This document shows positions 1-64,000 of a DNA stretch of 64,000 nucleotides, piece by piece (within the stretch, counting starts at the first letter, position 1; every line of letters begins with the position of its first letter). The position numbers and the translations under genes are program-made. The stretch comes from Sulfitobacter pontiacus (GTDB lineage Bacteria > Pseudomonadota > Alphaproteobacteria > Rhodobacterales > Rhodobacteraceae), in NCBI RefSeq assembly GCF_040790665.1, contig NZ_CP160849.1:1885501-1949500 (forward strand). Reading direction: 5' to 3'. The notes beneath the pieces are model-generated. The model had not been told where the DNA came from. It searched no databases and was given only the letters and a program-made list of their open reading frames with translations.

Positions 1-1
1 G

Positions 2-1675
<1,674 letters not shown>

Positions 1676-1687
1676 GACGATTATTCC

Positions 1688-1714
1688 AAAAGGGGCGCTT
1701 CATGCGCCCCTTTT
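1688..1714 (+). terminator. Rho-independent terminator of lepA
   Basis: An 11-bp perfect stem, AAAAGGGGCGC with GCGCCCCTTTT, closes a TTCAT loop 12 bases after the lepA stop. The T run on one side and A run on the other let it work in both directions, so it may also end the convergent glycan operon whose last stop is at 1735. Confidence 0.85.
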
Positions 1715-1734
1715 CGTTGGAACGACACCAAAGG

Positions 1735-2484
1735 TCAGGGCAGCTCTGTCATCTGTGCAGGCACAGCCCCACCGTCCAGCAGCCGCGCCAGACAAGCGTG
1801 GGTGAACCCCCAGATATCTTCGTCATGCACCAGGTGGTGGGTCAGAAATCCCATGGGTTCCAGCGGGTCAGTCAGCCCTTTGCGGCGGTCCTGCAGCTGT
1901 TTGGTGATATCCGCAATCAGCGTGTCCGGCGGGACAAGGCTGCGGGTGCCGCGCCAGAAAATCGGATCGATATGGGTGTTGATCTGCACCAACCCCGCGG
2001 CGGCAATCCGGTTATTCCGCGGCAGATAGGTCGACACCCCGACATAGCCTGCGTCTGCCAGCACCGGCAGCAACCCATCGTCCAACCGGTTCCACGGCGG
2101 CACAAAGATCGGCAGCAGGTCGTCGCCGAAAAGCCGTCGCATCCGGTTCAGCGCTTGGGCCAGCTCGTGGGCCGCATCGGGGCGCGGGTGCCCGAACTCT
2201 GCCTTTTTCGCCCCGTCGGGCGCGTGGCTGATATGCTGCCAGCCATGCACCAGCGGACGGATCATCGGACGGTCCTTGCTATAGGCGGCAAGCGCGGGTT
2301 CTGCATGTTTAGGGATCACGGCGATATGCACGGGCAGGGACAGGTCCTCCGCCAGTGCGGCAAGGCGATCCAGCGCAGGGGTTGGGGCGATGGCATCATC
2401 ATCGCGCCACCAGATCGGCAGGTGCAATCCCTCTGCGCGCCATATTGCAAGCTCGGCGTCAAGATTGGCCCAATCCACGGTCAT
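1735..2484 (-). CDS. Polysaccharide deacetylase-like protein
   Basis: 249-residue protein of the NodB/polysaccharide-deacetylase superfamily, which removes N- or O-acetyl groups from glycans. Visible motifs are WWRDDDA near residue 25 (the Asp-Asp metal/catalytic motif), HGWQH near residue 79 (metal histidines) and PPWNR near residue 129. There is no signal peptide or membrane segment, so it probably acts in the cytoplasm on an intermediate. It is the last gene of a six-gene minus-strand operon and overlaps the upstream glycosyltransferase by 4 nt (ATGA). The context suggests it trims a sugar added by its neighbours. The exact substrate is unknown. Confidence 0.75.
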   Translation of the reverse strand: MTVDWANLDAELAIWRAEGLHLPIWWRDDDAIAPTPALDRLAALAEDLSLPVHIAVIPKHAEPALAAYSKDRPMIRPLVHGWQHISHAPDGAKKAEFGHPRPDAAHELAQALNRMRRLFGDDLLPIFVPPWNRLDDGLLPVLADAGYVGVSTYLPRNNRIAAAGLVQINTHIDPIFWRGTRSLVPPDTLIADITKQLQDRRKGLTDPLEPMGFLTHHLVHDEDIWGFTHACLARLLDGGAVPAQMTELP

Positions 2485-3620
2485 CGCGTGCCCTTTCGCA
2501 TCGTCTCGGTCAGGGTGACCGTCCTCGCGGCCCCGTCAAACCCGTCTGTCTGCGCAGGTCGGGTCGGAGCGGCGTGCAGAGTTGCCAAGGCGGATAGCAA
2601 CCTGTCCGGTGTCAGATCAGCGCTGCGCAGCACCTCGATCCCCGGTAGCGCGGACAGCGCATCGGCGCGCAGCCCCTGTTCCACCTCGTTGCCGGCGTCA
2701 AAGGGGACAAACAGCGCCCGCACCCCGCTTTGCAGCACATCCAGCGCGGTATTGTAGCCGCACAAAGAGACAGAGGCGGCGGCGTGATACAGCATCTGGC
2801 GGAATTCGGGGCGCGCCGGTTCGATCACCACATTCGCTGGGGCATCCTGCATCAGCGCGGCGCTGCGTGTGGCTGCATCCTGCCCCCCCAGCAGCAAGCG
2901 CCAGACCCGCCCCGCATCGCGCGCGGCCGCGGCGCGGCAGGTGTCGAACACATGCGCGCCCACATCGCCGCCCCCTGCGCTGACGATAATCTCGCCCGCG
3001 CCAAGCCGGTCGGGATGGGGGCTGGCGGGGGGCGGTGCGACGAAACCGGTATAGCGCAGCTTGCCCTGCATCGCGTCCGACACCGGCCAGCTGAGCGAGA
3101 GCGGCGTCACGGCCTCGTCCGCATGGACCAGCACCGCATCGTAATACTGCGCAACCAGATCATCGGCCAGCTGCGCCTTGGCGGGTTTGGATGGCGGCGC
3201 GAGGATATCGCGCACCGATGCGCAGATCAGTGGGCGCGCGGGCAGGGCATCTGCGGCGTCAAGCAGGGCCAGGAACTCTGCCTTGAGGGTCCGGCGCCCA
3301 AAGGGGAACAGTTCGGTGATCAGCAGATCGGGGGTGCGGGTCTGGATGTGGGCGATCAACATCTCGCGTCGCGCTGCCTTCAACGCTTCAGAGGCGACCG
3401 CACCATGTTCATCCAGCAGCCGTGCGAAATCCACACCGTCAGAGCGCAGCGGGGGCAGTTGCACCACGTCAACGCCCTCGCTGTTCAACTGCGGTGCGGG
3501 CATCCCGCCCGAGACGACCTGCACATCATGCCCCGCCGCCCCATAGGCGCGGCCAAGGGTCAAGGCGCGGGCCAGATGGCCGGTGCCCAGCAGATGTGTG
3601 ACGACGATGCTGACCTTCAT
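2481..3620 (-). CDS. Glycosyltransferase, GT28/COG4671-like (GT-B fold)
   Basis: 379-residue predicted glycosyltransferase. The N-terminus has the G-T-G-H-L-A-R pattern of MurG/UGT-like GT-B enzymes. The C-terminal half has SAGGGDVG near residue 227 and CGYNT near residue 301, the donor-binding region. The protein is related to the first gene of the same operon (6515-7720), which has the matching GYNT motif, so the two look like diverged paralogues. It overlaps its neighbours on both sides by 4 nt. Acceptor and donor cannot be read from sequence. The glycosyltransferase class is well supported, the product is not. Confidence 0.75.
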   Translation of the reverse strand: MKVSIVVTHLLGTGHLARALTLGRAYGAAGHDVQVVSGGMPAPQLNSEGVDVVQLPPLRSDGVDFARLLDEHGAVASEALKAARREMLIAHIQTRTPDLLITELFPFGRRTLKAEFLALLDAADALPARPLICASVRDILAPPSKPAKAQLADDLVAQYYDAVLVHADEAVTPLSLSWPVSDAMQGKLRYTGFVAPPPASPHPDRLGAGEIIVSAGGGDVGAHVFDTCRAAAARDAGRVWRLLLGGQDAATRSAALMQDAPANVVIEPARPEFRQMLYHAAASVSLCGYNTALDVLQSGVRALFVPFDAGNEVEQGLRADALSALPGIEVLRSADLTPDRLLSALATLHAAPTRPAQTDGFDGAARTVTLTETMRKGTR

Positions 3621-4198
3621 AAGCGCGGCTCCAGTCGGATGGGATCAGGCTGGGCGGCCCAGCCCGTGGGTGAAATATCCAGTAGATATAAGCGGTTGCG
3701 CTTGATCTGAAAGGGGGCGGGGCCAGCGAAATCCCAGCCGGTCGCATGGGCCAGCAAAACACGCATCACGCCGATATGGCAGACGGCGACAGTGTCGCGC
3801 GTCAAGCCGTTGGCCCAAGGGATCAGCCGTTCGCGCAGGCTGTCGGGGCTTTCGCCGCCGGGTGGGGTGTAGCCCCAGCCCCAATCCTCGATATCGCGGA
3901 ACCCGCTGGCGGGGTCTGCCTTAAGGTCCACGCCGTGCAGCCCTTCCCACTTGCCCCAGTCCATCTCCATCAGCGCGGGCGCGGTTTTCGGCGCGCGGTC
4001 TGCGACCAGTCGGGCGGTTTCAGCGGCGCGAGACAGGGGGCTCGACACAAGATCGGCACGGTCCCAAGGTGCCGGCAATGCCAGCGCCGCCAGACCGGCG
4101 CGGGCGTCATCATCCAGCGGGATATCCGTGCGCCCCTGAATGCGGCCCGCACGGTTCCAGCCTGTATGCCCGTGGCGAAGCAGGGCAAGCCGGATCAT
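3617..4198 (-). CDS. Histidine phosphatase family protein (phosphoglycerate-mutase-like)
   Basis: 193-residue single-domain histidine phosphatase. The catalytic RHG motif sits at residues 8-10 (LLRHGHTGWNR). The acid/base region is around MEMDWGKWEG near residue 95, and the second catalytic His is in VAVCHIG near residue 141. Members dephosphorylate sugar phosphates, phosphoglycerate or alpha-ribazole phosphate. Nothing nearby suggests cobalamin synthesis. Inside an overlapping glycosyltransferase operon, a sugar-phosphate or lipid-phosphate substrate is the simplest inference. It overlaps both neighbours by 4 nt, which suggests coupled translation. Confidence 0.8.
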   Translation of the reverse strand: MIRLALLRHGHTGWNRAGRIQGRTDIPLDDDARAGLAALALPAPWDRADLVSSPLSRAAETARLVADRAPKTAPALMEMDWGKWEGLHGVDLKADPASGFRDIEDWGWGYTPPGGESPDSLRERLIPWANGLTRDTVAVCHIGVMRVLLAHATGWDFAGPAPFQIKRNRLYLLDISPTGWAAQPDPIRLEPRL

Positions 4199-5271
4199 GG
4201 GCGCACCCCGCAGCTTTCCAACCCCGCCAGCAAGGTCGCGGTGGCAGTGGGAAGCAGATGATGTTGCGCAACAAAATCGCGGGCGGCTTGGGCGCGTGTT
4301 TGGCGTAGGGTGGTATCCGCCAGCAGCGCTGTGATCTGTGCGGCAAGCGGGGCAGTGCCGCTTTCCGGCGCGGGATAGGGGCCGGGGGCCAGCACATCGC
4401 GCACGCCGGGGCGGTCTTGGGCCACGACGGGCAGGCCCGCGGCCTGCGCCTCCAGATAGGCGAGGCCAAAGGCTTCGTTCACCCCGGGCCAGAACAGCAG
4501 CGCTGCATGACGATAGGCGGCGGCCATGGTGGTCGCATCAAGCTCCCCAAGAAACCGAACCGCGTCGCCAAAGGGGGCCAGCATCGTCTCTATCTCGGTG
4601 CGGGCGGGGCCGTCACCCGCGATATCCAACCGCCAGCTGTCTGCTGGCAGCAGCGACAGCGTCTCCGCGATGATCTGATACGAGGCGCGTTTGTCGCCGT
4701 CGCGCAGCATACCGACAGCCAGCATCGGGCCATCCAGCGCGGACGGCAGAGGCAAAGCGTCCTGTGCGAGATACGGCGGCAGATGCACCAGCCGCTGCCC
4801 CGCGGTCTGATCGCGGCGCAGTGTCTCGGCATCTCGGTGCGTGAGGTAAAAGATCACATCCGCCGCGTCGCTTGCGGCTTCGGCAGCTTGGGCGAAACCG
4901 GCCCACGGACCTGTCAGCCGTTTGCGCGCGCGGCTGGATTCGACCAGCAGATAGGGGATGCCAAGGGCGCGGGCGACGGCGGGGCCGATCAGGTCGGGGG
5001 CCTTGTAATAGTTGTGATAGGTGATCCACGCCTGCCAGCCTTCGGTACGACCGCGGGCGGTGGCTTGGGGCACTTCGGCCTCGGCAGCATTGAACAGCAG
5101 GGTCTGCGCCGCGCTGTCGCCCGCCCCGTCGCGGCTGCGCAGGGTGCTGGCGACTGTGACGGTCGCGCCCCCCCGTTGCAGGGCAGTCATCAACCCACGC
5201 GCCATCGCCCGATCCCCCGAGGGTACCGGATGATCAGGCGACTTTAACGGAGCGTAGAACGCAAGCCGCAT
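4195..5271 (-). CDS. Glycosyltransferase family 4 protein
   Basis: 358-residue GT-B glycosyltransferase of the GT4 (RfaB/WcaL-like) type. The N-terminal acceptor domain starts with a beta strand and a PSGDRAMARGL loop. The C-terminal domain has the retaining-enzyme E-x7-E pattern in NEAFGLAYLEAQAAGLP near residue 272. No membrane segment is seen. Translation starts one base inside the preceding gene's stop, so the two are coupled. It probably adds one sugar of the glycan made by this operon. Donor and acceptor are unknown. Confidence 0.8.
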   Translation of the reverse strand: MRLAFYAPLKSPDHPVPSGDRAMARGLMTALQRGGATVTVASTLRSRDGAGDSAAQTLLFNAAEAEVPQATARGRTEGWQAWITYHNYYKAPDLIGPAVARALGIPYLLVESSRARKRLTGPWAGFAQAAEAASDAADVIFYLTHRDAETLRRDQTAGQRLVHLPPYLAQDALPLPSALDGPMLAVGMLRDGDKRASYQIIAETLSLLPADSWRLDIAGDGPARTEIETMLAPFGDAVRFLGELDATTMAAAYRHAALLFWPGVNEAFGLAYLEAQAAGLPVVAQDRPGVRDVLAPGPYPAPESGTAPLAAQITALLADTTLRQTRAQAARDFVAQHHLLPTATATLLAGLESCGVRP

Positions 5272-6518
5272 CAGCCGCCCTGTGCCAGCATCGCCGTCAG
5301 CCGCTTGTGGAGCTGGCGAATGCCGGGGGCCATGGTGAATTCTGCATGCAGCCGGTCGTGGGCGGCCTCGGCCAGCCGAGGGCCAAGCGATGGATCCTCC
5401 GCAAAACGCTGCATCGCCTCGGCAAGGGCGGCGGGGGCATCGTCGCTTAACACGCCGGTGGTGCCGCTGGTGATGAACTCGGGGATGGCGGATACGGGCG
5501 TGCTGAGCAGCGGAAGCTTCTGGCTTGCCGCTTCCATCAGCACATTGGGCAGCCCGTCACGGTCACCGTCCTTGGCAATGCGCGAAGGCAGCACGAACAG
5601 ATCGGCGGCGCGCATGGCGGCGATCACCTCTGGTTGGTCGCAGGCCCCGCGCCAAGTGATCCGGTCGTTGATCCCGTGCGTTTCAGCGCGTGCTTTCATC
5701 GGTTCCGACAGGTCCCCGCCGCCGATATGGGTCCAGTGCCAGTCAAACTCATTCGGCAGCAGCGCCAGCGCGTCGATCAGGTTGTCAAAGCCCTTCTTCT
5801 CGACCATGCGCCCGACAGACATCATCTGGAACGGATCGCTTTTGGCGCGTTGGACCCGGGTTGGCGGTTCGGGGAAACGCGCCAGATCCAGCCCGTGATA
5901 GACCAGATCGATCCGGTCCGGGGCGGAGGTTAGACTGCGCAGATGTTGCGCGTTAAAGTCCGTGCAGGTGGCACCAAAGGCGGCTCCGTGGCTGGCGGGG
6001 TTCAGCTTTTCGCGCAACTCCCATTCGGGCGAGGTCCAGATGTCCTTGGCGTGGGCAGAAAAGCTCCACGGCAGGCCCCGCAGGATCGCGGCATAGCGCG
6101 CGACCGAGGACGGGGTGTGCAGGAAATGCGCATAGATGCCGCGGGTCTCGGCGGGAAGCTCATGTGCCATGACGCAGGCCTGCCCAAAGCGGCGGCGGCG
6201 GTTGGGGGTGTCATCGCGCACGAGGTCTTGTTGGAAAACCTCCCATGCCGCGTCGTAACCGGGCATGGCTTTCGCGGCCTCTTGTGCTGCGGCCACACGT
6301 TCGGGATCGTCGCGCAGGTATTCCGGCAAATAGCGCACGCGGGCTTGCAGCCGGTCGTGCAACGGGTGGGTTTTCGTATCGGTCGGGTGGCGCAGCGACC
6401 AGATGTCGAACCGCAGACCGGCTTCTTCAAGGGCGACAAGTTCTTGTGCGATGAAGGTCTCGGACAGGCGCGGCCAGCCTTTGACTACAATGGCGAGGGG
6501 GGCGGGGGTGTCGGTCAT
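5271..6518 (-). CDS. Glycosyltransferase family 4 protein, colanic-acid WcaL-like
   Basis: 415-residue GT4 enzyme. The N-terminus (KGWPRLSETFIAQE) is the signature of the WcaL/AmsK-like group that builds exopolysaccharides. The donor domain has VGRMVEKKGFDNL near residue 240 and the E-x7-E region in DRDGLPNVLMEAASQKLP near residue 320. It overlaps the upstream gene by 4 nt and the downstream glycosyltransferase by 1 nt. The WcaL-like N-terminus supports a role in an extracellular or cell-surface polysaccharide rather than in peptidoglycan. Specificity is not predictable. Confidence 0.8.
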   Translation of the reverse strand: MTDTPAPLAIVVKGWPRLSETFIAQELVALEEAGLRFDIWSLRHPTDTKTHPLHDRLQARVRYLPEYLRDDPERVAAAQEAAKAMPGYDAAWEVFQQDLVRDDTPNRRRRFGQACVMAHELPAETRGIYAHFLHTPSSVARYAAILRGLPWSFSAHAKDIWTSPEWELREKLNPASHGAAFGATCTDFNAQHLRSLTSAPDRIDLVYHGLDLARFPEPPTRVQRAKSDPFQMMSVGRMVEKKGFDNLIDALALLPNEFDWHWTHIGGGDLSEPMKARAETHGINDRITWRGACDQPEVIAAMRAADLFVLPSRIAKDGDRDGLPNVLMEAASQKLPLLSTPVSAIPEFITSGTTGVLSDDAPAALAEAMQRFAEDPSLGPRLAEAAHDRLHAEFTMAPGIRQLHKRLTAMLAQGG

Positions 6519-7720
6519 GCGCCACCGCCCATCAGGGCGCGGCCCCGTTCAACCACCACGTCAAGCCCGTCGAGCAGCCCGTCGGCACCGGCTTGCGAGG
6601 GTTTGTTCTGATGCGGCAGGTTGCGGATTGCGGCGATCATCGCCTGCGGCGTCATGCCATCACGGGTTTCTTCCAGCATACGGACAAGCCCCAGCTCTTC
6701 GGCGCGGCTGGCACGGATCCATTGTTCCAACCGGGGCACGGTGCGCGGCACGATGACGGCGCGTTTGTCAAAAGAAAGCACCTCGCAGAAGGTGTTGTAG
6801 CCGCCCATGCAAACCACGCCCTCAGCCCCGACATAAAGCTGTTCGATCCGGCTATCAAAGCCAAGCGCGGTCACCCGCCCGCCCAGCTTGGCCACCCGCG
6901 CGTCAAAGGCGTCGCGGACGTCGCCGGACAGGAAGGGGCCGTAGATCAACTTGGCTTTTGGCGTCAGGTCGGGGTCTTGCTCGTAGGCGTCCAGCACCAG
7001 CGACACCATCGCGGCACCGTCCCCGCCGCCGCCGGGGGTAATCAGCACATAGGGCTCTTCGGCGGGGGGTGTTTCGTCCGGGGCCTCGCGGCGCAGGTAG
7101 CCGGTCCAATGCATCCGGTCGTGGGCCGCCTGCGACAGGGGCAGCCCCTTGGTCGGGTCATACACATCTCGCATGCCGTAGACCCAAATCTCGTCATAGT
7201 ATTTCTCGGTCGCCTCAACCGCGCCCTTGCGTTCCCATTCGGCGGCCAGCACCTCGGGTTCGTCCAGCACGTCGCGCAGGCCCAGCACGACTTTGGTGGT
7301 GCCATTCTCGCGCAGCCAGTCAAGGCTGGGCAGCAGTTCCCCGCGAAAGCCCGTCGGCTCTTTATCCACGATCAGCAGATCGGGGGTGTATTCCTCGATC
7401 GCGGTGCGGATCAGACCGGCCCGCAGGGAGGTGACCTCGTCGATATCAAGGCCAAGCGTTTGCGCCACATAGCTGCCGTCGGCCAGCTTCGTCACGCCGG
7501 GTAGGCGGATGTGGTCGACGCCTTTGGGAAAGGTGAAACGCCCCGCGACGGGGGATCCGGTCAGGATGATGGCGGAGGCATCTTCGTCGCCGTCCATCAA
7601 GGCGGCAGCCAGTGCGCGCGACCGCCGTAAGTGGCCCAATCCAAAGGTGTCGTGGCTATAGAAAAGCACCCGCCGCGCTGGTTTGCCATTGCGGGCGTTG
7701 TTCGAGACCGTTTGGCGCAT
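6515..7720 (-). CDS. Predicted glycosyltransferase (COG4671-like), first gene of the glycan operon
   Basis: 401-residue GT-B protein. The N-terminal motif FYSHDTFGLGHLRRS (about residues 20-34) is characteristic of COG4671 predicted glycosyltransferases. ITPGGGGDGA near residue 229 and CMGGYNTFCEVL near residue 305 form the donor-side site. It starts with ATG after a 411-bp gap that separates it from the divergent MscS gene, so the operon promoter should lie there. The last gene but one of the operon looks like a paralogue. Two COG4671-type and two GT4 enzymes imply an oligosaccharide of at least several sugars. Confidence 0.75.
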   Translation of the reverse strand: MRQTVSNNARNGKPARRVLFYSHDTFGLGHLRRSRALAAALMDGDEDASAIILTGSPVAGRFTFPKGVDHIRLPGVTKLADGSYVAQTLGLDIDEVTSLRAGLIRTAIEEYTPDLLIVDKEPTGFRGELLPSLDWLRENGTTKVVLGLRDVLDEPEVLAAEWERKGAVEATEKYYDEIWVYGMRDVYDPTKGLPLSQAAHDRMHWTGYLRREAPDETPPAEEPYVLITPGGGGDGAAMVSLVLDAYEQDPDLTPKAKLIYGPFLSGDVRDAFDARVAKLGGRVTALGFDSRIEQLYVGAEGVVCMGGYNTFCEVLSFDKRAVIVPRTVPRLEQWIRASRAEELGLVRMLEETRDGMTPQAMIAAIRNLPHQNKPSQAGADGLLDGLDVVVERGRALMGGGA

Positions 7721-8131
7721 GGGCCGATCCTAACTTAGTCAAATATCCTTGGCCGCACCTATCAGTCTGGCGGCTAGAAAGCGTTTATTGTCGAAGGCAG
7801 GTGAACCCGTCCCGCCCGATGCACCCAGAAACCGAATACACTCACATCACCTTGGTCTGCCGGTCGAACAGGCCAGTGGAAATACCTTAGGCATCTATGG
7901 CGAACATGTCATGCATTTCAGCACCTTCCGCCGTCGCCGCCCCTGAATGGGCTGCGAAAACCGGCGTTTGAGGGGGCCAAGCCCGTGGGAAGATGCGGCG
8001 CGTGTCATATTCGGCGTCCTTCGCGGTTCATCGTCAGGGGGAGTAGGTGGGGCCGGGGGGTTAAGATTGCAATGGCACGGGGGGTGGCTTAGCGTTCTGG
8101 GACTGCGCCCCAAGGCCATGAGCGAGGACAT
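7721..8131. other. 411-bp divergent intergenic region
   Basis: Gap between the glycan operon (minus) and the MscS gene (plus). It must hold both promoters. I see no convincing coding sequence: the frames that cross it use poor codons and run on from neighbouring genes as shadows. No clear terminator, tRNA or strong palindrome is seen. A G-rich run (about 8035-8095) precedes the MscS start, where the Shine-Dalgarno GAGG lies five bases before the ATG at 8132. Confidence 0.5.
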
Positions 8132-10564
8132 ATGCGGCATTTCATCTTCACCCTTCTTTTGTCGCTGTGGGTCTTGCCCTTTGCCAACGCCGCGACGGCG
8201 CAAGGGGTTCTGTCTCTTTTGCCAACAGCCCAGGAAACTGACGTCAACGATGCAGAAGGCGAGGCCGCACGCCTGCAAGAGGTCATCAGACAAGCCGCCG
8301 AAAGCGGGGTCAGTGTGGTGGTCGTCGATAGCGCGGGCCAATTGTTGAACCAGCCCGCAGCAGCCCAGCCGGCCGAGGGCGACCAGCAAGAGGCGGCGCT
8401 GGCCAAGGAAAGCTCACCGCTGATGCACCTGCAGGAACGGGGCAACCAGTTCCGCACTGCCTTGATCGAACGCATCGTGCAGTTGCCCGACGCGATCAAC
8501 GAGGTGATCTATATTCTGCGCGCCGCCAGCCCGGACGGCACGCTATGGGCCTTTGGTGAGACGCTGCTGGTGGCGCTCGCGCTGTTTGCCGTCGGGGCCG
8601 TGGTCGAGGTAGAGCTGTTCGGCAAGCGAATGGCACGCGGCTTCGTCACCGCCAAAGTGCAGGCGAAGCCCGTCGGCTATACCGAAAAGATGCCGTTTCT
8701 GGTGTTTCGGTTTTTCATGGGGATCATCGGCGTTCTGGTGTCGATGGTGGTGGCCTATATTCTGGGCACGCTGCTGTTTGGACCGCTTGAAGACACGGCG
8801 ATCCAGTTCACTGTCACGCTGATCAACATCGGCTATTTCGTCTGTCGCGTGGCCGCGGGCCTGTGGCGGATGATCCTGTCACCCTTCCTGTCGCAATACC
8901 GCATCCCTGTGTTCAGCGACCGCGACGCCAAACGGCTGCACCGCTGGCTGTGGATGATGGCAAGCCTTGATACCGTCGCGATCCTGTTCGGTATCTGGAT
9001 CGCTGAACTGGGGCTGAACTATGATGTCTATGCTTTCATCGCCTCCCTGATGTCGGCGGCGATCGTCGTGGCGAATATTCTGATGATCTGGGTCAACCGC
9101 CGCCCCATTTCAAACGCGCTGCGGCAGGGCAAGCCCGCGTCGGAATGCAGCGCCGTGGGGCGTTTTATGTCGCGGGCCTGGGCACCGCTGGTGGTGGCCT
9201 ACGCGAGTTTTGCCTGGTTCGAACTGACCTATGATCTTGTGCTCGAGAACCCAAGCTCCGTGCCTCTGATCGCGGGGGCCTATGGTATTCTGGTGTCGAT
9301 CATAGTGGTCTACGGCGTAATCAACTATGCTATTGAACGCGGCTTTGCCCGCGCGCGCATGATGCGCCGCCTGAACGAGCTGCGCCGCGAGAAGCGCGCT
9401 GATGCCGCCCTGGACGAGGATGCGCCCGAGGCCGCCGACGCTGCGCAAACGGATGATACCATGTCGCTGGACGAGGCTGACCGACAGGCGGCAATGGTGC
9501 CACGCCAAAGTCTCACCAGCTTTGAAGGTCTGGCGCGGCGCGTGGCCGGTATCCTCGCCTTTGTTACGGGGGCCTATGCGTTCTTCTATATCTGGGACAC
9601 AGAGGCAACGTTGATGGTCGAAAGCCACGCGGACAAGCTGCTGGACGTGATGGTGATCCTGTTTATCGGCTACGTCGTCTATCACGCCTTCCGCATCTGG
9701 ATCGACAGCAAGATCGAGGCCGAAACCGCCGACCAGCCCGAGGCGGAACTGGGCGACGAAGGCAGCGGCGCGTCCTCTGCCAGCCGATTGGCAACGCTGC
9801 TGCCGCTGTTTCGCAACTTTGTCCTGATCGTTCTGATCGTGACCATCGCCCTCATCGTGTTGATGGAATTCGGGATCAATGTCGGCCCGCTGTTCGCCGG
9901 TGCGGGGATCGTCGGTGTTGCTGTCGGCTTTGGCAGCCAGGCACTGGTGCGCGATATCTTTGCCGGCGCGTTCTTTCTGTTCGACGATGCCTTCCGCAAG
10001 GGGGAATACCTTGATGTGGGCGGCGTGAAGGGCACGGTCGAGAAAATCTCGGTCCGGTCGTTCCAGCTGCGCCACCATTTGGGCGCGCTGCACACCATCC
10101 CCTTTGGCGAGCTGCAGGTGATGACCAACTACAGCCGCGACTGGGTGATCATGAAGCTGCCGTTGCGGGTGACCTATGACACCGATGTCGAACGCGTTCG
10201 CAAGTTGATCAAAAAGCTCGGCATCGCGCTGCTGGATGATCCGGTGATCGGCGATAACTTTATCCAGCCGCTGAAATCGCAGGGCGTGATTGAAATGCAG
10301 GATTCCGCTATGATCATCCGGGTCAAGTTCATGACCAAACCGGGGGATCAATGGCTGGTGCGCAAGAAGGTCTATGAGGAAATCCGAGCCTTGTTTGAGC
10401 GCGAAGGAATCCGTTTTGCCCATCGGGAGGTCACTGTGCGTCTGGCCGACGGTAAGGTCAAAGACCTGAGCGACGAGGAACGCGACGCGGTGACCGCAGC
10501 GGCGCAGGCATCGCTGGAAGAAGAGGCACAAACCGGCCCGGAACTGGGCGGCGACGACCGATAG
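8132..10564 (+). CDS. Large mechanosensitive ion channel, MscS family (YbiO-like)
   Basis: 810-residue inner-membrane channel that opens under membrane tension to release solutes during hypo-osmotic shock. A signal peptide (residues 1-23) is followed by a periplasmic helical segment, then about ten membrane spans. The conserved MscS pore and beta domain lies at about residues 580-760. It shows AGIVGVAVGFGSQALVRD in the pore helix and GTVEKISVRS in the beta domain. Length and layout match the YbiO-type large MscS proteins rather than the 286-residue MscS. A charged cytoplasmic insert lies near residues 410-445. A paralogue of nearly equal size lies at 49337-51775. Confidence 0.9.
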   Translation: MRHFIFTLLLSLWVLPFANAATAQGVLSLLPTAQETDVNDAEGEAARLQEVIRQAAESGVSVVVVDSAGQLLNQPAAAQPAEGDQQEAALAKESSPLMHLQERGNQFRTALIERIVQLPDAINEVIYILRAASPDGTLWAFGETLLVALALFAVGAVVEVELFGKRMARGFVTAKVQAKPVGYTEKMPFLVFRFFMGIIGVLVSMVVAYILGTLLFGPLEDTAIQFTVTLINIGYFVCRVAAGLWRMILSPFLSQYRIPVFSDRDAKRLHRWLWMMASLDTVAILFGIWIAELGLNYDVYAFIASLMSAAIVVANILMIWVNRRPISNALRQGKPASECSAVGRFMSRAWAPLVVAYASFAWFELTYDLVLENPSSVPLIAGAYGILVSIIVVYGVINYAIERGFARARMMRRLNELRREKRADAALDEDAPEAADAAQTDDTMSLDEADRQAAMVPRQSLTSFEGLARRVAGILAFVTGAYAFFYIWDTEATLMVESHADKLLDVMVILFIGYVVYHAFRIWIDSKIEAETADQPEAELGDEGSGASSASRLATLLPLFRNFVLIVLIVTIALIVLMEFGINVGPLFAGAGIVGVAVGFGSQALVRDIFAGAFFLFDDAFRKGEYLDVGGVKGTVEKISVRSFQLRHHLGALHTIPFGELQVMTNYSRDWVIMKLPLRVTYDTDVERVRKLIKKLGIALLDDPVIGDNFIQPLKSQGVIEMQDSAMIIRVKFMTKPGDQWLVRKKVYEEIRALFEREGIRFAHREVTVRLADGKVKDLSDEERDAVTAAAQASLEEEAQTGPELGGDDR

Positions 10565-10587
10565 CCGCGTCTCGCGCAGTTGTGACA

Positions 10588-10615
10588 TTGAAACGACGGC
10601 GGCGGGCGCTAGCAT
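10588..10615 (+). promoter_or_regulatory. Candidate promoter of the metallo-hydrolase gene
   Basis: TTGAAA (10588-10593) and TAGCAT (10610-10615) are separated by 16 bases, 29 bases before the ATG at 10644. The Shine-Dalgarno AGGAG lies between. This is a pattern match only. Confidence 0.35.
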
Positions 10616-10643
10616 CATCCTCACCTGCAACAGGAGAATTCCC

Positions 10644-11414
10644 ATGAAACAGTCCAGACGCCAATTCCTGACGACCACCGCCGCCACTGCCGGGGTTGTG
10701 ACGCTACTGCCTTATGCCGCGCAAGCCGCGGCTCACGGCGGAAATATGTTCCCCATGACCGGCGGCGAGGTCAAAGTGCACCCCATCGACCACGCGTCCT
10801 TTGTGATGGAGACGCCAGCCGGCGTGATCTACTGCGATCCCGTGGGCGAGGTCGCCAACTACAGCGATTTTGCCACCCCCGATCTGATCCTGATCACCCA
10901 CGAGCACGGCGATCACTATAACGCCGAAACACTGGCCGGTGTGGTGGGCGAAAACACGCAGATCCTTACCAATCCTGCGGTCTATGACATGCTGCCCGAG
11001 GCACTGAAGGCCAAGGCGAATGCACTGGCCAATGGCGAGCAGGCGATGTTCAACGAGGTCTCGATCGAGGCGATCCCCGCCTATAACACCACCGAAGAAC
11101 GCAAGCAGTTCCACCCGCAGGGGCGTGACAACGGCTATATCGTGAACCTCAGCGATTTCCGCGTGTATATCTCGGGCGATACCGAAGCGACGCCGGAGAT
11201 GCTGGCGCTAGAGAATATCGATCTGGCGTTTGTCTGTATGAACCTGCCGTTTACCATGGACGCGACCTCGGCCGCGGCTGCGGTGTCGACGTTCAAACCC
11301 TCTTTCGTCTACCCCTACCATTACCGTGGGCGCGACGACGGCACGCAAGACCCCGCCGCCTTTGCCGCCATGGTCGGCGAGGGGATCGAAGTCAAAATGG
11401 GCGACTGGTACTAA
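10644..11414 (+). CDS. Tat-exported metallo-beta-lactamase-fold hydrolase (UlaG-like)
   Basis: 256-residue MBL-fold protein. It begins with a twin-arginine signal (SRRQFLTTTAATAG) and an Ala-rich cleavage region near residue 30, so it is exported folded, with its metals, to the periplasm. The metal site is visible as THEHGDH near residue 89, a Gly-Asp pair (SGDTEAT) near residue 176, and the late histidine in YPYHYRG near residue 224. This short arrangement resembles UlaG-like L-ascorbate-6-phosphate lactonases and other small Zn hydrolases. The substrate is unknown. The start follows a good AGGAG Shine-Dalgarno. It converges with the ABC operon to its right. Confidence 0.8.
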   Translation: MKQSRRQFLTTTAATAGVVTLLPYAAQAAAHGGNMFPMTGGEVKVHPIDHASFVMETPAGVIYCDPVGEVANYSDFATPDLILITHEHGDHYNAETLAGVVGENTQILTNPAVYDMLPEALKAKANALANGEQAMFNEVSIEAIPAYNTTEERKQFHPQGRDNGYIVNLSDFRVYISGDTEATPEMLALENIDLAFVCMNLPFTMDATSAAAAVSTFKPSFVYPYHYRGRDDGTQDPAAFAAMVGEGIEVKMGDWY

Positions 11415-11423
11415 CCCGGCGCA

Positions 11424-11443
11424 GCGGGGGGCCAGCCCCCCGC
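11424..11443. terminator. GC-rich hairpin between convergent genes
   Basis: A nine-base GC-rich inverted repeat (GCGGGGGGC with GCCCCCCGC) separated by only two bases. It sits just after the metallo-hydrolase stop and before the convergent ABC-permease stop at 11488. It has no T run, so it is either a Rho-assisted stop or part of an intergenic repeat element whose right-hand tail (11452-11470) recurs at 30057. Confidence 0.5.
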
Positions 11444-11451
11444 ACCCCCCG

Positions 11452-11470
11452 GGATTTAGACCATTTGGAA
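11452..11470. repeat. Short dispersed intergenic repeat, copy 1
   Basis: GGATTTAGACCATTTGGAA, directly after a GC-rich hairpin. A near-identical 20-base copy with one inserted G lies at 30057-30076 in another intergenic region. GC-rich hairpin plus AT-rich tail elements of this kind are common between Rhodobacterales genes. Confidence 0.45.
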
Positions 11471-11487
11471 CTGAAGGCCCCAGTGGG

Positions 11488-12642
11488 TCAGGATTTATAC
11501 GGATCAAGACTTGCGCGCAGACCATCGCCCAAAAAGTTGAACGCCAGCACCACGACGATGATCGGCAGCATGGGAATGGCGGTCCACCAGTAGATTTCGA
11601 TGCTCGCCAGATTTTGCGCGTCATTCAGCATGACGCCCCAGCTGACGGCGGGTGCGCGTAGGCCCAACCCGAGGAAGCTCAGCGCGGTTTCCCCAAGGAT
11701 CATCGCCGGGATCGACAGGGTCGCGCTGGCGATCAGATGCGACATGAAATTCGGCAAGAGGTGTTTGCGGATCACCCGTGCGGGCGACGCGCCCATCATC
11801 TCGGCCGCTTTGACGTATTCCTCTTCACGCAGGCTCAGGAATTTTGACCGTACCGCCCGCGCCAGCCCGGGCCAGTCCAGAATCCCGAGGATGATCGAGA
11901 TGATAAAGAACACCGACACGGGCCCCCAGTTCGACGGCACCGCCGCCGAAAGCGCGAGCCAGAGCGGGAGTTCGGGCAAGGACCGCAAAATCTCGATCGC
12001 GCGGTTGACCAGCCAGTCGGTCTTGCCGCCGAAGTAACCGGCCAAAGATCCAAAGAAGATCCCCAGCACAAAGCTGACCGTGATGCCGATCAACCCCACC
12101 GTCAAGGACAGCTGCGCGCCATAGAGGATGCGGCTGAACACATCGCGCCCCAACCGATCCGATCCCCAGAGAAACACCGTCGCCCCGTCAGGCGCGCAGA
12201 ACAGGTGGGTGTCGCTGGGGATGAGCGCAAAGAGGTGGTAGGTTTCACCCTTACAAAAATACTCAATCTTGCGCGGGTTGCTGGTATCGGTGTCGTATTC
12301 CCAGCGGAAATTCACCAGATCCGCAGTGCCCGTCGTCTCGTAGACAAAGGGGCCGATGAAACTGCCCTCGTGCCAAAGGTTGATGCTTTGGGGGGGCGCG
12401 TAGATGTGTTCGGCATTGCGCTCGTTTGGTGTGTAGGGCGCGATGAACCCCGCCACTGGCAGGATCAGATAGCAGAAGGCCAGAAACAGCCCGGATACCA
12501 GCGCCAGCTTGTGCCGCCGGAACTTGCGCCACATGAGCCGCGCGACAGAGGCGTCCATCTCGGCCCGCTCAGGCGCGGAAAGATCGGCGTCGTCGGTCCA
12601 GGGGGTGGTGTCGACAAAGCGGTTGTCCGGCTGGATGCTCAT
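11488..12642 (-). CDS. Oligopeptide-type ABC transporter permease (YejE/DppC-like)
   Basis: 384-residue inner-membrane permease. The N-terminus is cytoplasmic, with a first span near residues 45-70. A long external loop of about 95 residues follows, up to the conserved LGTD-type element FLWGSDRLGRDVFSRILYG near residue 155. Five more spans and the EAA loop (EYVKAAEMMGASPARVIRKH near residue 268) come after. The extended loop after the first span, with two Cys, is typical of YejE-like permeases and longer than in DppC. It forms the channel with the permease encoded just upstream and overlaps it by 4 nt. Confidence 0.9.
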   Translation of the reverse strand: MSIQPDNRFVDTTPWTDDADLSAPERAEMDASVARLMWRKFRRHKLALVSGLFLAFCYLILPVAGFIAPYTPNERNAEHIYAPPQSINLWHEGSFIGPFVYETTGTADLVNFRWEYDTDTSNPRKIEYFCKGETYHLFALIPSDTHLFCAPDGATVFLWGSDRLGRDVFSRILYGAQLSLTVGLIGITVSFVLGIFFGSLAGYFGGKTDWLVNRAIEILRSLPELPLWLALSAAVPSNWGPVSVFFIISIILGILDWPGLARAVRSKFLSLREEEYVKAAEMMGASPARVIRKHLLPNFMSHLIASATLSIPAMILGETALSFLGLGLRAPAVSWGVMLNDAQNLASIEIYWWTAIPMLPIIVVVLAFNFLGDGLRASLDPYKS

Positions 12643-13667
12643 GAGCTGCGTGCCCCGTAACGGATGCGCGGATCAAGCAGGACCAGCAGCATGTCAGAGA
12701 TCATCGTGCCGATCAGCGTCAGCAGGGCCACGAACATCAGGATGAACGCCGCGAGGAACTGGTCTTGGGACTTCAGTGCCACCAGCAGATAGGGCCCGAT
12801 GGTTTGCAGGCCCAGCACCACCGATACCAGCACAGAGCCCGAGACCATCGCAGGCAGCAGGTTCCCGATATCCGCGACAAAGGGGTTAAAGGCCACGCGC
12901 AGCGGATATTTCGACAGCAGCCGCGCGGGGCCCATACCCTTGGCCTTGGCGGTCTCCACATAGGGTTTATCAAGCTCGTCGAGCATATTCGCCCGCAACC
13001 GCTGCATCATCGCGGCGGCACCGGCGGTGCCGATCACGAAGGTCGGAACGATCAGGTGCAGCAGGACCGAGCGTACTTTCTCCCAAGACATGGGCTGGCC
13101 CTCAAGCTCGGGGGCCATAAGCCCGCCAATCGGCAGGTCAAAGTATTTATGGCCATAGTAAAACAGGATCAGGGCCAGCAGGAAGTTCGGTGTCGCGAGC
13201 CCGAGATAGCCCAGAAAGCCGGCGGTATAATCGACCCAAGTCTCGGATTTGGCGGCGGCAAGCACCCCTAGCGGCAGGGCGATAAGATAAACGAATAATA
13301 CGGCGGCGAGATTGACCAGCACCGTCATCCATAGCGCATCGCCGACGATTTCGCCCACGGGGCGGTCAAACTCGAACGACCAGCCGAAATTGCCTTGGAT
13401 CAAGCCGGCAAACCCCTGCGGCCCCGGCACCATGCCGACCCAGATCAGGTATTGCTTCCAGATCGGTTCATCCAGCGCGTATTCGTGGCGCAGAAACTCG
13501 GCCTTGGCGACGCCTTCGGCCTGACCCGTGGCGCGCAACTCGGCGATCTGGTTCGACAGATAGTCGCCGGGGGGCAGGTTGATGATGACGAAGACCAGAA
13601 GCGAGACCACCCAGAGGGTCAGCAGCATGGTGATGAAACGCCACACGGCGTATCGGAGGAAGATCAT
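12639..13667 (-). CDS. Oligopeptide-type ABC transporter permease (YejB/DppB-like)
   Basis: 342-residue permease with six predicted spans. The N-terminal DppB signature is present (FLRYAVWRF, then VFVIINLPPGDYL near residue 30). The EAA loop reads KPYVETAKAKGMGPARLLSKY near residue 240, and contacts the ATPase. The last spans end near residue 335. The gene starts at an ATGA overlap with the binding-protein gene. Order of transcription is ATPase, binding protein, permease B, permease C, which is unusual in placing the ATPase first. Substrate is probably a peptide or similar amide-linked compound. Confidence 0.9.
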   Translation of the reverse strand: MIFLRYAVWRFITMLLTLWVVSLLVFVIINLPPGDYLSNQIAELRATGQAEGVAKAEFLRHEYALDEPIWKQYLIWVGMVPGPQGFAGLIQGNFGWSFEFDRPVGEIVGDALWMTVLVNLAAVLFVYLIALPLGVLAAAKSETWVDYTAGFLGYLGLATPNFLLALILFYYGHKYFDLPIGGLMAPELEGQPMSWEKVRSVLLHLIVPTFVIGTAGAAAMMQRLRANMLDELDKPYVETAKAKGMGPARLLSKYPLRVAFNPFVADIGNLLPAMVSGSVLVSVVLGLQTIGPYLLVALKSQDQFLAAFILMFVALLTLIGTMISDMLLVLLDPRIRYGARSS

Positions 13668-15589
13668 CGGCTTACCTGCACATGGGGGTTTTGGAAGTAG
13701 AATTCGTCGATGCGGTGAATGCCGAAATGCGCGCCGGGATCAAAGGCCCAGATTCCATGCTCCGGTACATTCATCAGATCGTTTGAGACGACGACGGGTT
13801 GCGGGGCCTCGGCCAGCACGCCGATGGCGAATTGCTGTTCGGCGTGGATGGCGAGCATCCGCTTCCAGATGTCTTCGCGCACCTGTGGGTCGTCGGTGTG
13901 GTTCCAGTCATTCGCCAGCAGCATCAGCCGTTTCGCGGGCTGCATATCGGGGGGCGACCCGGCCTGTCCGACTGTTTGGTAGTATTGTCCCCACATCGGC
14001 CAGGCAAAGAATTCCTGATTGGTGGGCGCCAGATAGGAAGGAGAGGTCGACGGCCCCGGAAGCCCGTTGTCCCAGCCGAACCAGACCGAGGCCATGGTCC
14101 GCCCCGCATAGATCCGGTTGCGCAGGATATCGCGGTCCAGCGGGCGCATGATCAGGCGGATGCCCAGATCACGCCATGTGTCCGCGATGATCGCCAGCGC
14201 GTTTTCTTCCTCGCTGCGTTCGCCAGCGGTTTCGATCACGAATTCCATCGGGCGGCCATCGGGAAGCTTGCGGAGCCCTGCGGGGGTGCGGTCTGTCAGA
14301 CCCATATCATCCAGCAGCGCGTTGGCGTGGGCGAGGTTCATCATGGACCACGCATGTGTGTTGTCGTCGTTGTAAAGCGCGCTTTGCGACAGGGCGGACA
14401 TGCCGCCTTCGCTGGCGAGGCCGAAATAGAGCGCGCGGTTGATCATGCGTCGATCGATGCCGAGGCTCAGGGCGCGGCGAAAACGCACGTCGCGCATGAC
14501 CTCGCGCCACACGGGGTCGGCGAAGTTCAGGTTGGGATAGATGGCGATCTGGCTGGCGGCGCCGTTGGCCCAAAGCAGGGTGCGGTATTTTCCGCCGTCC
14601 GCCTCGCCTTTCTTGAGGATCGCGACATCTGGGAAATCGAGCCCGCGCGCCTGCAGGTCGACCTCGCCAGCGTTGGCCTTGGCCGCGATCAGCCCACCGC
14701 CGACCACGGTCATCTGTACCACATCGATATAGGGCAGCTGCACGCCCCGGCTGTCGATACGGTGGAAATAGGGGTTACGCACAAAGAGCTTGCGCGAGCT
14801 GTCCTTGTCCGAGGTGTTGATCCACGGCTGCAGGGTCGGCAGCGCGGGGTTGTCGAACTTGTACATATTGTCGCGCTTGTTGTGCAGCGCGGCCCAGCTT
14901 TTGACCCGCGCGGCTTTGACCTTTTCGACCAGCGCATCGGGATCGGCGAACTTCTTATGGAACTGCGACAGGTAGTGGGCGGGGCGATAGATGAACGGTG
15001 GGCTTGCTTGCGCCAACAGCGGCAGAAAATTCGGATTGGGGATCTGCCATTCGAAGACGACCGTATGTTCATCGGGGAAGGTGACCTTTCCCATGCGGTT
15101 GTCCACGATCATGAAGTCCGGCGGCCCGCTGGGGGTGATGTCCGGGTCGTTGGCAACATTTTCCCACCAATAGCGGAAGTCATCCGAGGTAAAGGGCATG
15201 CCGTCCGACCAGCGGTGACCGGGGCGCAGGTGAAGCGTGAATTTGCGCCCTTCTTCCACGTCCACCGCCGCGAGGATATCGGGGGCAAGCGTGTAGTCAG
15301 GCTGATACCCCACCAGCCGCGCATAGCCGTAAACCACCATTTGCCGCACGTCCTTGGTGCGCGAGATCAACGTGCGTAGCGTCCCGCCCTGACGCCCGAA
15401 GCTGCGGCCCTTGGCTTCGAGATCGACGATCAGCGGCTCTGACGGGATGCGGTCCTGCACGTGGGGCAGGCTGCCGGCGTTGACCTCTTGTGCCCAAAAG
15501 CTGCTTTCTTGCAGCACGGGGCCGTCGCTATGCGCGGCAAGGGGCGCAAAGGCGAGGGTCGCGGCGAGGGCAAGGAAGAACTTACGCAT
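13664..15589 (-). CDS. ABC transporter substrate-binding protein, extracellular family 5 (YejA-like)
   Basis: 641-residue periplasmic solute-binding protein. The ATG at 15589 is chosen because it opens a clear Sec signal peptide (MRKFFLALAATLAFAPLAAHS) and overlaps the ATPase stop by 8 nt; a longer reading from 15706 would lack a signal. The family-5 core is visible: FTLHLRPGHRWSDGMPFTSDD near residue 130 and RFRRALSLGIDRRMINRALY near residue 362. The size, larger than DppA, resembles YejA-like proteins that bind longer peptides or peptide-nucleotide conjugates. The ligand is not predictable. Confidence 0.9.
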   Translation of the reverse strand: MRKFFLALAATLAFAPLAAHSDGPVLQESSFWAQEVNAGSLPHVQDRIPSEPLIVDLEAKGRSFGRQGGTLRTLISRTKDVRQMVVYGYARLVGYQPDYTLAPDILAAVDVEEGRKFTLHLRPGHRWSDGMPFTSDDFRYWWENVANDPDITPSGPPDFMIVDNRMGKVTFPDEHTVVFEWQIPNPNFLPLLAQASPPFIYRPAHYLSQFHKKFADPDALVEKVKAARVKSWAALHNKRDNMYKFDNPALPTLQPWINTSDKDSSRKLFVRNPYFHRIDSRGVQLPYIDVVQMTVVGGGLIAAKANAGEVDLQARGLDFPDVAILKKGEADGGKYRTLLWANGAASQIAIYPNLNFADPVWREVMRDVRFRRALSLGIDRRMINRALYFGLASEGGMSALSQSALYNDDNTHAWSMMNLAHANALLDDMGLTDRTPAGLRKLPDGRPMEFVIETAGERSEEENALAIIADTWRDLGIRLIMRPLDRDILRNRIYAGRTMASVWFGWDNGLPGPSTSPSYLAPTNQEFFAWPMWGQYYQTVGQAGSPPDMQPAKRLMLLANDWNHTDDPQVREDIWKRMLAIHAEQQFAIGVLAEAPQPVVVSNDLMNVPEHGIWAFDPGAHFGIHRIDEFYFQNPHVQVSR

Positions 15590-17363
15590 GACAACGTACC
15601 TTATGGCCGGGCTCAAGCTCGCGCAGGGCGGGGGCGTGATGGCCTTCAAAGCGGAACTGTTCGGGCCAGAGCATAGGAGAGCCCGCGCCCTTGGCGACCA
15701 GATCAAGATCGATGGGCCGGCTGATGTCGGGTTCGGGCTGTGCCGCGATCAAGGCGCGGGTGTAGGGGTGTTGCGGATTGTAGAACAACGTGTCGGGCGG
15801 GGCCTGTTCGACGATCACGCCAGCGCGCATGACCGCGACCTCGTCCGCGATGCGGGCAACGACCGCCAGATCGTGGCTAATGAACAGATAGCTCAGGTTG
15901 GCGCGGTCGCGGATGTCTTCGAGCAGGGTTAGAATTTGCTCTTGGACCGAGACATCCAGCGCCGAGGTGGGTTCGTCGCAGATCAGCAGCTTCGGGTCGA
16001 GCGTCAGCGCGCGGGCAATGGACAGCCGTTGGCGCTGGCCGCCTGAAAACGCATGCGGGAAACGGCCAAGCATATCAGGGTTCAATCCGACCCACCGCAG
16101 CATTTCGGCTGCCTTTTCACGGCGGTCGCGGGCGGTGCCGATGTTGTGCACCTCCATCGGTTCGGTCAGGGCTTGCTGCACGCGCATCCGCGGGCTGAGC
16201 GAGGAATACGGGTCCTGAAACACCATCTGCGCTTGCCGTTGAAATGCGGTGCGTTCACTGGGCGACAGATCATGCACGGCCAGCGGTGCGGCGGCGGGGT
16301 CGGGGCGAAACAGCACTTTGCCGCCGGCATCGGGACGTTCGGCCCCCATGGCGATACGGGCGCAGGTGGTCTTGCCCGATCCGCTTTCGCCGACAATCGC
16401 CAGTGTCTTGCCACGGGGCAGGTGCAGGTCAACGTGCTGGCAGGCGGATACGGACACCGGCTTGCGCCAGCCGCCTGCCCGCATGGTGTAGGTCTTTGAC
16501 ACGTCGCGCAGATCAAGGATCACATCGTCTGCGGGCTTCGTGGATGCGGGGGCAGGGGCGGCCACGGCGGGGATCATCGGGGCGGCAGCGAAAAGCTTGG
16601 CGGTGTAGGGGTGGGCAGGGCTGCCCAACACCTCTTGCGCATCGCCCCGTTCCATCACGCGGCCCTTGTTCATCACCACGACACGCTGCGCCATATTCGC
16701 CACGACGCCCAGATCATGGGTCACAAGGATTACGCCCATACCGGTTTCTGCCTGCAACGACCGGATCAGCCCGAGCACCTGCGCCTGTGTCGTCACATCC
16801 AAGGCGGTCGTCGGTTCGTCCGCGATCAACAGCTCGGGCTTGGCGACCATAGCCATGGCGATCATCGCGCGTTGGCGCATCCCGCCGGACATCTCGAACG
16901 GATAGCTTTTCCAGGCGCGCATTGGATCGACAAAGCCGACCTTCTCAAACTGTTCGAGCACGGCACGCTTGGCCGCCCTTCGTCCCATATTGCGGTGCAA
17001 GCGCAGCACTTCGGCGACCTGATCCCCAAGCCGGTGCAGCGGCGACAACGACCGCATGGGCTCTTGAAAGATCATCGAGATGCGATCCCCCCGAATGGCG
17101 CGCATCTTTTTCTCGGACAGGGCCAGCAGGTTGACGGCACCCTCGGCGCCGTTGAACCGGATCGATCCGCCGCGCATCTGTGCCGCATCGGGCAACAGGC
17201 GCAAAACCGACCGGCAGGACAGCGTTTTGCCGGACCCGCTTTCGCCCACCAGCGCGAGGGTCTCACCCGCGTTCAACGCAAAGCTGACGCCGTCCACGAC
17301 CGACGGGCCGTTGCCGAAACCGATCGACAGATCATTTACTTCAAGAAGGGGGGCCATTGTCAT
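15582..17363 (-). CDS. ABC transporter ATP-binding protein, DppD-DppF-type fusion
   Basis: 593-residue protein with two complete nucleotide-binding domains in one chain. The first has Walker A GESGSGKTLSC near residue 43 and signature SGGMRQRAMIA. The second has Walker A GESGSGKTTCAR near residue 325 and signature SGGQRQRLSIAR. Each half has an oligopeptide-ATPase C-terminal tail (HPYTAKLF, HPYTRALI). Such fusions (YejF-like) energise the two adjacent permeases. ATG codons at 17363 and 17357 are both possible starts; the longer reading from 17444 adds residues unlike the family. It is the first gene of the operon. Confidence 0.9.
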   Translation of the reverse strand: MTMAPLLEVNDLSIGFGNGPSVVDGVSFALNAGETLALVGESGSGKTLSCRSVLRLLPDAAQMRGGSIRFNGAEGAVNLLALSEKKMRAIRGDRISMIFQEPMRSLSPLHRLGDQVAEVLRLHRNMGRRAAKRAVLEQFEKVGFVDPMRAWKSYPFEMSGGMRQRAMIAMAMVAKPELLIADEPTTALDVTTQAQVLGLIRSLQAETGMGVILVTHDLGVVANMAQRVVVMNKGRVMERGDAQEVLGSPAHPYTAKLFAAAPMIPAVAAPAPASTKPADDVILDLRDVSKTYTMRAGGWRKPVSVSACQHVDLHLPRGKTLAIVGESGSGKTTCARIAMGAERPDAGGKVLFRPDPAAAPLAVHDLSPSERTAFQRQAQMVFQDPYSSLSPRMRVQQALTEPMEVHNIGTARDRREKAAEMLRWVGLNPDMLGRFPHAFSGGQRQRLSIARALTLDPKLLICDEPTSALDVSVQEQILTLLEDIRDRANLSYLFISHDLAVVARIADEVAVMRAGVIVEQAPPDTLFYNPQHPYTRALIAAQPEPDISRPIDLDLVAKGAGSPMLWPEQFRFEGHHAPALRELEPGHKVRCHA

Positions 17364-17517
17364 CCCAAGCGGGTCAGAGCGATCATTACCTATCGAGTGA
17401 AGCCGATAAACACCCAAGCGTCTAGGGGGCAGCGCAAAAACCAAGCGTCAGCGGTACACAAAGGGGGGCGGCGTCCCCATGTTGCATCAGTACGACCCAA
17501 CCCGAAGGAGAACCGTG

Positions 17518-18012
17518 ATGAGCCGCCTGGACATTTTTATCGACCGTATGGTGTCACAGCGTGCGTGTCTCGACCATGCCGCCGCGTTGACGCAGACAAT
17601 GACGGGGCCGGTGTTCGAGCTGGGATTGGGCAATGGCCGTACCTTTCACCACATCCGTGAAACGATGCCCGACCGCGATATCTTTGTGTTTGAGCGCGCG
17701 GTTGCATCGAATCCCGATAGCACGCCCGAGGACCATCAACTGATCCTGGGCGATGTGCACGAAACCCTGCCTGCCGCGCGGGCGCGCTTTGGCGCGAATG
17801 CGGCGCTGATTCACGCGGATCTTGGCGGGCATAACCTTGCAAAAAACGATGCTTTCGCGCGTGAAATCTCGCCTTTGATCGAACCGTTATTGGCCGTCGG
17901 GGGCATCATGGTGTCCAGTGACCGGATGTATTTCGACAATTTGATCGAAATCCCCTTACCACCTGAAGCTGTGGAGGGGCGCTGCTTCATGTACCGCCGC
18001 GAGAAGTCGTGA
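17518..18012 (+). CDS. Small class I SAM-dependent methyltransferase
   Basis: 164-residue protein. The SAM-binding motif I (FELGLGNGRTFHHI) lies near residue 37, an acidic strand-2 end (FVFERA) near residue 60, and an Asp-containing motif (ILGDVHETLP) near residue 82. It matches the compact S-adenosylmethionine methyltransferase family (Methyltransf_17-like). The ATG at 17518 follows a good GAAGGAGAA ribosome-binding site, so it is preferred over the in-frame start 39 bases earlier. The gene stands alone, divergent from the ABC operon, and ends in its own terminator. The substrate is unknown. Confidence 0.75.
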   Translation: MSRLDIFIDRMVSQRACLDHAAALTQTMTGPVFELGLGNGRTFHHIRETMPDRDIFVFERAVASNPDSTPEDHQLILGDVHETLPAARARFGANAALIHADLGGHNLAKNDAFAREISPLIEPLLAVGGIMVSSDRMYFDNLIEIPLPPEAVEGRCFMYRREKS

Positions 18013-18051
18013 TCTGAATTAAGTTTTTGATAAGTATTGGTTAAATGGTGA

Positions 18052-18080
18052 GCGGCGTCGGTATTCCGGCGCCGCTTTAA
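18052..18080 (+). terminator. Terminator of the methyltransferase gene
   Basis: A ten-base stem GCGGCGTCGG with CCGGCGCCGC (one T-G wobble) and a TATT loop, followed by TTTAAGTTT. It separates the methyltransferase from the TRAP operon. Confidence 0.7.
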
Positions 18081-18087
18081 GTTTCGC

Positions 18088-18145
18088 TTGCACGTTCCAT
18101 ATCCCCTCCCTAGTGTGCGCCCGAGACATAGTGAAACGATGTTTC
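18088..18145 (+). promoter_or_regulatory. Candidate promoter and IclR-type operator of the TRAP/beta-oxidation operon
   Basis: TTGCAC (18088-18093) and TAGTGT (18111-18116) are 17 bases apart and could be the promoter. Downstream, GAAAC-GAT-GTTTC (18133-18145) is a perfect inverted repeat. It closely resembles the GAAAC-N3-GTTTC core bound by KdgR-type IclR regulators. Its position between the promoter and the start at 18178 fits repression by the IclR protein encoded inside this operon (21131-21907). Confidence 0.5.
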
Positions 18146-18177
18146 GCATGGTAAAACAATTCTTGGGAGGGAATTAC

Positions 18178-19233
18178 ATGTCCTTTTTGAAAAACCTATC
18201 TTTCGCTGCTGCAATGACTGTGGCTGCTTCCGTTGCCGGTGCTGAAACCGTGCTGATCCACGGCGAAGCAGGCCCGAATCGTGGTGCCCGTGCCGACGCG
18301 TTGCAGTGGTTCGCCGATCAGGTTGCAGAGCGGTCGGAAAACGATCTGCGCCTCGACATCCAGTGGGGCGGCGCGCTGTTCAAGGCGAATGCGGCTGTAC
18401 AGTCCATCGGTGACGGTGTGGCGGATATGGGGTCGGTGATCGCGGTGTATTACCCGCAGGAAATGGCCGCCTATGGCATCGCCGATCTGCCCGTAAACAA
18501 CCCAGACGCCTGGGTAGGTATGCGCGCCACGGACGAGCTGATGCGGTCGAACCCCGCGATTGCGGAAAACTTGGCTGAAAAGAACCTCGTGTACATCGGC
18601 ACATGGACCACCAGCCAGGTGAACATCGGCTGTAAGGGTGATGCGATCCGTTCGGTTGCCGATATCGCGGGCAAGAAAGTACGCGGCACAGGGGCCTATG
18701 GTAAGGTCTTTGGTGACGAAGGCGCGAACATGGTCAACATGTCGATCTATGACGCGTACCAAGGGCTCGACACCGGTCTGATCGACTGTAGCCAAGGGTA
18801 TTCCTACGCTGTTGCCGCGCTGAAGCAGGCCGAAGTCATGGACAACTACACCCTCCTGAACTGGGGCCAGGTTGGCGGCGTCGGCATCTTCATGAACAAA
18901 GATATGTTCGATGCGCTGTCCGAAGATCAGCAAGGCGTGCTGTTGGAAACCGGTGCTGACCTGTCCGATGAATTCGGCCGCATGATCACAACCGCGAACG
19001 ACAACGCCATTGCCGCGATGAAAGAGCAAGGCGTCGAAGTGCTGGAACTGCCCGCAGAAGAGCGCGCCAAGCTGGTCGAAGGCGGCGAGAAGTATCTGGC
19101 CGAGTGGGTCGAGACAGCCAACCGCACCGGTCTGCCGGGCGAGCAACTGCTGGAAGACTACAAGGCGCTGATCGCCAAATACACGCAAGAGCGCGACGAG
19201 AACGGTTACCCTTGGGCAGCTGACAACAACTAA
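18178..19233 (+). CDS. dctP: TRAP transporter solute-binding subunit, DctP family
   Basis: 351-residue periplasmic binding protein for a TRAP carboxylate transporter. The ATG at 18178 is preceded by a strong GGGAGGG site and opens a Sec signal peptide (to about residue 23, VAGAET). The DctP-type core follows. KKVRGTGAYGKVFGDEG near residue 165 includes the Arg that usually pairs with the substrate carboxylate in this family, and IDCSQGYSYAVAALK near residue 201 is also visible. The small and large membrane subunits follow directly. Together with the downstream CoA ligase, an organic acid is the expected ligand. Confidence 0.9.
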   Translation: MSFLKNLSFAAAMTVAASVAGAETVLIHGEAGPNRGARADALQWFADQVAERSENDLRLDIQWGGALFKANAAVQSIGDGVADMGSVIAVYYPQEMAAYGIADLPVNNPDAWVGMRATDELMRSNPAIAENLAEKNLVYIGTWTTSQVNIGCKGDAIRSVADIAGKKVRGTGAYGKVFGDEGANMVNMSIYDAYQGLDTGLIDCSQGYSYAVAALKQAEVMDNYTLLNWGQVGGVGIFMNKDMFDALSEDQQGVLLETGADLSDEFGRMITTANDNAIAAMKEQGVEVLELPAEERAKLVEGGEKYLAEWVETANRTGLPGEQLLEDYKALIAKYTQERDENGYPWAADNN

Positions 19234-19260
19234 ACACAAGCTTTGGGAGGAGCAGGGACC

Positions 19261-19794
19261 ATGTTGGTACCACTTGAGAAAATCCTGTTGGGGTTGGGCG
19301 CGGCTGCGGTCATCCTTTTGGGGATCTTGATCACGTCCAACGTGGTCGCACGCGCCGTCTTCGCATCTAGCGTACCCGATAGCGTCACTTTGGTTCGGGA
19401 GCTGATGGTCGCGGCCATCCTCCTGCCCCTTGCGGCAGCGACCGCAAACCGCGCTCACGTTAGTGTGGCTTTTGTATCCGACCGGTTCGGGCCCAAACTT
19501 CGGTCCTGGCTTATTGTGCTGGGGTCGGTCATGGGGATGATCGCCTTGGGCGGTCTGATCTATTCCGGCGGCCGCGAATTCCTGAGCGTTTGGGAAAAGG
19601 GTAGCTTTTTCTACGGTGATCTGAACCTGCCCAAATGGCCCGGACGTCTGTTGTTTGTGGTCGGTATCGCCGCCTGCTGGCTGCGTCTGGCGGAACTGGC
19701 GATGCGCGATGTGCGGACCATCCTGTCCGGGGGCATCGTCTCGGACGAAGAAAACCACACAATCGAGCTCGTTGCCGAAAAAGAGGTGCTGTAA
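19261..19794 (+). CDS. dctQ: TRAP transporter small permease, DctQ family
   Basis: 177-residue inner-membrane protein with four predicted spans (about residues 13-33, 48-66, 88-110, 130-150), the DctQ topology. It bridges the binding protein and the large permease. The ATG at 19261 follows GGGAGGAG, a better site than the in-frame start at 19243. Its stop overlaps the next start (TAATG), so the large subunit is translationally coupled. DctQ proteins are weakly conserved in sequence, so the call rests on topology, length and position. Confidence 0.88.
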   Translation: MLVPLEKILLGLGAAAVILLGILITSNVVARAVFASSVPDSVTLVRELMVAAILLPLAAATANRAHVSVAFVSDRFGPKLRSWLIVLGSVMGMIALGGLIYSGGREFLSVWEKGSFFYGDLNLPKWPGRLLFVVGIAACWLRLAELAMRDVRTILSGGIVSDEENHTIELVAEKEVL

Positions 19795-21134
19795 TGGATG
19801 CGTCGACCATCGGGCTGATTGCCTTTGCTGCCGTTCTGATCCTGTTGGCGCTGCGTGTGCCGATTGCCTTTGCGCTGGCCAGCGTCGCGACGATTGCGAC
19901 CTTCTTTATCTTTGCCTTCCGCACTGGCACTTTCATGCCTGAACGTGCCATCCGTGCGACAACGTCGATGGTGTTCTCGAACTCCTTTGACCTGATACAC
20001 TCCTACGATCTATCGATGATACCGCTGTTTGTCGCGCTTGGGCACATTGCCTATCGCGCGGATATCACGACCAAGATCTACCACGCGGCCAAGGTCTGGC
20101 TGACACGTCTGCCCGGCGGTGTTGCCATGGCAAGCGTCATGGGCTGTGGCGGATTTTCGGCCATTACCGGCAGCTCTATCGCCTGTGCCTCGACCATGGG
20201 GAAAATCTGTACGCCCGAGATGCTGCGCATGGGCTATGACCCGCGTCTGGCAACAGCGTCGGTCGCGGCAGGGGGCACGCTGGGCTCGCTGATCCCGCCG
20301 TCGGTTCTTTTCATCATCTACGGTATCTTCACCGAAACCTCGATTTCGTCGCTGTTCCTCGCGGGTGTTTTGCCGGGGCTGCTGACGCTGGCGGGCTTTA
20401 TCCTCGTGATCGCCGTCTGGGTCTGGCGTTCGCCCGAAATCGCCCCTTCGACAGCGACACGCTACTCCGCCAAAGAACGCTTTGCGGCGGCGGCTGAAAG
20501 CTGGCCTGCGGTCATGCTGTTCGTGTTGATCATCGGCGGTATCTACGGCGGTATCTTTACGGCGACCGAAGCGGCGGCTGTTTGCGTGGTCGCGGCGACG
20601 CTGATCGGTTTTGCGCAGCGCAAGCTGACCTTGCAGGGCCTGTGGGACGCGGTGAAAGAGACGTGCATCCAGACCGCAGCGATCTTCTTTATCGCGGCAG
20701 GGGCCAAGATTTTTGTGGCCTTTATCGCCCTGACCAACGTTGCCCCGATGATTGTGAACGTCGTGGCCGAGGCAGAGCTGTCAGTCGTGGTCCTGCTGCT
20801 GGCGATTGCCGCGATCTATCTGCTGCTTGGCATGTTCCTTGATCCCATCGGCATCATGGTTCTGACCCTGCCACTGATGATCCCGCTGGTGGAAAGCTAT
20901 GACATGAACCTGATCTGGTTCGGTGTTGTGGTGATTAAACTGCTGGAAATCGGGCTGATCACGCCGCCTGTCGGGTTGAACGTCTTTGTTATCGCCAATG
21001 TGGTGGGCAAAGAGGCTCCGATCGACAAGATCTTTGCCGGTATCACGCGCTTCCTCAGCGTTGACGTGATCGTGCTGGTGCTGATCATGTCCTTCCCGAT
21101 GATCTCGCTGCTTATTCCTATGGCGGCGCGATGA
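19794..21134 (+). CDS. dctM: TRAP transporter large permease, DctM family
   Basis: 446-residue membrane protein with about twelve spans that carries out sodium-coupled transport. Conserved DctM elements are visible: PGGVAMASVMGCGGFSAITGSS near residue 107, GGTLGSLIPPSV near residue 160, and EIGLITPPVGLNVFVI near residue 384. The start at 19794 overlaps the DctQ stop by one base; a longer in-frame reading is rejected because it would lie inside dctQ. The stop overlaps the IclR gene by 4 nt, tying transporter and regulator in one transcript. Confidence 0.92.
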   Translation: MDASTIGLIAFAAVLILLALRVPIAFALASVATIATFFIFAFRTGTFMPERAIRATTSMVFSNSFDLIHSYDLSMIPLFVALGHIAYRADITTKIYHAAKVWLTRLPGGVAMASVMGCGGFSAITGSSIACASTMGKICTPEMLRMGYDPRLATASVAAGGTLGSLIPPSVLFIIYGIFTETSISSLFLAGVLPGLLTLAGFILVIAVWVWRSPEIAPSTATRYSAKERFAAAAESWPAVMLFVLIIGGIYGGIFTATEAAAVCVVAATLIGFAQRKLTLQGLWDAVKETCIQTAAIFFIAAGAKIFVAFIALTNVAPMIVNVVAEAELSVVVLLLAIAAIYLLLGMFLDPIGIMVLTLPLMIPLVESYDMNLIWFGVVVIKLLEIGLITPPVGLNVFVIANVVGKEAPIDKIFAGITRFLSVDVIVLVLIMSFPMISLLIPMAAR

Positions 21135-21907
21135 GTGGGGACACCACAGACAGGAAGTTTGCCAACACTCTGGCGCGGGGGCTTGCTGTATTGCGGGCCT
21201 TTCGCGCCAGTGACAGCGGGCTGACCCACGCGCAGATTGCCGACCGGACGGGGCTGCCCAAGCCTACGGTGTCGCGGCTGACCTATACGCTGTGCGAACT
21301 CGGCTACCTCAGCCATGGCGGGCGCAATGACCGCTTTCGGCTGGGGCCGTCAGCCATCGCGCTTGGCTCTGTCGCGTCGGTGGCGGTGAACTTTCTGGAT
21401 TTGGTGTCCGACGCCATGCAAGAGCTGGCCGATAAAACGGGCACGCTATTGCTGGTCGCCGTGCGCGACGACGAGAAAATGATGCTGGTGCGCACATGGC
21501 GGCCACAGAATGCATCGACCATCTGGCTGGAGCCGGGGCACCGGATTCCAGTGTTCGGATCGTCGTCAGGCATGGCCGTCGTGGCGTCACTTGGCGAAGA
21601 GCGCTTTGAGCAGTTGACGCCCGAAGCGGATATGCGAAGGTTCCGGGCGGAGGGATATTCGCAATTGATAGAACAAGGGTTCGCCTACGCGTCGGAGGGC
21701 ACACGATATGCCAGTACGATCAACGCCGTAAGTGTCCCCTATTTTGCCGAAGAGTTCGGCGAACCGGTATCGTTCACCGCCGGGGCCATGCCACATGATT
21801 TGCCCGATTCCCGTATCGTGCAAGAGGTCGGCCCCGCGTTGCGTGAACTGGTGCGCGCGCTTGAACAGCGCACCGGGCGCACCCCCGCGCTCAGCCGCCG
21901 GGACTGA
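21131..21907 (+). CDS. IclR family transcriptional regulator
   Basis: 258-residue regulator. An N-terminal winged helix-turn-helix occupies residues about 12-70 (recognition helix around LPKPTVSRLTYTL). The IclR effector domain takes up the rest (for example GHRIPVFGSSSGMAVVASL near residue 135). The gene overlaps dctM by 4 nt and lies 28 nt before the beta-oxidation genes, so it probably senses the imported acid or its CoA ester and controls this operon. The GAAAC-N3-GTTTC palindrome at 18133 is the best candidate binding site. Confidence 0.9.
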   Translation: MSGDTTDRKFANTLARGLAVLRAFRASDSGLTHAQIADRTGLPKPTVSRLTYTLCELGYLSHGGRNDRFRLGPSAIALGSVASVAVNFLDLVSDAMQELADKTGTLLLVAVRDDEKMMLVRTWRPQNASTIWLEPGHRIPVFGSSSGMAVVASLGEERFEQLTPEADMRRFRAEGYSQLIEQGFAYASEGTRYASTINAVSVPYFAEEFGEPVSFTAGAMPHDLPDSRIVQEVGPALRELVRALEQRTGRTPALSRRD

Positions 21908-21935
21908 AACAAGACTAGACCAAGGAATATGCTAA

Positions 21936-24032
21936 ATGACTGACAAGATTGGATATACCCGCAAAGGCGACGTGGCCGTGCTGCGGATCAAGAACCCCCC
22001 GGTCAATGCGTTGTCCCATGCTGTTCGTGAAGGTCTGGTTGCCGGTATGGCGCAGGCCGAGGCCGATGACGGCGTCAAGGCCGTGGTTATCGTCGGCGAG
22101 GGCCGCGCCTTTATCGCCGGTGCGGATATCACCGAATTCGGCAAAACGCCGCTGGAACCTTTCCTGCCGGATGTGTGCAAACGGATCGAGGATTCCCCGC
22201 TGATCGTTGTTGCCTCCATGCATGGTGTGTCCTTGGGCGGCGGGCTCGAGATCGCGCTGTCGGCGCATTACCGTGTGGCGCAGCCGTCGGCCAAAGTGGG
22301 CCTGCCCGAGGTACATCTGGGCCTGATCCCCGGTGCCGGTGCGACCCAGCGTTTGCCGCGTCTGATCGGTGTGGACCCCTCGCTTGATCTGATCACCTCT
22401 GGCCGTCAGGTCAAAGCGGCCGAAGCGGAAAGCCTTGGCATCGTCGATCAGGTCACCGAGGGCGACCCCGAGGATGTGGGCGTCGCCTATGCCGAGAACC
22501 TGATCGCCACCAACGCACCGCGCCGCCCCGTCAGCGAGATGGCCGCACCCGCGCCGATCGACTGGGATGCGGCTTATGACGGGACGCTGAAAAAGGGGCG
22601 GGGGCAAATCTCTCCGGCGCAGGCGGTCCGCGCGGTTCAGGCCGCGGCAGAGCGGCCCTTTGACGAAGGCATGCTGGCCGAGCGCAAGATCTTCATGGAG
22701 TTGATGGAGACAGACCAGCGTCAGGGCATGATCCACGCGTTCTTCTCTGAGCGTGCGGTAGGCAACCTGCCGGAACTGAAAGGCGTCGAACCCCGCGCGT
22801 TGCAATCCATCGGCATCATCGGCGGCGGCACCATGGGCGCAGGCATCGCCACGGCTGCGCTGTTGGCAGGCTTCAACGTCGTGCTGATCGAGATGAAGGA
22901 AGACGCCGCAGAGGCCGCGCGCGGTCGCATCGCGGGCAATCTTTCCGGCGCGCTTAAGCGTGGCAAGATCACGCAGATGAAATATGACGCGATGACCAAC
23001 ACCGCGCTTGAGGTGTCGATCAACTATGACAGCCTCGCCTCGGTCGATCTGGTGATCGAAGCCGTGTTCGAGGACATGGGTGTCAAGAAAGAGGTGTTCG
23101 GCAAGCTTGATGCCGTGTGCAAACCCGGTGCTATTCTGGCGTCCAACACGTCCTATCTGGATGTGGACGAGATCGCGGCCAGCACCTCGCGCCCTGCGGA
23201 TGTGATCGGGCTGCACTTCTTCTCGCCTGCGCATATCATGAAGCTGCTCGAAGTGGTGGTCGCCGAAAAGACCGCCCCCGATGTGGTCGCCACGGGCTTT
23301 GCTCTTGGCAAGGCGCTGAACAAGATTTCCGTGCGCGCCGGTGTCTGCGACGGGTTTATCGGCAACCGTATTCTGGCAACCTACCGCACCGCTGCCGATC
23401 ACATGGTGCTTGATGGCGCATCGCCGTTCCAGATCGATAAGGCGCTGGTGGATTTCGGCTTTGCCATGGGCCCCTTTGCCGTGGGCGATCTGGCCGGACT
23501 CGATATCGGCTGGGCCACACGCAAGCGCAAAGCGGCGACGCGCCACCCTGCCGAACGCGTGCCGACATACCCCGACAAGATCTGCGAAGCGGGCAACTTC
23601 GGTCAGAAGACCGGCAAAGGCTACTACATCTATGAGGCCGGATCGCGCGGCGGCGTGCCGAACCCCGAAGTATCCGAGCTGATCGCCGCCGAACGCGCCG
23701 AGCGTGGCATCACCCCGCGTGACTTTACCGACGCAGAGATCGTCCGCCGCTATATGGCCGCGATGGTCAACGAGGCGGCAAAGGTCGTGGGCGAGGGCAT
23801 CGCGAAGCGGCCCTTGGATGTGGATATGGTCCTGCTCTTTGGCTACGGCTTCCCGCGCTACTGGGGTGGCCCGATGAAATGGGCCGACCTGCAAGGGCTG
23901 CCTGCACTGCTGGCCGACATCGAAAGCTACGCCAAGGAAGACGCCTGGTTCTGGGAACCCGCGCCGCTGCTGAAACAGTTGGTGGCCGAAGGGCGCAACT
24001 TTGACGACCTGAACAAACAAGCCGCTAAGTAA
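21936..24032 (+). CDS. Bifunctional enoyl-CoA hydratase / 3-hydroxyacyl-CoA dehydrogenase (FadJ/PimF-like)
   Basis: 698-residue beta-oxidation enzyme that hydrates enoyl-CoA and oxidises the 3-hydroxyacyl-CoA with NAD+. Residues 1-190 are a crotonase domain with the oxyanion loops [11 protein letters not shown] near residue 50 and SLGGGLEI near residue 99. The NAD-binding site [14 protein letters not shown] is near residue 292. The dehydrogenase His region [15 protein letters not shown] lies near residue 423, and a repeated C-terminal domain ends near residue 690. This is the PimF/FadJ domain order. A thiolase to complete the cycle is absent from the window. Confidence 0.92.
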
Positions 24033-24078
24033 ATGAACAAGGGCGCAATGCCCGACAGTATAAACCGGAGGAAGACAA

Positions 24079-25284
24079 ATGGATCTGAGCTATAGCGACG
24101 AAGAAAAGGCTTTCCGCGCCGAAGTGCGGGCCTTTCTTGAGGAAAAGCTCCCCAAGGAAATGAGCGACAAAATCCGCAAGGGTGAAGAGCTGGGTAAAGA
24201 CGGTCAGGAACAGTGGCATGCTATCCTGAACGCCCAAGGCTGGCTGGCCCCGAACTGGCCCAAGAAATTTGGCGGTGCGGAATGGAACGCGGTGCAGCGT
24301 CACATTTTCGAAGAAGAAGCCGCTGCCGCCTATGCGCCGCGCATTGTGCCTTTTGGCCTGTCGATGCTGGCCCCCGTGCTGCAAAAATTCGGCTCGCAAG
24401 AGCAGAATGACTACTGGCTGCCCCGCATCCTGTCGGGCGAAGACTGGTGGTGTCAGGGCTATTCCGAGCCGGGTGCGGGGTCCGACCTTGCATCGCTCAA
24501 GACCGAAGCGGTTCTGAACGACGAAGGCACGCACTACATCGTCAACGGCCAGAAGACCTGGACCACGCTGGGTCAGCACGCGAACATGATCTTCTGCCTT
24601 GTACGCACTGACAAGACGGTCAAGCAGCAAGAGGGTATTTCCTTCCTGCTGATCGACATGGACACCCCCGGCGTCGAAGTGCGCCCGATCATCCTGCTCG
24701 ACGGCACCCACGAGGTGAACGAAGTCTGGTTCTCGGATGTGAAAGTCCCGGTCGAAAACCTTGTCGGCAAAGAGAACGAAGGCTGGACCTACGCCAAGTA
24801 CCTGCTGACCCACGAACGCACTAACATCGCGGGCGTCGGGTTCTCGCAAGCGGGTCTGACTGCGGTCAAACGTATCGCCAAGGCTGAGATGTCCGGCGGC
24901 AAGCCGTTGATGCAGAACCCGCATTTCGCGGCACGTGTGGCGCAGGTTGAAATCGACCTGATGGCGATGAGCACCACAAACCTGCGCATCGTCTCAAAGG
25001 CGGCAGCGGGCGCGGCACCGGGCGTTGAATCGTCCATGCTGAAGGTCAAAGGCACGATCATCCGTCAGGAGATCAACGACCTCGCACGTCGTGCGGCGGG
25101 TGCCTATGCGATGCCATTCGCATCCGAAGCGATCGAAGGGTCGAACCTGGCCCTGCCTGATCCGTTGAATGCCGGCCCCGTCGCCGCGCAATATTTCAAC
25201 AACCGTAAACTGTCGATCTTTGGCGGCTCGAACGAAATCCAGCGCCAGATCATTGCCAAAACAACGATGGGAGGTGGAGCATGA
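24079..25284 (+). CDS. Acyl-CoA dehydrogenase, PimC-like large subunit
   Basis: 401-residue FAD-dependent acyl-CoA dehydrogenase. The start MDLSYSDEEKAFRAEVR and overall length match the large subunit of heteromeric enzymes such as pimeloyl-CoA dehydrogenase PimC. The FAD-contact region GYSEPGAGSDLASL is near residue 131. Near the C-terminus the usual YEGT motif, whose Glu is the catalytic base in many family members, reads FGGSNEIQ, so Gly replaces Glu at that position. It overlaps the second dehydrogenase gene by 4 nt. The pair probably forms a heteromer acting on a CoA ester with a bulky or dicarboxylic tail. Confidence 0.85.
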   Translation: MDLSYSDEEKAFRAEVRAFLEEKLPKEMSDKIRKGEELGKDGQEQWHAILNAQGWLAPNWPKKFGGAEWNAVQRHIFEEEAAAAYAPRIVPFGLSMLAPVLQKFGSQEQNDYWLPRILSGEDWWCQGYSEPGAGSDLASLKTEAVLNDEGTHYIVNGQKTWTTLGQHANMIFCLVRTDKTVKQQEGISFLLIDMDTPGVEVRPIILLDGTHEVNEVWFSDVKVPVENLVGKENEGWTYAKYLLTHERTNIAGVGFSQAGLTAVKRIAKAEMSGGKPLMQNPHFAARVAQVEIDLMAMSTTNLRIVSKAAAGAAPGVESSMLKVKGTIIRQEINDLARRAAGAYAMPFASEAIEGSNLALPDPLNAGPVAAQYFNNRKLSIFGGSNEIQRQIIAKTTMGGGA

Positions 25285-26414
25285 ACTTCGACCTGACAGA
25301 AGAACGCCAAATGCTGCAAGACAGTCTGCGCCGTTTCCTGCGCGACAAATACGATACAGCAGCCCGCAACAAGATCCTTGAAAGCGACACCGGCTTTTCC
25401 GCGGACATCTGGAACGGTCTGGCCGAACTGGGCGTCATCGGCGCACTGTTCACCGAAGATCAGGGCGGCTTTGGCGGCGCTGGTTTCGACATCGCCGTCG
25501 TGTTCGAGGAACTGGGCCGCGCAGGCGTGGTCGAACCCTTCCTTGATACCGCCATTCTGGGCGGTGGTCTGATTGCCGACCTGGGCAATGACGACCAGCA
25601 GGCCCACGTTGAAGAACTGATCGGTGGCGCGTTGCAGGTGGCTTTTGCCCACGGCGAACCCACCAGCCGCTATGACCTGAACCAGGTGACCTCCACGGCC
25701 AAGGTCGATGGCGACAACGTCGTGCTGAACGGTCGCAAGGCCGTTGTGGTCAACGCTGAAAACGCCGACATGCTGATCGTTTCTGCCCGCGAAAGCGGCG
25801 AGGCAGGCGACGAAAACGGGATCTCGCTGTTCCTCGTGCCGGCGGATACCAAGGGCATCACGCTGCAAGGCTATGCGCTTTTGGCCGGTGGCCGTGCCGC
25901 CGAAGTCACGCTGGATGATGTGTCCGTCCCTGCCTCTGCCCGTCTGGGTGAAGCGGGCAAGGCGTTCAAGGCGATCGAGGCGCGCGTCGCTGCGGCCAAT
26001 GTCGCGATCTGTGCGGAAACACTGGGTGCGATGGAAACGGCAACCCGCCTGACCCGCGAATACCTGATGACCCGCAAGCAGTTCGGCAAGCCCATCGGCA
26101 CGTTCCAGGCGCTCGCGCACCGCATGTCCGACCTGCTGATCGAGATGGAGCAGGCGCGCTCTGCCGTGATCGTAGCCGCGGGTAACCTCGAAGCGGAGTA
26201 CAAAGCGCGCGAGACGCATATCTCTGCCGCCAAGAACCTGCTGGGTCGCGCGGGCCGTCTGGTTGCCGAAGACAGCATCCAGATGCACGGCGGTATCGCC
26301 ATGACGCAAGAATACGAACTGGCCCATATCGCCAAGCGTATCATCATGGCAGACCACCGCTTTGGTGACACCGACCACCATCTGGAGCGTTTCATTGCCC
26401 TTGCAGCAGCCTGA
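25281..26414 (+). CDS. Acyl-CoA dehydrogenase, PimD-like small subunit
   Basis: 377-residue acyl-CoA dehydrogenase paired with the one just upstream. The N-terminus (MNFDLTEERQMLQDSLRRF) and the stretch LTREYLMTRKQFGKPIGTFQ near residue 258 are typical. The C-terminus has IQMHGGIAMTQEYELAHI near residue 334 but lacks a YEGT motif. The overlapping genes and complementary features suggest one heteromeric enzyme rather than two independent dehydrogenases. The Glu in AMETATRLTREY near residue 250 is a possible alternative base; this is inference. Confidence 0.85.
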   Translation: MNFDLTEERQMLQDSLRRFLRDKYDTAARNKILESDTGFSADIWNGLAELGVIGALFTEDQGGFGGAGFDIAVVFEELGRAGVVEPFLDTAILGGGLIADLGNDDQQAHVEELIGGALQVAFAHGEPTSRYDLNQVTSTAKVDGDNVVLNGRKAVVVNAENADMLIVSARESGEAGDENGISLFLVPADTKGITLQGYALLAGGRAAEVTLDDVSVPASARLGEAGKAFKAIEARVAAANVAICAETLGAMETATRLTREYLMTRKQFGKPIGTFQALAHRMSDLLIEMEQARSAVIVAAGNLEAEYKARETHISAAKNLLGRAGRLVAEDSIQMHGGIAMTQEYELAHIAKRIIMADHRFGDTDHHLERFIALAAA

Positions 26415-26823
26415 TGAAAGCCAGCTGATCCGGGACGAGACCGGCACCCAAACCCTGGTCGGATATGTCGTCGACATATCCGATCCGGCCCACGGGCGCT
26501 GCTTTCTTGATCTGGGTCCGCAACACTTCAACCGCCATGGGGTTCTTCATGGCGGTATTGCCGCCACATTGCTGGATAACGCCTGTGGCATGACCGGATC
26601 GCTGAGCGTGGATCCCACCGGCCAGCACCCGTTCCTCACGATCTCGCTGACGACCCAGTTTCTGGCCGCGGGGCAGCCCGGGCGCGTGACCGCGACCGGC
26701 ACGATCAAGGGCGGTGGCCGCAGTCTGCTGTATATCGATGCTGAACTCGTCCACGAAGACGGCACGGTCATTGCGACATCCACAGGCGTGTTCAAGCGCG
26801 TCCCACAGGAGAAACTGAAATGA
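26395..26823 (+). CDS. Hotdog-fold thioesterase, PaaI family
   Basis: 142-residue thioesterase that hydrolyses CoA esters, often to rescue stalled beta-oxidation intermediates. The HGG motif is visible in NRHGVLHGGIAATLLDN near residue 44. No ATG fits this frame near the beginning. TTG at 26395 is chosen because GGAG (26384-26387) lies seven bases upstream; GTG/TTG codons at 26362-26365 and TTG at 26401 are alternatives. The chosen start lies 20 nt inside the preceding dehydrogenase gene, so translation is coupled. The next gene overlaps by 4 nt. Confidence 0.8.
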   Translation: MPLQQPDESQLIRDETGTQTLVGYVVDISDPAHGRCFLDLGPQHFNRHGVLHGGIAATLLDNACGMTGSLSVDPTGQHPFLTISLTTQFLAAGQPGRVTATGTIKGGGRSLLYIDAELVHEDGTVIATSTGVFKRVPQEKLK

Positions 26824-27593
26824 GCGCTCGGATCGAAGACAAGGGTGACCGGATCGTCATCTGGAACGGAAACGCGCATAAGCGGGGGGCCCTGTCGCCC
26901 GAGCTTTACGCCTGCATCGGCCAAGCGATTGAAATGGCCGCCGAGCCGCGTATCCGTGCCGTGATCCTCACCTCCGAAGGGGATTTCTTTTGCGCGGGCG
27001 GCGATCTGAATGTCCTGATCGCCCGCCGCGACATGCCCAAAGATGAACGTCGGGGTAAGATCAACGAATTGCACAGCCTGATCCGCGCGATCCGGTCCTG
27101 TCCGGTGCCGGTCATCGCCGCCGTCGAAGGCGGTGCCGCGGGGGCAGGGCTGTCTTTCGCGCTGGCCTGCGATCTGATCGTTGCCGCCGCCGGTGCCAAG
27201 TTCACTGCTGCTTACGTCAAGGCAGGGCTGGTGCCCGATGGCGGGCTGACCGCCTCACTTGCGCGTGCGCTGCCGCGGCAGCTCGCGATGGAGATGTGCA
27301 TGTTGGCGCAGCCCGTCACCGTTGAACGCATGCATGATCTGGGCGTGGTAAATGCCGTCACCGACAAGGGCGGCGCGTTTGAGGCCGCAATGGCGCTTGC
27401 CGACCGCTTGGCCGCAGGCCCCCGCGAAGCCCAAGGGGTGATCCGCGGGCTGGTCGCGCAGGGCTATGACGTGTCCGAGGCCGACCAGCTTGAAGCGGAA
27501 TGTGACGCCATGGCCCATGCCACTGGCGCAGATGAAGCCGCCGAAGGCATCGCCGCTTTCCTCGAGAAGCGCACACCGAATTACGGCGGCTGA
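26820..27593 (+). CDS. Enoyl-CoA hydratase/isomerase family protein
   Basis: 257-residue crotonase-fold enzyme. The two oxyanion-hole segments are FFCAGGDLNVL near residue 58 and EGGAAGAGLSFALACD near residue 103. The acidic residues of canonical hydratases (Glu-Glu) are not both evident: the second region reads AYVKAGLVPDGGL near residue 131, with Asp in place of the second Glu. It could therefore be an isomerase or a hydrolase of the superfamily rather than a plain hydratase. It overlaps the thioesterase by 4 nt and lies inside the beta-oxidation operon. Confidence 0.82.
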   Translation: MSARIEDKGDRIVIWNGNAHKRGALSPELYACIGQAIEMAAEPRIRAVILTSEGDFFCAGGDLNVLIARRDMPKDERRGKINELHSLIRAIRSCPVPVIAAVEGGAAGAGLSFALACDLIVAAAGAKFTAAYVKAGLVPDGGLTASLARALPRQLAMEMCMLAQPVTVERMHDLGVVNAVTDKGGAFEAAMALADRLAAGPREAQGVIRGLVAQGYDVSEADQLEAECDAMAHATGADEAAEGIAAFLEKRTPNYGG

Positions 27594-27677
27594 CCCTCGG
27601 CCACCGATTTATTGACCCAACCCGCAGCCAGACGCGCTGACCGGGTTCTGAAAGACTGCGGGGAGGCAGAGAATATA

Positions 27678-29171
27678 ATGGTACGTGTAGAGCAATTTCT
27701 GGCGGATCAAGTGGCCGCACGCGGGGACGCGCCCGCGCTGAGCGACAGCACAGGGGTACGCTGGACGTACAAGATGTTCGACAAGGCAAGCGATGACATC
27801 GCGCAGGCGCTCAAGGATGCCGGTGTGCAGCCCAACGACCGCGTGCTGATGCTGTCGGAAAACTGTGCCGCCGCCGTGGCTACTGTGTTTGGCACGTGGA
27901 AAGCCGGCGCAGTCATCATCCCCGTCAACGCACGCCAAAGCGCGGGCGAAATCCAGCGGATCATTGACCACGCGGCACCTGCTGCTGTGCTGATGACCTG
28001 CCACGCCTCACCCGATGCGACAGCCCATGCGGAACGGCTGGGTGCCGCAGAGATCACCGGTGCCTTCGGCGCGATGCATCTGGCCACCCCGATCGCCAGC
28101 AACCCTGATGGCGATTTGAGCGATGTGGCCGTGCTGCTGTATACGACCGGCACAACGGGCGACCCCAAGGGCGTCATGCTGACCCATGCCAACGTGCGCT
28201 TTGGCGGCAATGCCTCGGCGACGCTGCGGGGGATCAATGCGGGCGATGTCGTCTATGGCGTGTTGCCGCTGACCCATGTTTTCGGACTGTGTTCGGTTAT
28301 GACTGCATCCTGCTGCGCCGGTGCCGAAATCCGGCTGGAGGCGCGTTTCTCGGCTGAAAAGCTCTATACTGCGCTGACCACGGGGGTGAACTTCCTGTCG
28401 GCCGTGCCGCAGATGCACGCGCTGCTGATGCAATACACGAAAGAGCAGGGGCTGACGCAGCTCAACTCCAAAACGTTGCGCTATGTATCTTCGGGGGCGG
28501 CACCGCTGGACCCCACGTGGAAGCGCAAGGCCGAAGCCTTTTACGGCGTCGCGATCCAGAACGGCTATGGCATGACGGAATCCACCGCCGGTATCTCGGC
28601 CACCAGTAACCCGCTGGGATCGCCCGATATCTCGGTCGGTCCGTCCTTGCCCGGTGTCGAGACCAAGATTGATGATACCGTCGAAGGCGGCAGCAATGGC
28701 AAGGGCGAGGTCCTGACCCGTGGGGCCCACGTCATGAAGGGCTACTACAAGAACCCCGAGGAAACCGCCAAAGTCCTCGGCCAGGATGGCTGGCTGCGCA
28801 CCGGCGATCTGGGGACGTTCGACGAACACGGTCACCTGCATATTCTGGGCCGCTCGAAAGAGTTGATCATCCACGGCGGGTTCAACGTCTACCCGCCCGA
28901 GGTAGAGGCCGCGATCAACGATCACCCGCAGGTCATTCAGGCCGCCGTGGTGGGCCGGTCCACCGGCAATGACGAAGAGGTGCTGGCCTTCGTCCAGATC
29001 GCCGAGGGCGATACGCTGGACCCGCAAGACCTGAAGGCCTTCGTTACGGAACGGCTGACTGGCTATAAACGCCCCAGCCAGTTTATCATCGGAACGGCCC
29101 TGCCTGCAGCGCCCACGGGCAAGATCCTCAAGCACAAGCTGATCGAGACGTTCAAGGATCAGCTGGCCTGA
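27678..29171 (+). CDS. Acyl-CoA synthetase (AMP-forming) of the TRAP/beta-oxidation operon
   Basis: 497-residue adenylate-forming enzyme. The ATP loop LLYTTGTTGDPKGVML lies near residue 155, the A5 region QNGYGMTEST near residue 293, the A7-A8 hinge TGDLGTFDEHGHLHILGRSKE near residue 375, and the A10 lysine in PTGKILK near residue 480. The ATG at 27678 follows GGGGAGG, so the longer reading from 27612 is rejected. It should load the acid imported by the TRAP transporter onto CoA, feeding the dehydrogenases encoded upstream. It is the last gene before a strong bidirectional terminator. Confidence 0.88.
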   Translation: MVRVEQFLADQVAARGDAPALSDSTGVRWTYKMFDKASDDIAQALKDAGVQPNDRVLMLSENCAAAVATVFGTWKAGAVIIPVNARQSAGEIQRIIDHAAPAAVLMTCHASPDATAHAERLGAAEITGAFGAMHLATPIASNPDGDLSDVAVLLYTTGTTGDPKGVMLTHANVRFGGNASATLRGINAGDVVYGVLPLTHVFGLCSVMTASCCAGAEIRLEARFSAEKLYTALTTGVNFLSAVPQMHALLMQYTKEQGLTQLNSKTLRYVSSGAAPLDPTWKRKAEAFYGVAIQNGYGMTESTAGISATSNPLGSPDISVGPSLPGVETKIDDTVEGGSNGKGEVLTRGAHVMKGYYKNPEETAKVLGQDGWLRTGDLGTFDEHGHLHILGRSKELIIHGGFNVYPPEVEAAINDHPQVIQAAVVGRSTGNDEEVLAFVQIAEGDTLDPQDLKAFVTERLTGYKRPSQFIIGTALPAAPTGKILKHKLIETFKDQLA

Positions 29172-29205
29172 ATGGCTTCTGATTGTTCGCTTTGAGATGT
29201 TCAGG

Positions 29206-29243
29206 AAAAAGGCCGGTCCCCCGTGGTGGGGGCCGGCCTTTTC
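29206..29243. terminator. Bidirectional terminator between the CoA ligase and rpe
   Basis: A long stem AAAAAGGCCGG-T-CCCCC with GGGGG-CCGGCCTTTT and a short GTGGT loop. The A and T runs on the two sides fit termination of both convergent genes. Confidence 0.85.
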
Positions 29244-29269
29244 CTTTGTCGCTGGTGTGCGGCTGGCGC

Positions 29270-29959
29270 TTAGACGTAGACGTCTTCGGCCGCAGCGCGG
29301 ATAGCGCGGATGTTTTCGCCGTAGGGGGCAGGGTTGCTGACCGACCCGCCACGGAACACGGCGGAGCCTGCGACCAGCACATCAGCCCCCGCCTGCGCCA
29401 CGCTGGAAGCGGTGTTGACGTCCACACCTCCGTCAATTTCGATATGCACCGGACGGTCACCAATCATCGCGCGCAGGGTGCGGATCTTGTCGCTCATGTC
29501 GATGAACTTCTGCCCGCCGAAACCGGGGTTCACGGTCATCACACAGACCAGATCGGCAACGTCCAGCAGATGCTCTACCGCTGCGGCAGGCGTGCCGGGG
29601 TTCAGCGCGACACCGGCCTTGGCACCGGCACCGCGGATCGCTTGCAGCGTGCGGTGGATGTGGGGGCCTGCTTCGACATGGGCAGTGATCACATCGGCAC
29701 CGGCTTTGGCGAAGGCATCAATGTAGGGATCAACGGGTGCGATCATCAGATGCACGTCCATCACGCCCTTGATATGGGGGCGGATCGCGGCGCAGGTGGT
29801 TGGGCCAAAGCTGATGTTCGGGACGAAATGCCCGTCCATTACGTCGACATGTACCCAGTCCGCGCCCTGTGCTTCGATGGCTTCGCACTCTGCCCCGAAA
29901 TTGGCAAAGTCGGCAGCAAGGATGGAGGGGGCGATTTTGATCGAACGGTCGAAGGTCAT
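29270..29959 (-). CDS. rpe: Ribulose-phosphate 3-epimerase
   Basis: 229-residue TIM-barrel enzyme that interconverts ribulose 5-phosphate and xylulose 5-phosphate in the pentose-phosphate pathway. The signature segments are APSILAADFANFG near residue 10, VHVDVMDGHFVPNISFGP near residue 36 (catalytic Asp and metal His), VMTVNPGFGGQKFI near residue 141, and EIDGGVDVNTA near residue 176. The ATG at 29959 is chosen because the family begins just before APSILAAD; a longer reading adds 64 unlike residues. It appears to be a single-gene unit ending at the shared terminator. Confidence 0.96.
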   Translation of the reverse strand: MTFDRSIKIAPSILAADFANFGAECEAIEAQGADWVHVDVMDGHFVPNISFGPTTCAAIRPHIKGVMDVHLMIAPVDPYIDAFAKAGADVITAHVEAGPHIHRTLQAIRGAGAKAGVALNPGTPAAAVEHLLDVADLVCVMTVNPGFGGQKFIDMSDKIRTLRAMIGDRPVHIEIDGGVDVNTASSVAQAGADVLVAGSAVFRGGSVSNPAPYGENIRAIRAAAEDVYV

Positions 29960-30056
29960 GGGATCGGGCCTTTTGTGAAAGGGAGGGGGCTGATGCAGCG
30001 GTGACGCCCATATAGGCAATGTCGCGCGCGCTGGCAATCTGGGGAGCCGTCGGCGA

Positions 30057-30076
30057 GGATTTAAGGCCATTTGGAA
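30057..30076. repeat. Short dispersed intergenic repeat, copy 2
   Basis: GGATTTAAGGCCATTTGGAA, matching 11452-11470 apart from one insertion and changes in the middle. It lies upstream of rpe in the divergent gap and is not next to an equally strong hairpin. Confidence 0.4.
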
Positions 30077-30144
30077 GCGGGCGAGGCTGGGTGCCAAAGG
30101 CCGTGACGCTTCGTTCTTGCGGGTGGTTTTCGGGGGGCGTGCGC

Positions 30145-30174
30145 TTGACACTACGTCATGCCACGACCCATTGT
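30145..30174 (+). promoter_or_regulatory. Candidate promoter of the NitT/TauT-type ABC operon
   Basis: A perfect TTGACA (30145-30150) with CATTGT 18 bases later (30169-30174), 27 bases before the ATG at 30201. The -10 element is weak, as is usual in this group. Confidence 0.4.
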
Positions 30175-30200
30175 GCGCGCAAATTCAAGGGGAGGATATC

Positions 30201-31220
30201 ATGACCACATTCAACCGCCGCCAGACATTGGCGACCATGGGGGCCGCTGCCGCGGTCGGGCTTGCTGCACCGGCTGTTGCGCAGGGCAAAAAGATCACTC
30301 TGGGCGCGCTGCGCTTTACCAGCCATTCCGGCACATTCGTGGCCTATCAGCGCGAGTATTTCAAGCAGGCCGGTCTGGATGTCGAGCTCAAGTTCTTTCA
30401 GGCCGCGCAGCCGATGGCCGTGGCGATTGCCAGCGGGGATGTCGACTATGCCGTGACCGCGATCTCGGGCGGGCTGGTGTCGCTGGCGGATAAGGGTGCG
30501 ATCAAGGTGATCGGCGGTGCTTTGTCTGAAGAGAAGGGCATTGACGGGCAGAAGTTTCTGGCCTCGGACGCGGCCTATCAGGCGGGTGTGACCGCGCCTG
30601 CGATGCTGGACGGGAAGAGCTTTGGCATGACCACGGCGGGATCGTCGTTCCATTATATGGGGTCAAAGATGGCGCAGGCCGAGGGGATCGAGCTGTCGTT
30701 CAAGCCGTTGCAGAAGGTGGGTGCCATCATCGGCGCGCTGAAGACCGGCCAGATTGATGGCTGGTCCATCGTGCCCCATATCGCCAAGCCACTGGCGGGC
30801 TCGGGTGCCGTGCATATCATCGGGAACGTCTCTGATTATCTGCCCGACTATCAGGTCACCACGGTCTTTACCTCGACCAAGAACGCGAGTGAGGAAAAGC
30901 AGCAGACGCAGGATTACCTTGCGGCCTATGCCAAGGGGGTGGCCGACTACAACGCCGCGATGATCGAACAGACCGCCGGTGCGGAAGGCGTGGCCGAGAT
31001 GGTCAAGCTGATCCACAACTACGTCTACACGGACAAGACGCTAGAGGCCGCGACGCCGGGGATTGTCAACGGCACCATGCGTCTGAACGAGGGGGCCGCG
31101 TTGAACGTCGCCTCTGTGCGTGACCAGCTGAGCTGGTTCCAGTCCGAGGGGCTTGTAGATGCGGATATCACGCTTGAGACGTTGATCGACACTTCATTCG
31201 TCGACACCATCGGCGCCTGA
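30201..31220 (+). CDS. ABC transporter substrate-binding protein, NitT/TauT family
   Basis: 339-residue periplasmic binding protein. It starts with a twin-arginine-like signal (NRRQTLATMGAAAAVGLAAPAVAQ), cleaved after about residue 27. The SsuA/TauA-like fold is seen in FVAYQREYFKQAGLDVELKFF near residue 46 and VAIASGDVDYAVTAISGG near residue 75. The ATG at 30201 follows GGGGAGG. The ATPase and permease genes follow directly. Members import nitrate, taurine, aliphatic sulfonates, pyrimidine precursors or other small compounds. The closeness to the sox genes is suggestive for an organosulfur compound but does not prove it. Confidence 0.85.
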   Translation: MTTFNRRQTLATMGAAAAVGLAAPAVAQGKKITLGALRFTSHSGTFVAYQREYFKQAGLDVELKFFQAAQPMAVAIASGDVDYAVTAISGGLVSLADKGAIKVIGGALSEEKGIDGQKFLASDAAYQAGVTAPAMLDGKSFGMTTAGSSFHYMGSKMAQAEGIELSFKPLQKVGAIIGALKTGQIDGWSIVPHIAKPLAGSGAVHIIGNVSDYLPDYQVTTVFTSTKNASEEKQQTQDYLAAYAKGVADYNAAMIEQTAGAEGVAEMVKLIHNYVYTDKTLEAATPGIVNGTMRLNEGAALNVASVRDQLSWFQSEGLVDADITLETLIDTSFVDTIGA

Positions 31221-31289
31221 TCGCGCCATCTATACCAACGACAGGTCGGGCAGGCTTTGCCCGGCCTTTGATATTTCAGGACGTTTCTC

Positions 31290-32057
31290 ATGGATCTTAG
31301 GTTAGCGGGGGTCAGCCATACCTATGGCGAGACCGAAGTGCTGCGCGATATCAACCTTGATATTCCGTCAGGGCAGATTGTCTGCATCGTCGGGCCTTCG
31401 GGCTGTGGCAAGTCGACCCTGCTGCGGATGCTGGGCGGGCTGGAGCAGCCGACTTCGGGTCAGGTGTTGCAACTGGGCACGCCCCCAGCCGGCTGTCTGA
31501 ATCCGCTCACCTACGTATTTCAGGACTTCGCCTTGCTGCCCTGGCGCAGCGTGCGCGGCAATGTGGCGCTGGTGCTGGAGGATCACGGTCTGGACGCCGC
31601 CGCGCGGGCGCGGATCATCGACGATGTGCTGGCGCGTACCAAACTGACCGAGTTTGCCGATGCCCTGCCCAAGCAGCTTTCGGGCGGGATGAAACAACGG
31701 GTCGCCATCGCGCGCGCCCTGGCGGTGAACCCCGCGGTGATGTTGATGGACGAACCGCTGAGCGCCCTCGACAGCCAGACGCGCGAGCTGTTGATGGACG
31801 ATCTGATCAGCCTGTGGACACGCCAGCCCTTTACCGCCGTCTATGTCACGCACAATCTGGCAGAGGCCGTGCGGCTGGGGCACCGGATCGTGGTTCTATC
31901 TCGCCGCCCCGGGCAGATCCGCGAAGTGGTCGAGCTGACCACCCCGCTGGCAGAGCGCGCCTATGGCGATGCCGCACTTGAGGCGCAACAACAACATTTG
32001 TGGGGGTTGATGCGCGAAGAAGCCGCCGCCGCCGATGCGGAGTTGATCCATGTCTGA
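31290..32057 (+). CDS. ABC transporter ATP-binding protein, SsuB/TauB-like
   Basis: 255-residue ATPase with Walker A GPSGCGKSTLLRM near residue 36, Q-loop VFQDFALLPWRS near residue 76, signature LSGGMKQRVAIARAL near residue 130, Walker B VMLMDEPLSALD near residue 151, and the switch His in THNLAEAV near residue 188. It belongs to the NitT/TauT-type importer formed with the adjacent binding protein and permease. It starts after AGGA, and its stop overlaps the permease gene by 8 nt. Confidence 0.92.
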   Translation: MDLRLAGVSHTYGETEVLRDINLDIPSGQIVCIVGPSGCGKSTLLRMLGGLEQPTSGQVLQLGTPPAGCLNPLTYVFQDFALLPWRSVRGNVALVLEDHGLDAAARARIIDDVLARTKLTEFADALPKQLSGGMKQRVAIARALAVNPAVMLMDEPLSALDSQTRELLMDDLISLWTRQPFTAVYVTHNLAEAVRLGHRIVVLSRRPGQIREVVELTTPLAERAYGDAALEAQQQHLWGLMREEAAAADAELIHV

Positions 32058-32856
32058 TACAGCACATACAAACAGCCGCCCCGTCGCCTTTCGCGGCGGC
32101 GGTTTTGCCCCCAAGCAACGGCGGGGCATGGGGGTCTTGGTCTTTGTCCTGCTGATCCTGCTGGCCGAATGGGGCACGCGCAGCGGCTTTATCTCTAACC
32201 TGACATTGCCGCGCCCCTCGGATGTGGCGATGACCTTTGTCGAGCTGTGGCAATCGGGGATGCTGTTCAAACACCTGGCCCCCTCGCTCAGCCGCTTGGC
32301 TGTGGGGGCGACGCTTGGGGCCCTGGTTGGTGTCGGCGTCGGGGTGATGATCGGGCTGTTCAGCTATGTGCGTGCCGGGCTGGTGCCCTTGGTTGCGGCG
32401 CTGTTCCCGATCCCCAAGATCGCGCTTTTGCCGTTGTTTGTGATCTGGTTCGGCATTGACGAGGGCAGTAAATACGCGCTGATCGCCTTTGGGACATTCA
32501 CGCCGACGGTCGTGGCGACCTATGCTGCGGTGGACAATGTGGACCGCGGATTGATCCGCATGGGGCAGAGCTTTGGTCTGTCGTGGTGGTCGATCGTGCG
32601 CAAGATCGTACTGCCGGGGGCGATGCCGGGCATCCTGTCGGGGCTGCGCATCTCTTTGGCGATTGCGATCATCCTGTTGGTGGCTGCTGAAATGCTGGGC
32701 GCGGAATATGGCATCGGGGCGTATATCCTTGAGGCCGGCAGTCTTTATGATCTTGAACGTCTGTTTGCGGGTGTCGTGATCCTGTCGGTGTTGGGGGTTT
32801 GCGTGAGCGCCGTGATTGCCGCCATCGAAACCCGCGTGCTGCGCTGGCGGGTCTGA
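32050..32856 (+). CDS. ABC transporter permease, SsuC/TauC-like
   Basis: 268-residue inner-membrane permease with about six spans. The NitT/TauT signature is visible in FPIPKIALLPLFVIWFGIDEG near residue 120, and the ATPase-contacting EAA loop in GQSFGLSWWSIVRKIVLPGAMPGI near residue 175. It starts 8 nt inside the ATPase gene and completes the three-gene importer. A short spacer with no strong terminator separates it from the DUF2945 gene, so read-through is possible. Confidence 0.9.
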   Translation: MSDTAHTNSRPVAFRGGGFAPKQRRGMGVLVFVLLILLAEWGTRSGFISNLTLPRPSDVAMTFVELWQSGMLFKHLAPSLSRLAVGATLGALVGVGVGVMIGLFSYVRAGLVPLVAALFPIPKIALLPLFVIWFGIDEGSKYALIAFGTFTPTVVATYAAVDNVDRGLIRMGQSFGLSWWSIVRKIVLPGAMPGILSGLRISLAIAIILLVAAEMLGAEYGIGAYILEAGSLYDLERLFAGVVILSVLGVCVSAVIAAIETRVLRWRV

Positions 32857-32923
32857 CCGGAGGGAACCCGTTTCGGGCATAGGTCGTTATTCTTTCACAC
32901 CAAACAGTGCAGAGGGGACGACG

Positions 32924-33139
32924 ATGTCAGGGATATCCAAGGGCACCAAGGTCAAATGGGACTGGGGGCAGGGCACTGCCAGTGGCAAGGTGACAGAACG
33001 CTTTACCAAAAGTGTGACCCGTACGTTGAAAGGGTCCGAGGTCACGCGCAACGGGTCCGATGATGATCCGGCACTGCTGATCGAGCAAGACGACGGGGAT
33101 GAGGTGCTCAAGCTGTCGTCGGAAGTCGAGCCCGCCTGA
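32924..33139 (+). CDS. DUF2945 / hypervirulence-associated TUDOR-domain small protein
   Basis: 71-residue protein recognised by KGTKVKWDWGQGTASGKV at residues 6-23 and by NGSDDDPALLIEQDDGDEVLKL at the end. This is the pattern of DUF2945, a one-domain beta-barrel related to TUDOR domains. Its function is not established; small basic-acidic barrel proteins like this are often found beside DNA-binding proteins. It lies 3 nt upstream of topoisomerase IB, so the two are probably co-translated. The ATG at 32924 is the first start that fits the family; no strong Shine-Dalgarno is seen (GAGGGG, 10 bases upstream). Confidence 0.8.
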   Translation: MSGISKGTKVKWDWGQGTASGKVTERFTKSVTRTLKGSEVTRNGSDDDPALLIEQDDGDEVLKLSSEVEPA

Positions 33140-33142
33140 CAA

Positions 33143-34108
33143 ATGGGCGGCGCGGGGCTGACCTACTATGGCGATGACCGCCCCGGCATTTCGCGTCAGC
33201 GACGCGGGCGCGGGTTTACCTATAAGGCACCGGACGGCACTACCATCGCCCGCGGAGAAGAGCGCGCGCGGCTGGAAGCGATGGCGGTGCCGCCCGCCTA
33301 TGAAGACGTGTGGATGACGCCTTTGGTGAACGGGCATTTGCTGGCCACGGGGCGCGACACCCGTAATCGCAAACAATATCGCTATCACGAAAAATGGTCA
33401 GAGGCGCAGGCAGAGACGAAATTCGCGAGCCTGGTGGATTTTGCGCATGCTTTGCCGCGCCTGCGCCGCTTTGTCGCCCGCGATCTGGATCAGCAGGCAG
33501 GGGAGCGCAGCTTTGCCTTGGCCAGCGCCGTCACGCTGATCGACCGCGCGTCGCTGCGGGTGGGTAATCCGGACTACACGCGCGAGAATGGCAGCTATGG
33601 CACGCTGACCCTGCGGTCGAAACACGTAAAGCTCGACGGGAATGTGATCCGGCTGCGCTATACGGCCAAAGGCGGCAAGAAGGTGCGGCGGCAGATCAAT
33701 GACCGGACGCTGGCCAAAACGCTGGAGAAAATTAACGACCTGCCGGGGGCGGAGCTGCTGACATGGGCCGATGCGCAGGGCGAGGTGCATCAGTTGAACT
33801 CAGCCGGATTGAACGCCTATATCGCCGAAGCATCGGGGTGCGACGACTTTACCGCCAAGACGTTCCGCACATGGGCGGGCACCGTTGCCGCCTTCGAGGC
33901 CGCCGAGAAGGGGCGGGCCACCATCAAGCAATTGGCCGAAGCCGCCGCCGCACAGCTAAGCAATACGCCGACCGTGGCGCGCAACAGCTATATCCATCCG
34001 GCGGTGATTGATCTGGCGGGCGAAGCGCCGCCCGAGATCAAGGTCGGGCGCAAGACCGGGCTATTCGCCTCGGAAGCGCGGCTGCTGACGTATCTGGAAC
34101 AGGTCTGA
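33143..34108 (+). CDS. DNA topoisomerase IB (short bacterial type)
   Basis: 321-residue poxvirus-like topoisomerase that relaxes supercoils of either sign without ATP. The N-terminal domain has PPAYEDVWMTP near residue 50. The catalytic domain shows ALASAVTLIDRASLRVGN near residue 125 (first active-site Arg), the conserved Lys region LRYTAKGGKKVR near residue 172, KTFRTWAGT near residue 240 (Arg), and the nucleophilic Tyr in ARNSYIHPAV near residue 285. It ends seven bases before the convergent soxR stop. The family is sporadic in bacteria and common in Rhodobacterales. Confidence 0.93.
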   Translation: MGGAGLTYYGDDRPGISRQRRGRGFTYKAPDGTTIARGEERARLEAMAVPPAYEDVWMTPLVNGHLLATGRDTRNRKQYRYHEKWSEAQAETKFASLVDFAHALPRLRRFVARDLDQQAGERSFALASAVTLIDRASLRVGNPDYTRENGSYGTLTLRSKHVKLDGNVIRLRYTAKGGKKVRRQINDRTLAKTLEKINDLPGAELLTWADAQGEVHQLNSAGLNAYIAEASGCDDFTAKTFRTWAGTVAAFEAAEKGRATIKQLAEAAAAQLSNTPTVARNSYIHPAVIDLAGEAPPEIKVGRKTGLFASEARLLTYLEQV

Positions 34109-34115
34109 GCCGCGT

Positions 34116-34460
34116 TTACGCGTCGCTGTCCGGTGTGCAGAACATATCATAGACGACTTCCATGATCTTTTGCGGACGGTCATCGGCCAGCCTGTAAAAG
34201 ATCGTTTTGCCGTCGCGGCGTGGCGTTACCAGCCCTTCTAGCCGCAAGCGTGACAGCTGTTGGGATACCGCCGCCTGACGGGCGGACAGCAGCTCTTCCA
34301 GCTCGGTGACGGATTTTTCGCCTGCAGAGAGGTGACACAGGATCATCAACCGCCCCTCATGGCTGATCGCCTTGAGGAAGTTAGAGGCACGTGCGGCGTT
34401 TTCGGCCATACGGTCCCGATCGGCTTGGCTCATTTCTGTGTCGGAACCGGGGTTACCCAC
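34116..34460 (-). CDS. soxR: ArsR-family sulfur-oxidation repressor SoxR with a two-cysteine persulfide sensor
   Basis: 114-residue winged-helix repressor. The DNA-reading helix is around LLSARQAAVSQQLSRLRLEG (residues about 57-76). Two cysteines, Cys42 (MILCHL) and Cys108 (MFCTP), lie 66 residues apart, as in SqrR, BigR and YgaV, where they form a tetrasulfide with persulfides and release DNA. The GTG at 34460 is preferred because AAGGA precedes it; ATG at 34433 would remove nine residues but keep both Cys. Proteins of this name in other sox clusters repress sox transcription from the soxS-soxV and soxW-soxX gaps. Confidence 0.88.
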   Translation of the reverse strand: MGNPGSDTEMSQADRDRMAENAARASNFLKAISHEGRLMILCHLSAGEKSVTELEELLSARQAAVSQQLSRLRLEGLVTPRRDGKTIFYRLADDRPQKIMEVVYDMFCTPDSDA

Positions 34461-34517
34461 TGGTTAACATCCTTGGCTGAATAAAGGGGGATTGGCGTGC
34501 GCATATCGCAAGGGGCG

Positions 34518-34904
34518 CTAGCTTTTGGCGGGGTCTGGCATCAATTTGGCGTCGGATAGCATTTTTTCCAGAACGCCCCAAAAGAAATCTTCGCCCGGGT
34601 AGCCTTCGATGCGCGACACCTCATGGCCGTCGACCATCAACACGAACGTCGGCGTGTAATGCAGGCCGCGGGCAAAGTGCAGATCGGCGGGTTTGTCATC
34701 GTTGATATCAACGCGGCGCAGCGGGGCTGCCTTGCCCGCTTGGGTCTTGGGATAGATCGGGGCGATCTGGTCATCCCAACGGGCACACCATACGCAGCCC
34801 TGTTCCTCGACCATGATCAGCGCGGTCTGGGCCGCTGCGATCACAGGGGAAACCGCAAGGCCTGCGGCCACCAAGAGAGACAAGAAAGCAGTGCGCAACC
34901 GCAT
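34518..34904 (-). CDS. soxS: Periplasmic thioredoxin-like protein SoxS
   Basis: 128-residue thioredoxin-fold protein with a Sec signal (residues 1-25, ending VIAAAQ) and the redox motif Cys37-Val-Trp-Cys40 within EEQGCVWCARWDD. In Paracoccus, SoxS reactivates the sulfur carrier SoxYZ by reducing wrongly oxidised forms. The ATG at 34904 starts the signal peptide; an in-frame start 66 bases upstream lies in the promoter region and is rejected. It is transcribed away from soxV and just before soxR, giving the usual soxS-soxR pair. Confidence 0.88.
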   Translation of the reverse strand: MRLRTAFLSLLVAAGLAVSPVIAAAQTALIMVEEQGCVWCARWDDQIAPIYPKTQAGKAAPLRRVDINDDKPADLHFARGLHYTPTFVLMVDGHEVSRIEGYPGEDFFWGVLEKMLSDAKLMPDPAKS

Positions 34905-34975
34905 AGGGAATTCACCTGTTGATTTCAAAATACTTAATGTGAATATGTGAATGGCACAAGATAAAGGCAACCTGC
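34905..34975. promoter_or_regulatory. soxS-soxV divergent promoter region
   Basis: A 71-bp AT-rich gap between divergent genes. It holds an imperfect palindrome TTCAAAATAC-TTAATGTGAA (34924-34943) and a GTGAAT half-site repeated at 34939-34944 and 34947-34952. In other sox clusters SoxR binds here. The exact ATTC-N8-GAAT motif found in front of soxX is absent, so any site here is degenerate. Confidence 0.5.
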
Positions 34976-35716
34976 ATGCTTGAAATCACCTTTCTGGGCG
35001 CGGCGTTTGCCGGGCTTTTGTCCTTTTTGTCGCCCTGCATCCTGCCGATCGTGCCCTTTTATCTGAGCTATCTGGCGGGCGTCGGCATGAACCAGATCAC
35101 GTCGGACGGGCCGGTGGATGCCGCCGTGCGCCGGCGCGCGGTGATCGCGGCGCTGTTCTTTGCGGCGGGGGTGATCACGATCTTTGTCGGGCTGGGGGCG
35201 GTGGCCACGACCTTTGGCCAGATCGTGCGAGACTATTTTGATATTTTGCGATGGGTCGCTGCGGCTGTTATCATTGCGATGGGGCTGCATTTTTTGGGCG
35301 TGATCCGTATCGGGTTTCTATATCGCCAGTTTCGTGCGGATGCGGGGAACACGACGGCAACCAGTTTTCTGGGGGCCTATGTGATCGGGCTGGCCTTTGC
35401 CTTTGGTTGGACCCCTTGCGTCGGGCCGGTGCTTGCGGCGATCCTGTTCACCGCCGCGGGGGCCGAGACGGCGGGCTCGGGCGCGCTGTTGCTGCTGACC
35501 TACGGCGTGGGCATGACCGCGCCTTTCGTACTGGCGGCGCTGTTCATCGGGCCGTTCATGCGCTGGATGGCGGGGTTCCGGCAACATCTGGGCACGGTAG
35601 AAAAGGCGATGGGGGTTCTGCTGATTGTCTTTGGCCTGCTGATCGCCACCAACTCGATCAACTATATTGCGCAGTGGATGCTTGAAACCTTCCCTGTTTT
35701 CAGCGCCATTGGCTAA
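34976..35716 (+). CDS. soxV: CcdA/DsbD-like membrane electron carrier SoxV
   Basis: 246-residue inner-membrane protein with six spans. It carries the two CcdA cysteines: Cys21 in FLSPCILPIVPFY and Cys148 in GWTPCVGPVLAA. They pass electrons from cytoplasmic thioredoxin to the periplasm. In sox systems SoxV supplies reductant to SoxW and onward to SoxYZ. It begins the plus-strand sox cluster and is followed 18 nt later by soxW. No clear Shine-Dalgarno precedes the ATG. Confidence 0.92.
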   Translation: MLEITFLGAAFAGLLSFLSPCILPIVPFYLSYLAGVGMNQITSDGPVDAAVRRRAVIAALFFAAGVITIFVGLGAVATTFGQIVRDYFDILRWVAAAVIIAMGLHFLGVIRIGFLYRQFRADAGNTTATSFLGAYVIGLAFAFGWTPCVGPVLAAILFTAAGAETAGSGALLLLTYGVGMTAPFVLAALFIGPFMRWMAGFRQHLGTVEKAMGVLLIVFGLLIATNSINYIAQWMLETFPVFSAIG

Positions 35717-35734
35717 CAACCGGAGGGACTTTTG

Positions 35735-36307
35735 ATGAAGATGATCCGAAACGCTTTGGCCGCGCTGGCGGCTGTCGCTTGTATGGTGACTGCGGGCACT
35801 GCCGCGACCCTGGGGGATGACGGTTTGCACAAGACCGCCTGGATGCGCGAGACCTTCAAAGATCTGCGCGACGATCTGGCCGAGGCGACGGAGGAGGGTA
35901 AGCGCCTGATGGTCATCATCGAACAGCGCGGCTGCATCTACTGCAACAAGATGCACGAAGAGGTTTTCCCCCTGCCCAAGATCGATGCCTACCTGCGCGA
36001 GAACTTCTTTGTCGTGCAGATCAACATGTTCGGGGATGTCGAGGTCACCGACTTTGACGGAGAGACATTGCCCGAGAAGGAGATGGTGCGCAAATGGCGT
36101 CAGATGTTCACGCCGACGCTGATGTATTTCCCCCAGACCGTGGACGAAGGGCAGACGGCGGTTGAGGCGGCGGTCGCGACGGTCCCCGGTGCCTTTGGTC
36201 CGGCGACGACCTTTCACATGATGAACTGGGTCGTCGACAAGGGATATGAGGGGGACGAGACGTTCCAGAAATATCACGCGCGTATGCTCATTGAAGAGCA
36301 GGAATAA
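35735..36307 (+). CDS. soxW: Periplasmic thioredoxin SoxW
   Basis: 190-residue exported thioredoxin-fold protein with a signal peptide (about residues 1-24) and the redox motif Cys67-Ile-Tyr-Cys70 in EQRGCIYCNK. SoxW receives electrons from the membrane protein SoxV. The ATG at 35735 is used rather than the TTG just before it, because the GGAGGG ribosome-binding site is correctly spaced. It resembles SoxS in fold and motif, so the cluster encodes two periplasmic thioredoxins with distinct partners. Confidence 0.9.
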   Translation: MKMIRNALAALAAVACMVTAGTAATLGDDGLHKTAWMRETFKDLRDDLAEATEEGKRLMVIIEQRGCIYCNKMHEEVFPLPKIDAYLRENFFVVQINMFGDVEVTDFDGETLPEKEMVRKWRQMFTPTLMYFPQTVDEGQTAVEAAVATVPGAFGPATTFHMMNWVVDKGYEGDETFQKYHARMLIEEQE

Positions 36308-36344
36308 CGGCGGTAGGATCCGCTAAATGCCGTGCTGCTATAAG

Positions 36345-36369
36345 AAATTCAATAAATTGAATTTATAGT
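36345..36369 (+). promoter_or_regulatory. SoxR operator and -10 region of the soxX promoter
   Basis: A perfect 9-bp inverted repeat AAATTCAAT-AA-ATTGAATTT (36345-36364) contains an exact ATTC-N8-GAAT (36347-36362), the motif described for SqrR-type repressors. A near-consensus -10 element TATAGT (36364-36369) overlaps its right edge, so a bound repressor would block the promoter. It lies 63 bases before the soxX start, the soxW-soxX gap known to bind SoxR in other bacteria. Confidence 0.75.
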
Positions 36370-36426
36370 TGCGTCATTTTGGCGCGGGCAGTAGGGTTTT
36401 CAAAAGGAATGTCTGTGGGAGGACGC

Positions 36427-36903
36427 ATGAAAGTTTCCGTATTTGCCTTGGTGGCCTCTGTCGGCTTTGCCGCGGCGGCGCATGCGGCCGACGTGGCCCC
36501 CGGTGACGTGGTCTATGATGAGTATGGCGCGGTTGAACAATCGCTGACCGGCACCCCCGGCAACCCCGAAGAGGGGGCCAAGATCGTGGGCAGCAAAAAG
36601 CTTGGCAACTGCATCGCCTGCCATCAGGTCAGCGCTTTGCCCGATATCCCGTTCCAGGGCGAAATCGGCCCGATGCTGGATGGGGCGGGGGACCGCTGGA
36701 CCGAGGCTGAATTGCGCGGCATCGTGGCCAATGCGAAGATGTTGTTCGAGGGAACGATGATGCCCGCGTTCTACAAGGACAGCGGCTATATCCGTCCGGG
36801 CAAGGGATATACCGGCAAGGCGGCTGACGACACGCTGGGGCCTATTCTGGCCGCCCAGCAGATCGAGGATGTCGTGGCCTATCTTGCCACGTTGAAAGAC
36901 TAA
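36427..36903 (+). CDS. soxX: Monoheme cytochrome c subunit SoxX
   Basis: 158-residue periplasmic cytochrome, partner of SoxA in the SoxXA complex that attaches thiosulfate to SoxY. A Sec signal ends near residue 20 (AAAAHAAD). The heme-binding motif is Cys62-Ile-Ala-Cys65-His66, and the axial Met is likely in GTMMPAFY near residue 112. The ATG at 36427 follows GGGAGG, so the longer reading from 36379 is rejected. It is the first gene after the SoxR operator and starts the catalytic sox operon. Confidence 0.93.
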   Translation: MKVSVFALVASVGFAAAAHAADVAPGDVVYDEYGAVEQSLTGTPGNPEEGAKIVGSKKLGNCIACHQVSALPDIPFQGEIGPMLDGAGDRWTEAELRGIVANAKMLFEGTMMPAFYKDSGYIRPGKGYTGKAADDTLGPILAAQQIEDVVAYLATLKD

Positions 36904-36941
36904 GAACCCCACCCAGCGGGATCTGATCAGGAGTGATGATA

Positions 36942-37361
36942 ATGGAATTTACACGACGTAGTGCGATTGCGATGGGGGCAGGTGCCTTTGCCGCACTGTC
37001 CCTGCCCAAGCTGGCCGTGGCCGCTGCCGGGGATGACGCGATTGCTGCCTTCACCGGCGGTGCAGAGATGGCTGATACCGGCGTGACCCTGACCGCCCCC
37101 GAGATTGCGGAAAACGGCAATACCGTCCCGATCGAGGTCGACGCCCCCGGTGCCACTGAAATCATGGTGCTGGCGCTTGGTAACCCCACGCCGCCTGTGG
37201 CGAACTTCAAGTTCGGCCCGCTGGCAGCAACGCAGCATGCCTCCACCCGTATCCGCTTGGCGGGCACGCAGGATGTGGTGGCGATCGCCAAGCTGGCCGA
37301 CGGCTCTTTCGCCAAGGCGACCAGCACAATCAAAGTAACAATCGGCGGCTGCGGCGGCTAA
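36942..37361 (+). CDS. soxY: Sulfur carrier subunit SoxY
   Basis: 139-residue periplasmic protein that carries the sulfur substrate on a C-terminal cysteine. The diagnostic tail GGCGG is present, with Cys137 on a flexible arm. A twin-arginine signal (TRRSAIAMGAGAF) directs export, together with SoxZ, which has no signal of its own. The ATG at 36942 is chosen because AGGAG lies eight bases upstream; GTG 36933 and ATG 36936 are too close to it. soxZ follows after 18 nt. Confidence 0.95.
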   Translation: MEFTRRSAIAMGAGAFAALSLPKLAVAAAGDDAIAAFTGGAEMADTGVTLTAPEIAENGNTVPIEVDAPGATEIMVLALGNPTPPVANFKFGPLAATQHASTRIRLAGTQDVVAIAKLADGSFAKATSTIKVTIGGCGG

Positions 37362-37379
37362 GGCGAGAGGAAGAAAAAC

Positions 37380-37709
37380 ATGGCATCTGGTGTAAAACCC
37401 CGCGTCAAAGTCCCCAAGTCAGCAGCAGCTGGCGAGACCATCACGATCAAGACCCTGATCAGCCACAAGATGGAATCCGGCCAGCGCAAGGACAGCGACG
37501 GCAACACGATCCCGCGGTCGATCATCAACCGTTTCACCTGCGATTTTAACGGCGAGAATGTGATCGATGTGGCGATGGAGCCCGCGATATCGACCAACCC
37601 GTATTTCGAATTCGACGCCACCGTGCCCGAAGCGGGGACATTCACCTTCACGTGGTATGACGATGACGGCGATGTCTACGAGGAAACCAAAGACATCGCG
37701 ATCAGCTAA
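37380..37709 (+). CDS. soxZ: Sulfur carrier partner subunit SoxZ
   Basis: 109-residue beta-sandwich protein, the partner of SoxY in the SoxYZ carrier. Family features are KPRVKVPKSAAAGETITIKTL near the start, the HKMESGQRKD segment near residue 29, and the C-terminal TFTWYDDDGDVY near residue 88. It has no signal peptide and is presumed to be exported as a complex with Tat-targeted SoxY. It starts shortly after an AGAGGAAG site. Confidence 0.95.
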   Translation: MASGVKPRVKVPKSAAAGETITIKTLISHKMESGQRKDSDGNTIPRSIINRFTCDFNGENVIDVAMEPAISTNPYFEFDATVPEAGTFTFTWYDDDGDVYEETKDIAIS

Positions 37710-37736
37710 GCGTCTGCATCCTTGGGAGGAACAGGA

Positions 37737-38591
37737 ATGAGCAATTTCACAAAAGGTCTGGGCGCGTGCCTTGCTGCGGCGCTGATGTCGACGGGGGCCT
37801 TCGCCGATCCCGTGGATGATACGCTGGTGATCAACGAAGAGATCGACATCGTGACCCGCACTGCCGCCCCCGCGCATATGGCGGACGCGGTAGACGAGGT
37901 CATGTCGGGCTGGCTTTTCCGCGGCACCGAGACCCGTGCGATGCAGGCCGATGATTTTGACAACGCGGGCATGATTTTTGTGGAACAGGCCGAAGATGTC
38001 TGGAACACCGCCGACGGGTCAGAGGGTAAATCCTGCGCGGATTGTCACGGGGCCTCGGCCGAGATGGCGGGCGTGCGTCCGGTCTATCCCAAGTATGTCG
38101 AAGCCGCGGGCGAGGTGCGCACGCTGGAAATGCAGATCAACGATTGCCGCGAGAACCGCATGGGGGCGGAAAAGTGGAAATACACTGGCGGCGACATGGT
38201 GAACATGACGGCGCTGATCTCCTCTGTCTCGCGGGGGATGCCGGTGAACATCGCCATCGACGGTCCGGCCCAATCCACATGGGAGCAGGGCAAAGAGATC
38301 TACTATACCCGTTTCGGCCAGCTTGAACTGTCCTGTGCCAATTGCCACGAGGACAATTATGGCAACATGATCCGTGCCGACCACCTGAGCCAGGGCCAGA
38401 TCAACGGCTTCCCGACTTACCGTCTGAAAAACACCAAGCTGAACGCGGTGCAGGCCCGTTTTAAAGGCTGTGTACGCGACACCCGTGCCGAGACCTTTGA
38501 CCCCGGCAGCCCCGAGTTTGTCGCGCTAGAGCTGTACGTCGGCTCGCGCGGAAACGGGCTGTCGGTCGAAGGGCCCTCTGTCCGGAACTAA
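37737..38591 (+). CDS. soxA: Diheme cytochrome c subunit SoxA
   Basis: 284-residue periplasmic enzyme that with SoxX oxidatively joins thiosulfate to SoxY. A signal peptide ends near residue 23 (AFADP). Two heme sites are present: Cys100-Ala-Asp-Cys103-His104 and Cys200-Ala-Asn-Cys203-His204, so this is the diheme form. Cys137 (NDCREN) is the likely distal ligand of the first heme. Cys245 (KGCVRDTR) is the active-site cysteine ligand that carries the persulfide. The ATG at 37737 follows GAGGAA. A terminator follows the stop. Confidence 0.95.
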   Translation: MSNFTKGLGACLAAALMSTGAFADPVDDTLVINEEIDIVTRTAAPAHMADAVDEVMSGWLFRGTETRAMQADDFDNAGMIFVEQAEDVWNTADGSEGKSCADCHGASAEMAGVRPVYPKYVEAAGEVRTLEMQINDCRENRMGAEKWKYTGGDMVNMTALISSVSRGMPVNIAIDGPAQSTWEQGKEIYYTRFGQLELSCANCHEDNYGNMIRADHLSQGQINGFPTYRLKNTKLNAVQARFKGCVRDTRAETFDPGSPEFVALELYVGSRGNGLSVEGPSVRN

Positions 38592-38595
38592 CCTG

Positions 38596-38632
38596 AAAAG
38601 ACCCGTTTCGTCGATGCGAGGCGGGTCTTTTT
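38596..38632 (+). terminator. Terminator between soxA and soxB
   Basis: A ten-base perfect stem AAAAGACCCG with CGGGTCTTTT around a 16-base loop, ending in a T run. It lies inside the sox cluster five bases after soxA and would reduce or stop read-through into soxBCD. Confidence 0.75.
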
Positions 38633-38643
38633 ATCATATTGTT

Positions 38644-38665
38644 ATTCAAATATGCGCATATGAAT
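38644..38665. promoter_or_regulatory. Palindromic element upstream of soxB
   Basis: The perfect 12-bp palindrome ATATGCGCATAT (38650-38661) is flanked by ATTC (38644-38647) and GAAT (38662-38665). Removing two A bases would make the whole a perfect ATTC...GAAT palindrome. It lies between the soxA terminator and the soxB start, in the right place for a secondary promoter or operator. Confidence 0.45.
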
Positions 38666-38687
38666 TGCGCGTCGAAAAGGCCAACCT

Positions 38688-40391
38688 ATGATCTCTCGTC
38701 GTGATTTTCTTCAGGCCAGCATGGCTGCAACGGCTTTGTATGGTGCGTCGTCCTTTGGCAACTGGGGCAAGCTTGCCGCGCAGCAGGCGTTGACGCAGGA
38801 TAAATTGCTTGAATTCGACACTTTCGGGAATGTCAGCCTGATCCACGTGACCGACATTCACGCGCAGTTGAAACCGATCTATTTCCGCGAACCTTCGGTC
38901 AACATCGGTGTGGGCGAGAACCGCGGGAAGGTGCCGCATCTGACCGGCGTGGATTTCCGCAAGCTTTACGGGATCGCGGACGGCAGCCCCTCGGCCTATG
39001 CGCTGACCTATAACGATTTTTCGGCGCTGGCGCAGGGCTATGGCAAGATGGGCGGTCTGGACCGTGTGGCGAGTGTGGTCAACCAGATCCGCGCGGACCG
39101 GCCCGATGCGCTGCTGCTGGATGGCGGCGACACCTGGCACGGCAGCTACACCTGCTACCACACGCAAGGTCAGGACATGGTCAACGTGATGAACGCGCTC
39201 AAGCCTGACGCGATGACCTTTCACTGGGAATTCACGCTCGGCTCCGACCGCGTGGCAGAGATCGTCGAGGGGCTGCCCTTTGCCGCCCTGGGGCAGAACA
39301 TCTTTGACGCCGAATGGGACGAACCGACAGAGCTTTTCCCACCCTACAAGTTCTACGAGACAGGTGGCGTCAAAGTCGCGGTGATCGGGCAGGCTTTCCC
39401 CTATATGCCGATCGCCAACCCCGGCTGGATGTTCCCCGAATACTCGTTTGGTATCCGCGATGAGCGGATGCAGGAAATGGTGGACGAGGTCCGCGCCAAA
39501 GGGGCCGAACTGGTCGTCTGCCTGAGCCACAACGGCTTTGATGTGGACAAGCAGATGGCGGGCGTGGTGACGGGGATCGACGTGATCCTGTCGGGTCACA
39601 CCCATGACGCGCTGCCCGAGCCTGTGCTGGTGGGCGACACGATCATCGTCGCCTCGGGGTCGAACGGCAAATTCGTCAGCCGCGTCGATCTGGACGTGCG
39701 CAACGGCCGCATGATGGGCTTCCGCCACAAGCTGATCCCGATCTTCTCTGATGTGATTGCGCCTGATCCGGCGATGAGCGCGCTGATCGACGCACAACGC
39801 GCCCCCTATCTTGACCAACTGACAGAGGTGATCGGCACCACTGCCGAAGACACGCTGCTCTACCGGCGCGGCAATTTCAACGGCACGTGGGATGACCTGA
39901 TCTGCGACGCGCTGCTTTCCGAGCGCGAGGCCGATATCGCGCTGAGCCCCGGTGTGCGGTGGGGGCCGTCGATCCTGCCGGGACAGGACATCACGCGCGA
40001 GGATATCTGGAACGTCACCTCCATGACCTACCCCGAAGCCTACCGGACCGAGATGACCGGTGAATTCCTGCATGTCGTGCTGGAAGACGTGGCCGACAAC
40101 CTGTTTAACCCCAATCCCTATTACCAGCAGGGCGGTGACATGGTGCGCACAGGCGGGCTTGGCTACCGCATTGACGTGACCCAGCCCCAAGGCAGCCGCA
40201 TCACTGAACTGACCTTGCTGAAAACCGGTGAACGTATCGATCCGGCCAAGACGTATCAGGTTGCAGGCTGGGCCAGCGTGAACGAAGGCACCGAGGGCCC
40301 CGCGATCTGGGACGTGGTCGAAAGCCACATCCGCAAGCAGGGCAGCGTGTCGCTGGACCCCAACACCAGCGTCATCGTCAAGGGCGCGTAA
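38688..40391 (+). CDS. soxB: Thiosulfohydrolase SoxB
   Basis: 567-residue periplasmic di-manganese hydrolase that releases sulfate from the sulfonate bound to SoxY. A twin-arginine signal (SRRDFLQASMAATAL) opens the protein. The metallophosphoesterase motifs are HVTDIHAQLKP near residue 54, LDGGDTWHGSYT near residue 143, CLSHNGFDVD near residue 278, and SGHTHDALPEP near residue 303. A 5'-nucleotidase-type C-terminal domain follows. The length matches SoxB of Paracoccus. This is the marker gene for the complete Sox pathway. Confidence 0.97.
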   Translation: MISRRDFLQASMAATALYGASSFGNWGKLAAQQALTQDKLLEFDTFGNVSLIHVTDIHAQLKPIYFREPSVNIGVGENRGKVPHLTGVDFRKLYGIADGSPSAYALTYNDFSALAQGYGKMGGLDRVASVVNQIRADRPDALLLDGGDTWHGSYTCYHTQGQDMVNVMNALKPDAMTFHWEFTLGSDRVAEIVEGLPFAALGQNIFDAEWDEPTELFPPYKFYETGGVKVAVIGQAFPYMPIANPGWMFPEYSFGIRDERMQEMVDEVRAKGAELVVCLSHNGFDVDKQMAGVVTGIDVILSGHTHDALPEPVLVGDTIIVASGSNGKFVSRVDLDVRNGRMMGFRHKLIPIFSDVIAPDPAMSALIDAQRAPYLDQLTEVIGTTAEDTLLYRRGNFNGTWDDLICDALLSEREADIALSPGVRWGPSILPGQDITREDIWNVTSMTYPEAYRTEMTGEFLHVVLEDVADNLFNPNPYYQQGGDMVRTGGLGYRIDVTQPQGSRITELTLLKTGERIDPAKTYQVAGWASVNEGTEGPAIWDVVESHIRKQGSVSLDPNTSVIVKGA

Positions 40392-40400
40392 CAGGGCAGC

Positions 40401-41678
40401 ATGAAAGGCAAGGCCATGGCACCACGGAAGACAGCGAACAGACGGGCCTTCTTGCGTGGCGCGGCGACTGCTGGACTAGGGGCGATGGCGGCCCGTAGCG
40501 CTGCCGCGCAATCGCCCGATCCCATGATTGTTGAACCGCAACCCTGGGCGCAGGGCTTGGGCGATGGGGTGGATGTCACGCCCTACGGTCTGCCAATCCG
40601 GTTCGAGCAGGACGTGGTACGGCGCAATGTGCCTTGGCTGACGGCGGATACCATCAGTTCGATCAACTTCACCCCGATCCACGCGCTGGACGGTACGATC
40701 ACCCCGCAGGGCTGCGCCTTTGAGCGGCATCACTCGGGCGCGATCGAACTGTCGAAACAGGATTACCGCCTGATGGTGAACGGGCTGGTGGACCGCCCGC
40801 TGGTGTTCACCTACGCCGATCTGGAGCGTTTCCCGCGCGAAAATCACGTATATTTCTGCGAATGTGCGGCCAATTCGGGTATGGAATGGGCGGGCGCGCA
40901 GTTGAACGGGGCGCAGTTCACCCATGGCATGATCCATAATATGGAATACACCGGCGTGCCCCTGCGGTTGCTGCTGGAGGAAGCGGGCTATGACCCTGCG
41001 GGCAAATGGGTCTATGTCGAGGGCACCGATGCGTCGTCGAACGGGCGGTCGATCCCGATGGATAAGGCGCTCGACGATGTGCTTGTCGCGTTCAAAGCGA
41101 ATGGCGAGGCGCTGCGCAAGGAACATGGCTACCCCGTGCGGCTTGTCGTGCCGGGGTGGGAGGGCAACCTCTGGGTCAAATGGCTCCGCCGGATAGAGGT
41201 CACGGACGCGCCCGTCGAAAGCCGCGAGGAAACGTCGAAATACACCGATACGCTGGCCGATGGCACCAGCCGCAAATGGACGTGGGCGATGGACGCGAAA
41301 TCCGTCATCACCGCACCAAGCCCGCAAGCGCCGGTGCCCCATGGGGCGGGGCCTTTGGTGATCACCGGGCTGGCATGGTCAGGGCGCGGTGCGATCACCC
41401 GCGTGGATGTGTCGACGGATGGTGGTGCAAGCTGGCAAACCGCGCGACTGGCCCAAAAGGGCACGCCGATGGCGCTCACCCGCTTTTACCTCGATGTGCA
41501 GTGGGACGGCACAGAGATGCTGCTGCAATCGCGTGCGATGGATGACACGGGCTATGTCCAGCCGACGAAAACGCAACTGCGCGCGGTGCGGGGGCTGAAC
41601 TCTGTCTACCATAACAACGGCATCCAGACATGGTGGCTGCACGCGGACGGGAGCGTTGAAAATGTCGAAGTTTCTTAA
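40401..41678 (+). CDS. soxC: Molybdopterin sulfane dehydrogenase subunit SoxC
   Basis: 425-residue sulfite-oxidase-family protein that with SoxD oxidises the remaining sulfane sulfur on SoxY, giving six more electrons. A Tat signal is present (NRRAFLRGAATAGLGAMAARS). The molybdenum-binding cysteine is probably Cys155 in FCECAANSG. The dimerisation domain occupies the last third. ATG at 40401 is used, but ATG at 40416 is equally possible, since the ribosome-binding sites are weak for both. It overlaps soxD by 17 nt. Confidence 0.95.
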   Translation: MKGKAMAPRKTANRRAFLRGAATAGLGAMAARSAAAQSPDPMIVEPQPWAQGLGDGVDVTPYGLPIRFEQDVVRRNVPWLTADTISSINFTPIHALDGTITPQGCAFERHHSGAIELSKQDYRLMVNGLVDRPLVFTYADLERFPRENHVYFCECAANSGMEWAGAQLNGAQFTHGMIHNMEYTGVPLRLLLEEAGYDPAGKWVYVEGTDASSNGRSIPMDKALDDVLVAFKANGEALRKEHGYPVRLVVPGWEGNLWVKWLRRIEVTDAPVESREETSKYTDTLADGTSRKWTWAMDAKSVITAPSPQAPVPHGAGPLVITGLAWSGRGAITRVDVSTDGGASWQTARLAQKGTPMALTRFYLDVQWDGTEMLLQSRAMDDTGYVQPTKTQLRAVRGLNSVYHNNGIQTWWLHADGSVENVEVS

Positions 41679-42687
41679 CAGCATTGCTTTGTGCCTCATC
41701 GCTACGGCCACGGCTTTGCCCTTGGCGGCGGCCCCCTTCGGTCTGGGCCGCGCCGCGCTGCCGGAAGAGATCGCGGCCTGGGATGTGGACGTGCTGCCCG
41801 ATGGGCGCGGTCTGCCCGAGGGGCAGGGCGATGTGCTGACGGGCGAAGCGATCTTTACCGAAAAATGCGCCGCCTGCCACGGGGACTTTGCCGAAGGCCG
41901 CGGGAATTGGCCTGCGCTCGCGGGCGGTCAGGACACGCTGGCGGATGCCGATCCGGTCAAGACGGTCGGGTCTTATTGGCCGCATCTGTCCACAAGCTTC
42001 GACTATATCCGCCGATCCATGCCCTATGGCGATGCGGGAACGCTGACGGCGGATGAGGTCTATGCCATCGTGGCGTATATCCTCTATTCCAACGATCTGG
42101 TGGCAGAGGAATTTACCCTGTCCAAAGACAACTTCGCCACGGTCCGGATGCCCAATGCCGACGGTTTCCTTCGCGATGACCGCGACACCACCGAAGTGCC
42201 GCGCTGGCAGGTCGATCCGTGTATGGAGGACTGCAAGGAAAGCGTGAACGTTACTATGCGCGCGCTGTCACTGGATGTGACGCCCAAGGACGCCGCCCCC
42301 GCGACTGAGCCGCAAGAAACGCCCGTTGCCGATGTCGAGCCAGTGTCAGAGCCTGCTGCCGACCCTGCCTTGCTCGCCGATGGAGAGTTGGTGTTCCGCA
42401 AATGCAAAGCCTGCCATCAGCTGGGCAAACGCGCCAAAAACCGCGCGGGCCCGGTCCTGAACGGGATCGTCGGTGCGCCTGCCGGTGGGGTCGAGGGGTT
42501 CAAGTACTCGCGCGCCCTGATGGCGCAGGCAGAGGATGGGCTAATCTGGACACCCCAGACGCTGGACGCTTTTCTGGCATCACCGCGCAGCTTCATGAAG
42601 GGCACCAAGATGGGGTTTTCCGGCTTGAAAAGCGATGCCGAGATCAAGGCGGTGATCGCCTATCTGAACAGCTTTCCTGCCCCGTGA
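41662..42687 (+). CDS. soxD: Diheme cytochrome c subunit SoxD
   Basis: 341-residue periplasmic cytochrome that accepts electrons from SoxC. A signal peptide covers residues 1-24. Two cytochrome c domains are visible, with Cys69-Ala-Ala-Cys72-His73 and Cys248-Lys-Ala-Cys251-His252. They are joined by a Pro/Glu-rich linker at about residues 207-238. The ATG at 41662 lies inside the end of soxC and is preferred over the TTG six bases earlier. With soxC present, the bacterium should oxidise thiosulfate fully to sulfate without sulfur globules. Confidence 0.94.
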   Translation: MSKFLNSIALCLIATATALPLAAAPFGLGRAALPEEIAAWDVDVLPDGRGLPEGQGDVLTGEAIFTEKCAACHGDFAEGRGNWPALAGGQDTLADADPVKTVGSYWPHLSTSFDYIRRSMPYGDAGTLTADEVYAIVAYILYSNDLVAEEFTLSKDNFATVRMPNADGFLRDDRDTTEVPRWQVDPCMEDCKESVNVTMRALSLDVTPKDAAPATEPQETPVADVEPVSEPAADPALLADGELVFRKCKACHQLGKRAKNRAGPVLNGIVGAPAGGVEGFKYSRALMAQAEDGLIWTPQTLDAFLASPRSFMKGTKMGFSGLKSDAEIKAVIAYLNSFPAP

Positions 42688-42759
42688 CGGCGCGGATGAC
42701 TGGCGGCGCGCGTCGAGGATGTTAGGGTAAGCGCGTGCCCCTTTGTGAAAGGACCAAGG

Positions 42760-43197
42760 ATGAGATCGTTACAGATTGCCGCAGCACTTTGCCTTTATGC
42801 CGCACCGCTCGCCGCTCAGGATCAGGCCGTGACCTACGTATACGACGGCAGCTTTGACGATGCGACCTTCGCGGTCGAGAACGCGATTGTCGGCAAGGGG
42901 CTGGTCATCGACCACGTCAGCCACACAGGCGAGATGCTGGCACGTACCGCCAGCGATGTCGGCAGCGAAGTCGAGATCTTTCGCGCGGCAGACGTGTTTC
43001 TGTTTTGCTCTGCCGTGGTGTCGCGCAAGGTGATGGAGGCGGACCCGATGAACATCGCCCATTGCCCCTACAGCATCTTTGTCACCGACATCGATGGCGC
43101 GGTTTCTGTCGGGTATCCGACCTACCCGGACGGCCCCATGCAAGAGGTGCAGGCCCTGCTGGACGAGATCACGCAAAGCGCGCTGGACGGGTTTTGA
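42760..43197 (+). CDS. Exported DUF302 domain protein
   Basis: 145-residue protein with a Sec signal (residues 1-18, ending PLAAQD) and one DUF302 domain. The domain's core is recognised by VENAIVGKGLVIDHVSHTGEM near residue 36, then MNIAHCPYSIFVTDIDGAVSVGYP near residue 93. Two cysteines are present (FLFCSAV and AHCPY). DUF302 proteins have no settled function. Some occur in sulfur-oxidation and nitrite-related neighbourhoods. It lies 72 nt downstream of soxD with its own AAGGA site, so it is probably the end of the soxB-D transcript. An exported helper of sulfur chemistry is an inference. Confidence 0.75.
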   Translation: MRSLQIAAALCLYAAPLAAQDQAVTYVYDGSFDDATFAVENAIVGKGLVIDHVSHTGEMLARTASDVGSEVEIFRAADVFLFCSAVVSRKVMEADPMNIAHCPYSIFVTDIDGAVSVGYPTYPDGPMQEVQALLDEITQSALDGF

Positions 43198-43284
43198 ATG
43201 CTGCCGCTGTTGCGTAGAAAAGGCGGCAGGCACAGGACGCTTTGTCGCGGCGGCTGTGGCGGTCCGGCAGCACAATCCGCTTCC

Positions 43285-43310
43285 TTGACAAAGAATTCCA
43301 TAGTATGAAT
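43285..43310 (+). promoter_or_regulatory. Candidate promoter and SoxR operator of the persulfide dioxygenase gene
   Basis: A perfect -35 element TTGACA (43285-43290) is followed by an exact ATTC-N8-GAAT palindrome (43295-43310). A bound repressor would cover the spacer and -10 region. No good -10 hexamer is evident at the ideal distance. The motif matches the one in front of soxX, and the gene at 43381 encodes a persulfide-removing enzyme, the usual target of SqrR/BigR regulators. Confidence 0.65.
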
Positions 43311-43380
43311 GTGTTCGACTCGACGACGGGGCGCAGCCTTCAGATGTCGGGCGAAAAAAGCGCAAACGGAGCAGGTGACC

Positions 43381-44265
43381 ATGACTGAATACCCCGTGAA
43401 TATGGATGTCGTCCCCGATGTCTCGGGCCACTTTGATCCGGTGACCAATACGATCAGCTATATCGTGCGGGATCCGAACTCCAACGCCTGTGCGATCATC
43501 GATTCCGTGATGGATATCGACTATGCCGCCGGACGGATCACCTATGACCACGCGGACAAGCTCATCGCCGAGGTCGAAGCGCAGGGGCTCGCGCTGGAGT
43601 GGATCATTGAGACCCACGTCCATGCCGACCACCTGTCCGCCGCACCCTATATCCAGCAAAAGCTGGGCGGCAAGATCGGCGTCGGAGAGCAGATCATGAC
43701 CGTGCAGGACACTTTTGGGAAAGTGTTCAACGAGGGGACGGAATTCCAGCGCGACGGCTCGCAGTTCGACGCCTTGTTCAAGGATGGCGACCGCTACCGC
43801 GTCGGCGGCATGGAGTGTTTTGCCATCTACACCCCCGGTCACACGCCCGCATGCATGGTGCATGTCATGGGCAACGCTGCCTTCACGGGCGATACGCTGT
43901 TCATGCCCGACGGCGGCTCTGCCCGCGCGGATTTCCCGGGGGGCGACGCCGGAGAGCTGTATGACAGCATCCAGAAGGTTCTGTCCCTGCCGGACGATAT
44001 GCGCCTGTTCATGTGCCACGACTACGGGCCCAATGGGCGCGATATCCAGTGGGAAACCACCGTGGGCGAAGAGAAGGCGCATAACATCCATGTGGGCGGC
44101 GGCAAAACGCGCGCCGAATTCATCGCCTTTCGCACCGAACGCGACGCGCAGCTGTCGATGCCGAAGCTGATCATCCCGTCGCTTCAGGTCAACATGCGCG
44201 CAGGGCATATGCCGCGTGACAAGGACGGGAACCTGATGCTCAAGGTGCCGGTGAACGGGTTGTAA
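43381..44265 (+). CDS. Persulfide dioxygenase, ETHE1/Blh-like metallo-hydrolase
   Basis: 294-residue MBL-fold enzyme without signal peptide, so cytoplasmic. The iron site is THVHADH (His79, His81, Asp83, His84), with a second His in PGHTPACMVH near residue 156 and Asp in GDTLFMPDGG near residue 169. The Arg in GSARADFPGG corresponds to the glutathione-contact region of ETHE1, and FMCHDYGP near residue 201 is conserved. Members oxidise glutathione persulfide to sulfite. The ATG at 43381 follows GGAGCAGG. The SulP gene follows after 4 nt. The gene is BigR/SqrR-regulated in other alphaproteobacteria. Confidence 0.85.
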   Translation: MTEYPVNMDVVPDVSGHFDPVTNTISYIVRDPNSNACAIIDSVMDIDYAAGRITYDHADKLIAEVEAQGLALEWIIETHVHADHLSAAPYIQQKLGGKIGVGEQIMTVQDTFGKVFNEGTEFQRDGSQFDALFKDGDRYRVGGMECFAIYTPGHTPACMVHVMGNAAFTGDTLFMPDGGSARADFPGGDAGELYDSIQKVLSLPDDMRLFMCHDYGPNGRDIQWETTVGEEKAHNIHVGGGKTRAEFIAFRTERDAQLSMPKLIIPSLQVNMRAGHMPRDKDGNLMLKVPVNGL

Positions 44266-44269
44266 TCGG

Positions 44270-45997
44270 GTGCGTATCCCCGCCGCTGCCCGCCGCTATC
44301 TGCCTGTCCTCGACTGGGGGCGCGACTATGACAGGGCGGCCTTGTCCAATGATCTGATCGCGGCGGTGATCGTCACGATCATGCTGATCCCGCAATCGCT
44401 GGCCTATGCGCTGCTGGCGGGGCTGCCGCCCGAAGCGGGGCTCTATGCATCTATCGCGCCGATCCTGCTTTATGCCGTCTTTGGCACCAGCCGCGCGTTG
44501 GCGGTGGGGCCGGTGGCGGTGGTGTCGCTGATGACCGCGGCCGCCTTGGGCAATATCGCCGATCAGGGCACGATGGGCTATGCCGTCGCCGCGCTGACGC
44601 TGGCCTTGCTGTCTGGGGTGATGCTGCTGGTGATGGGCGTTTTCAAGCTGGGGTTTCTGGCGAATTTCCTGTCCCACCCCGTGATCTCGGGCTTTATCAC
44701 CGCCTCTGGCGTGATCATCGCCGCCAGCCAGATCAAGCATATTCTGGGCATCGATGCCTCTGGCGGCAATCTGGCAGAGCTGCTGATGTCGATCTGGGCC
44801 AATCTGGGCACGGTGAACGGGACGACGGTGGTGATTGGTGTGTCCGCGACGCTGTTTCTGTTCTGGGTGCGCAAGGGGCTGAAACCTTTCCTGCGCGCGC
44901 GCGGCGTTGGCCCACGGGCGGCGGATGTGGCGACCAAGGCGGGTCCCGTGGCGGCGGTGGTTGTCACCACATTGGCGGTCTGGGCTTTCGATCTTGCGGG
45001 GCAGGGCGTCAAGATCGTGGGGGCCGTGCCGCAAAGCCTGCCGCCGCTGACCCTGCCGGACCTGTCGTTCGATCTGATGGGCAGCCTGCTGCTGCCGGCC
45101 TTTCTGATCTCTGTCATCGGGTTTGTTGAATCCATCTCTGTCGCGCAAACGCTTGCCGCGAAACGGCGTCAGCGCATCAATCCGGATCAAGAGCTGATCG
45201 GTCTGGGGGCGGCCAATATCGGCGCGGCCTTTACGGGGGGCTATCCGGTCACGGGGGGCTTTGCACGGTCTGTGGTGAACTTTGACGCAGGGGCGCAGAC
45301 ACCGGCGGCGGGGGCCTATACCGCCGTGGGGCTGGCCGTGGCCGCACTGGCGCTGACGCCGCTGGTCTTCTTTCTGCCGCAAGCGACTTTAGCCGCGACG
45401 ATCATCGTGGCCGTGCTGACGCTGGTGGATTTCTCGATCCTGAAAAAAGCATGGGGCTATTCCAAATCCGATTTCGCTGCCGTGCTGTCCACCATGTTGA
45501 TCACCTTGGGCAGCGGGGTCGAATTGGGGGTGACCTGCGGGGTGGTGCTGTCGATCTTTCTGCATCTCTATAAAACCACCAAACCGCATATTGCCGAAGT
45601 CGGGCTGGTCCCGGGCACCGAACACTTCCGCAATATCAACCGCCATGAGGTCGAGACCTGCCCGACGGTGCTGACCCTGCGCATCGACGAGAGCCTGTAT
45701 TTCGCCAACGCGCGGTTCCTGGAGGATTGCATCTACGACCGGCTGGCGGGCAATACCTGTCTGCGCCATGTCGTGCTGATGTGCTCTGCCATCAACGAGA
45801 TCGACTTTAGCGCGCTGGAATCGCTTGAAGCGATCAACGCACGGCTGCGCGACATGGGGATCAAACTGCACCTGTCCGAGGTCAAAGGCCCCGTCATGGA
45901 CCGTCTGAAAAAGCAGCATTTCATCTCGGATTTGACAGGCAGCGTGTTCCTGTCCCAGCATGCAGCCTATGTCGCCTTGGGAAAAGCTGCCGCATAG
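44270..45997 (+). CDS. SulP/SLC26 family anion transporter with STAS domain
   Basis: 575-residue membrane protein. The SLC26 core covers about residues 20-420, with the signature IPQSLAYALLAGLPPEAGLYAS near residue 40 and AFTGGYPVTGGFARSVVNFDAG near residue 322. A cytoplasmic STAS domain follows at about residues 460-570. The start is a GTG four bases after the dioxygenase stop, with no clear ribosome-binding site, so translation is likely coupled. Family members move sulfate, bicarbonate or dicarboxylates. Beside a persulfide dioxygenase, sulfate or sulfite movement is the simplest guess. Confidence 0.88.
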   Translation: MRIPAAARRYLPVLDWGRDYDRAALSNDLIAAVIVTIMLIPQSLAYALLAGLPPEAGLYASIAPILLYAVFGTSRALAVGPVAVVSLMTAAALGNIADQGTMGYAVAALTLALLSGVMLLVMGVFKLGFLANFLSHPVISGFITASGVIIAASQIKHILGIDASGGNLAELLMSIWANLGTVNGTTVVIGVSATLFLFWVRKGLKPFLRARGVGPRAADVATKAGPVAAVVVTTLAVWAFDLAGQGVKIVGAVPQSLPPLTLPDLSFDLMGSLLLPAFLISVIGFVESISVAQTLAAKRRQRINPDQELIGLGAANIGAAFTGGYPVTGGFARSVVNFDAGAQTPAAGAYTAVGLAVAALALTPLVFFLPQATLAATIIVAVLTLVDFSILKKAWGYSKSDFAAVLSTMLITLGSGVELGVTCGVVLSIFLHLYKTTKPHIAEVGLVPGTEHFRNINRHEVETCPTVLTLRIDESLYFANARFLEDCIYDRLAGNTCLRHVVLMCSAINEIDFSALESLEAINARLRDMGIKLHLSEVKGPVMDRLKKQHFISDLTGSVFLSQHAAYVALGKAAA

Positions 45998-46047
45998 TCA
46001 CCCATCGTTTGCAAGTTTCTGTTTGATCGTTACAACTGCTGTCAGGG

Positions 46048-46070
46048 GCTGCGGAACGGCGTTCCGCAGC
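46048..46070 (+). terminator. Strong hairpin after the SulP gene
   Basis: GCTGCGGAAC and GTTCCGCAGC form a perfect 10-bp stem with a GGC loop. There is no T run, so it could be a Rho-assisted terminator or a leader hairpin before the ligase gene at 46099. Confidence 0.45.
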
Positions 46071-46098
46071 GGGGAGAGAACTATTTCAGGACAGTGAT

Positions 46099-47667
46099 AT
46101 GATACCGATCAATCCGCCGGCACCGGCGACGACACCCACGAAAACCATCGTCGAGGTCGTGCGCGACAACGCCAAAGCACATCCGGAAAAACTTGCGCTG
46201 GTCTGTGACGGGCAAACCGTCAGCTGGGGGGCATTCGACCAGCGCATCAACAAGATCGCCAATCTGCTGCTGTCGATGGGGGTGAGCAAGGGTGACAACA
46301 TCGCGATCATCTCGCCCAATTCCATTCCCTATGCAGAACTGTTTATGGGCATCCTGCGGGCAGGGGCCTGCGTGACGCCGCTGTCGACGATGGCGTCGCC
46401 CGATGCGCTGCAAAAGATGCTGACCGACTGCGGCGCGCGCGCGATCTTTGTCGCGGCGCAATATCTTGAACTGGTCGATGGCTTTATCGCTGATCTGGAT
46501 CTGGCGCGCTTTGCCATTGATTTCGACCATCCCGCATTTCAGCCTTATGGCGCTGCGGTTGACGGGGCTTCGGACTCCGACCCCGAAATCCAGATCGAGA
46601 TGTCGGATGCGTTCAACCTGATCTATTCCTCGGGCACGACCGGCACGCCCAAGGGCATCTTGCACAATCACTGGATGCGGTCGGCGCAGATGGACCGCGT
46701 GTCGCCCAACGGATATGACGATAACGCCCGCACGCTGCTGTCGACGCCGCTCTATTCCAACACAACGATCGTGTCCTTCCTGCCGACGCTCTATGGCGGC
46801 TCGACCGTCTATCTGATGCCGAAGTTCGACGCCCGCGGGTACCTCGAGATCGTGCAGCGTGAAAAGATCACCCACACGATGCTGGTGCCTGTGCAATACA
46901 AACGCATCATGGACGTGGCTGACTTTGACGCCTTTGACCTGTCATCGATGCAGGTGAAATTCTCCACCTCCGCGCCGCTGCGGGCCGAGGTCAAGGCGGA
47001 TGTGCTGGCGCGCTTCCCCGGTAAGCTGCTGGAATACTACGGTCTGACCGAAGGCGGCGGGGTCACGGTACTGAATTCTGCCGAACATCCCGACAAATTG
47101 CATACGGTGGGCCAGCCCGCGCCGGGCAATGAGATCCGCCTGATTGACGAGACCGGCGCAGAGGTTCCCAAGGGCACCGTGGGCGAAATTTGCGGCCGCG
47201 GGCCGACGATGATGGCGGGGTATTTCGGGCGCGATGACCTGACCGCTGACTACATCTGGCGCGACGCAGCGGGCAACGTCTTCTTTCGCTCGGGCGATAT
47301 GGGCCGTTTTGACGAGGACGGCTTTTTGATCCTGTCGGACCGCAAGAAAGATATGATTATCTCGGGCGGGTTGAACATCTATGCCGACGATCTTGAACTG
47401 GTGCTGCTGGCGGACCCCGATGTGACGGATGCCGCCGTGATCGGCGTGCCCTCTGACGCTTGGGGCGAAACGCCTTACGGGTTGGTGGTGCTGCGCGAGG
47501 GGGCGACGCGTTCGGGCGAAGATATCTGCGCTGACGCCAACGCCAAGCTGGGTAAAAGCCAGCGTCTGTCGGCGGTGGAACTGCGCGAAGAACTGCCGCG
47601 CAGCTCTATCGGGAAGATCCTCAAGAAAGAATTGCGCGCGCCCTTCTGGGCGGCGGTTTCTGCGTGA
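46099..47667 (+). CDS. Class I adenylate-forming enzyme (acyl-CoA ligase-like)
   Basis: 522-residue ANL-superfamily enzyme. The ATP loop YSSGTTGTPKGILHNH is near residue 175, the A5 region YYGLTEGGG near residue 313, the hinge SGDMGRFDEDGFLILSDRKKD near residue 398, and the A10 Lys in SSIGKILKK near residue 508. It activates a carboxylic acid as the AMP ester and usually transfers it to CoA. The thiamine-diphosphate enzyme encoded 14 nt downstream is an unusual partner and suggests a joint, unknown pathway. It is unrelated to sulfur oxidation as far as I can see. Confidence 0.85.
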   Translation: MIPINPPAPATTPTKTIVEVVRDNAKAHPEKLALVCDGQTVSWGAFDQRINKIANLLLSMGVSKGDNIAIISPNSIPYAELFMGILRAGACVTPLSTMASPDALQKMLTDCGARAIFVAAQYLELVDGFIADLDLARFAIDFDHPAFQPYGAAVDGASDSDPEIQIEMSDAFNLIYSSGTTGTPKGILHNHWMRSAQMDRVSPNGYDDNARTLLSTPLYSNTTIVSFLPTLYGGSTVYLMPKFDARGYLEIVQREKITHTMLVPVQYKRIMDVADFDAFDLSSMQVKFSTSAPLRAEVKADVLARFPGKLLEYYGLTEGGGVTVLNSAEHPDKLHTVGQPAPGNEIRLIDETGAEVPKGTVGEICGRGPTMMAGYFGRDDLTADYIWRDAAGNVFFRSGDMGRFDEDGFLILSDRKKDMIISGGLNIYADDLELVLLADPDVTDAAVIGVPSDAWGETPYGLVVLREGATRSGEDICADANAKLGKSQRLSAVELREELPRSSIGKILKKELRAPFWAAVSA

Positions 47668-47681
47668 ACAAGGAAGATGAC

Positions 47682-49253
47682 ATGAGCGAACAAGACGATA
47701 CAGACCAGATGAATGGCGCCGATAGCCTTGTGCAAACGCTGCTCGATAGCGGGCTTGATACCTGTTTCACCAACCCCGGCACGTCGGAAATGCACTTTGT
47801 TGCCGCGCTGGATCACGTGCCCGGCATGCGCTCTATCCTTGTCCTGCAAGAGGGCGTGGCGACGGGGGCGGCGGATGGGTACTACCGTATGTCCGGCAAG
47901 CCCGCCTGCACCCTGCTGCACCTTGGGCCAGGGCTCGCCAACGGATTGTCGAACCTGCATAACGCGAAAAAGGCAGGCTCGGGCGTGGTGAATATTGTCG
48001 GCGAACATGCGGTCACGCATATCGAGCTGGACGCGCCGCTGACCTCTGACATCGAAGGGATCGCGCGGCCCGTGTCCCATTGGGTGCACACGTCCATGTC
48101 GGCGGCGGATGTGGGCGCGGATGCGGCCCGTGCGGTGCAGGCGGCAAATGTGGCACCGGGGCAGGTGGCGACGCTGATGCTGCCCAGTGACACCGCTTGG
48201 AACGAAGGCGGCGCTGTCGCGCCCGCGCGAGAGCCTGCACAGCGCCCTGCCTTTGACGAGGCTGCATTGGAGGAAGCCGTCGCCGCGCTGTCCGGCCCTG
48301 ACAGCCTGCTGCTGTTGGGCGGTGCCGCGCTGAGCGCCGAGATGCTTGAGATTGCGGGGCGGATCGCGGCCAAAACGGGCTGCAAACTGCTAAGCGAATG
48401 GGCCAATGCGCGGCAGGAACGCGGGGCAGGGCGTGTGGTGGTCAACCGCGTGCCCTATCCCATCGATCAGGCGCTAGAGACGCTGGCCCCGTTCAAGCGC
48501 ATCGTTCTGCTGGGCGCACGCGCACCCATCGGCTTTTTCGCCTATCCGAACAAGCCCGCGATCCTGACCGCCGAGGGCACGCAGATCACCAACCTCTGCA
48601 CCACCGCGCAGGATATCGCAGGGGCGCTGGACGCGCTGTGCCGCGGTGTGGGTGCGGCGGACACTCCACCCGCCCATGTGGCTGAAGCCGCCACCCCCGA
48701 CAAACCCAGCGGCCCGTTGGAGCCGGGCGGCATCGCGCAAGCCCTAGCGCGCACCATCCCCGAGGATGCGATTGTCATCGACGAGGCGATCACCACAGGC
48801 CGCGCGTTCTTCCCCGCAACAGCAGGGGCCCCGAAGCACACTTGGGTGAACAACTGCGGCGGGTCCATCGGCTATGGCATGCCCGTGGCGATTGGGGCGG
48901 CCGTGGCCTGCCCTGACCGCAAGGTGATGGCGCTGATCGGGGATGGCAGCGCGATGTACACGGTACAAGCGCTTTGGACGATGGCGCGCGAGGGGCTGGA
49001 CATCACCATCGTGATCTTCGCCAACCGCGTCTACAAGATCCTGCGTGGCGAGCTGACCAATGTCGGCGTCAGCAATGCGGGCCCCAAGGCGATGGATATG
49101 CTGTCGCTTGACCAGCCGACGCTTGAATTTGCACAGATGGCAAAGTCGATGGGGGTAGAGGCGACGCAGGTCACAGATTGCGAAGCGCTTGAGCTCGCGA
49201 TCGAGACAGGGTTGGCGCACAAAGGCCCGTATCTGATCGAAGCGGTGATGTAG
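47682..49253 (+). CDS. Thiamine-diphosphate-dependent enzyme, acetolactate-synthase-like
   Basis: 523-residue protein with the three-domain layout of ThDP decarboxylases and carboligases. The catalytic Glu lies in VLQEGVATGAADGYYRM near residue 58. The ThDP/Mg motif is GDGSAMYTVQALWTMAREGLD (residues about 422-442), with Asn in FANRVYK. No regulatory subunit gene is adjacent and it is shorter than IlvB, so it is unlikely to be the biosynthetic acetolactate synthase. It is closer to benzoylformate-decarboxylase-like proteins. The ATG at 47682 follows AAGGA; GTG at 47664 overlaps the ligase stop and is less likely. Confidence 0.8.
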   Translation: MSEQDDTDQMNGADSLVQTLLDSGLDTCFTNPGTSEMHFVAALDHVPGMRSILVLQEGVATGAADGYYRMSGKPACTLLHLGPGLANGLSNLHNAKKAGSGVVNIVGEHAVTHIELDAPLTSDIEGIARPVSHWVHTSMSAADVGADAARAVQAANVAPGQVATLMLPSDTAWNEGGAVAPAREPAQRPAFDEAALEEAVAALSGPDSLLLLGGAALSAEMLEIAGRIAAKTGCKLLSEWANARQERGAGRVVVNRVPYPIDQALETLAPFKRIVLLGARAPIGFFAYPNKPAILTAEGTQITNLCTTAQDIAGALDALCRGVGAADTPPAHVAEAATPDKPSGPLEPGGIAQALARTIPEDAIVIDEAITTGRAFFPATAGAPKHTWVNNCGGSIGYGMPVAIGAAVACPDRKVMALIGDGSAMYTVQALWTMAREGLDITIVIFANRVYKILRGELTNVGVSNAGPKAMDMLSLDQPTLEFAQMAKSMGVEATQVTDCEALELAIETGLAHKGPYLIEAVM

Positions 49254-49276
49254 CGCCCGCGCCAACCACCCTATAC

Positions 49277-49314
49277 AAAAAGGCCCCCGATCAGCGCTGA
49301 TCGGGGGCCTTTTT
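49277..49314. terminator. Perfectly palindromic bidirectional terminator
   Basis: A 38-base perfect palindrome, AAAAAGGCCCCCGATCAGC then its reverse complement, with A and T runs outside. It lies between the convergent thiamine enzyme gene and the MscS gene and should stop both. Confidence 0.9.
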
Positions 49315-49336
49315 CTATTTCAGTCATCCGCGTCTG

Positions 49337-51775
49337 TTAGCGGTCTGCACCACTGTCGCCGTCGGCATCATCGCTGTCCGGCACATCGTCTGCCTCGATC
49401 GGCTTGGACACGGTTTTGGTCGGCGGCAGGTCTGTGTCCTGCGCGGCGGGGCCTTCGATCTTGAACGGCTGGGTGGTGCCGTCCTTGTTCTCGCCCAGCC
49501 AGATGGTCTGCTGCGGGAAGGGGATCTCGATCCCGCGCTCGTCAAAGACCGTCTTGAGGTAGCCGTTGTACATACGCCCGATGCCCCATTGCTTGCCGGG
49601 ATCGGTCTTGATCCGCACACGCAGTACCACGGCGCTGTCACCAAGGGATTGCACGCCGAACCATTCCAGCTCTCCCATGATGCTATTGGCGATGTCTGGT
49701 TCGTTTTCCATCATGCGGTCGAAGGCGTCGAACATGGCCTGCTTGGCCTCTTCGACATTCTCGCGGTAGGCGATGCCCATGTCACAGACCGTGTAAGAGA
49801 AGCCGCGCATATAGTTGCTGACCACATCCACGGTAGAGAAGGGGATCATGTGGAACACCCCTTGCACATCGCGCAGGGACACAGAGCGCACCGACAGCTT
49901 TTCGACGGTGCCAGTGGTGCCGCCCACGGTGATCACATCGCCCACGTTGATGACATTCTCGAACTGGATGAACACACCGGTGATGATGTCTTGCACCATC
50001 TTCTGCGCGCCGAAACCAATCGCCAGACCCAAGACCCCGGCAGAGGCGAGCAGTGGCCCGATATCCAGCCCGATCTCGCTCAGCACGAACATCAGCGTGA
50101 GGATGATCAGCGTAATGGTCGCCGCATTGCGCAGCAAGGTCAGCAGGGTGGTTTCCCGCGAGGTTGGCACAGCCCCGTATTCAGGGTTCAGCTTGTAGTC
50201 GACAAAGGATGTCAGCGCGAGCCAGATGCCGAAGGCCACCGTCAGGATCAACCCGACAGAGATCAGCGCCTTGGTCACTGCCAGCCCGACCTGCCCCTCA
50301 AGCCAGCTGCGCATGTCGATCGTGCCGATTACGTCCAGCGTAAAGAACAGCACGCAGACCAGAAGGAACAGCCGCAAGGCGCTGAAGGCGCGGGGGACAA
50401 AGGTGTTGATGCGACGTTCCAGCAGCGGCAGCTTGGCGTTCACGTCCTCGGGCAGTGAAATGCCGCGGTGCACGGCCTGTGCCAACCATCCCGACAGCAG
50501 GGCGGCGATGATGATCGCGGCAAGGATCTTGCCCGACCCGACAATCGCGTTCAGCGTGACCTCGGCGGGCTGGGTCATGACCACGATGAACATCACCGCG
50601 ATATAGGCCAGTGCGAACCAGTGCCAGATGCCTGCCAACCCGTGCAGCGTGCGCGCGATAAAGCCGCGGCGCGCCTCTGCGATGGTGGCGGGGTCGACGC
50701 CCTCGGCGGCTTGCGCCTCGCTGGGGTCGGCCTCGCTTTGTAGCCAACGGGTGACGGCCTTGCGACGGCGCAGCACGATGTAGACAAAATACAGCAGTAC
50801 GAGGACCGATAGAAGAGCCGACACGCCAGCGCCCGCGGCCGTGTTGACGCTTTGGTTGACGATTGGCACGACCAGCAGTTGCCCGTAGCCCAGAACACTG
50901 ACCACGATGCTCAGATAGCGGGTCAGCGCCGCGGCGGCCTTGTCATCGACGGGCACCAGACGCAGGCCCGACGCAACGGGCGAGAGGAACGACCGGATGA
51001 CGACTTTGGTCATTTCTACCAGCAGGAAGGCGTTCAGATACATCGACTGGCGGATGCCGATCTGCCCGACTTCGCCAACGGCGAGGATGGTGATCAGATA
51101 GCCCGCGGCCCAAGCCACGATGACGATAAAGGCGTCCAGCAGGTTCGACCCCAGAAACAGCCCGATAGAGCGGAAGAGGCCCACATGTTCAGCCGTGCGC
51201 CCCATGCGCGCATATAGCCCTCGCGCAAGGTAGCGCAGCACCACAAAGAGCGCGACGGTGATCGCAATGACCGCAAGCAGGCCGGGGATCGCTTCCAGCA
51301 ATACGGTCAGCTCCGCGCCGCTGAGGCCAGAGAAGACCTTGCCGCCGCGTTCGAACCCGTTCCAGAAAGAGGTGAGCGTGCTGACTGTGTCTTGTCCGAT
51401 CTGCTGGGTGATCAGGGCGATTTGTCGCCCGACCGATACGCCTTCGGCATCCGCGGCTTCGGTGATCGTTTCAATCGCGGGGTTTTCATCACCCGCAGGG
51501 TCGCCCGAGGCATCCAGCGACTTTTCAAGGTCCGCGATCAGCGCCGCGCGGGCGTCATCGTCTTTGAGCACCTCGAGCAGGGTATCCAGCGGTGCCTTCG
51601 CCTCTGCCTCGGGTGTCGTTTCGGTTGTTTCCGTGTTGGAAGATCCGCCTCCGGTGAACAGCGATTGCGCCTGCGCCGCGAAGGGGGCGAGCGTCAGGAA
51701 GAGTGCCACCACAAGCCCCGTCAGTACGTAGAGCCACCCTTGGGCTGGCATCGCGATCTTTCCGGTTTTTGACAT
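49337..51775 (-). CDS. Large mechanosensitive ion channel, MscS family (second copy)
   Basis: 812-residue inner-membrane channel with a signal peptide (to about residue 37), a Glu/Thr-rich periplasmic segment and roughly ten spans. The MscS pore and beta domain lies around residues 570-680: LLASAGVLGLAIGFGAQKMVQD, then GTTGTVEKLSVRSVSLRD. The C-terminus is acidic and disordered (many Asp). It parallels the channel at 8132-10564 in size and layout. The ATG at 51775 has AGAGG upstream; the reading from 51793 is not needed. Its neighbours are osmoregulated-glucan genes, which fits a role in osmotic shock. Confidence 0.9.
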   Translation of the reverse strand: MSKTGKIAMPAQGWLYVLTGLVVALFLTLAPFAAQAQSLFTGGGSSNTETTETTPEAEAKAPLDTLLEVLKDDDARAALIADLEKSLDASGDPAGDENPAIETITEAADAEGVSVGRQIALITQQIGQDTVSTLTSFWNGFERGGKVFSGLSGAELTVLLEAIPGLLAVIAITVALFVVLRYLARGLYARMGRTAEHVGLFRSIGLFLGSNLLDAFIVIVAWAAGYLITILAVGEVGQIGIRQSMYLNAFLLVEMTKVVIRSFLSPVASGLRLVPVDDKAAAALTRYLSIVVSVLGYGQLLVVPIVNQSVNTAAGAGVSALLSVLVLLYFVYIVLRRRKAVTRWLQSEADPSEAQAAEGVDPATIAEARRGFIARTLHGLAGIWHWFALAYIAVMFIVVMTQPAEVTLNAIVGSGKILAAIIIAALLSGWLAQAVHRGISLPEDVNAKLPLLERRINTFVPRAFSALRLFLLVCVLFFTLDVIGTIDMRSWLEGQVGLAVTKALISVGLILTVAFGIWLALTSFVDYKLNPEYGAVPTSRETTLLTLLRNAATITLIILTLMFVLSEIGLDIGPLLASAGVLGLAIGFGAQKMVQDIITGVFIQFENVINVGDVITVGGTTGTVEKLSVRSVSLRDVQGVFHMIPFSTVDVVSNYMRGFSYTVCDMGIAYRENVEEAKQAMFDAFDRMMENEPDIANSIMGELEWFGVQSLGDSAVVLRVRIKTDPGKQWGIGRMYNGYLKTVFDERGIEIPFPQQTIWLGENKDGTTQPFKIEGPAAQDTDLPPTKTVSKPIEADDVPDSDDADGDSGADR

Positions 51776-51811
51776 GGGGGCCTCTTTCAACACACTAATT
51801 TACACTACGAG

Positions 51812-51830
51812 ATAGGGGACCATTCCCTAT
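51812..51830. promoter_or_regulatory. Inverted repeat upstream of the second MscS gene
   Basis: ATAGGG and CCCTAT flank seven bases, 37 bases before the MscS start. It may be an operator or a leader hairpin. No regulator is obvious. Confidence 0.3.
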
Positions 51831-51864
51831 TTCCACTGTTTTTCGCTTATGGGCGGTCTTGGAC

Positions 51865-51904
51865 GTAAAGAAAACCCGATGGCAGGGCAAGTCTGCGCAT
51901 CGGG
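51865..51904 (-). terminator. Terminator of the opgGIHC operon
   Basis: On the minus strand a stem of CCCGATG with CATCGGG, extended by GCAG/CTGC with one bulge, is followed by TTTTCTTTAC. It lies just downstream of the opgC stop at 51937. Confidence 0.75.
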
Positions 51905-51936
51905 CGGTCTTTTGGTCACGGCACTAACGAGTTTGT

Positions 51937-53193
51937 TTACGCTGTGGAACTGCCGGTGATCACCTCGGCGCGCGGGGCCTCGGCTTTGGTCGGGGCGGGC
52001 TGCTTTGGCTGCGGCTGTTTGCGTGCCGCTTCGGCCAGCAGGGCGGCGGCATAGCACACAGCGATGGCGGCCAGCGGCAGGGTCCACGGCAGGGCGGTGA
52101 CCGTAGGTTCGATATCCATCATGATCTGTCCGGCCAGTGCAAGGATCGTCCCTAGCCCAAAGACCAGCAGGCCGTGGCTGCCCATCAGACGCAAGGGGGC
52201 CGCATAGCGGTGTGCGCAGATGCGGGTCACTACGGGGAGGCACGAAAGCACATAGACCAGCGCGAGGATATGCACCAAGCGCGGCAGCGCGAGCATCGAC
52301 TTGTTGTGCGTCGTGATGTTGCTGGGCAGGCCAAGCCCGCCAAGCTGCGCCATCTTGTTGTTCATGAACGATCCCAGACCGGGCACGTAGCGCCAGGCAA
52401 AGATGAACAGCAGCAGACCGAGCGCCAGCTTGAACAGGATCGGAGAGTTGCGGACCAGCCGTTCGTCCTTGCGATGACGCACACCGATAGCAAGGCCGAT
52501 GACAAAGATGAACTGCCAGGTGAGCGGGTTGAAGAACCAGCCGCCGCCACCGGGGTGGTTCGGGATGGTCAGTCGGGTGGCTCCTGCATAAAGCCAGAAC
52601 GCCCCTGCAACGGCCAAGGTCGTGCGCGGGGCGTAAAGCACAGCGGCGATCAGCGCAGGGCCTGCCAGCAGCAAGACGGTATAGGACGGCAGAATGTTCA
52701 CATAGCCGATCTGATATCCCAGCGTGACCAGCCCCGCCATCGCGGCACCGGTCTGGTCATACAAAAGGGCGAGGTTGTGCATCACACGAAACTCCGAGCG
52801 CACAAACGTATCTGCCGCCCAGGCATAAAGACCGATGGCCGCGACCGTCAGCACAATATGCACGATATAAAGCTGCCACGCCCGCCGCCACAGCGGGGCC
52901 ATCGCATCCCAAAGACGCAGCTCGCCCGACATCCAGCGGCCAATGGCGGGGGAATAGGCGATGCCCGCCGCGATGCCCGACATGATAAAGAACGCCTCTG
53001 CCGCGTCGGAGAACCCGATGTTGCGGATGGTCAGATGCTCCCACGGGTTGCCGGGCATGTGGTCGATAATGATCATGATCAGCGCCAGCCCGCGAAACGC
53101 ATCGATGCGCGGATCACGCGCGCGGCGCGGCAGGTCGACGCCGCGCCGGATGGGAATAAGCTGGGCGTCAGGCCGGTTGGGCGATTGTGTCAT
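51937..53193 (-). CDS. opgC: OpgC, succinyltransferase of osmoregulated periplasmic glucans
   Basis: 418-residue membrane protein of the OpgC acyltransferase family, with about ten spans. The N-terminal RDPRIDAFRGLALIMIIIDHMPGNPW (two segments, about residues 26-50) holds the conserved Arg-Gly and His of this family. In Rhodobacter sphaeroides OpgC adds succinyl groups to the glucan backbone, giving it negative charge. The ATG at 53193 overlaps opgH by 26 nt; a start at 53217 would add eight residues. It is the last gene of the operon. Confidence 0.9.
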   Translation of the reverse strand: MTQSPNRPDAQLIPIRRGVDLPRRARDPRIDAFRGLALIMIIIDHMPGNPWEHLTIRNIGFSDAAEAFFIMSGIAAGIAYSPAIGRWMSGELRLWDAMAPLWRRAWQLYIVHIVLTVAAIGLYAWAADTFVRSEFRVMHNLALLYDQTGAAMAGLVTLGYQIGYVNILPSYTVLLLAGPALIAAVLYAPRTTLAVAGAFWLYAGATRLTIPNHPGGGGWFFNPLTWQFIFVIGLAIGVRHRKDERLVRNSPILFKLALGLLLFIFAWRYVPGLGSFMNNKMAQLGGLGLPSNITTHNKSMLALPRLVHILALVYVLSCLPVVTRICAHRYAAPLRLMGSHGLLVFGLGTILALAGQIMMDIEPTVTALPWTLPLAAIAVCYAAALLAEAARKQPQPKQPAPTKAEAPRAEVITGSSTA

Positions 53194-54946
53194 GCGACGA
53201 TCCTTCTGGGGCGGCACCCGATCTCAGGTTGTCGCGATAGGCTGCAATGACGGCGGGCGTGGCGCGTTCTTGCGGCGTGGTAAAGACTTGGCCGGTGCTC
53301 TCGTGCGAGGTCACGGCGATCAACAGTGGCGCGATCGACATGGGCAGCGTCACCGGCAAGAGCCAGAAGATCAGGTTCGGCACCCAGAGATAGACGGCAA
53401 CGGTGACCGCGATCCCGAACAGCGATACCCAACGGCTGGCACGCCAGCTTTCGGCGAGGGTAAGCCGCCCTTCGCCGCGTGCGGTCGCAGGCCAGCCGCC
53501 ATCCTTGCCGGCAAACACCTCGGCGACGGCGCGGCTTTGATACATCAGCATCACGGGGGCGATCAACGCGGTCAGCAGGATTTCAGACAGAACCGACCCA
53601 AGTGCGCGCAGCGCCCCGCCAAACCCCTTGGCGCGGCCCGTTGCAGCCGCTTCGCCAAAGATCGCGAGCTTGGGCAGCAACAACAGCCCACCGATCCCAA
53701 AGGCAAGCGCCACGATCTGGAAGGTCTTGTCGTCGGGGAAGACGGGGAAAAGCTGATAGGCGTTGGGGAAATAATCAGGGCTGGCATTGGTCGCGGCGGC
53801 CAGCAGCGACACGATCAGGAAGGCCCCCCAAGCGACTGAAACCAGATAGGCCATGATCCCCTGGACAAAGACGAACCGGCTCCACCCGTGCAGCCCGGGG
53901 GCACCGACCAGACGCATGTGTTGCAGGTTGCCCTGACACCAGCGGCGATCACGGCGCGCAAAGGCGAGCAGATTGTCGGGGCCTTCCTCGAAAGAACCGG
54001 CGATGCGGGGGTCCATCTCGACGCGCCAGCCGCCGCGTACCAGCAGGGCGGCTTCGACATAGTCATGGCTTAGGATGGTGCCGCCGAAAGGGGCGGGGCC
54101 GCTGAGTTCTGGCAGGCCGCAGCATTGCGACAGGGCGCGCACACGGGCGATGGCATTATGCCCCCAGAAGGGGCCCGCGCGCCCCTGCATACGGGCCAGA
54201 CCGCGCGCGAAAACGGGCGAGTGGAAGCTGGCCGAGAATTGCATCGCACGACCAAACAGCGACCCCGCGCCAAAGATCTTGGGCAGGGTTTGCAGCAGGC
54301 CAAGGCTCGGATCTGCCTCCATCCGTGCGACAAGATGGCGGATCGTGTCGCCCTCCATCAGGCTGTCGGCGTCAAGGATCACGACGTATTCATAAGCCCC
54401 GCCGGATTTGCGGATGAAATCCTCGACGTTGCCTGCCTTGCGGCCATATCGGTCGGTACGGTTGCGGTAGTAGACCGGGTTCGCAGCGCCTTCATCGCCC
54501 AACAGCGGGGCCAGCGCCGCGCGCTCTGCGATCAGGGCGTCGGGGTCAAAGGTGTCGGACAGAATGGCGAAATCGACGGGTACATTCGCGGCCTGCATGG
54601 ATTGGCGCATTGCCATAATGCGCGCGCAAACCTCGGTCGGGTTTTCGTTGCAGATCGGCACAAGGATCGCCGCCGGGGGAAAATCCGCGTTGCTCAGATC
54701 CATCTCAGGGAGGGGATCGAAAGAGGGCACGCCCAAAAACGCCTGCCCCGCCCCCCAGGCCAACCAAGCAGTCGTAAGCGCGATAAGCGCCACGGCGAAG
54801 CCGTCCCAGATATCAAATCCGGTATTAAGCCCCGCTTGCGCCAGGGTCGCGGCTGCCGCGGTTGCGCAGAGCAGGGCAAAGCAAATGGCACCAACGCGGC
54901 TGACCCGCGTGGCACCATCGCGTAAGTAAGAGGGCATGTCAGGCAT
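53168..54946 (-). CDS. opgH: OpgH, glucan biosynthesis glucosyltransferase
   Basis: 592-residue inner-membrane GT2 enzyme that polymerises glucose from UDP-glucose into the linear beta-glucan backbone and passes it to the periplasm. The catalytic motifs are ILDADSLMEGD near residue 188 (DxD), the Asp of SHDYVEAALLVRGGW near residue 291, and RRDRRWCQGNLQHMR near residue 333 (QxxRW). Two spans precede and about five follow the catalytic domain. It is much shorter than the 847-residue E. coli protein, mainly because the long N-terminal and C-terminal extensions are missing. It overlaps opgI by 8 nt and opgC by 26 nt. Confidence 0.94.
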   Translation of the reverse strand: MPDMPSYLRDGATRVSRVGAICFALLCATAAAATLAQAGLNTGFDIWDGFAVALIALTTAWLAWGAGQAFLGVPSFDPLPEMDLSNADFPPAAILVPICNENPTEVCARIMAMRQSMQAANVPVDFAILSDTFDPDALIAERAALAPLLGDEGAANPVYYRNRTDRYGRKAGNVEDFIRKSGGAYEYVVILDADSLMEGDTIRHLVARMEADPSLGLLQTLPKIFGAGSLFGRAMQFSASFHSPVFARGLARMQGRAGPFWGHNAIARVRALSQCCGLPELSGPAPFGGTILSHDYVEAALLVRGGWRVEMDPRIAGSFEEGPDNLLAFARRDRRWCQGNLQHMRLVGAPGLHGWSRFVFVQGIMAYLVSVAWGAFLIVSLLAAATNASPDYFPNAYQLFPVFPDDKTFQIVALAFGIGGLLLLPKLAIFGEAAATGRAKGFGGALRALGSVLSEILLTALIAPVMLMYQSRAVAEVFAGKDGGWPATARGEGRLTLAESWRASRWVSLFGIAVTVAVYLWVPNLIFWLLPVTLPMSIAPLLIAVTSHESTGQVFTTPQERATPAVIAAYRDNLRSGAAPEGSSHDTIAQPA

Positions 54947-55103
54947 TACGCATGAAGATGCGGCTCACCACCTCGAACAGGGAGGGGCGGGCATCATGCT
55001 CTAGCACCTGCCGCGGCATATCCAGCGGGGCAGGGCGAGGCGCATAACGGTCAAAGTCGGTCATTTCTTCGGTGGTCACAGTTGATGTCACAGACGTATT
55101 CAT
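54939..55103 (-). CDS. opgI: OpgI, small protein of the periplasmic glucan operon
   Basis: 54-residue protein between opgG and opgH. Its ATG overlaps the opgG stop by 4 nt and its stop overlaps the opgH start by 8 nt, tight coupling that argues it is real. It has no membrane segment. The first half is Thr/Ser-rich; the second half (PLDMPRQVLEHDARPSLFEVV) looks like a short conserved helix. In the opgGIHC operon of Rhodobacter sphaeroides a gene named opgI occupies this position and has no known activity. It could stand in for the N-terminal extension missing from this OpgH; that is inference. Confidence 0.65.
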   Translation of the reverse strand: MNTSVTSTVTTEEMTDFDRYAPRPAPLDMPRQVLEHDARPSLFEVVSRIFMRNA

Positions 55104-56689
55104 TCTTTCAGCCATTGGTATACCCAAGTCTCGGTCAAGCTACGGTCGCCCGCGACCAGATTGGCGCGCAGTTCAACCGTTGCATCAGTTTCGGCGACGA
55201 CCTCTAGAACCAGTCGCCACATGTGATCGTGGCCGTCGATCTGCTGCAGTACTTGTCCTGCAACTGTGCCGCCGGCGATGTTTACATTGGCTCCAACAAC
55301 GTTCTCGGCGTTTGGTTCCCCTAAAGTTGCACCTTCGAAGTCGATGACAAACTTTCGGCGATCATTGCGCGGTTTTACGCCCGCGATGCCCCCATTTCCG
55401 GCAAGAGTGCGCGATACTTGGGCAAGTGTCGAAGACGCGCCGGGCGGGTTCATCCCCCAGTTCAGACGGTAGGAAATGCTTTTGCTATCCCCCGCCGCGA
55501 ACCCGTTCTTGTAGGTCCAGAAGGCGACGATATTGTCGTTCCCCTCCAGATCCGACGGGATCTCGATCAAGCGGACCATGCCTTCGCCCCAGTCCCCTTT
55601 GGGTTCGACCATCAGCGTCGGGCGCAGCTCGTAGTGGGCTTCGGCGTCCAAATAGTCGTCAAAGGCACGGTGGCGCTGCACAAGGCCAAAGGATTTCGGC
55701 GATTGTGCACCAAAGTATGAATTGGCGAGCTTTGGCGGGTTGTTCAGCACGCGGAACAGCGTGTCTTGGCCGGTGTTGACCACCAGCGCCTCGCTGTCGT
55801 GGACGCGGGCACGGTAATCGTCAAAGCCACCCTGATCGTTCAGCCCGAACAGATACATCGATGTCAGCGGCGCGACGCCCAGTTGCTGCACGTCCTGACG
55901 GAAGAACAGTTCGGTGGTCACATCCATCGTGGTGGTGGCACCGGGGGTCACGGTGAACTTGTAGGCCCCCACGACCGACTGGCTTTCCAGCAGGGCGTAA
56001 AAGGTCATCTTCGTCTCGCCGGGGGCGGGGCGCTGCAGCCAGAAGGCGCTGAAGCGGGGGAATTCCTCGGGCTCGGAAGTGGCAGTGTTCACCGCAAGCC
56101 CGCGCGCGCTGAGGCCATAGCGGTTCCCCGCCCCCAAGGCACGGAAGTAGCTCGCCCCGAGGAAGGACACGATCTCGTCGAACTGCTGCGGATCGTTCAG
56201 CGGCGCATTCATGCGGAAGCCCGCGACGCCGGGCAGCTCGGTGCCAGTCGGGATCTTTTCAAGCGCTTTGGACTGGTAGATGAAATCATCCGAGGTAAAG
56301 CCAAGCGGCTGTGCCTTGTCATTGACGATCTCGTAAAGCGACACAGTGCCGTCAAACAGCCAGCCGGGGTGATAGGCATGTACCACCGCCTGCGCCGCAG
56401 GGCCCTTCCAGATCGCGCTGTCCTCGCGGAAGCGGATGTTGCGGTAGTCGTCATAGTCCAGCGTGGTAAAAGGCGCGCCCAGTTGCGTCGGCGCGGTGTA
56501 CTCTTCACCCGCGAGGTTGCGTGCCCGTTCGATCAGAATATCAAAAGAAAAAGGCTCCGCCGTATCACTGGCCTGCGCCCAAGCAGCAGTGTCTTGCAAA
56601 CCGGTTGTAGCAGCGAAAGCCAAAGTTGCCCCCCCTGCGCGCAATACTGACCGGCGAGACATCGGGCGGGAGCGAGACAAATGATGCAT
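55100..56689 (-). CDS. opgG: OpgG, periplasmic glucan biosynthesis protein
   Basis: 529-residue periplasmic protein required for branching and release of osmoregulated glucans. A twin-arginine signal (MSRRSVLRAGGATLAF, residues 10-25) precedes the OpgG/MdoG beta-sandwich. Family segments are EYTAPTQLGAPFTTLDYDDYR near residue 55, FSAFWLQRP near residue 213, and NPPGASSTLAQVSRTL near residue 413. ATG at 56689 has AGGA upstream; ATG at 56662 would begin at the twin-arginine motif itself. It is the first gene of opgGIHC. OpgG of E. coli uses a Sec signal; Tat export is more like OpgD. Confidence 0.93.
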   Translation of the reverse strand: MHHLSRSRPMSRRSVLRAGGATLAFAATTGLQDTAAWAQASDTAEPFSFDILIERARNLAGEEYTAPTQLGAPFTTLDYDDYRNIRFREDSAIWKGPAAQAVVHAYHPGWLFDGTVSLYEIVNDKAQPLGFTSDDFIYQSKALEKIPTGTELPGVAGFRMNAPLNDPQQFDEIVSFLGASYFRALGAGNRYGLSARGLAVNTATSEPEEFPRFSAFWLQRPAPGETKMTFYALLESQSVVGAYKFTVTPGATTTMDVTTELFFRQDVQQLGVAPLTSMYLFGLNDQGGFDDYRARVHDSEALVVNTGQDTLFRVLNNPPKLANSYFGAQSPKSFGLVQRHRAFDDYLDAEAHYELRPTLMVEPKGDWGEGMVRLIEIPSDLEGNDNIVAFWTYKNGFAAGDSKSISYRLNWGMNPPGASSTLAQVSRTLAGNGGIAGVKPRNDRRKFVIDFEGATLGEPNAENVVGANVNIAGGTVAGQVLQQIDGHDHMWRLVLEVVAETDATVELRANLVAGDRSLTETWVYQWLKE

Positions 56690-57023
56690 CAAAAATGATT
56701 CCTGTTCGTTGCTGCATTGCAGAATTCATATAATTACGCGGGAAGTTCAATAACATGAAGCATGATGCGCAAAATTTTGCTGCACAGTGCGGGGTTTACG
56801 CGAAAATTGCGAAATCAGCGCGGCATCATCCGGCAATATTTGCAAAGACATAGCGCCCCTGAGTGCAGGTGTTGTCTAGCCTCTTTGAAATACAGCGGAA
56901 ATTTGCCGGAAATGACGTTCAATCGCCCTAGAATAAGATTGGTTGGCATCACAGGCCCGCAATGCCACCCTAAAGGGAATCTGTGTGTGTATCAGTAAAC
57001 AAGAATACAAAAACGAGGACAAA
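56690..57023. promoter_or_regulatory. 334-bp divergent regulatory gap between opgG and the NhaC gene
   Basis: An unusually AT-rich gap for this window. On the minus strand TTATTG and TATGAA are 17 bases apart, about 35 bases before opgG, a possible promoter. TATAAT occurs at 56729-56734 on the plus strand without a good -35. GCAAAATTTTGC (56769-56780) is a perfect 12-bp palindrome. TGGCAT (56944-56949) and ATGCCA (56962-56967) could pair in the leader of the NhaC gene. No coding sequence or RNA gene was recognised. Confidence 0.45.
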
Positions 57024-58517
57024 ATGGACAATAAAGACCTTCCATCGCTCCCGCTGGCGCTGCTGCCCGTCGTTCTGACGCTTGGCCTTCTGGCGCTGCA
57101 ACTTTTCTACTATGGCGACTTCACGCCGCATATTCCCCTCATCCTCGGATTGGCCATCACGTCCCTGCTGGGTGTGTTTCGCGGTCAGACGTGGATGGAC
57201 ATCCGCGAAGGCGTGTTCCACGTGATCCACGTGTCGATGCCGTCACTGGCGGTGTTGATCGTGGTCGGCATGATCGTCGGCGTCTGGATCGCGTCGGGCA
57301 CGGTGCCTACGCTGATCTATTACGGGCTGACCTTGCTCACCCCGTCGATCTTTCTGGCAGCCGCGATGATCCTCTGTGCAGTGGTTTCCCTGTCGTTGGG
57401 GACCAGCTGGGGCACAGTCGGCACCATTGGTCTGGCGCTGATGGGGATCGGTGCGGGTTTCGGTATCCCGGCCTATTGGACCGCCGGTGCGGTCGTGTCG
57501 GGCGCATTCTTTGGCGATAAGGTATCGCCGCTGTCGGACACCACGAACCTGGCGCCTGCGGTGACGGGGACGAATGTCTTCGACCACATCAAGAACATGC
57601 TGCCCACGACCGTGCCTGCGATGATCATCGCGCTGGTGATCTATGTGGTCGTCGGCTTCATGCTGATCGAAGAGGGTGCAGGCGATGTCAGCAGCATCAA
57701 TCAGATCACAACCGGTCTGGAGGAACGCTTTAGCCTCGGGATCATCCCGCTGACGCCGGCCTTGATCGTGATTGTGCTGGCGCTGATGAAAAAGCCGCCG
57801 CTGCCGTCGCTGTTTGCCGGTGTGCTGGCCGGTGGACTGGTGGCGATCTTCTGGCAGGGCGCGGGGCTGCATGACGTGTTCGCCTTTGCGCAGTCGGGCT
57901 ATTCCATCGACACGGGCATCGCCGACATCGACAGCCTGCTGAACGCGGGCGGCATCCAGTCGATGATGTGGACCATTTCGCTGATGTTGATTGCCTTGGG
58001 CTTTGGCGGCGCGCTGGAGCGCACCGGCTGTCTGGAGGCGATCATTCTGGCGATCGTCAGCCGGGTGAAAAGCTTTGGCGCGGTACAAAGCTCGGCCATC
58101 GGGACGGCATTTGCGACCAATATGGTTGCGGGTGATCCTTATATCTCTATCGCGCTGCCGGGCCGTATGTACGCGCCCTTGTACCGTGGGATGGGCTATT
58201 CGACCCTGAACCTCAGCCGCGCGGTGGAAGAGGGCGGCACGCTGATGAGCCCGCTGATCCCGTGGAACGCCGGTGGTGCCTTTGTGATCTCGGCTTTGGG
58301 GCTGGGGGTCATGGACGGTAACCTGACCAACCTGCTGTATATCCCGCTGGCCTTTGCCTGCTGGACGGCACCGCTGATCGGTGTGTTCTATGCGGTGACC
58401 GGTCTGTTCTCTCCCAAAGCCACGGACGAAGATCGGGCCGAATGGGACAAATCCGGCGAAGACATCATGGACCTTGGCGACCATGAGCTCGCCTACGAGC
58501 AACCGGCCGCGACCTGA
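57024..58517 (+). CDS. Na+/H+ antiporter, NhaC family
   Basis: 497-residue inner-membrane antiporter with about twelve spans. NhaC-type segments are VSLSLGTSWGTVGTIGLALMG near residue 123, FFGDKVSPLSDTTNLAPAV near residue 163 (Asp residues likely in ion binding), FATNMVAGDPYISIALPGRM near residue 371, and EEGGTLMSPLIPWNAGGAF near residue 403. The ATG at 57024 follows ACGAGG; the longer in-frame reading lies in the regulatory gap. It would exchange sodium for protons, useful in seawater. Some NhaC relatives instead exchange organic acids such as malate/lactate, so the substrate is not certain. Confidence 0.87.
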   Translation: MDNKDLPSLPLALLPVVLTLGLLALQLFYYGDFTPHIPLILGLAITSLLGVFRGQTWMDIREGVFHVIHVSMPSLAVLIVVGMIVGVWIASGTVPTLIYYGLTLLTPSIFLAAAMILCAVVSLSLGTSWGTVGTIGLALMGIGAGFGIPAYWTAGAVVSGAFFGDKVSPLSDTTNLAPAVTGTNVFDHIKNMLPTTVPAMIIALVIYVVVGFMLIEEGAGDVSSINQITTGLEERFSLGIIPLTPALIVIVLALMKKPPLPSLFAGVLAGGLVAIFWQGAGLHDVFAFAQSGYSIDTGIADIDSLLNAGGIQSMMWTISLMLIALGFGGALERTGCLEAIILAIVSRVKSFGAVQSSAIGTAFATNMVAGDPYISIALPGRMYAPLYRGMGYSTLNLSRAVEEGGTLMSPLIPWNAGGAFVISALGLGVMDGNLTNLLYIPLAFACWTAPLIGVFYAVTGLFSPKATDEDRAEWDKSGEDIMDLGDHELAYEQPAAT

Positions 58518-58540
58518 TCGCGCCTGCACCGACACAGATG

Positions 58541-58576
58541 AAAGCCGCAGCGCCAATGTGCGCTGCGGCTTTTTTT
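58541..58576. terminator. Terminator between the NhaC gene and a convergent acyl-CoA synthetase
   Basis: A 12-base perfect stem AAAGCCGCAGCG with CGCTGCGGCTTT, an eight-base loop and a run of seven T. The A run on the other side allows use in both directions. Confidence 0.88.
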
Positions 58577-58589
58577 CATGCCCTCAGGC

Positions 58590-60191
58590 CTACGCCTTCA
58601 GCCTGTCGCGAAGCGTGTTCTTGACGATCTTGCCATTGGCGTTGCGCGGCAGGGGATCGGGGTCGAATGTCGCGAAATCGGGAGCTTTGTAGTCCGCCAT
58701 CTTTGTGCGTGCGAAAGCCTTGATCGCATCAAGATCGAGCGCGGTATCCGTGGTGTGGATGAAAACATGCATCTTTTCCCCCAGCACCGGATCAGGGCAG
58801 CCGATGGCGGCACATTCGATCACGGAGGGGTGGGCGGTCAGGGCGTTTTCGACCTCGGCGCTGTAGATGTTATAGCCGCCGCGAATGATCATATCTTTGC
58901 GGCGGTCGTGCAGGCAGATGAACCCCTCGGCATCGCGTGACCCCATGTCGCCGCTTTTCCAGTAGCCGTCGTAAAACTCGGAGGCGGTGCGGTCTGCGTT
59001 GTCCCAATAGCCGGGCACGGTCATCGCGCCCTTGATCCAAAGCTCCCCATGGGTGCCGTCGGGCACGTCGTTGCCCTGAGGATCGACAATGCGGATGTCG
59101 GCGCAGGGCACGGCGATGCCGATGCTATCCGCGCGTTTGGTGCCGAACCCCATCGGCAGGATCGTTACGGCAGAGGTAAGCTCCGTCGCGCCATAGGCGT
59201 TCATCAGGCAGAGGTTCGGCAGCTTTTCCGACAGTTCGGTGATGGTGGATTGCGGCATAGGTGCGCCGCCGTAGCCCCCGATCCGCCAGTGTTGCAGGTC
59301 GTAGTCCTCGACATTGCAGCGCAGCAGGAACAGGTTGTACATCGCTGGTACCATCAGCGTCTGCGTGACCTTTTCATCAGCGGTCAGCGACAGGAATTCA
59401 TGTGCACCAAAGACCTCCATCATCACGGTGCAGCCTGCGGTTTGCAGCATGGTAAAGACCGTGGCGACCAGCCCGGTCACATGGCTTGCGGGCACGCACA
59501 GCAGCGACCGTTCACCGGCCCCCAGCTCCATGCAAAGCTCGAAATGCATCGCGGAATGGACGATGTTCAGATGGGTCAGCGTCGCCCCTTTGGGCTGGCC
59601 TGTGGTGCCGGAGGTATAAAGGATCACCGCGATGTCATCCTCGTGCAGCGGCACGGCGTCGGTCAGCGGGGTCTGCGCGGGCAGCGTGTCAAACGCGTCG
59701 GACCCCGCCACTGTGCCGCCAACGCAAAAGCGGTGGGTTAGCCCGGGCAGATCGGCCGGTGCGGGCAGGCGGTCGGCGACATCCATGCCATGCACGGCGA
59801 TCTTGGCCCCGCATTGACGCAGGATAAACGCCAGCTCTGGCGTGCCTTCGCGGATGTTGATCGGCACGGCAATCGCGCCAAGCCGCAGACAACCCATCAT
59901 GGTCGCGATGAATTCCCAGCGGTTCGACAGCAGCAGCGCAACGCGGTCGCCCCTTTCGACCCCACGCACGCGCAGCCCTGCGGCGATGCGGCCCACGTGC
60001 AGGTCAAGCTCGGTATAGGACAGTCTGGTCTCGCCGCTGACCACGGCCTCTTGATCGGGGGCGCGGGCAAGGGCCGCGGCGAGCATGGCGTTCAGGTCGG
60101 CGGGGCGATCCTTGAAGCATTTGATCTCGCGACCGTCAAAATGGGTTTCTGTTTGTATGCGATCCGTGATCGCCTGTGACCAATGTGGCAT
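58590..60191 (-). CDS. AMP-dependent acyl-CoA synthetase
   Basis: 533-residue adenylate-forming enzyme with the ATP loop VILYTSGTTGQPKGATLTH near residue 187, A5 region NAYGATELTS near residue 330, hinge SGDMGSRDAEGFICLHDRRKD near residue 415, and A10 Lys in PRNANGKIVKN near residue 520. A strong GGGAGGAG ribosome-binding site precedes the ATG. It lies on the same strand downstream of the ectoine genes, separated by 138 bases with hairpins. It is probably an independent medium-chain or aromatic acyl-CoA ligase. The substrate is unknown. Confidence 0.88.
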   Translation of the reverse strand: MPHWSQAITDRIQTETHFDGREIKCFKDRPADLNAMLAAALARAPDQEAVVSGETRLSYTELDLHVGRIAAGLRVRGVERGDRVALLLSNRWEFIATMMGCLRLGAIAVPINIREGTPELAFILRQCGAKIAVHGMDVADRLPAPADLPGLTHRFCVGGTVAGSDAFDTLPAQTPLTDAVPLHEDDIAVILYTSGTTGQPKGATLTHLNIVHSAMHFELCMELGAGERSLLCVPASHVTGLVATVFTMLQTAGCTVMMEVFGAHEFLSLTADEKVTQTLMVPAMYNLFLLRCNVEDYDLQHWRIGGYGGAPMPQSTITELSEKLPNLCLMNAYGATELTSAVTILPMGFGTKRADSIGIAVPCADIRIVDPQGNDVPDGTHGELWIKGAMTVPGYWDNADRTASEFYDGYWKSGDMGSRDAEGFICLHDRRKDMIIRGGYNIYSAEVENALTAHPSVIECAAIGCPDPVLGEKMHVFIHTTDTALDLDAIKAFARTKMADYKAPDFATFDPDPLPRNANGKIVKNTLRDRLKA

Positions 60192-60278
60192 CTGCGCTCC
60201 TCCCGTAGCTTGGGGTAGTCATTGCGCAAACAATCAGGGGCTGCAACGGCCAAGCGCCGTGTTAGCGCCCGCATTATG

Positions 60279-60323
60279 CCCCACCTGTTGGGGTCGGTTC
60301 GCCCTGCGAAACAAGGCGAACCG
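60279..60323. other. Two adjacent hairpins between doeD and the acyl-CoA synthetase gene
   Basis: CCCCA with TGGGG (60279-60293), then CGGTTCGCC with GGCGAACCG (60295-60323). Neither is followed by a T run on the minus strand. They may act as a weak or Rho-assisted stop after doeD. Confidence 0.4.
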
Positions 60324-60329
60324 GGGCGT

Positions 60330-61703
60330 TTATCCCAGCACGGTTTTTACCGCATCCGCGGTCGCGGCGACGACGGTATCGACCTCTGCGCGGGTGATGC
60401 AGAAGGGCGGGGCAAAGCCGGTAATGTCGCCTTGGGGCATGGCACGGGCGATCACGCCGCGTTCCAGCATCGCGGCAGAGATCGCGGCTCCCACCTTGGC
60501 ACCAGGATCAAGCGGGGTGGCGTCTGCCTTGTCGGCAACATACTCAACCGCGCACAGCAGCCCTTCGCCACGGATGTCCCCCACATTCGGATGATCGCCA
60601 AGCGCCTCTTTCATCGAGGCGTTCAGATATCCGCCCACCTCGGCCGCGTTGCTGACAAGGTTCAGGTCGTCGATCAGCTTGAGGTTCGCGACACCGGCCG
60701 CTGCACAGATCGGATGCGCCGAATAGGTCCAGCCGTGACCGATGGGGCCGTTCTCGTCCGTGCCCTGTTCCAGCACCTTCCACATCCGGTCCGATACGAT
60801 CGACCCCGACAGCGGCGCATAGGCCGATGTCAGCCCCTTGGCGATGGTGATCAGATCGGGTTTCAGCCCATAGTGATCCGACCCGAACATCGTCCCCAGA
60901 CGGCCAAAGCCGGTCACGACCTCATCCGCGATCAGCAGGATGTCGTGGCGGTTCAACACCTCTTGGATCGCGTCCCAATACCCGGCGGGCGGGGGCACGA
61001 TGCCGCCGGTCCCCAAAACGGGTTCCCCGATAAAGGCCGCGATGGTGTCCGGCCCTTCGGCTTGGATCAGCGCCTCAAGCGCGTTGGCGCATTGCGCGGT
61101 GAATTCGGCTTCGGACTGGGTGCGGTCCTTGCGGCGGTAGTAATAGGGCGCGTCCGTGTGGATCACGGGGTTCATCGGCAGGTCGAATTTATCGTGGAAC
61201 AGCGACAGGCCGGTCAGCGATCCGGTCATCAGCCCCGACCCGTGATAGCCGCGCCAGCGCGAGATGATTTTCTTTTTCTGCGGGCGACCAAGGATGTTGT
61301 TGTAGTACCAGACGAGCTTGATGTTCGTCTCGTTCGCGTCCGAGCCGGACAGACCGAAATAGACCTTGGACATATGCGCCGGTGCGCGGTCCATGATCAT
61401 CTTGGCCAGCGTGATAGACGTCTCGGTCCCGTGGCCCACATAGGAATGGTAATAGGCCAGCTGATGCGCCTGTTCGGCGATGGCGTCAGCGACTTCGGTC
61501 CGGCCATAGCCTGCGTTCACGCAATAGAGCCCGGCAAAGGCGTCCAGCATCCGGTTGCCATCGCGGTCCTCGATATGAACGCCCGACGCCCCTGTGATCA
61601 CCCGCGTCGCGGATTCACCCCGCGCATGCTGTGCCAGATGCGTAGAGGGATGGAAAAAGTTTTCGCGGTCCCATGTGGCGAGTTGATCATCATTGCGAAG
61701 CAT
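60330..61703 (-). CDS. doeD: Class III PLP aminotransferase, diaminobutyrate transaminase DoeD-like
   Basis: 457-residue omega-type aminotransferase. The PLP lysine is in [16 protein letters not shown] near residue 289, with the cofactor-binding Asp in [12 protein letters not shown] near residue 258 and the Gly-Ser-Asp loop [14 protein letters not shown] near residue 118. Together with doeA and doeB directly upstream, it should convert 2,4-diaminobutyrate, the deacetylated ectoine product, to aspartate semialdehyde. Its sequence class is shared with other omega-transaminases (pyruvate or 4-aminobutyrate), so the doeD name rests on context. Confidence 0.82.
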
Positions 61704-61730
61704 AGGTCAGGCTTTCTGTTTAGGAGAGTT

Positions 61731-62723
61731 TCAGGTGAGTTCGGTGGCCAGCACGGCAAGGCAATCGCCCGGCTGTGCCAGTCCGGGGTGATGGCGGGCG
61801 ATCACGATGCCCCCCATCTGGGCGCGGATTTCACGCGGGGGCAGGCCCGTATGCTGGCTGTCCCATAGACGCGCGATCAGGTCGCCTTCCGCCACTGTGT
61901 CGCCAAGGGTGACGTTGAAATCGACCAGCCCACCGTGGTTGGTGACGTGAAAACAACGGTCGTCGTCTTGCGACAGCATGCGCGATGGCGCAGTGACGGG
62001 CTGGCCTTGCAGGATACCGGCGTGGATCAGCAGGTTGCGCACGCCTTTGCGGGCGATCTGCGCGGTTTCAGGCGTGGCAGTGCCGCCGCCGCCCAATTCG
62101 GTGGTGACGAATGTCTTGCCCATCGTCTCAGCCGCGTCGTCATACATGCCAAGCGCGTCGATCTCGCGCATCTCTACACTGAAAGGCGCGTTGAACGCAT
62201 CGCGCGCGGCGCGGCAGCGGGCCTGCTGGTCCGCATCCTCGAGCGTGTGACAGGCGGCGAAGGGCAGAAAATCCAGCGTCTTGCCGCCCGAATGGAAATC
62301 AAGCACGACATCCGCCAGCGGCAGCAGCACCCGTTGAAAGTAATCCGCGATCTTCTGGGTGGGGGTGCCATCGGGGCGGCCGGGAAAGCTGCGGTTCATG
62401 TTCACCCCGTCCAGCGGAGACACCCGCGTCCCCGCCATAAAGGCGGGGTGGTTCATGAAGGGGAGGATGATCACGCGACCCGTGACATCCTTGGCCTCCA
62501 AGGTCTGGGCGAGCTCGACCAAGGCCAGCGGCCCTTCGTATTCGTCGCCGTGGTTGCCGCCGGTCAGCAAGGCAGAGGGGCCGTCGCCGTTTTTCACGTG
62601 GGTCACCGGAATCTGGATCGCCCCCCAAGCGCTGTCATTGCGGCTATAGGGCAGGCGCAGATAGCCATGCTGCACGCCGTCGCAGTCAAAATCGATGGTG
62701 GCCGAGATAGGATTGTCCCGCAT
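61731..62723 (-). CDS. doeB: N-alpha-acetyl-diaminobutyrate deacetylase DoeB (AstE/AspA family)
   Basis: 330-residue zinc deacylase of the succinylglutamate-desuccinylase/aspartoacylase family. The zinc ligands are in GGNHGDEYEGP near residue 55 (His and Glu) and LDFHSGGKTL near residue 143 (His). The catalytic Glu is probably in VTTELGGGGTA near residue 208. DoeB/EutE removes the acetyl group from N-alpha-acetyl-L-2,4-diaminobutyrate, the product of ectoine hydrolysis. It starts four bases after doeA, so the two are co-translated. Other members of the family act on different N-acyl amino acids, but the doeA neighbour decides. Confidence 0.88.
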   Translation of the reverse strand: MRDNPISATIDFDCDGVQHGYLRLPYSRNDSAWGAIQIPVTHVKNGDGPSALLTGGNHGDEYEGPLALVELAQTLEAKDVTGRVIILPFMNHPAFMAGTRVSPLDGVNMNRSFPGRPDGTPTQKIADYFQRVLLPLADVVLDFHSGGKTLDFLPFAACHTLEDADQQARCRAARDAFNAPFSVEMREIDALGMYDDAAETMGKTFVTTELGGGGTATPETAQIARKGVRNLLIHAGILQGQPVTAPSRMLSQDDDRCFHVTNHGGLVDFNVTLGDTVAEGDLIARLWDSQHTGLPPREIRAQMGGIVIARHHPGLAQPGDCLAVLATELT

Positions 62724-62727
62724 GGCG

Positions 62728-63903
62728 CTATTCCTTGATCACAAGCGCACGCGGGGTGGTGCACAGGCATTCGACACCGGTTTGCGTGATGACAATCGGC
62801 TCTGTGATCTCGATCCCGCCGTCGTCAAGCCAAAGGGCGGGCATGAAGTGAAAGGTCATGCCGGGTTCCAGCACGGTGGTATCTCCTGCGCGGAACGACA
62901 TGGTGCGTTCGCCCCAGTCCGGAGGGTAGGACAGGCCGATCGCATACCCGCAGCGGCTGTCCTTCTCGAACCCGCGGTTGCGCAGGGTGGTGTTGAAGGC
63001 GCGGGCGATGTCTTCGCAGCGGTTGCCGGGTTTGGCCTGCTCTAGCCCGGCATCAATCGCTTCGAGCACGGCATTCTCTGCATGAAGATACTTCTGCGGA
63101 GGCTTGCCCAAGAACAAGGTACGCGACTGCGGACATTGATAGCGTCGGTGCGCGCCCGCGATTTCAAAGAACGTGCCTTCGTTGTTGCGCAGGGGAGCAT
63201 CGTCCCATGTGATATGCGGCGCGGTGGCATCCAGACCCGAGGGCGTCATGGGCACGCAGGCGGGGTAGTCGCCCCAATGCCCTTCGGCCCCGCTGACCGA
63301 GGCGTGATAGATGTCCGCGATCAGGTCGTTCTTGCGCATCCCGACCTCGGCCTTTTCGCGGATCACCTCGTGCATCCGTTCAACGATCCGCGCGGCGCGG
63401 CGCATATATTCAAGCTCTGTCGGGGATTTCACCGCACGTTGCCAGTTCACCAGTGCCGTGGCGTTCTGGATATTGACGCCCGGCAGCCGCGTTTGCAGCG
63501 TCAGAAACGCCGAAGCGGTAAAGTAATAGTTGTCCAGCTCGAACCCGATGCGTGCATTCTCTAGACCGCGGTCCGCGATGAGACGGGCGAGTTCCTCCAT
63601 CGGGTGTTTGTCGGGGTTCTGGACGTAGGTGTCATCGTAGCCGACGATATTGTCATCATCCAGATAGGTGGTGCGCTGGGCACCGGCGCTGTCCATGGCG
63701 CGACCCCACCAGACGGGCTGGCCTTCGTGGGTCAGCAGCACGCCTTGATGCACGTAGAACGACCACCCGTCATAGCCCGCCAGCCACGCCATATTGGACG
63801 GATCGGTGACAAACAGCGCGTCCAGCCCGCGGTTGGCCATTTCGGCGCGTGTTTTCGCCAGACGTGCTGCATATTCGTGCTGTGTAAAAGAATGGTCGAT
63901 CAT
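62728..63903 (-). CDS. doeA: Ectoine hydrolase DoeA (M24 peptidase-like)
   Basis: 391-residue protein with the two-domain creatinase/aminopeptidase P (M24) fold. It opens the ectoine ring to N-acetyl-diaminobutyrate. Family features are PSNMAWLAGYDGWSFYVHQG near residue 36, VWWGRAMDSAGAQRT near residue 64, SGAEGHWGDYPACVPM near residue 204, and SYPPDWGERTMSF near residue 320. The usual peptidase metal-ligand set is not obvious, as in other DoeA/EutD proteins. It begins the doeA-doeB-doeD operon, whose promoter should lie in the last 97 bases of the window. Confidence 0.88.
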   Translation of the reverse strand: MIDHSFTQHEYAARLAKTRAEMANRGLDALFVTDPSNMAWLAGYDGWSFYVHQGVLLTHEGQPVWWGRAMDSAGAQRTTYLDDDNIVGYDDTYVQNPDKHPMEELARLIADRGLENARIGFELDNYYFTASAFLTLQTRLPGVNIQNATALVNWQRAVKSPTELEYMRRAARIVERMHEVIREKAEVGMRKNDLIADIYHASVSGAEGHWGDYPACVPMTPSGLDATAPHITWDDAPLRNNEGTFFEIAGAHRRYQCPQSRTLFLGKPPQKYLHAENAVLEAIDAGLEQAKPGNRCEDIARAFNTTLRNRGFEKDSRCGYAIGLSYPPDWGERTMSFRAGDTTVLEPGMTFHFMPALWLDDGGIEITEPIVITQTGVECLCTTPRALVIKE

Positions 63904-63952
63904 GTGGGGATTCCTGCCAGGGTATTGTGCGAGTTTAGCTTTTTCGCGCTGT

Positions 63953-63971
63953 GCATTTATGCGAATAATGC
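63953..63971. promoter_or_regulatory. Imperfect palindrome upstream of doeA
   Basis: GCATT and AATGC flank nine bases (63953-63957 and 63967-63971), with further partial symmetry inside, about 50 bases before the doeA start. This is a suitable place for an operator of an ectoine-responsive regulator, but the window ends before any such gene. Confidence 0.35.
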
Positions 63972-64000
63972 GGCTACGCGGGTAAAAGCTGCAAACTTGT

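Follow-up and report, generated by a model that had tools for sequence, protein, structure and literature searches.

A candidate SoxR operator before a persulfide dioxygenase gene of Sulfitobacter pontiacus, probably inherited from a divergent soxGH pair

In a stretch of 64 000 nucleotides of Sulfitobacter pontiacus DNA (the window), the motif ATTC-N8-GAAT begins 86 nt upstream of the ATG of a gene for a predicted persulfide dioxygenase (pdo) that lies beyond a sox gene cluster. This raises the question of whether pdo answers to the repressor SoxR encoded in the cluster and of how it came by such a site. An earlier note on this DNA had placed the motif at 43295-43310, a TTGACA at 43285-43290 and the start of the gene at 43381, and all three lie where it put them. 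We regard it as likely, with a probability of roughly 0.78, that the box is a SoxR operator on pdo and the following transporter gene (sulP), that it is relieved by sulfane sulfur and that it was inherited from a divergent soxGH pair which has since been lost; this reading draws on comparisons of sequence. The features discussed are collected in Table 1.

Table 1. Positions in the window of the sox regulator, the pdo-sulP region and the predicted regulatory sites
Feature	Positions	Strand	Remarks
SoxR, ArsR-type repressor, Cys42 and Cys108	34116..34460	-	Start codon not certain
Conserved site between soxS and soxV, one degenerate half; likely further SoxR site	34929..34944		Profile score 16.5
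Candidate operator before soxX, ATTCAATAAATTGAAT	36347..36362		Found before soxX in all 21 congeneric sox loci compared
Conserved palindrome before soxB; likely further SoxR site	38644..38665		Profile score 25.1
DUF302 protein	42760..43197	+	Between soxD and the operator
Putative remnant of the soxG ribosome-binding site, GGAAG	43280..43284	-	GGGAAG/GGAAAG before the soxG ATG in the ten soxG-keeping genomes
TTGACA	43285..43290	+	In two of the 12 box genomes
Candidate SoxR/SqrR-type operator, ATTCCATAGTATGAAT (ATTC-N8-GAAT)	43295..43310		16-mer invariant before pdo in the 12 genomes holding it
Decayed -10-like hexamer of the lost soxG promoter, CACATT	43308..43313	-	CATATT in the other 11 genomes (by eye)
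Decayed -35-like hexamer of the lost soxG promoter, CTGCGC	43331..43336	-	TTGCNN with a 17 nt spacer in the ten soxG-keeping genomes (by eye)
Persulfide dioxygenase (by family), MBL fold	43381..44265	+	Aligns with the dioxygenase part of Blh; transferase domain absent
SulP family transporter with STAS domain	44270..45997	+	4 nt after the dioxygenase gene

The sox cluster, its regulator and the pdo-sulP pair

The gene order is soxR-soxS (minus strand), soxVWXYZABCD, the DUF302 gene, pdo and sulP; the sox names other than soxR are ones that we presume from gene order and general knowledge. SoxR matches the ArsR helix-turn-helix family HTH_5 with 39.9 bits (cut-off 22), and its two cysteines lie 66 residues apart, as in the SqrR/SoxR/BigR group of repressors; among the six HTH_5 hits in the genome, this spacing occurs in SoxR alone. 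Residues 5-111 of its 114 align with solved chains of the ArsR family with both cysteines in register. We take these chains to be SqrR. Their C9S sequence pair fits the accessible part of PMC9995734, in which the cysteines of SqrR are C41 and C107; those of Hyphomicrobium SoxR are C50 and C116 in the accessible part of PMC12423496. Against the BigR model NF040642 the protein scores 96.2 bits, below the curated cut-off of 155, on which ground BigR was rejected as its name.

The motif is the deduced SqrR site of Rhodobacter capsulatus in the excerpts of PMC9774250, and a text search of the literature returned the string ATTC-N8-GAAT from that paper alone. Excerpts of related work describe that polysulfide prevents binding of SoxR in Hyphomicrobium and that SoxR affects genes outside the sox operons there (PMC10451225), and place pdo among the likely targets of the SqrR/SoxR/BigR group (PMC12423496). 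Within Sulfitobacter, the motif stands at the proposed targets of SoxR: among 21 congeneric sox loci it precedes soxX in all 21 and soxG in all 14 that hold this gene.

The pdo product has the MBL fold (Lactamase_B, 70.8 bits, cut-off 22.7); its residues 11-291 match the solved chain 9g8t and, more weakly, residues 125-236 match the human-type ETHE1 chain 4chl. Persulfide dioxygenase activity is predicted from this family membership. The Blh model NF040641 matches with 356.7 bits (cut-off 625) over profile positions 138-422 of 423 only, and the name Blh was rejected because this cut-off was missed and the N-terminal transferase domain is absent. In genomes G019 (L053:17218-18897) and G044 and in a record of S. 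marinus, the dioxygenase gene is followed by one for a DUF442 domain fused to an SQR-like oxidoreductase, an arrangement that fits a sulfide/persulfide oxidation unit.

The earlier note had treated the pdo-sulP pair as a transcription unit separate from soxD. This holds for ten of the 12 genomes that carry the box, since pdo and soxD have one or more oppositely oriented genes between them there. The window has no such gene and read-through is possible there; a search of the gap between the DUF302 gene and pdo found no terminator-like site, the single match lying within the DUF302 gene.

Occurrence of the motif and conservation of the box

The bare motif is found three times in the window, against 0.78 expected, and at least three occurrences were obtained in five of 100 shuffles. 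The genome-wide search that the earlier note had proposed located 21 sites in 3.55 Mb (five for the reversed pattern), 13 of them intragenic according to rough gene calls made in this analysis. This count is not significant, because the expected rate of the window scaled to the genome would exceed 21, and an argument from motif counts alone was rejected on these numbers and on the intragenic share. The third exact site of the window (18159-18174) overlaps a Shine-Dalgarno-like GGGAGGG, and its 16-mer recurs once in the genome, at G000:C1:988832. We doubt that it is a third operator in view of this overlap and of its profile score of 12.9 (27.3 for the soxX site and 19.2 for the pdo box); it is probably a chance match.

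This profile was trained only on 21 soxG sites of other genera. Among the 21 exact sites of the genome it ranks the soxX site first, a resolvase-side site second (25.5) and the pdo box third, with two sites inside predicted genes close behind (18.4 and 17.5). The profile alone does not settle the pdo site, because this margin is small and the resolvase-side site ranks higher. The latter (L001:1501-1516; G000:C1:276674) is intergenic, and no sulfur gene was recognised in the 3 kb around it.

The earlier note had also called the pdo box a second operator beside that of soxX. The two are indeed of the same class, but the count is too simple: the motif appears to be the operator of soxG in many genera, and the region before soxB and the gap between soxS and soxV each hold a likely further site. 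In the region 38590-38690, soxA is followed by what looks by eye like a terminator hairpin and its T-run, and then by the conserved palindrome ATTCAAATATGCGCATATGAAT before soxB; soxB may have a SoxR-linked promoter of its own. Between soxS and soxV, a conserved block (34923-34945) has one half-site, GAATATGTG, the other half being degenerate.

What lifts the pdo box beyond chance is its conservation. The exact 16-mer occurs once per genome in 12 of the 62 genomes of the genus (that of the window included), and in all 12 it lies 85-88 nt before pdo; in a sample of 394 genomes of the family it was found in the window's own genome only. We examined the regions upstream of the 30 best-scoring of the pdo matches from 58 genomes. 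The identical 16-mer stands 85-88 nt before the start in the nine best-scoring of these orthologues, which form one side of a branch in the tree of the 30 (support 100/99). None of the remaining 21 has an exact match in the 400 nt upstream; one of them, L035, has two sites with one mismatch. In an alignment of the nine genomes no variation occurs in any of the 16 columns of the box, whereas only 41 of the 171 ungapped columns elsewhere are invariant; at position 43311, immediately 3' of the box, the window has G where the other eight genomes have A. The flanks of the box in the window genome agree with those of genome G046 at 109 of 111 positions, and with those of G012 at 71 of 111 with the box intact. 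A 20-base version of the site matched nine named records, all of Sulfitobacter or Roseobacter sp. and all with pdo adjoining, in a collection from which the window genome or its nearest relatives may be missing. Together with the deduced SqrR motif and the cysteine pair of SoxR, this conservation supports the prediction, made in the earlier note, of a SoxR-type operator of the soxX class before the dioxygenase gene.

SoxR would control pdo in one clade only, given the 21 orthologues without an exact site and the layout in genomes G037, G011 and G032, where pdo is sox-linked but some 1 kb away from the soxG site. SoxR is present in many genomes whose pdo has no exact upstream site. A Crp/Fnr-type regulator gene (L113:14776-15570) precedes pdo in G037, between pdo and the soxG site, and the same dioxygenase may therefore have changed its regulator between close relatives; a GGTGACAA-like palindrome was seen by eye before pdo in G037 and G011.

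The soxG gene and the promoter elements around the box

The box has a second neighbour. In ten of the 12 box genomes a divergent soxG-like gene of the MBL fold adjoins it on the opposite strand; the alignment of this gene begins 22-31 nt from the box, its ATG lies 21 nt from the box edge, and in our own reading the N-terminus of its product is twin-arginine-like. The names soxG and soxH for this gene and its neighbour are putative and draw in part on presumed protein sizes. A further basis is given by gene orders in the accessible part of PMC11034169, and a third by matches of the neighbour to SoxH-related models, although these fall below the cut-offs (132.6 of 280 and 125.5 of 300 bits). The best NCBIfam match of the divergent gene is an AidB lactonase model, likewise below its cut-off (131 of 360), which speaks against this naming.

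A survey of the family found soxG-like genes in 49 of 149 genomes. Outside the genus, the best 30 of 50 matches listed, each from another genus, were taken for their upstream regions. For 20 of these 30 genes the 260 nt upstream contain an exact ATTC-N8-GAAT; the count is 21 after one locus cut short upstream was put in register, and six of the remaining nine have a site with one mismatch in the same range. Shuffled controls (300 rounds) gave a mean of 0.17 loci and a maximum of two, and with N8 replaced by any other spacer length between 0 and 20 the count was 0-3 loci. A soxH-like gene neighbours 18 of the 30. The box at 43295-43310 appears, from this distribution, to have been first of all the operator of soxG. 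The locus has neither soxG nor soxH in the window strain and in G046, and a search at E 1e-60 did not find soxG elsewhere in the window's genome. S. litoralis DSM 17584 is a strain that retains soxG.

Read by eye on the minus strand, the ten genomes that keep soxG have the hexamers TTGCNN and CATATT separated by 17 nt, with CATATT overlapping the box, and then GGGAAG or GGAAAG ahead of the ATG. The -35-like hexamer reads CTGCGC in the window and G046, and the -10-like hexamer reads CACATT in the window. The earlier note had taken the TTGACA before the box for a promoter element. It occurs in the window and G046 only and lies beside the soxG ribosome-binding site of the other ten genomes, and was rejected as a conserved -35 element of pdo for its presence in two of 12. 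A sigma-70 scan of 42650-43500 found no promoter for pdo. In the centre of the box, N8 is fixed as CATAGTAT where pdo adjoins the box and is variable where the box adjoins soxG alone. We infer that the pdo promoter may overlap the box and be carried by this fixed centre.

Explanations of the box and relation to known systems

A plainer account of the site in the window is that the box served soxG only and is a leftover, with pdo reached by read-through from soxD-DUF302 or expressed from an unregulated promoter. The motif appears as a soxG operator in many genera, the gap before pdo yielded no terminator-like site, and soxG is gone from what is a young lineage, the flanks of the window genome and G046 being nearly identical, all of which is in keeping with such a relic. 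We nevertheless consider this unlikely: all 16 bases, N8 included, are fixed where pdo adjoins, whereas N8 varies at sites of soxG alone, and the soxG -35- and -10-like hexamers have decayed in the window while the box is preserved at 16 of 16 positions amid flanks that have diverged from G012. Binding of the box by a regulator other than SoxR is considerably less probable still. The genome has five further HTH_5 proteins, and our search for sensors covered the HTH_5 family, but only SoxR among the six has the cysteines 66 residues apart, the same motif precedes soxX in all 21 sox loci compared, and SqrR, which among characterised proteins is nearest to SoxR, has a matching deduced motif. We give hardly any credence to a chance match without function, for which the lack of genome-wide enrichment and the many intragenic sites would speak, as against a spacing to pdo that is fixed in all 12 genomes and the site before soxG-like genes of other genera.

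In the mechanism that we infer for a SoxR operator on pdo-sulP, a SoxR dimer would occupy the box when sulfane sulfur is lacking and block the start of pdo-sulP transcription. Oxidation of thiosulfate or sulfide would raise sulfane sulfur, the two cysteines of SoxR would become sulfur-bridged, and SoxR in this form would release the box, so that the cytoplasmic dioxygenase and the transporter would be made along with the Sox enzymes. Originally, the box would have served the divergent soxGH pair as operator. One Sulfitobacter clade would then have acquired a pdo start on the far side of the box, and the lineage of the window would have lost soxGH from the locus, the operator being kept by pdo-sulP. 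We favour, with some reservation, the fuller account in which an old soxGH operator came to be shared by pdo-sulP in one clade, its N8 was fixed by the core promoter of pdo and the loss of soxGH then left pdo-sulP as sole owner.

The proposed system resembles SqrR of Rhodobacter capsulatus in the ArsR fold, the cysteine pair in register, the recognition sequence and the sulfur-oxidation targets. SqrR is described as regulating sqr in the accessible part of PMC9995734, whereas the regulator here lies in a sox cluster and its proposed targets are soxX, soxG and pdo-sulP. SoxR of Paracoccus, Pseudaminobacter and Hyphomicrobium is likewise a sox-linked ArsR-type repressor with a cysteine pair and sites in sox intergenic regions; unlike those proposed here, the sites described in the excerpts of PMC10451225 and PMC12423496 do not include soxG or pdo. 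In the BigR/Blh system of Xylella a repressor of the SqrR group also controls a persulfide dioxygenase (PMC9995734, in part). Here, in contrast, the regulator falls short of the BigR cut-off and is encoded 9 kb from its proposed target, and the dioxygenase lacks the transferase half of Blh. Among the papers listed from one open-access library, none was noticed that describes SoxR acting at soxG or pdo, and an operator shared and inherited in this way is new to us. The surprise is limited because the type of regulator, its motif and this class of target were known before.

The conservation of the motif before soxG points to the operator of this gene as a conserved SoxR target in the family. Closely related Sulfitobacter species differ in the region upstream of pdo, so that the sharing and inheritance of operators can be tested directly within the clade. 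If the proposed reading is true, a cytoplasmic persulfide dioxygenase and a SulP transporter would be under the switch of periplasmic thiosulfate oxidation in a widespread marine genus.
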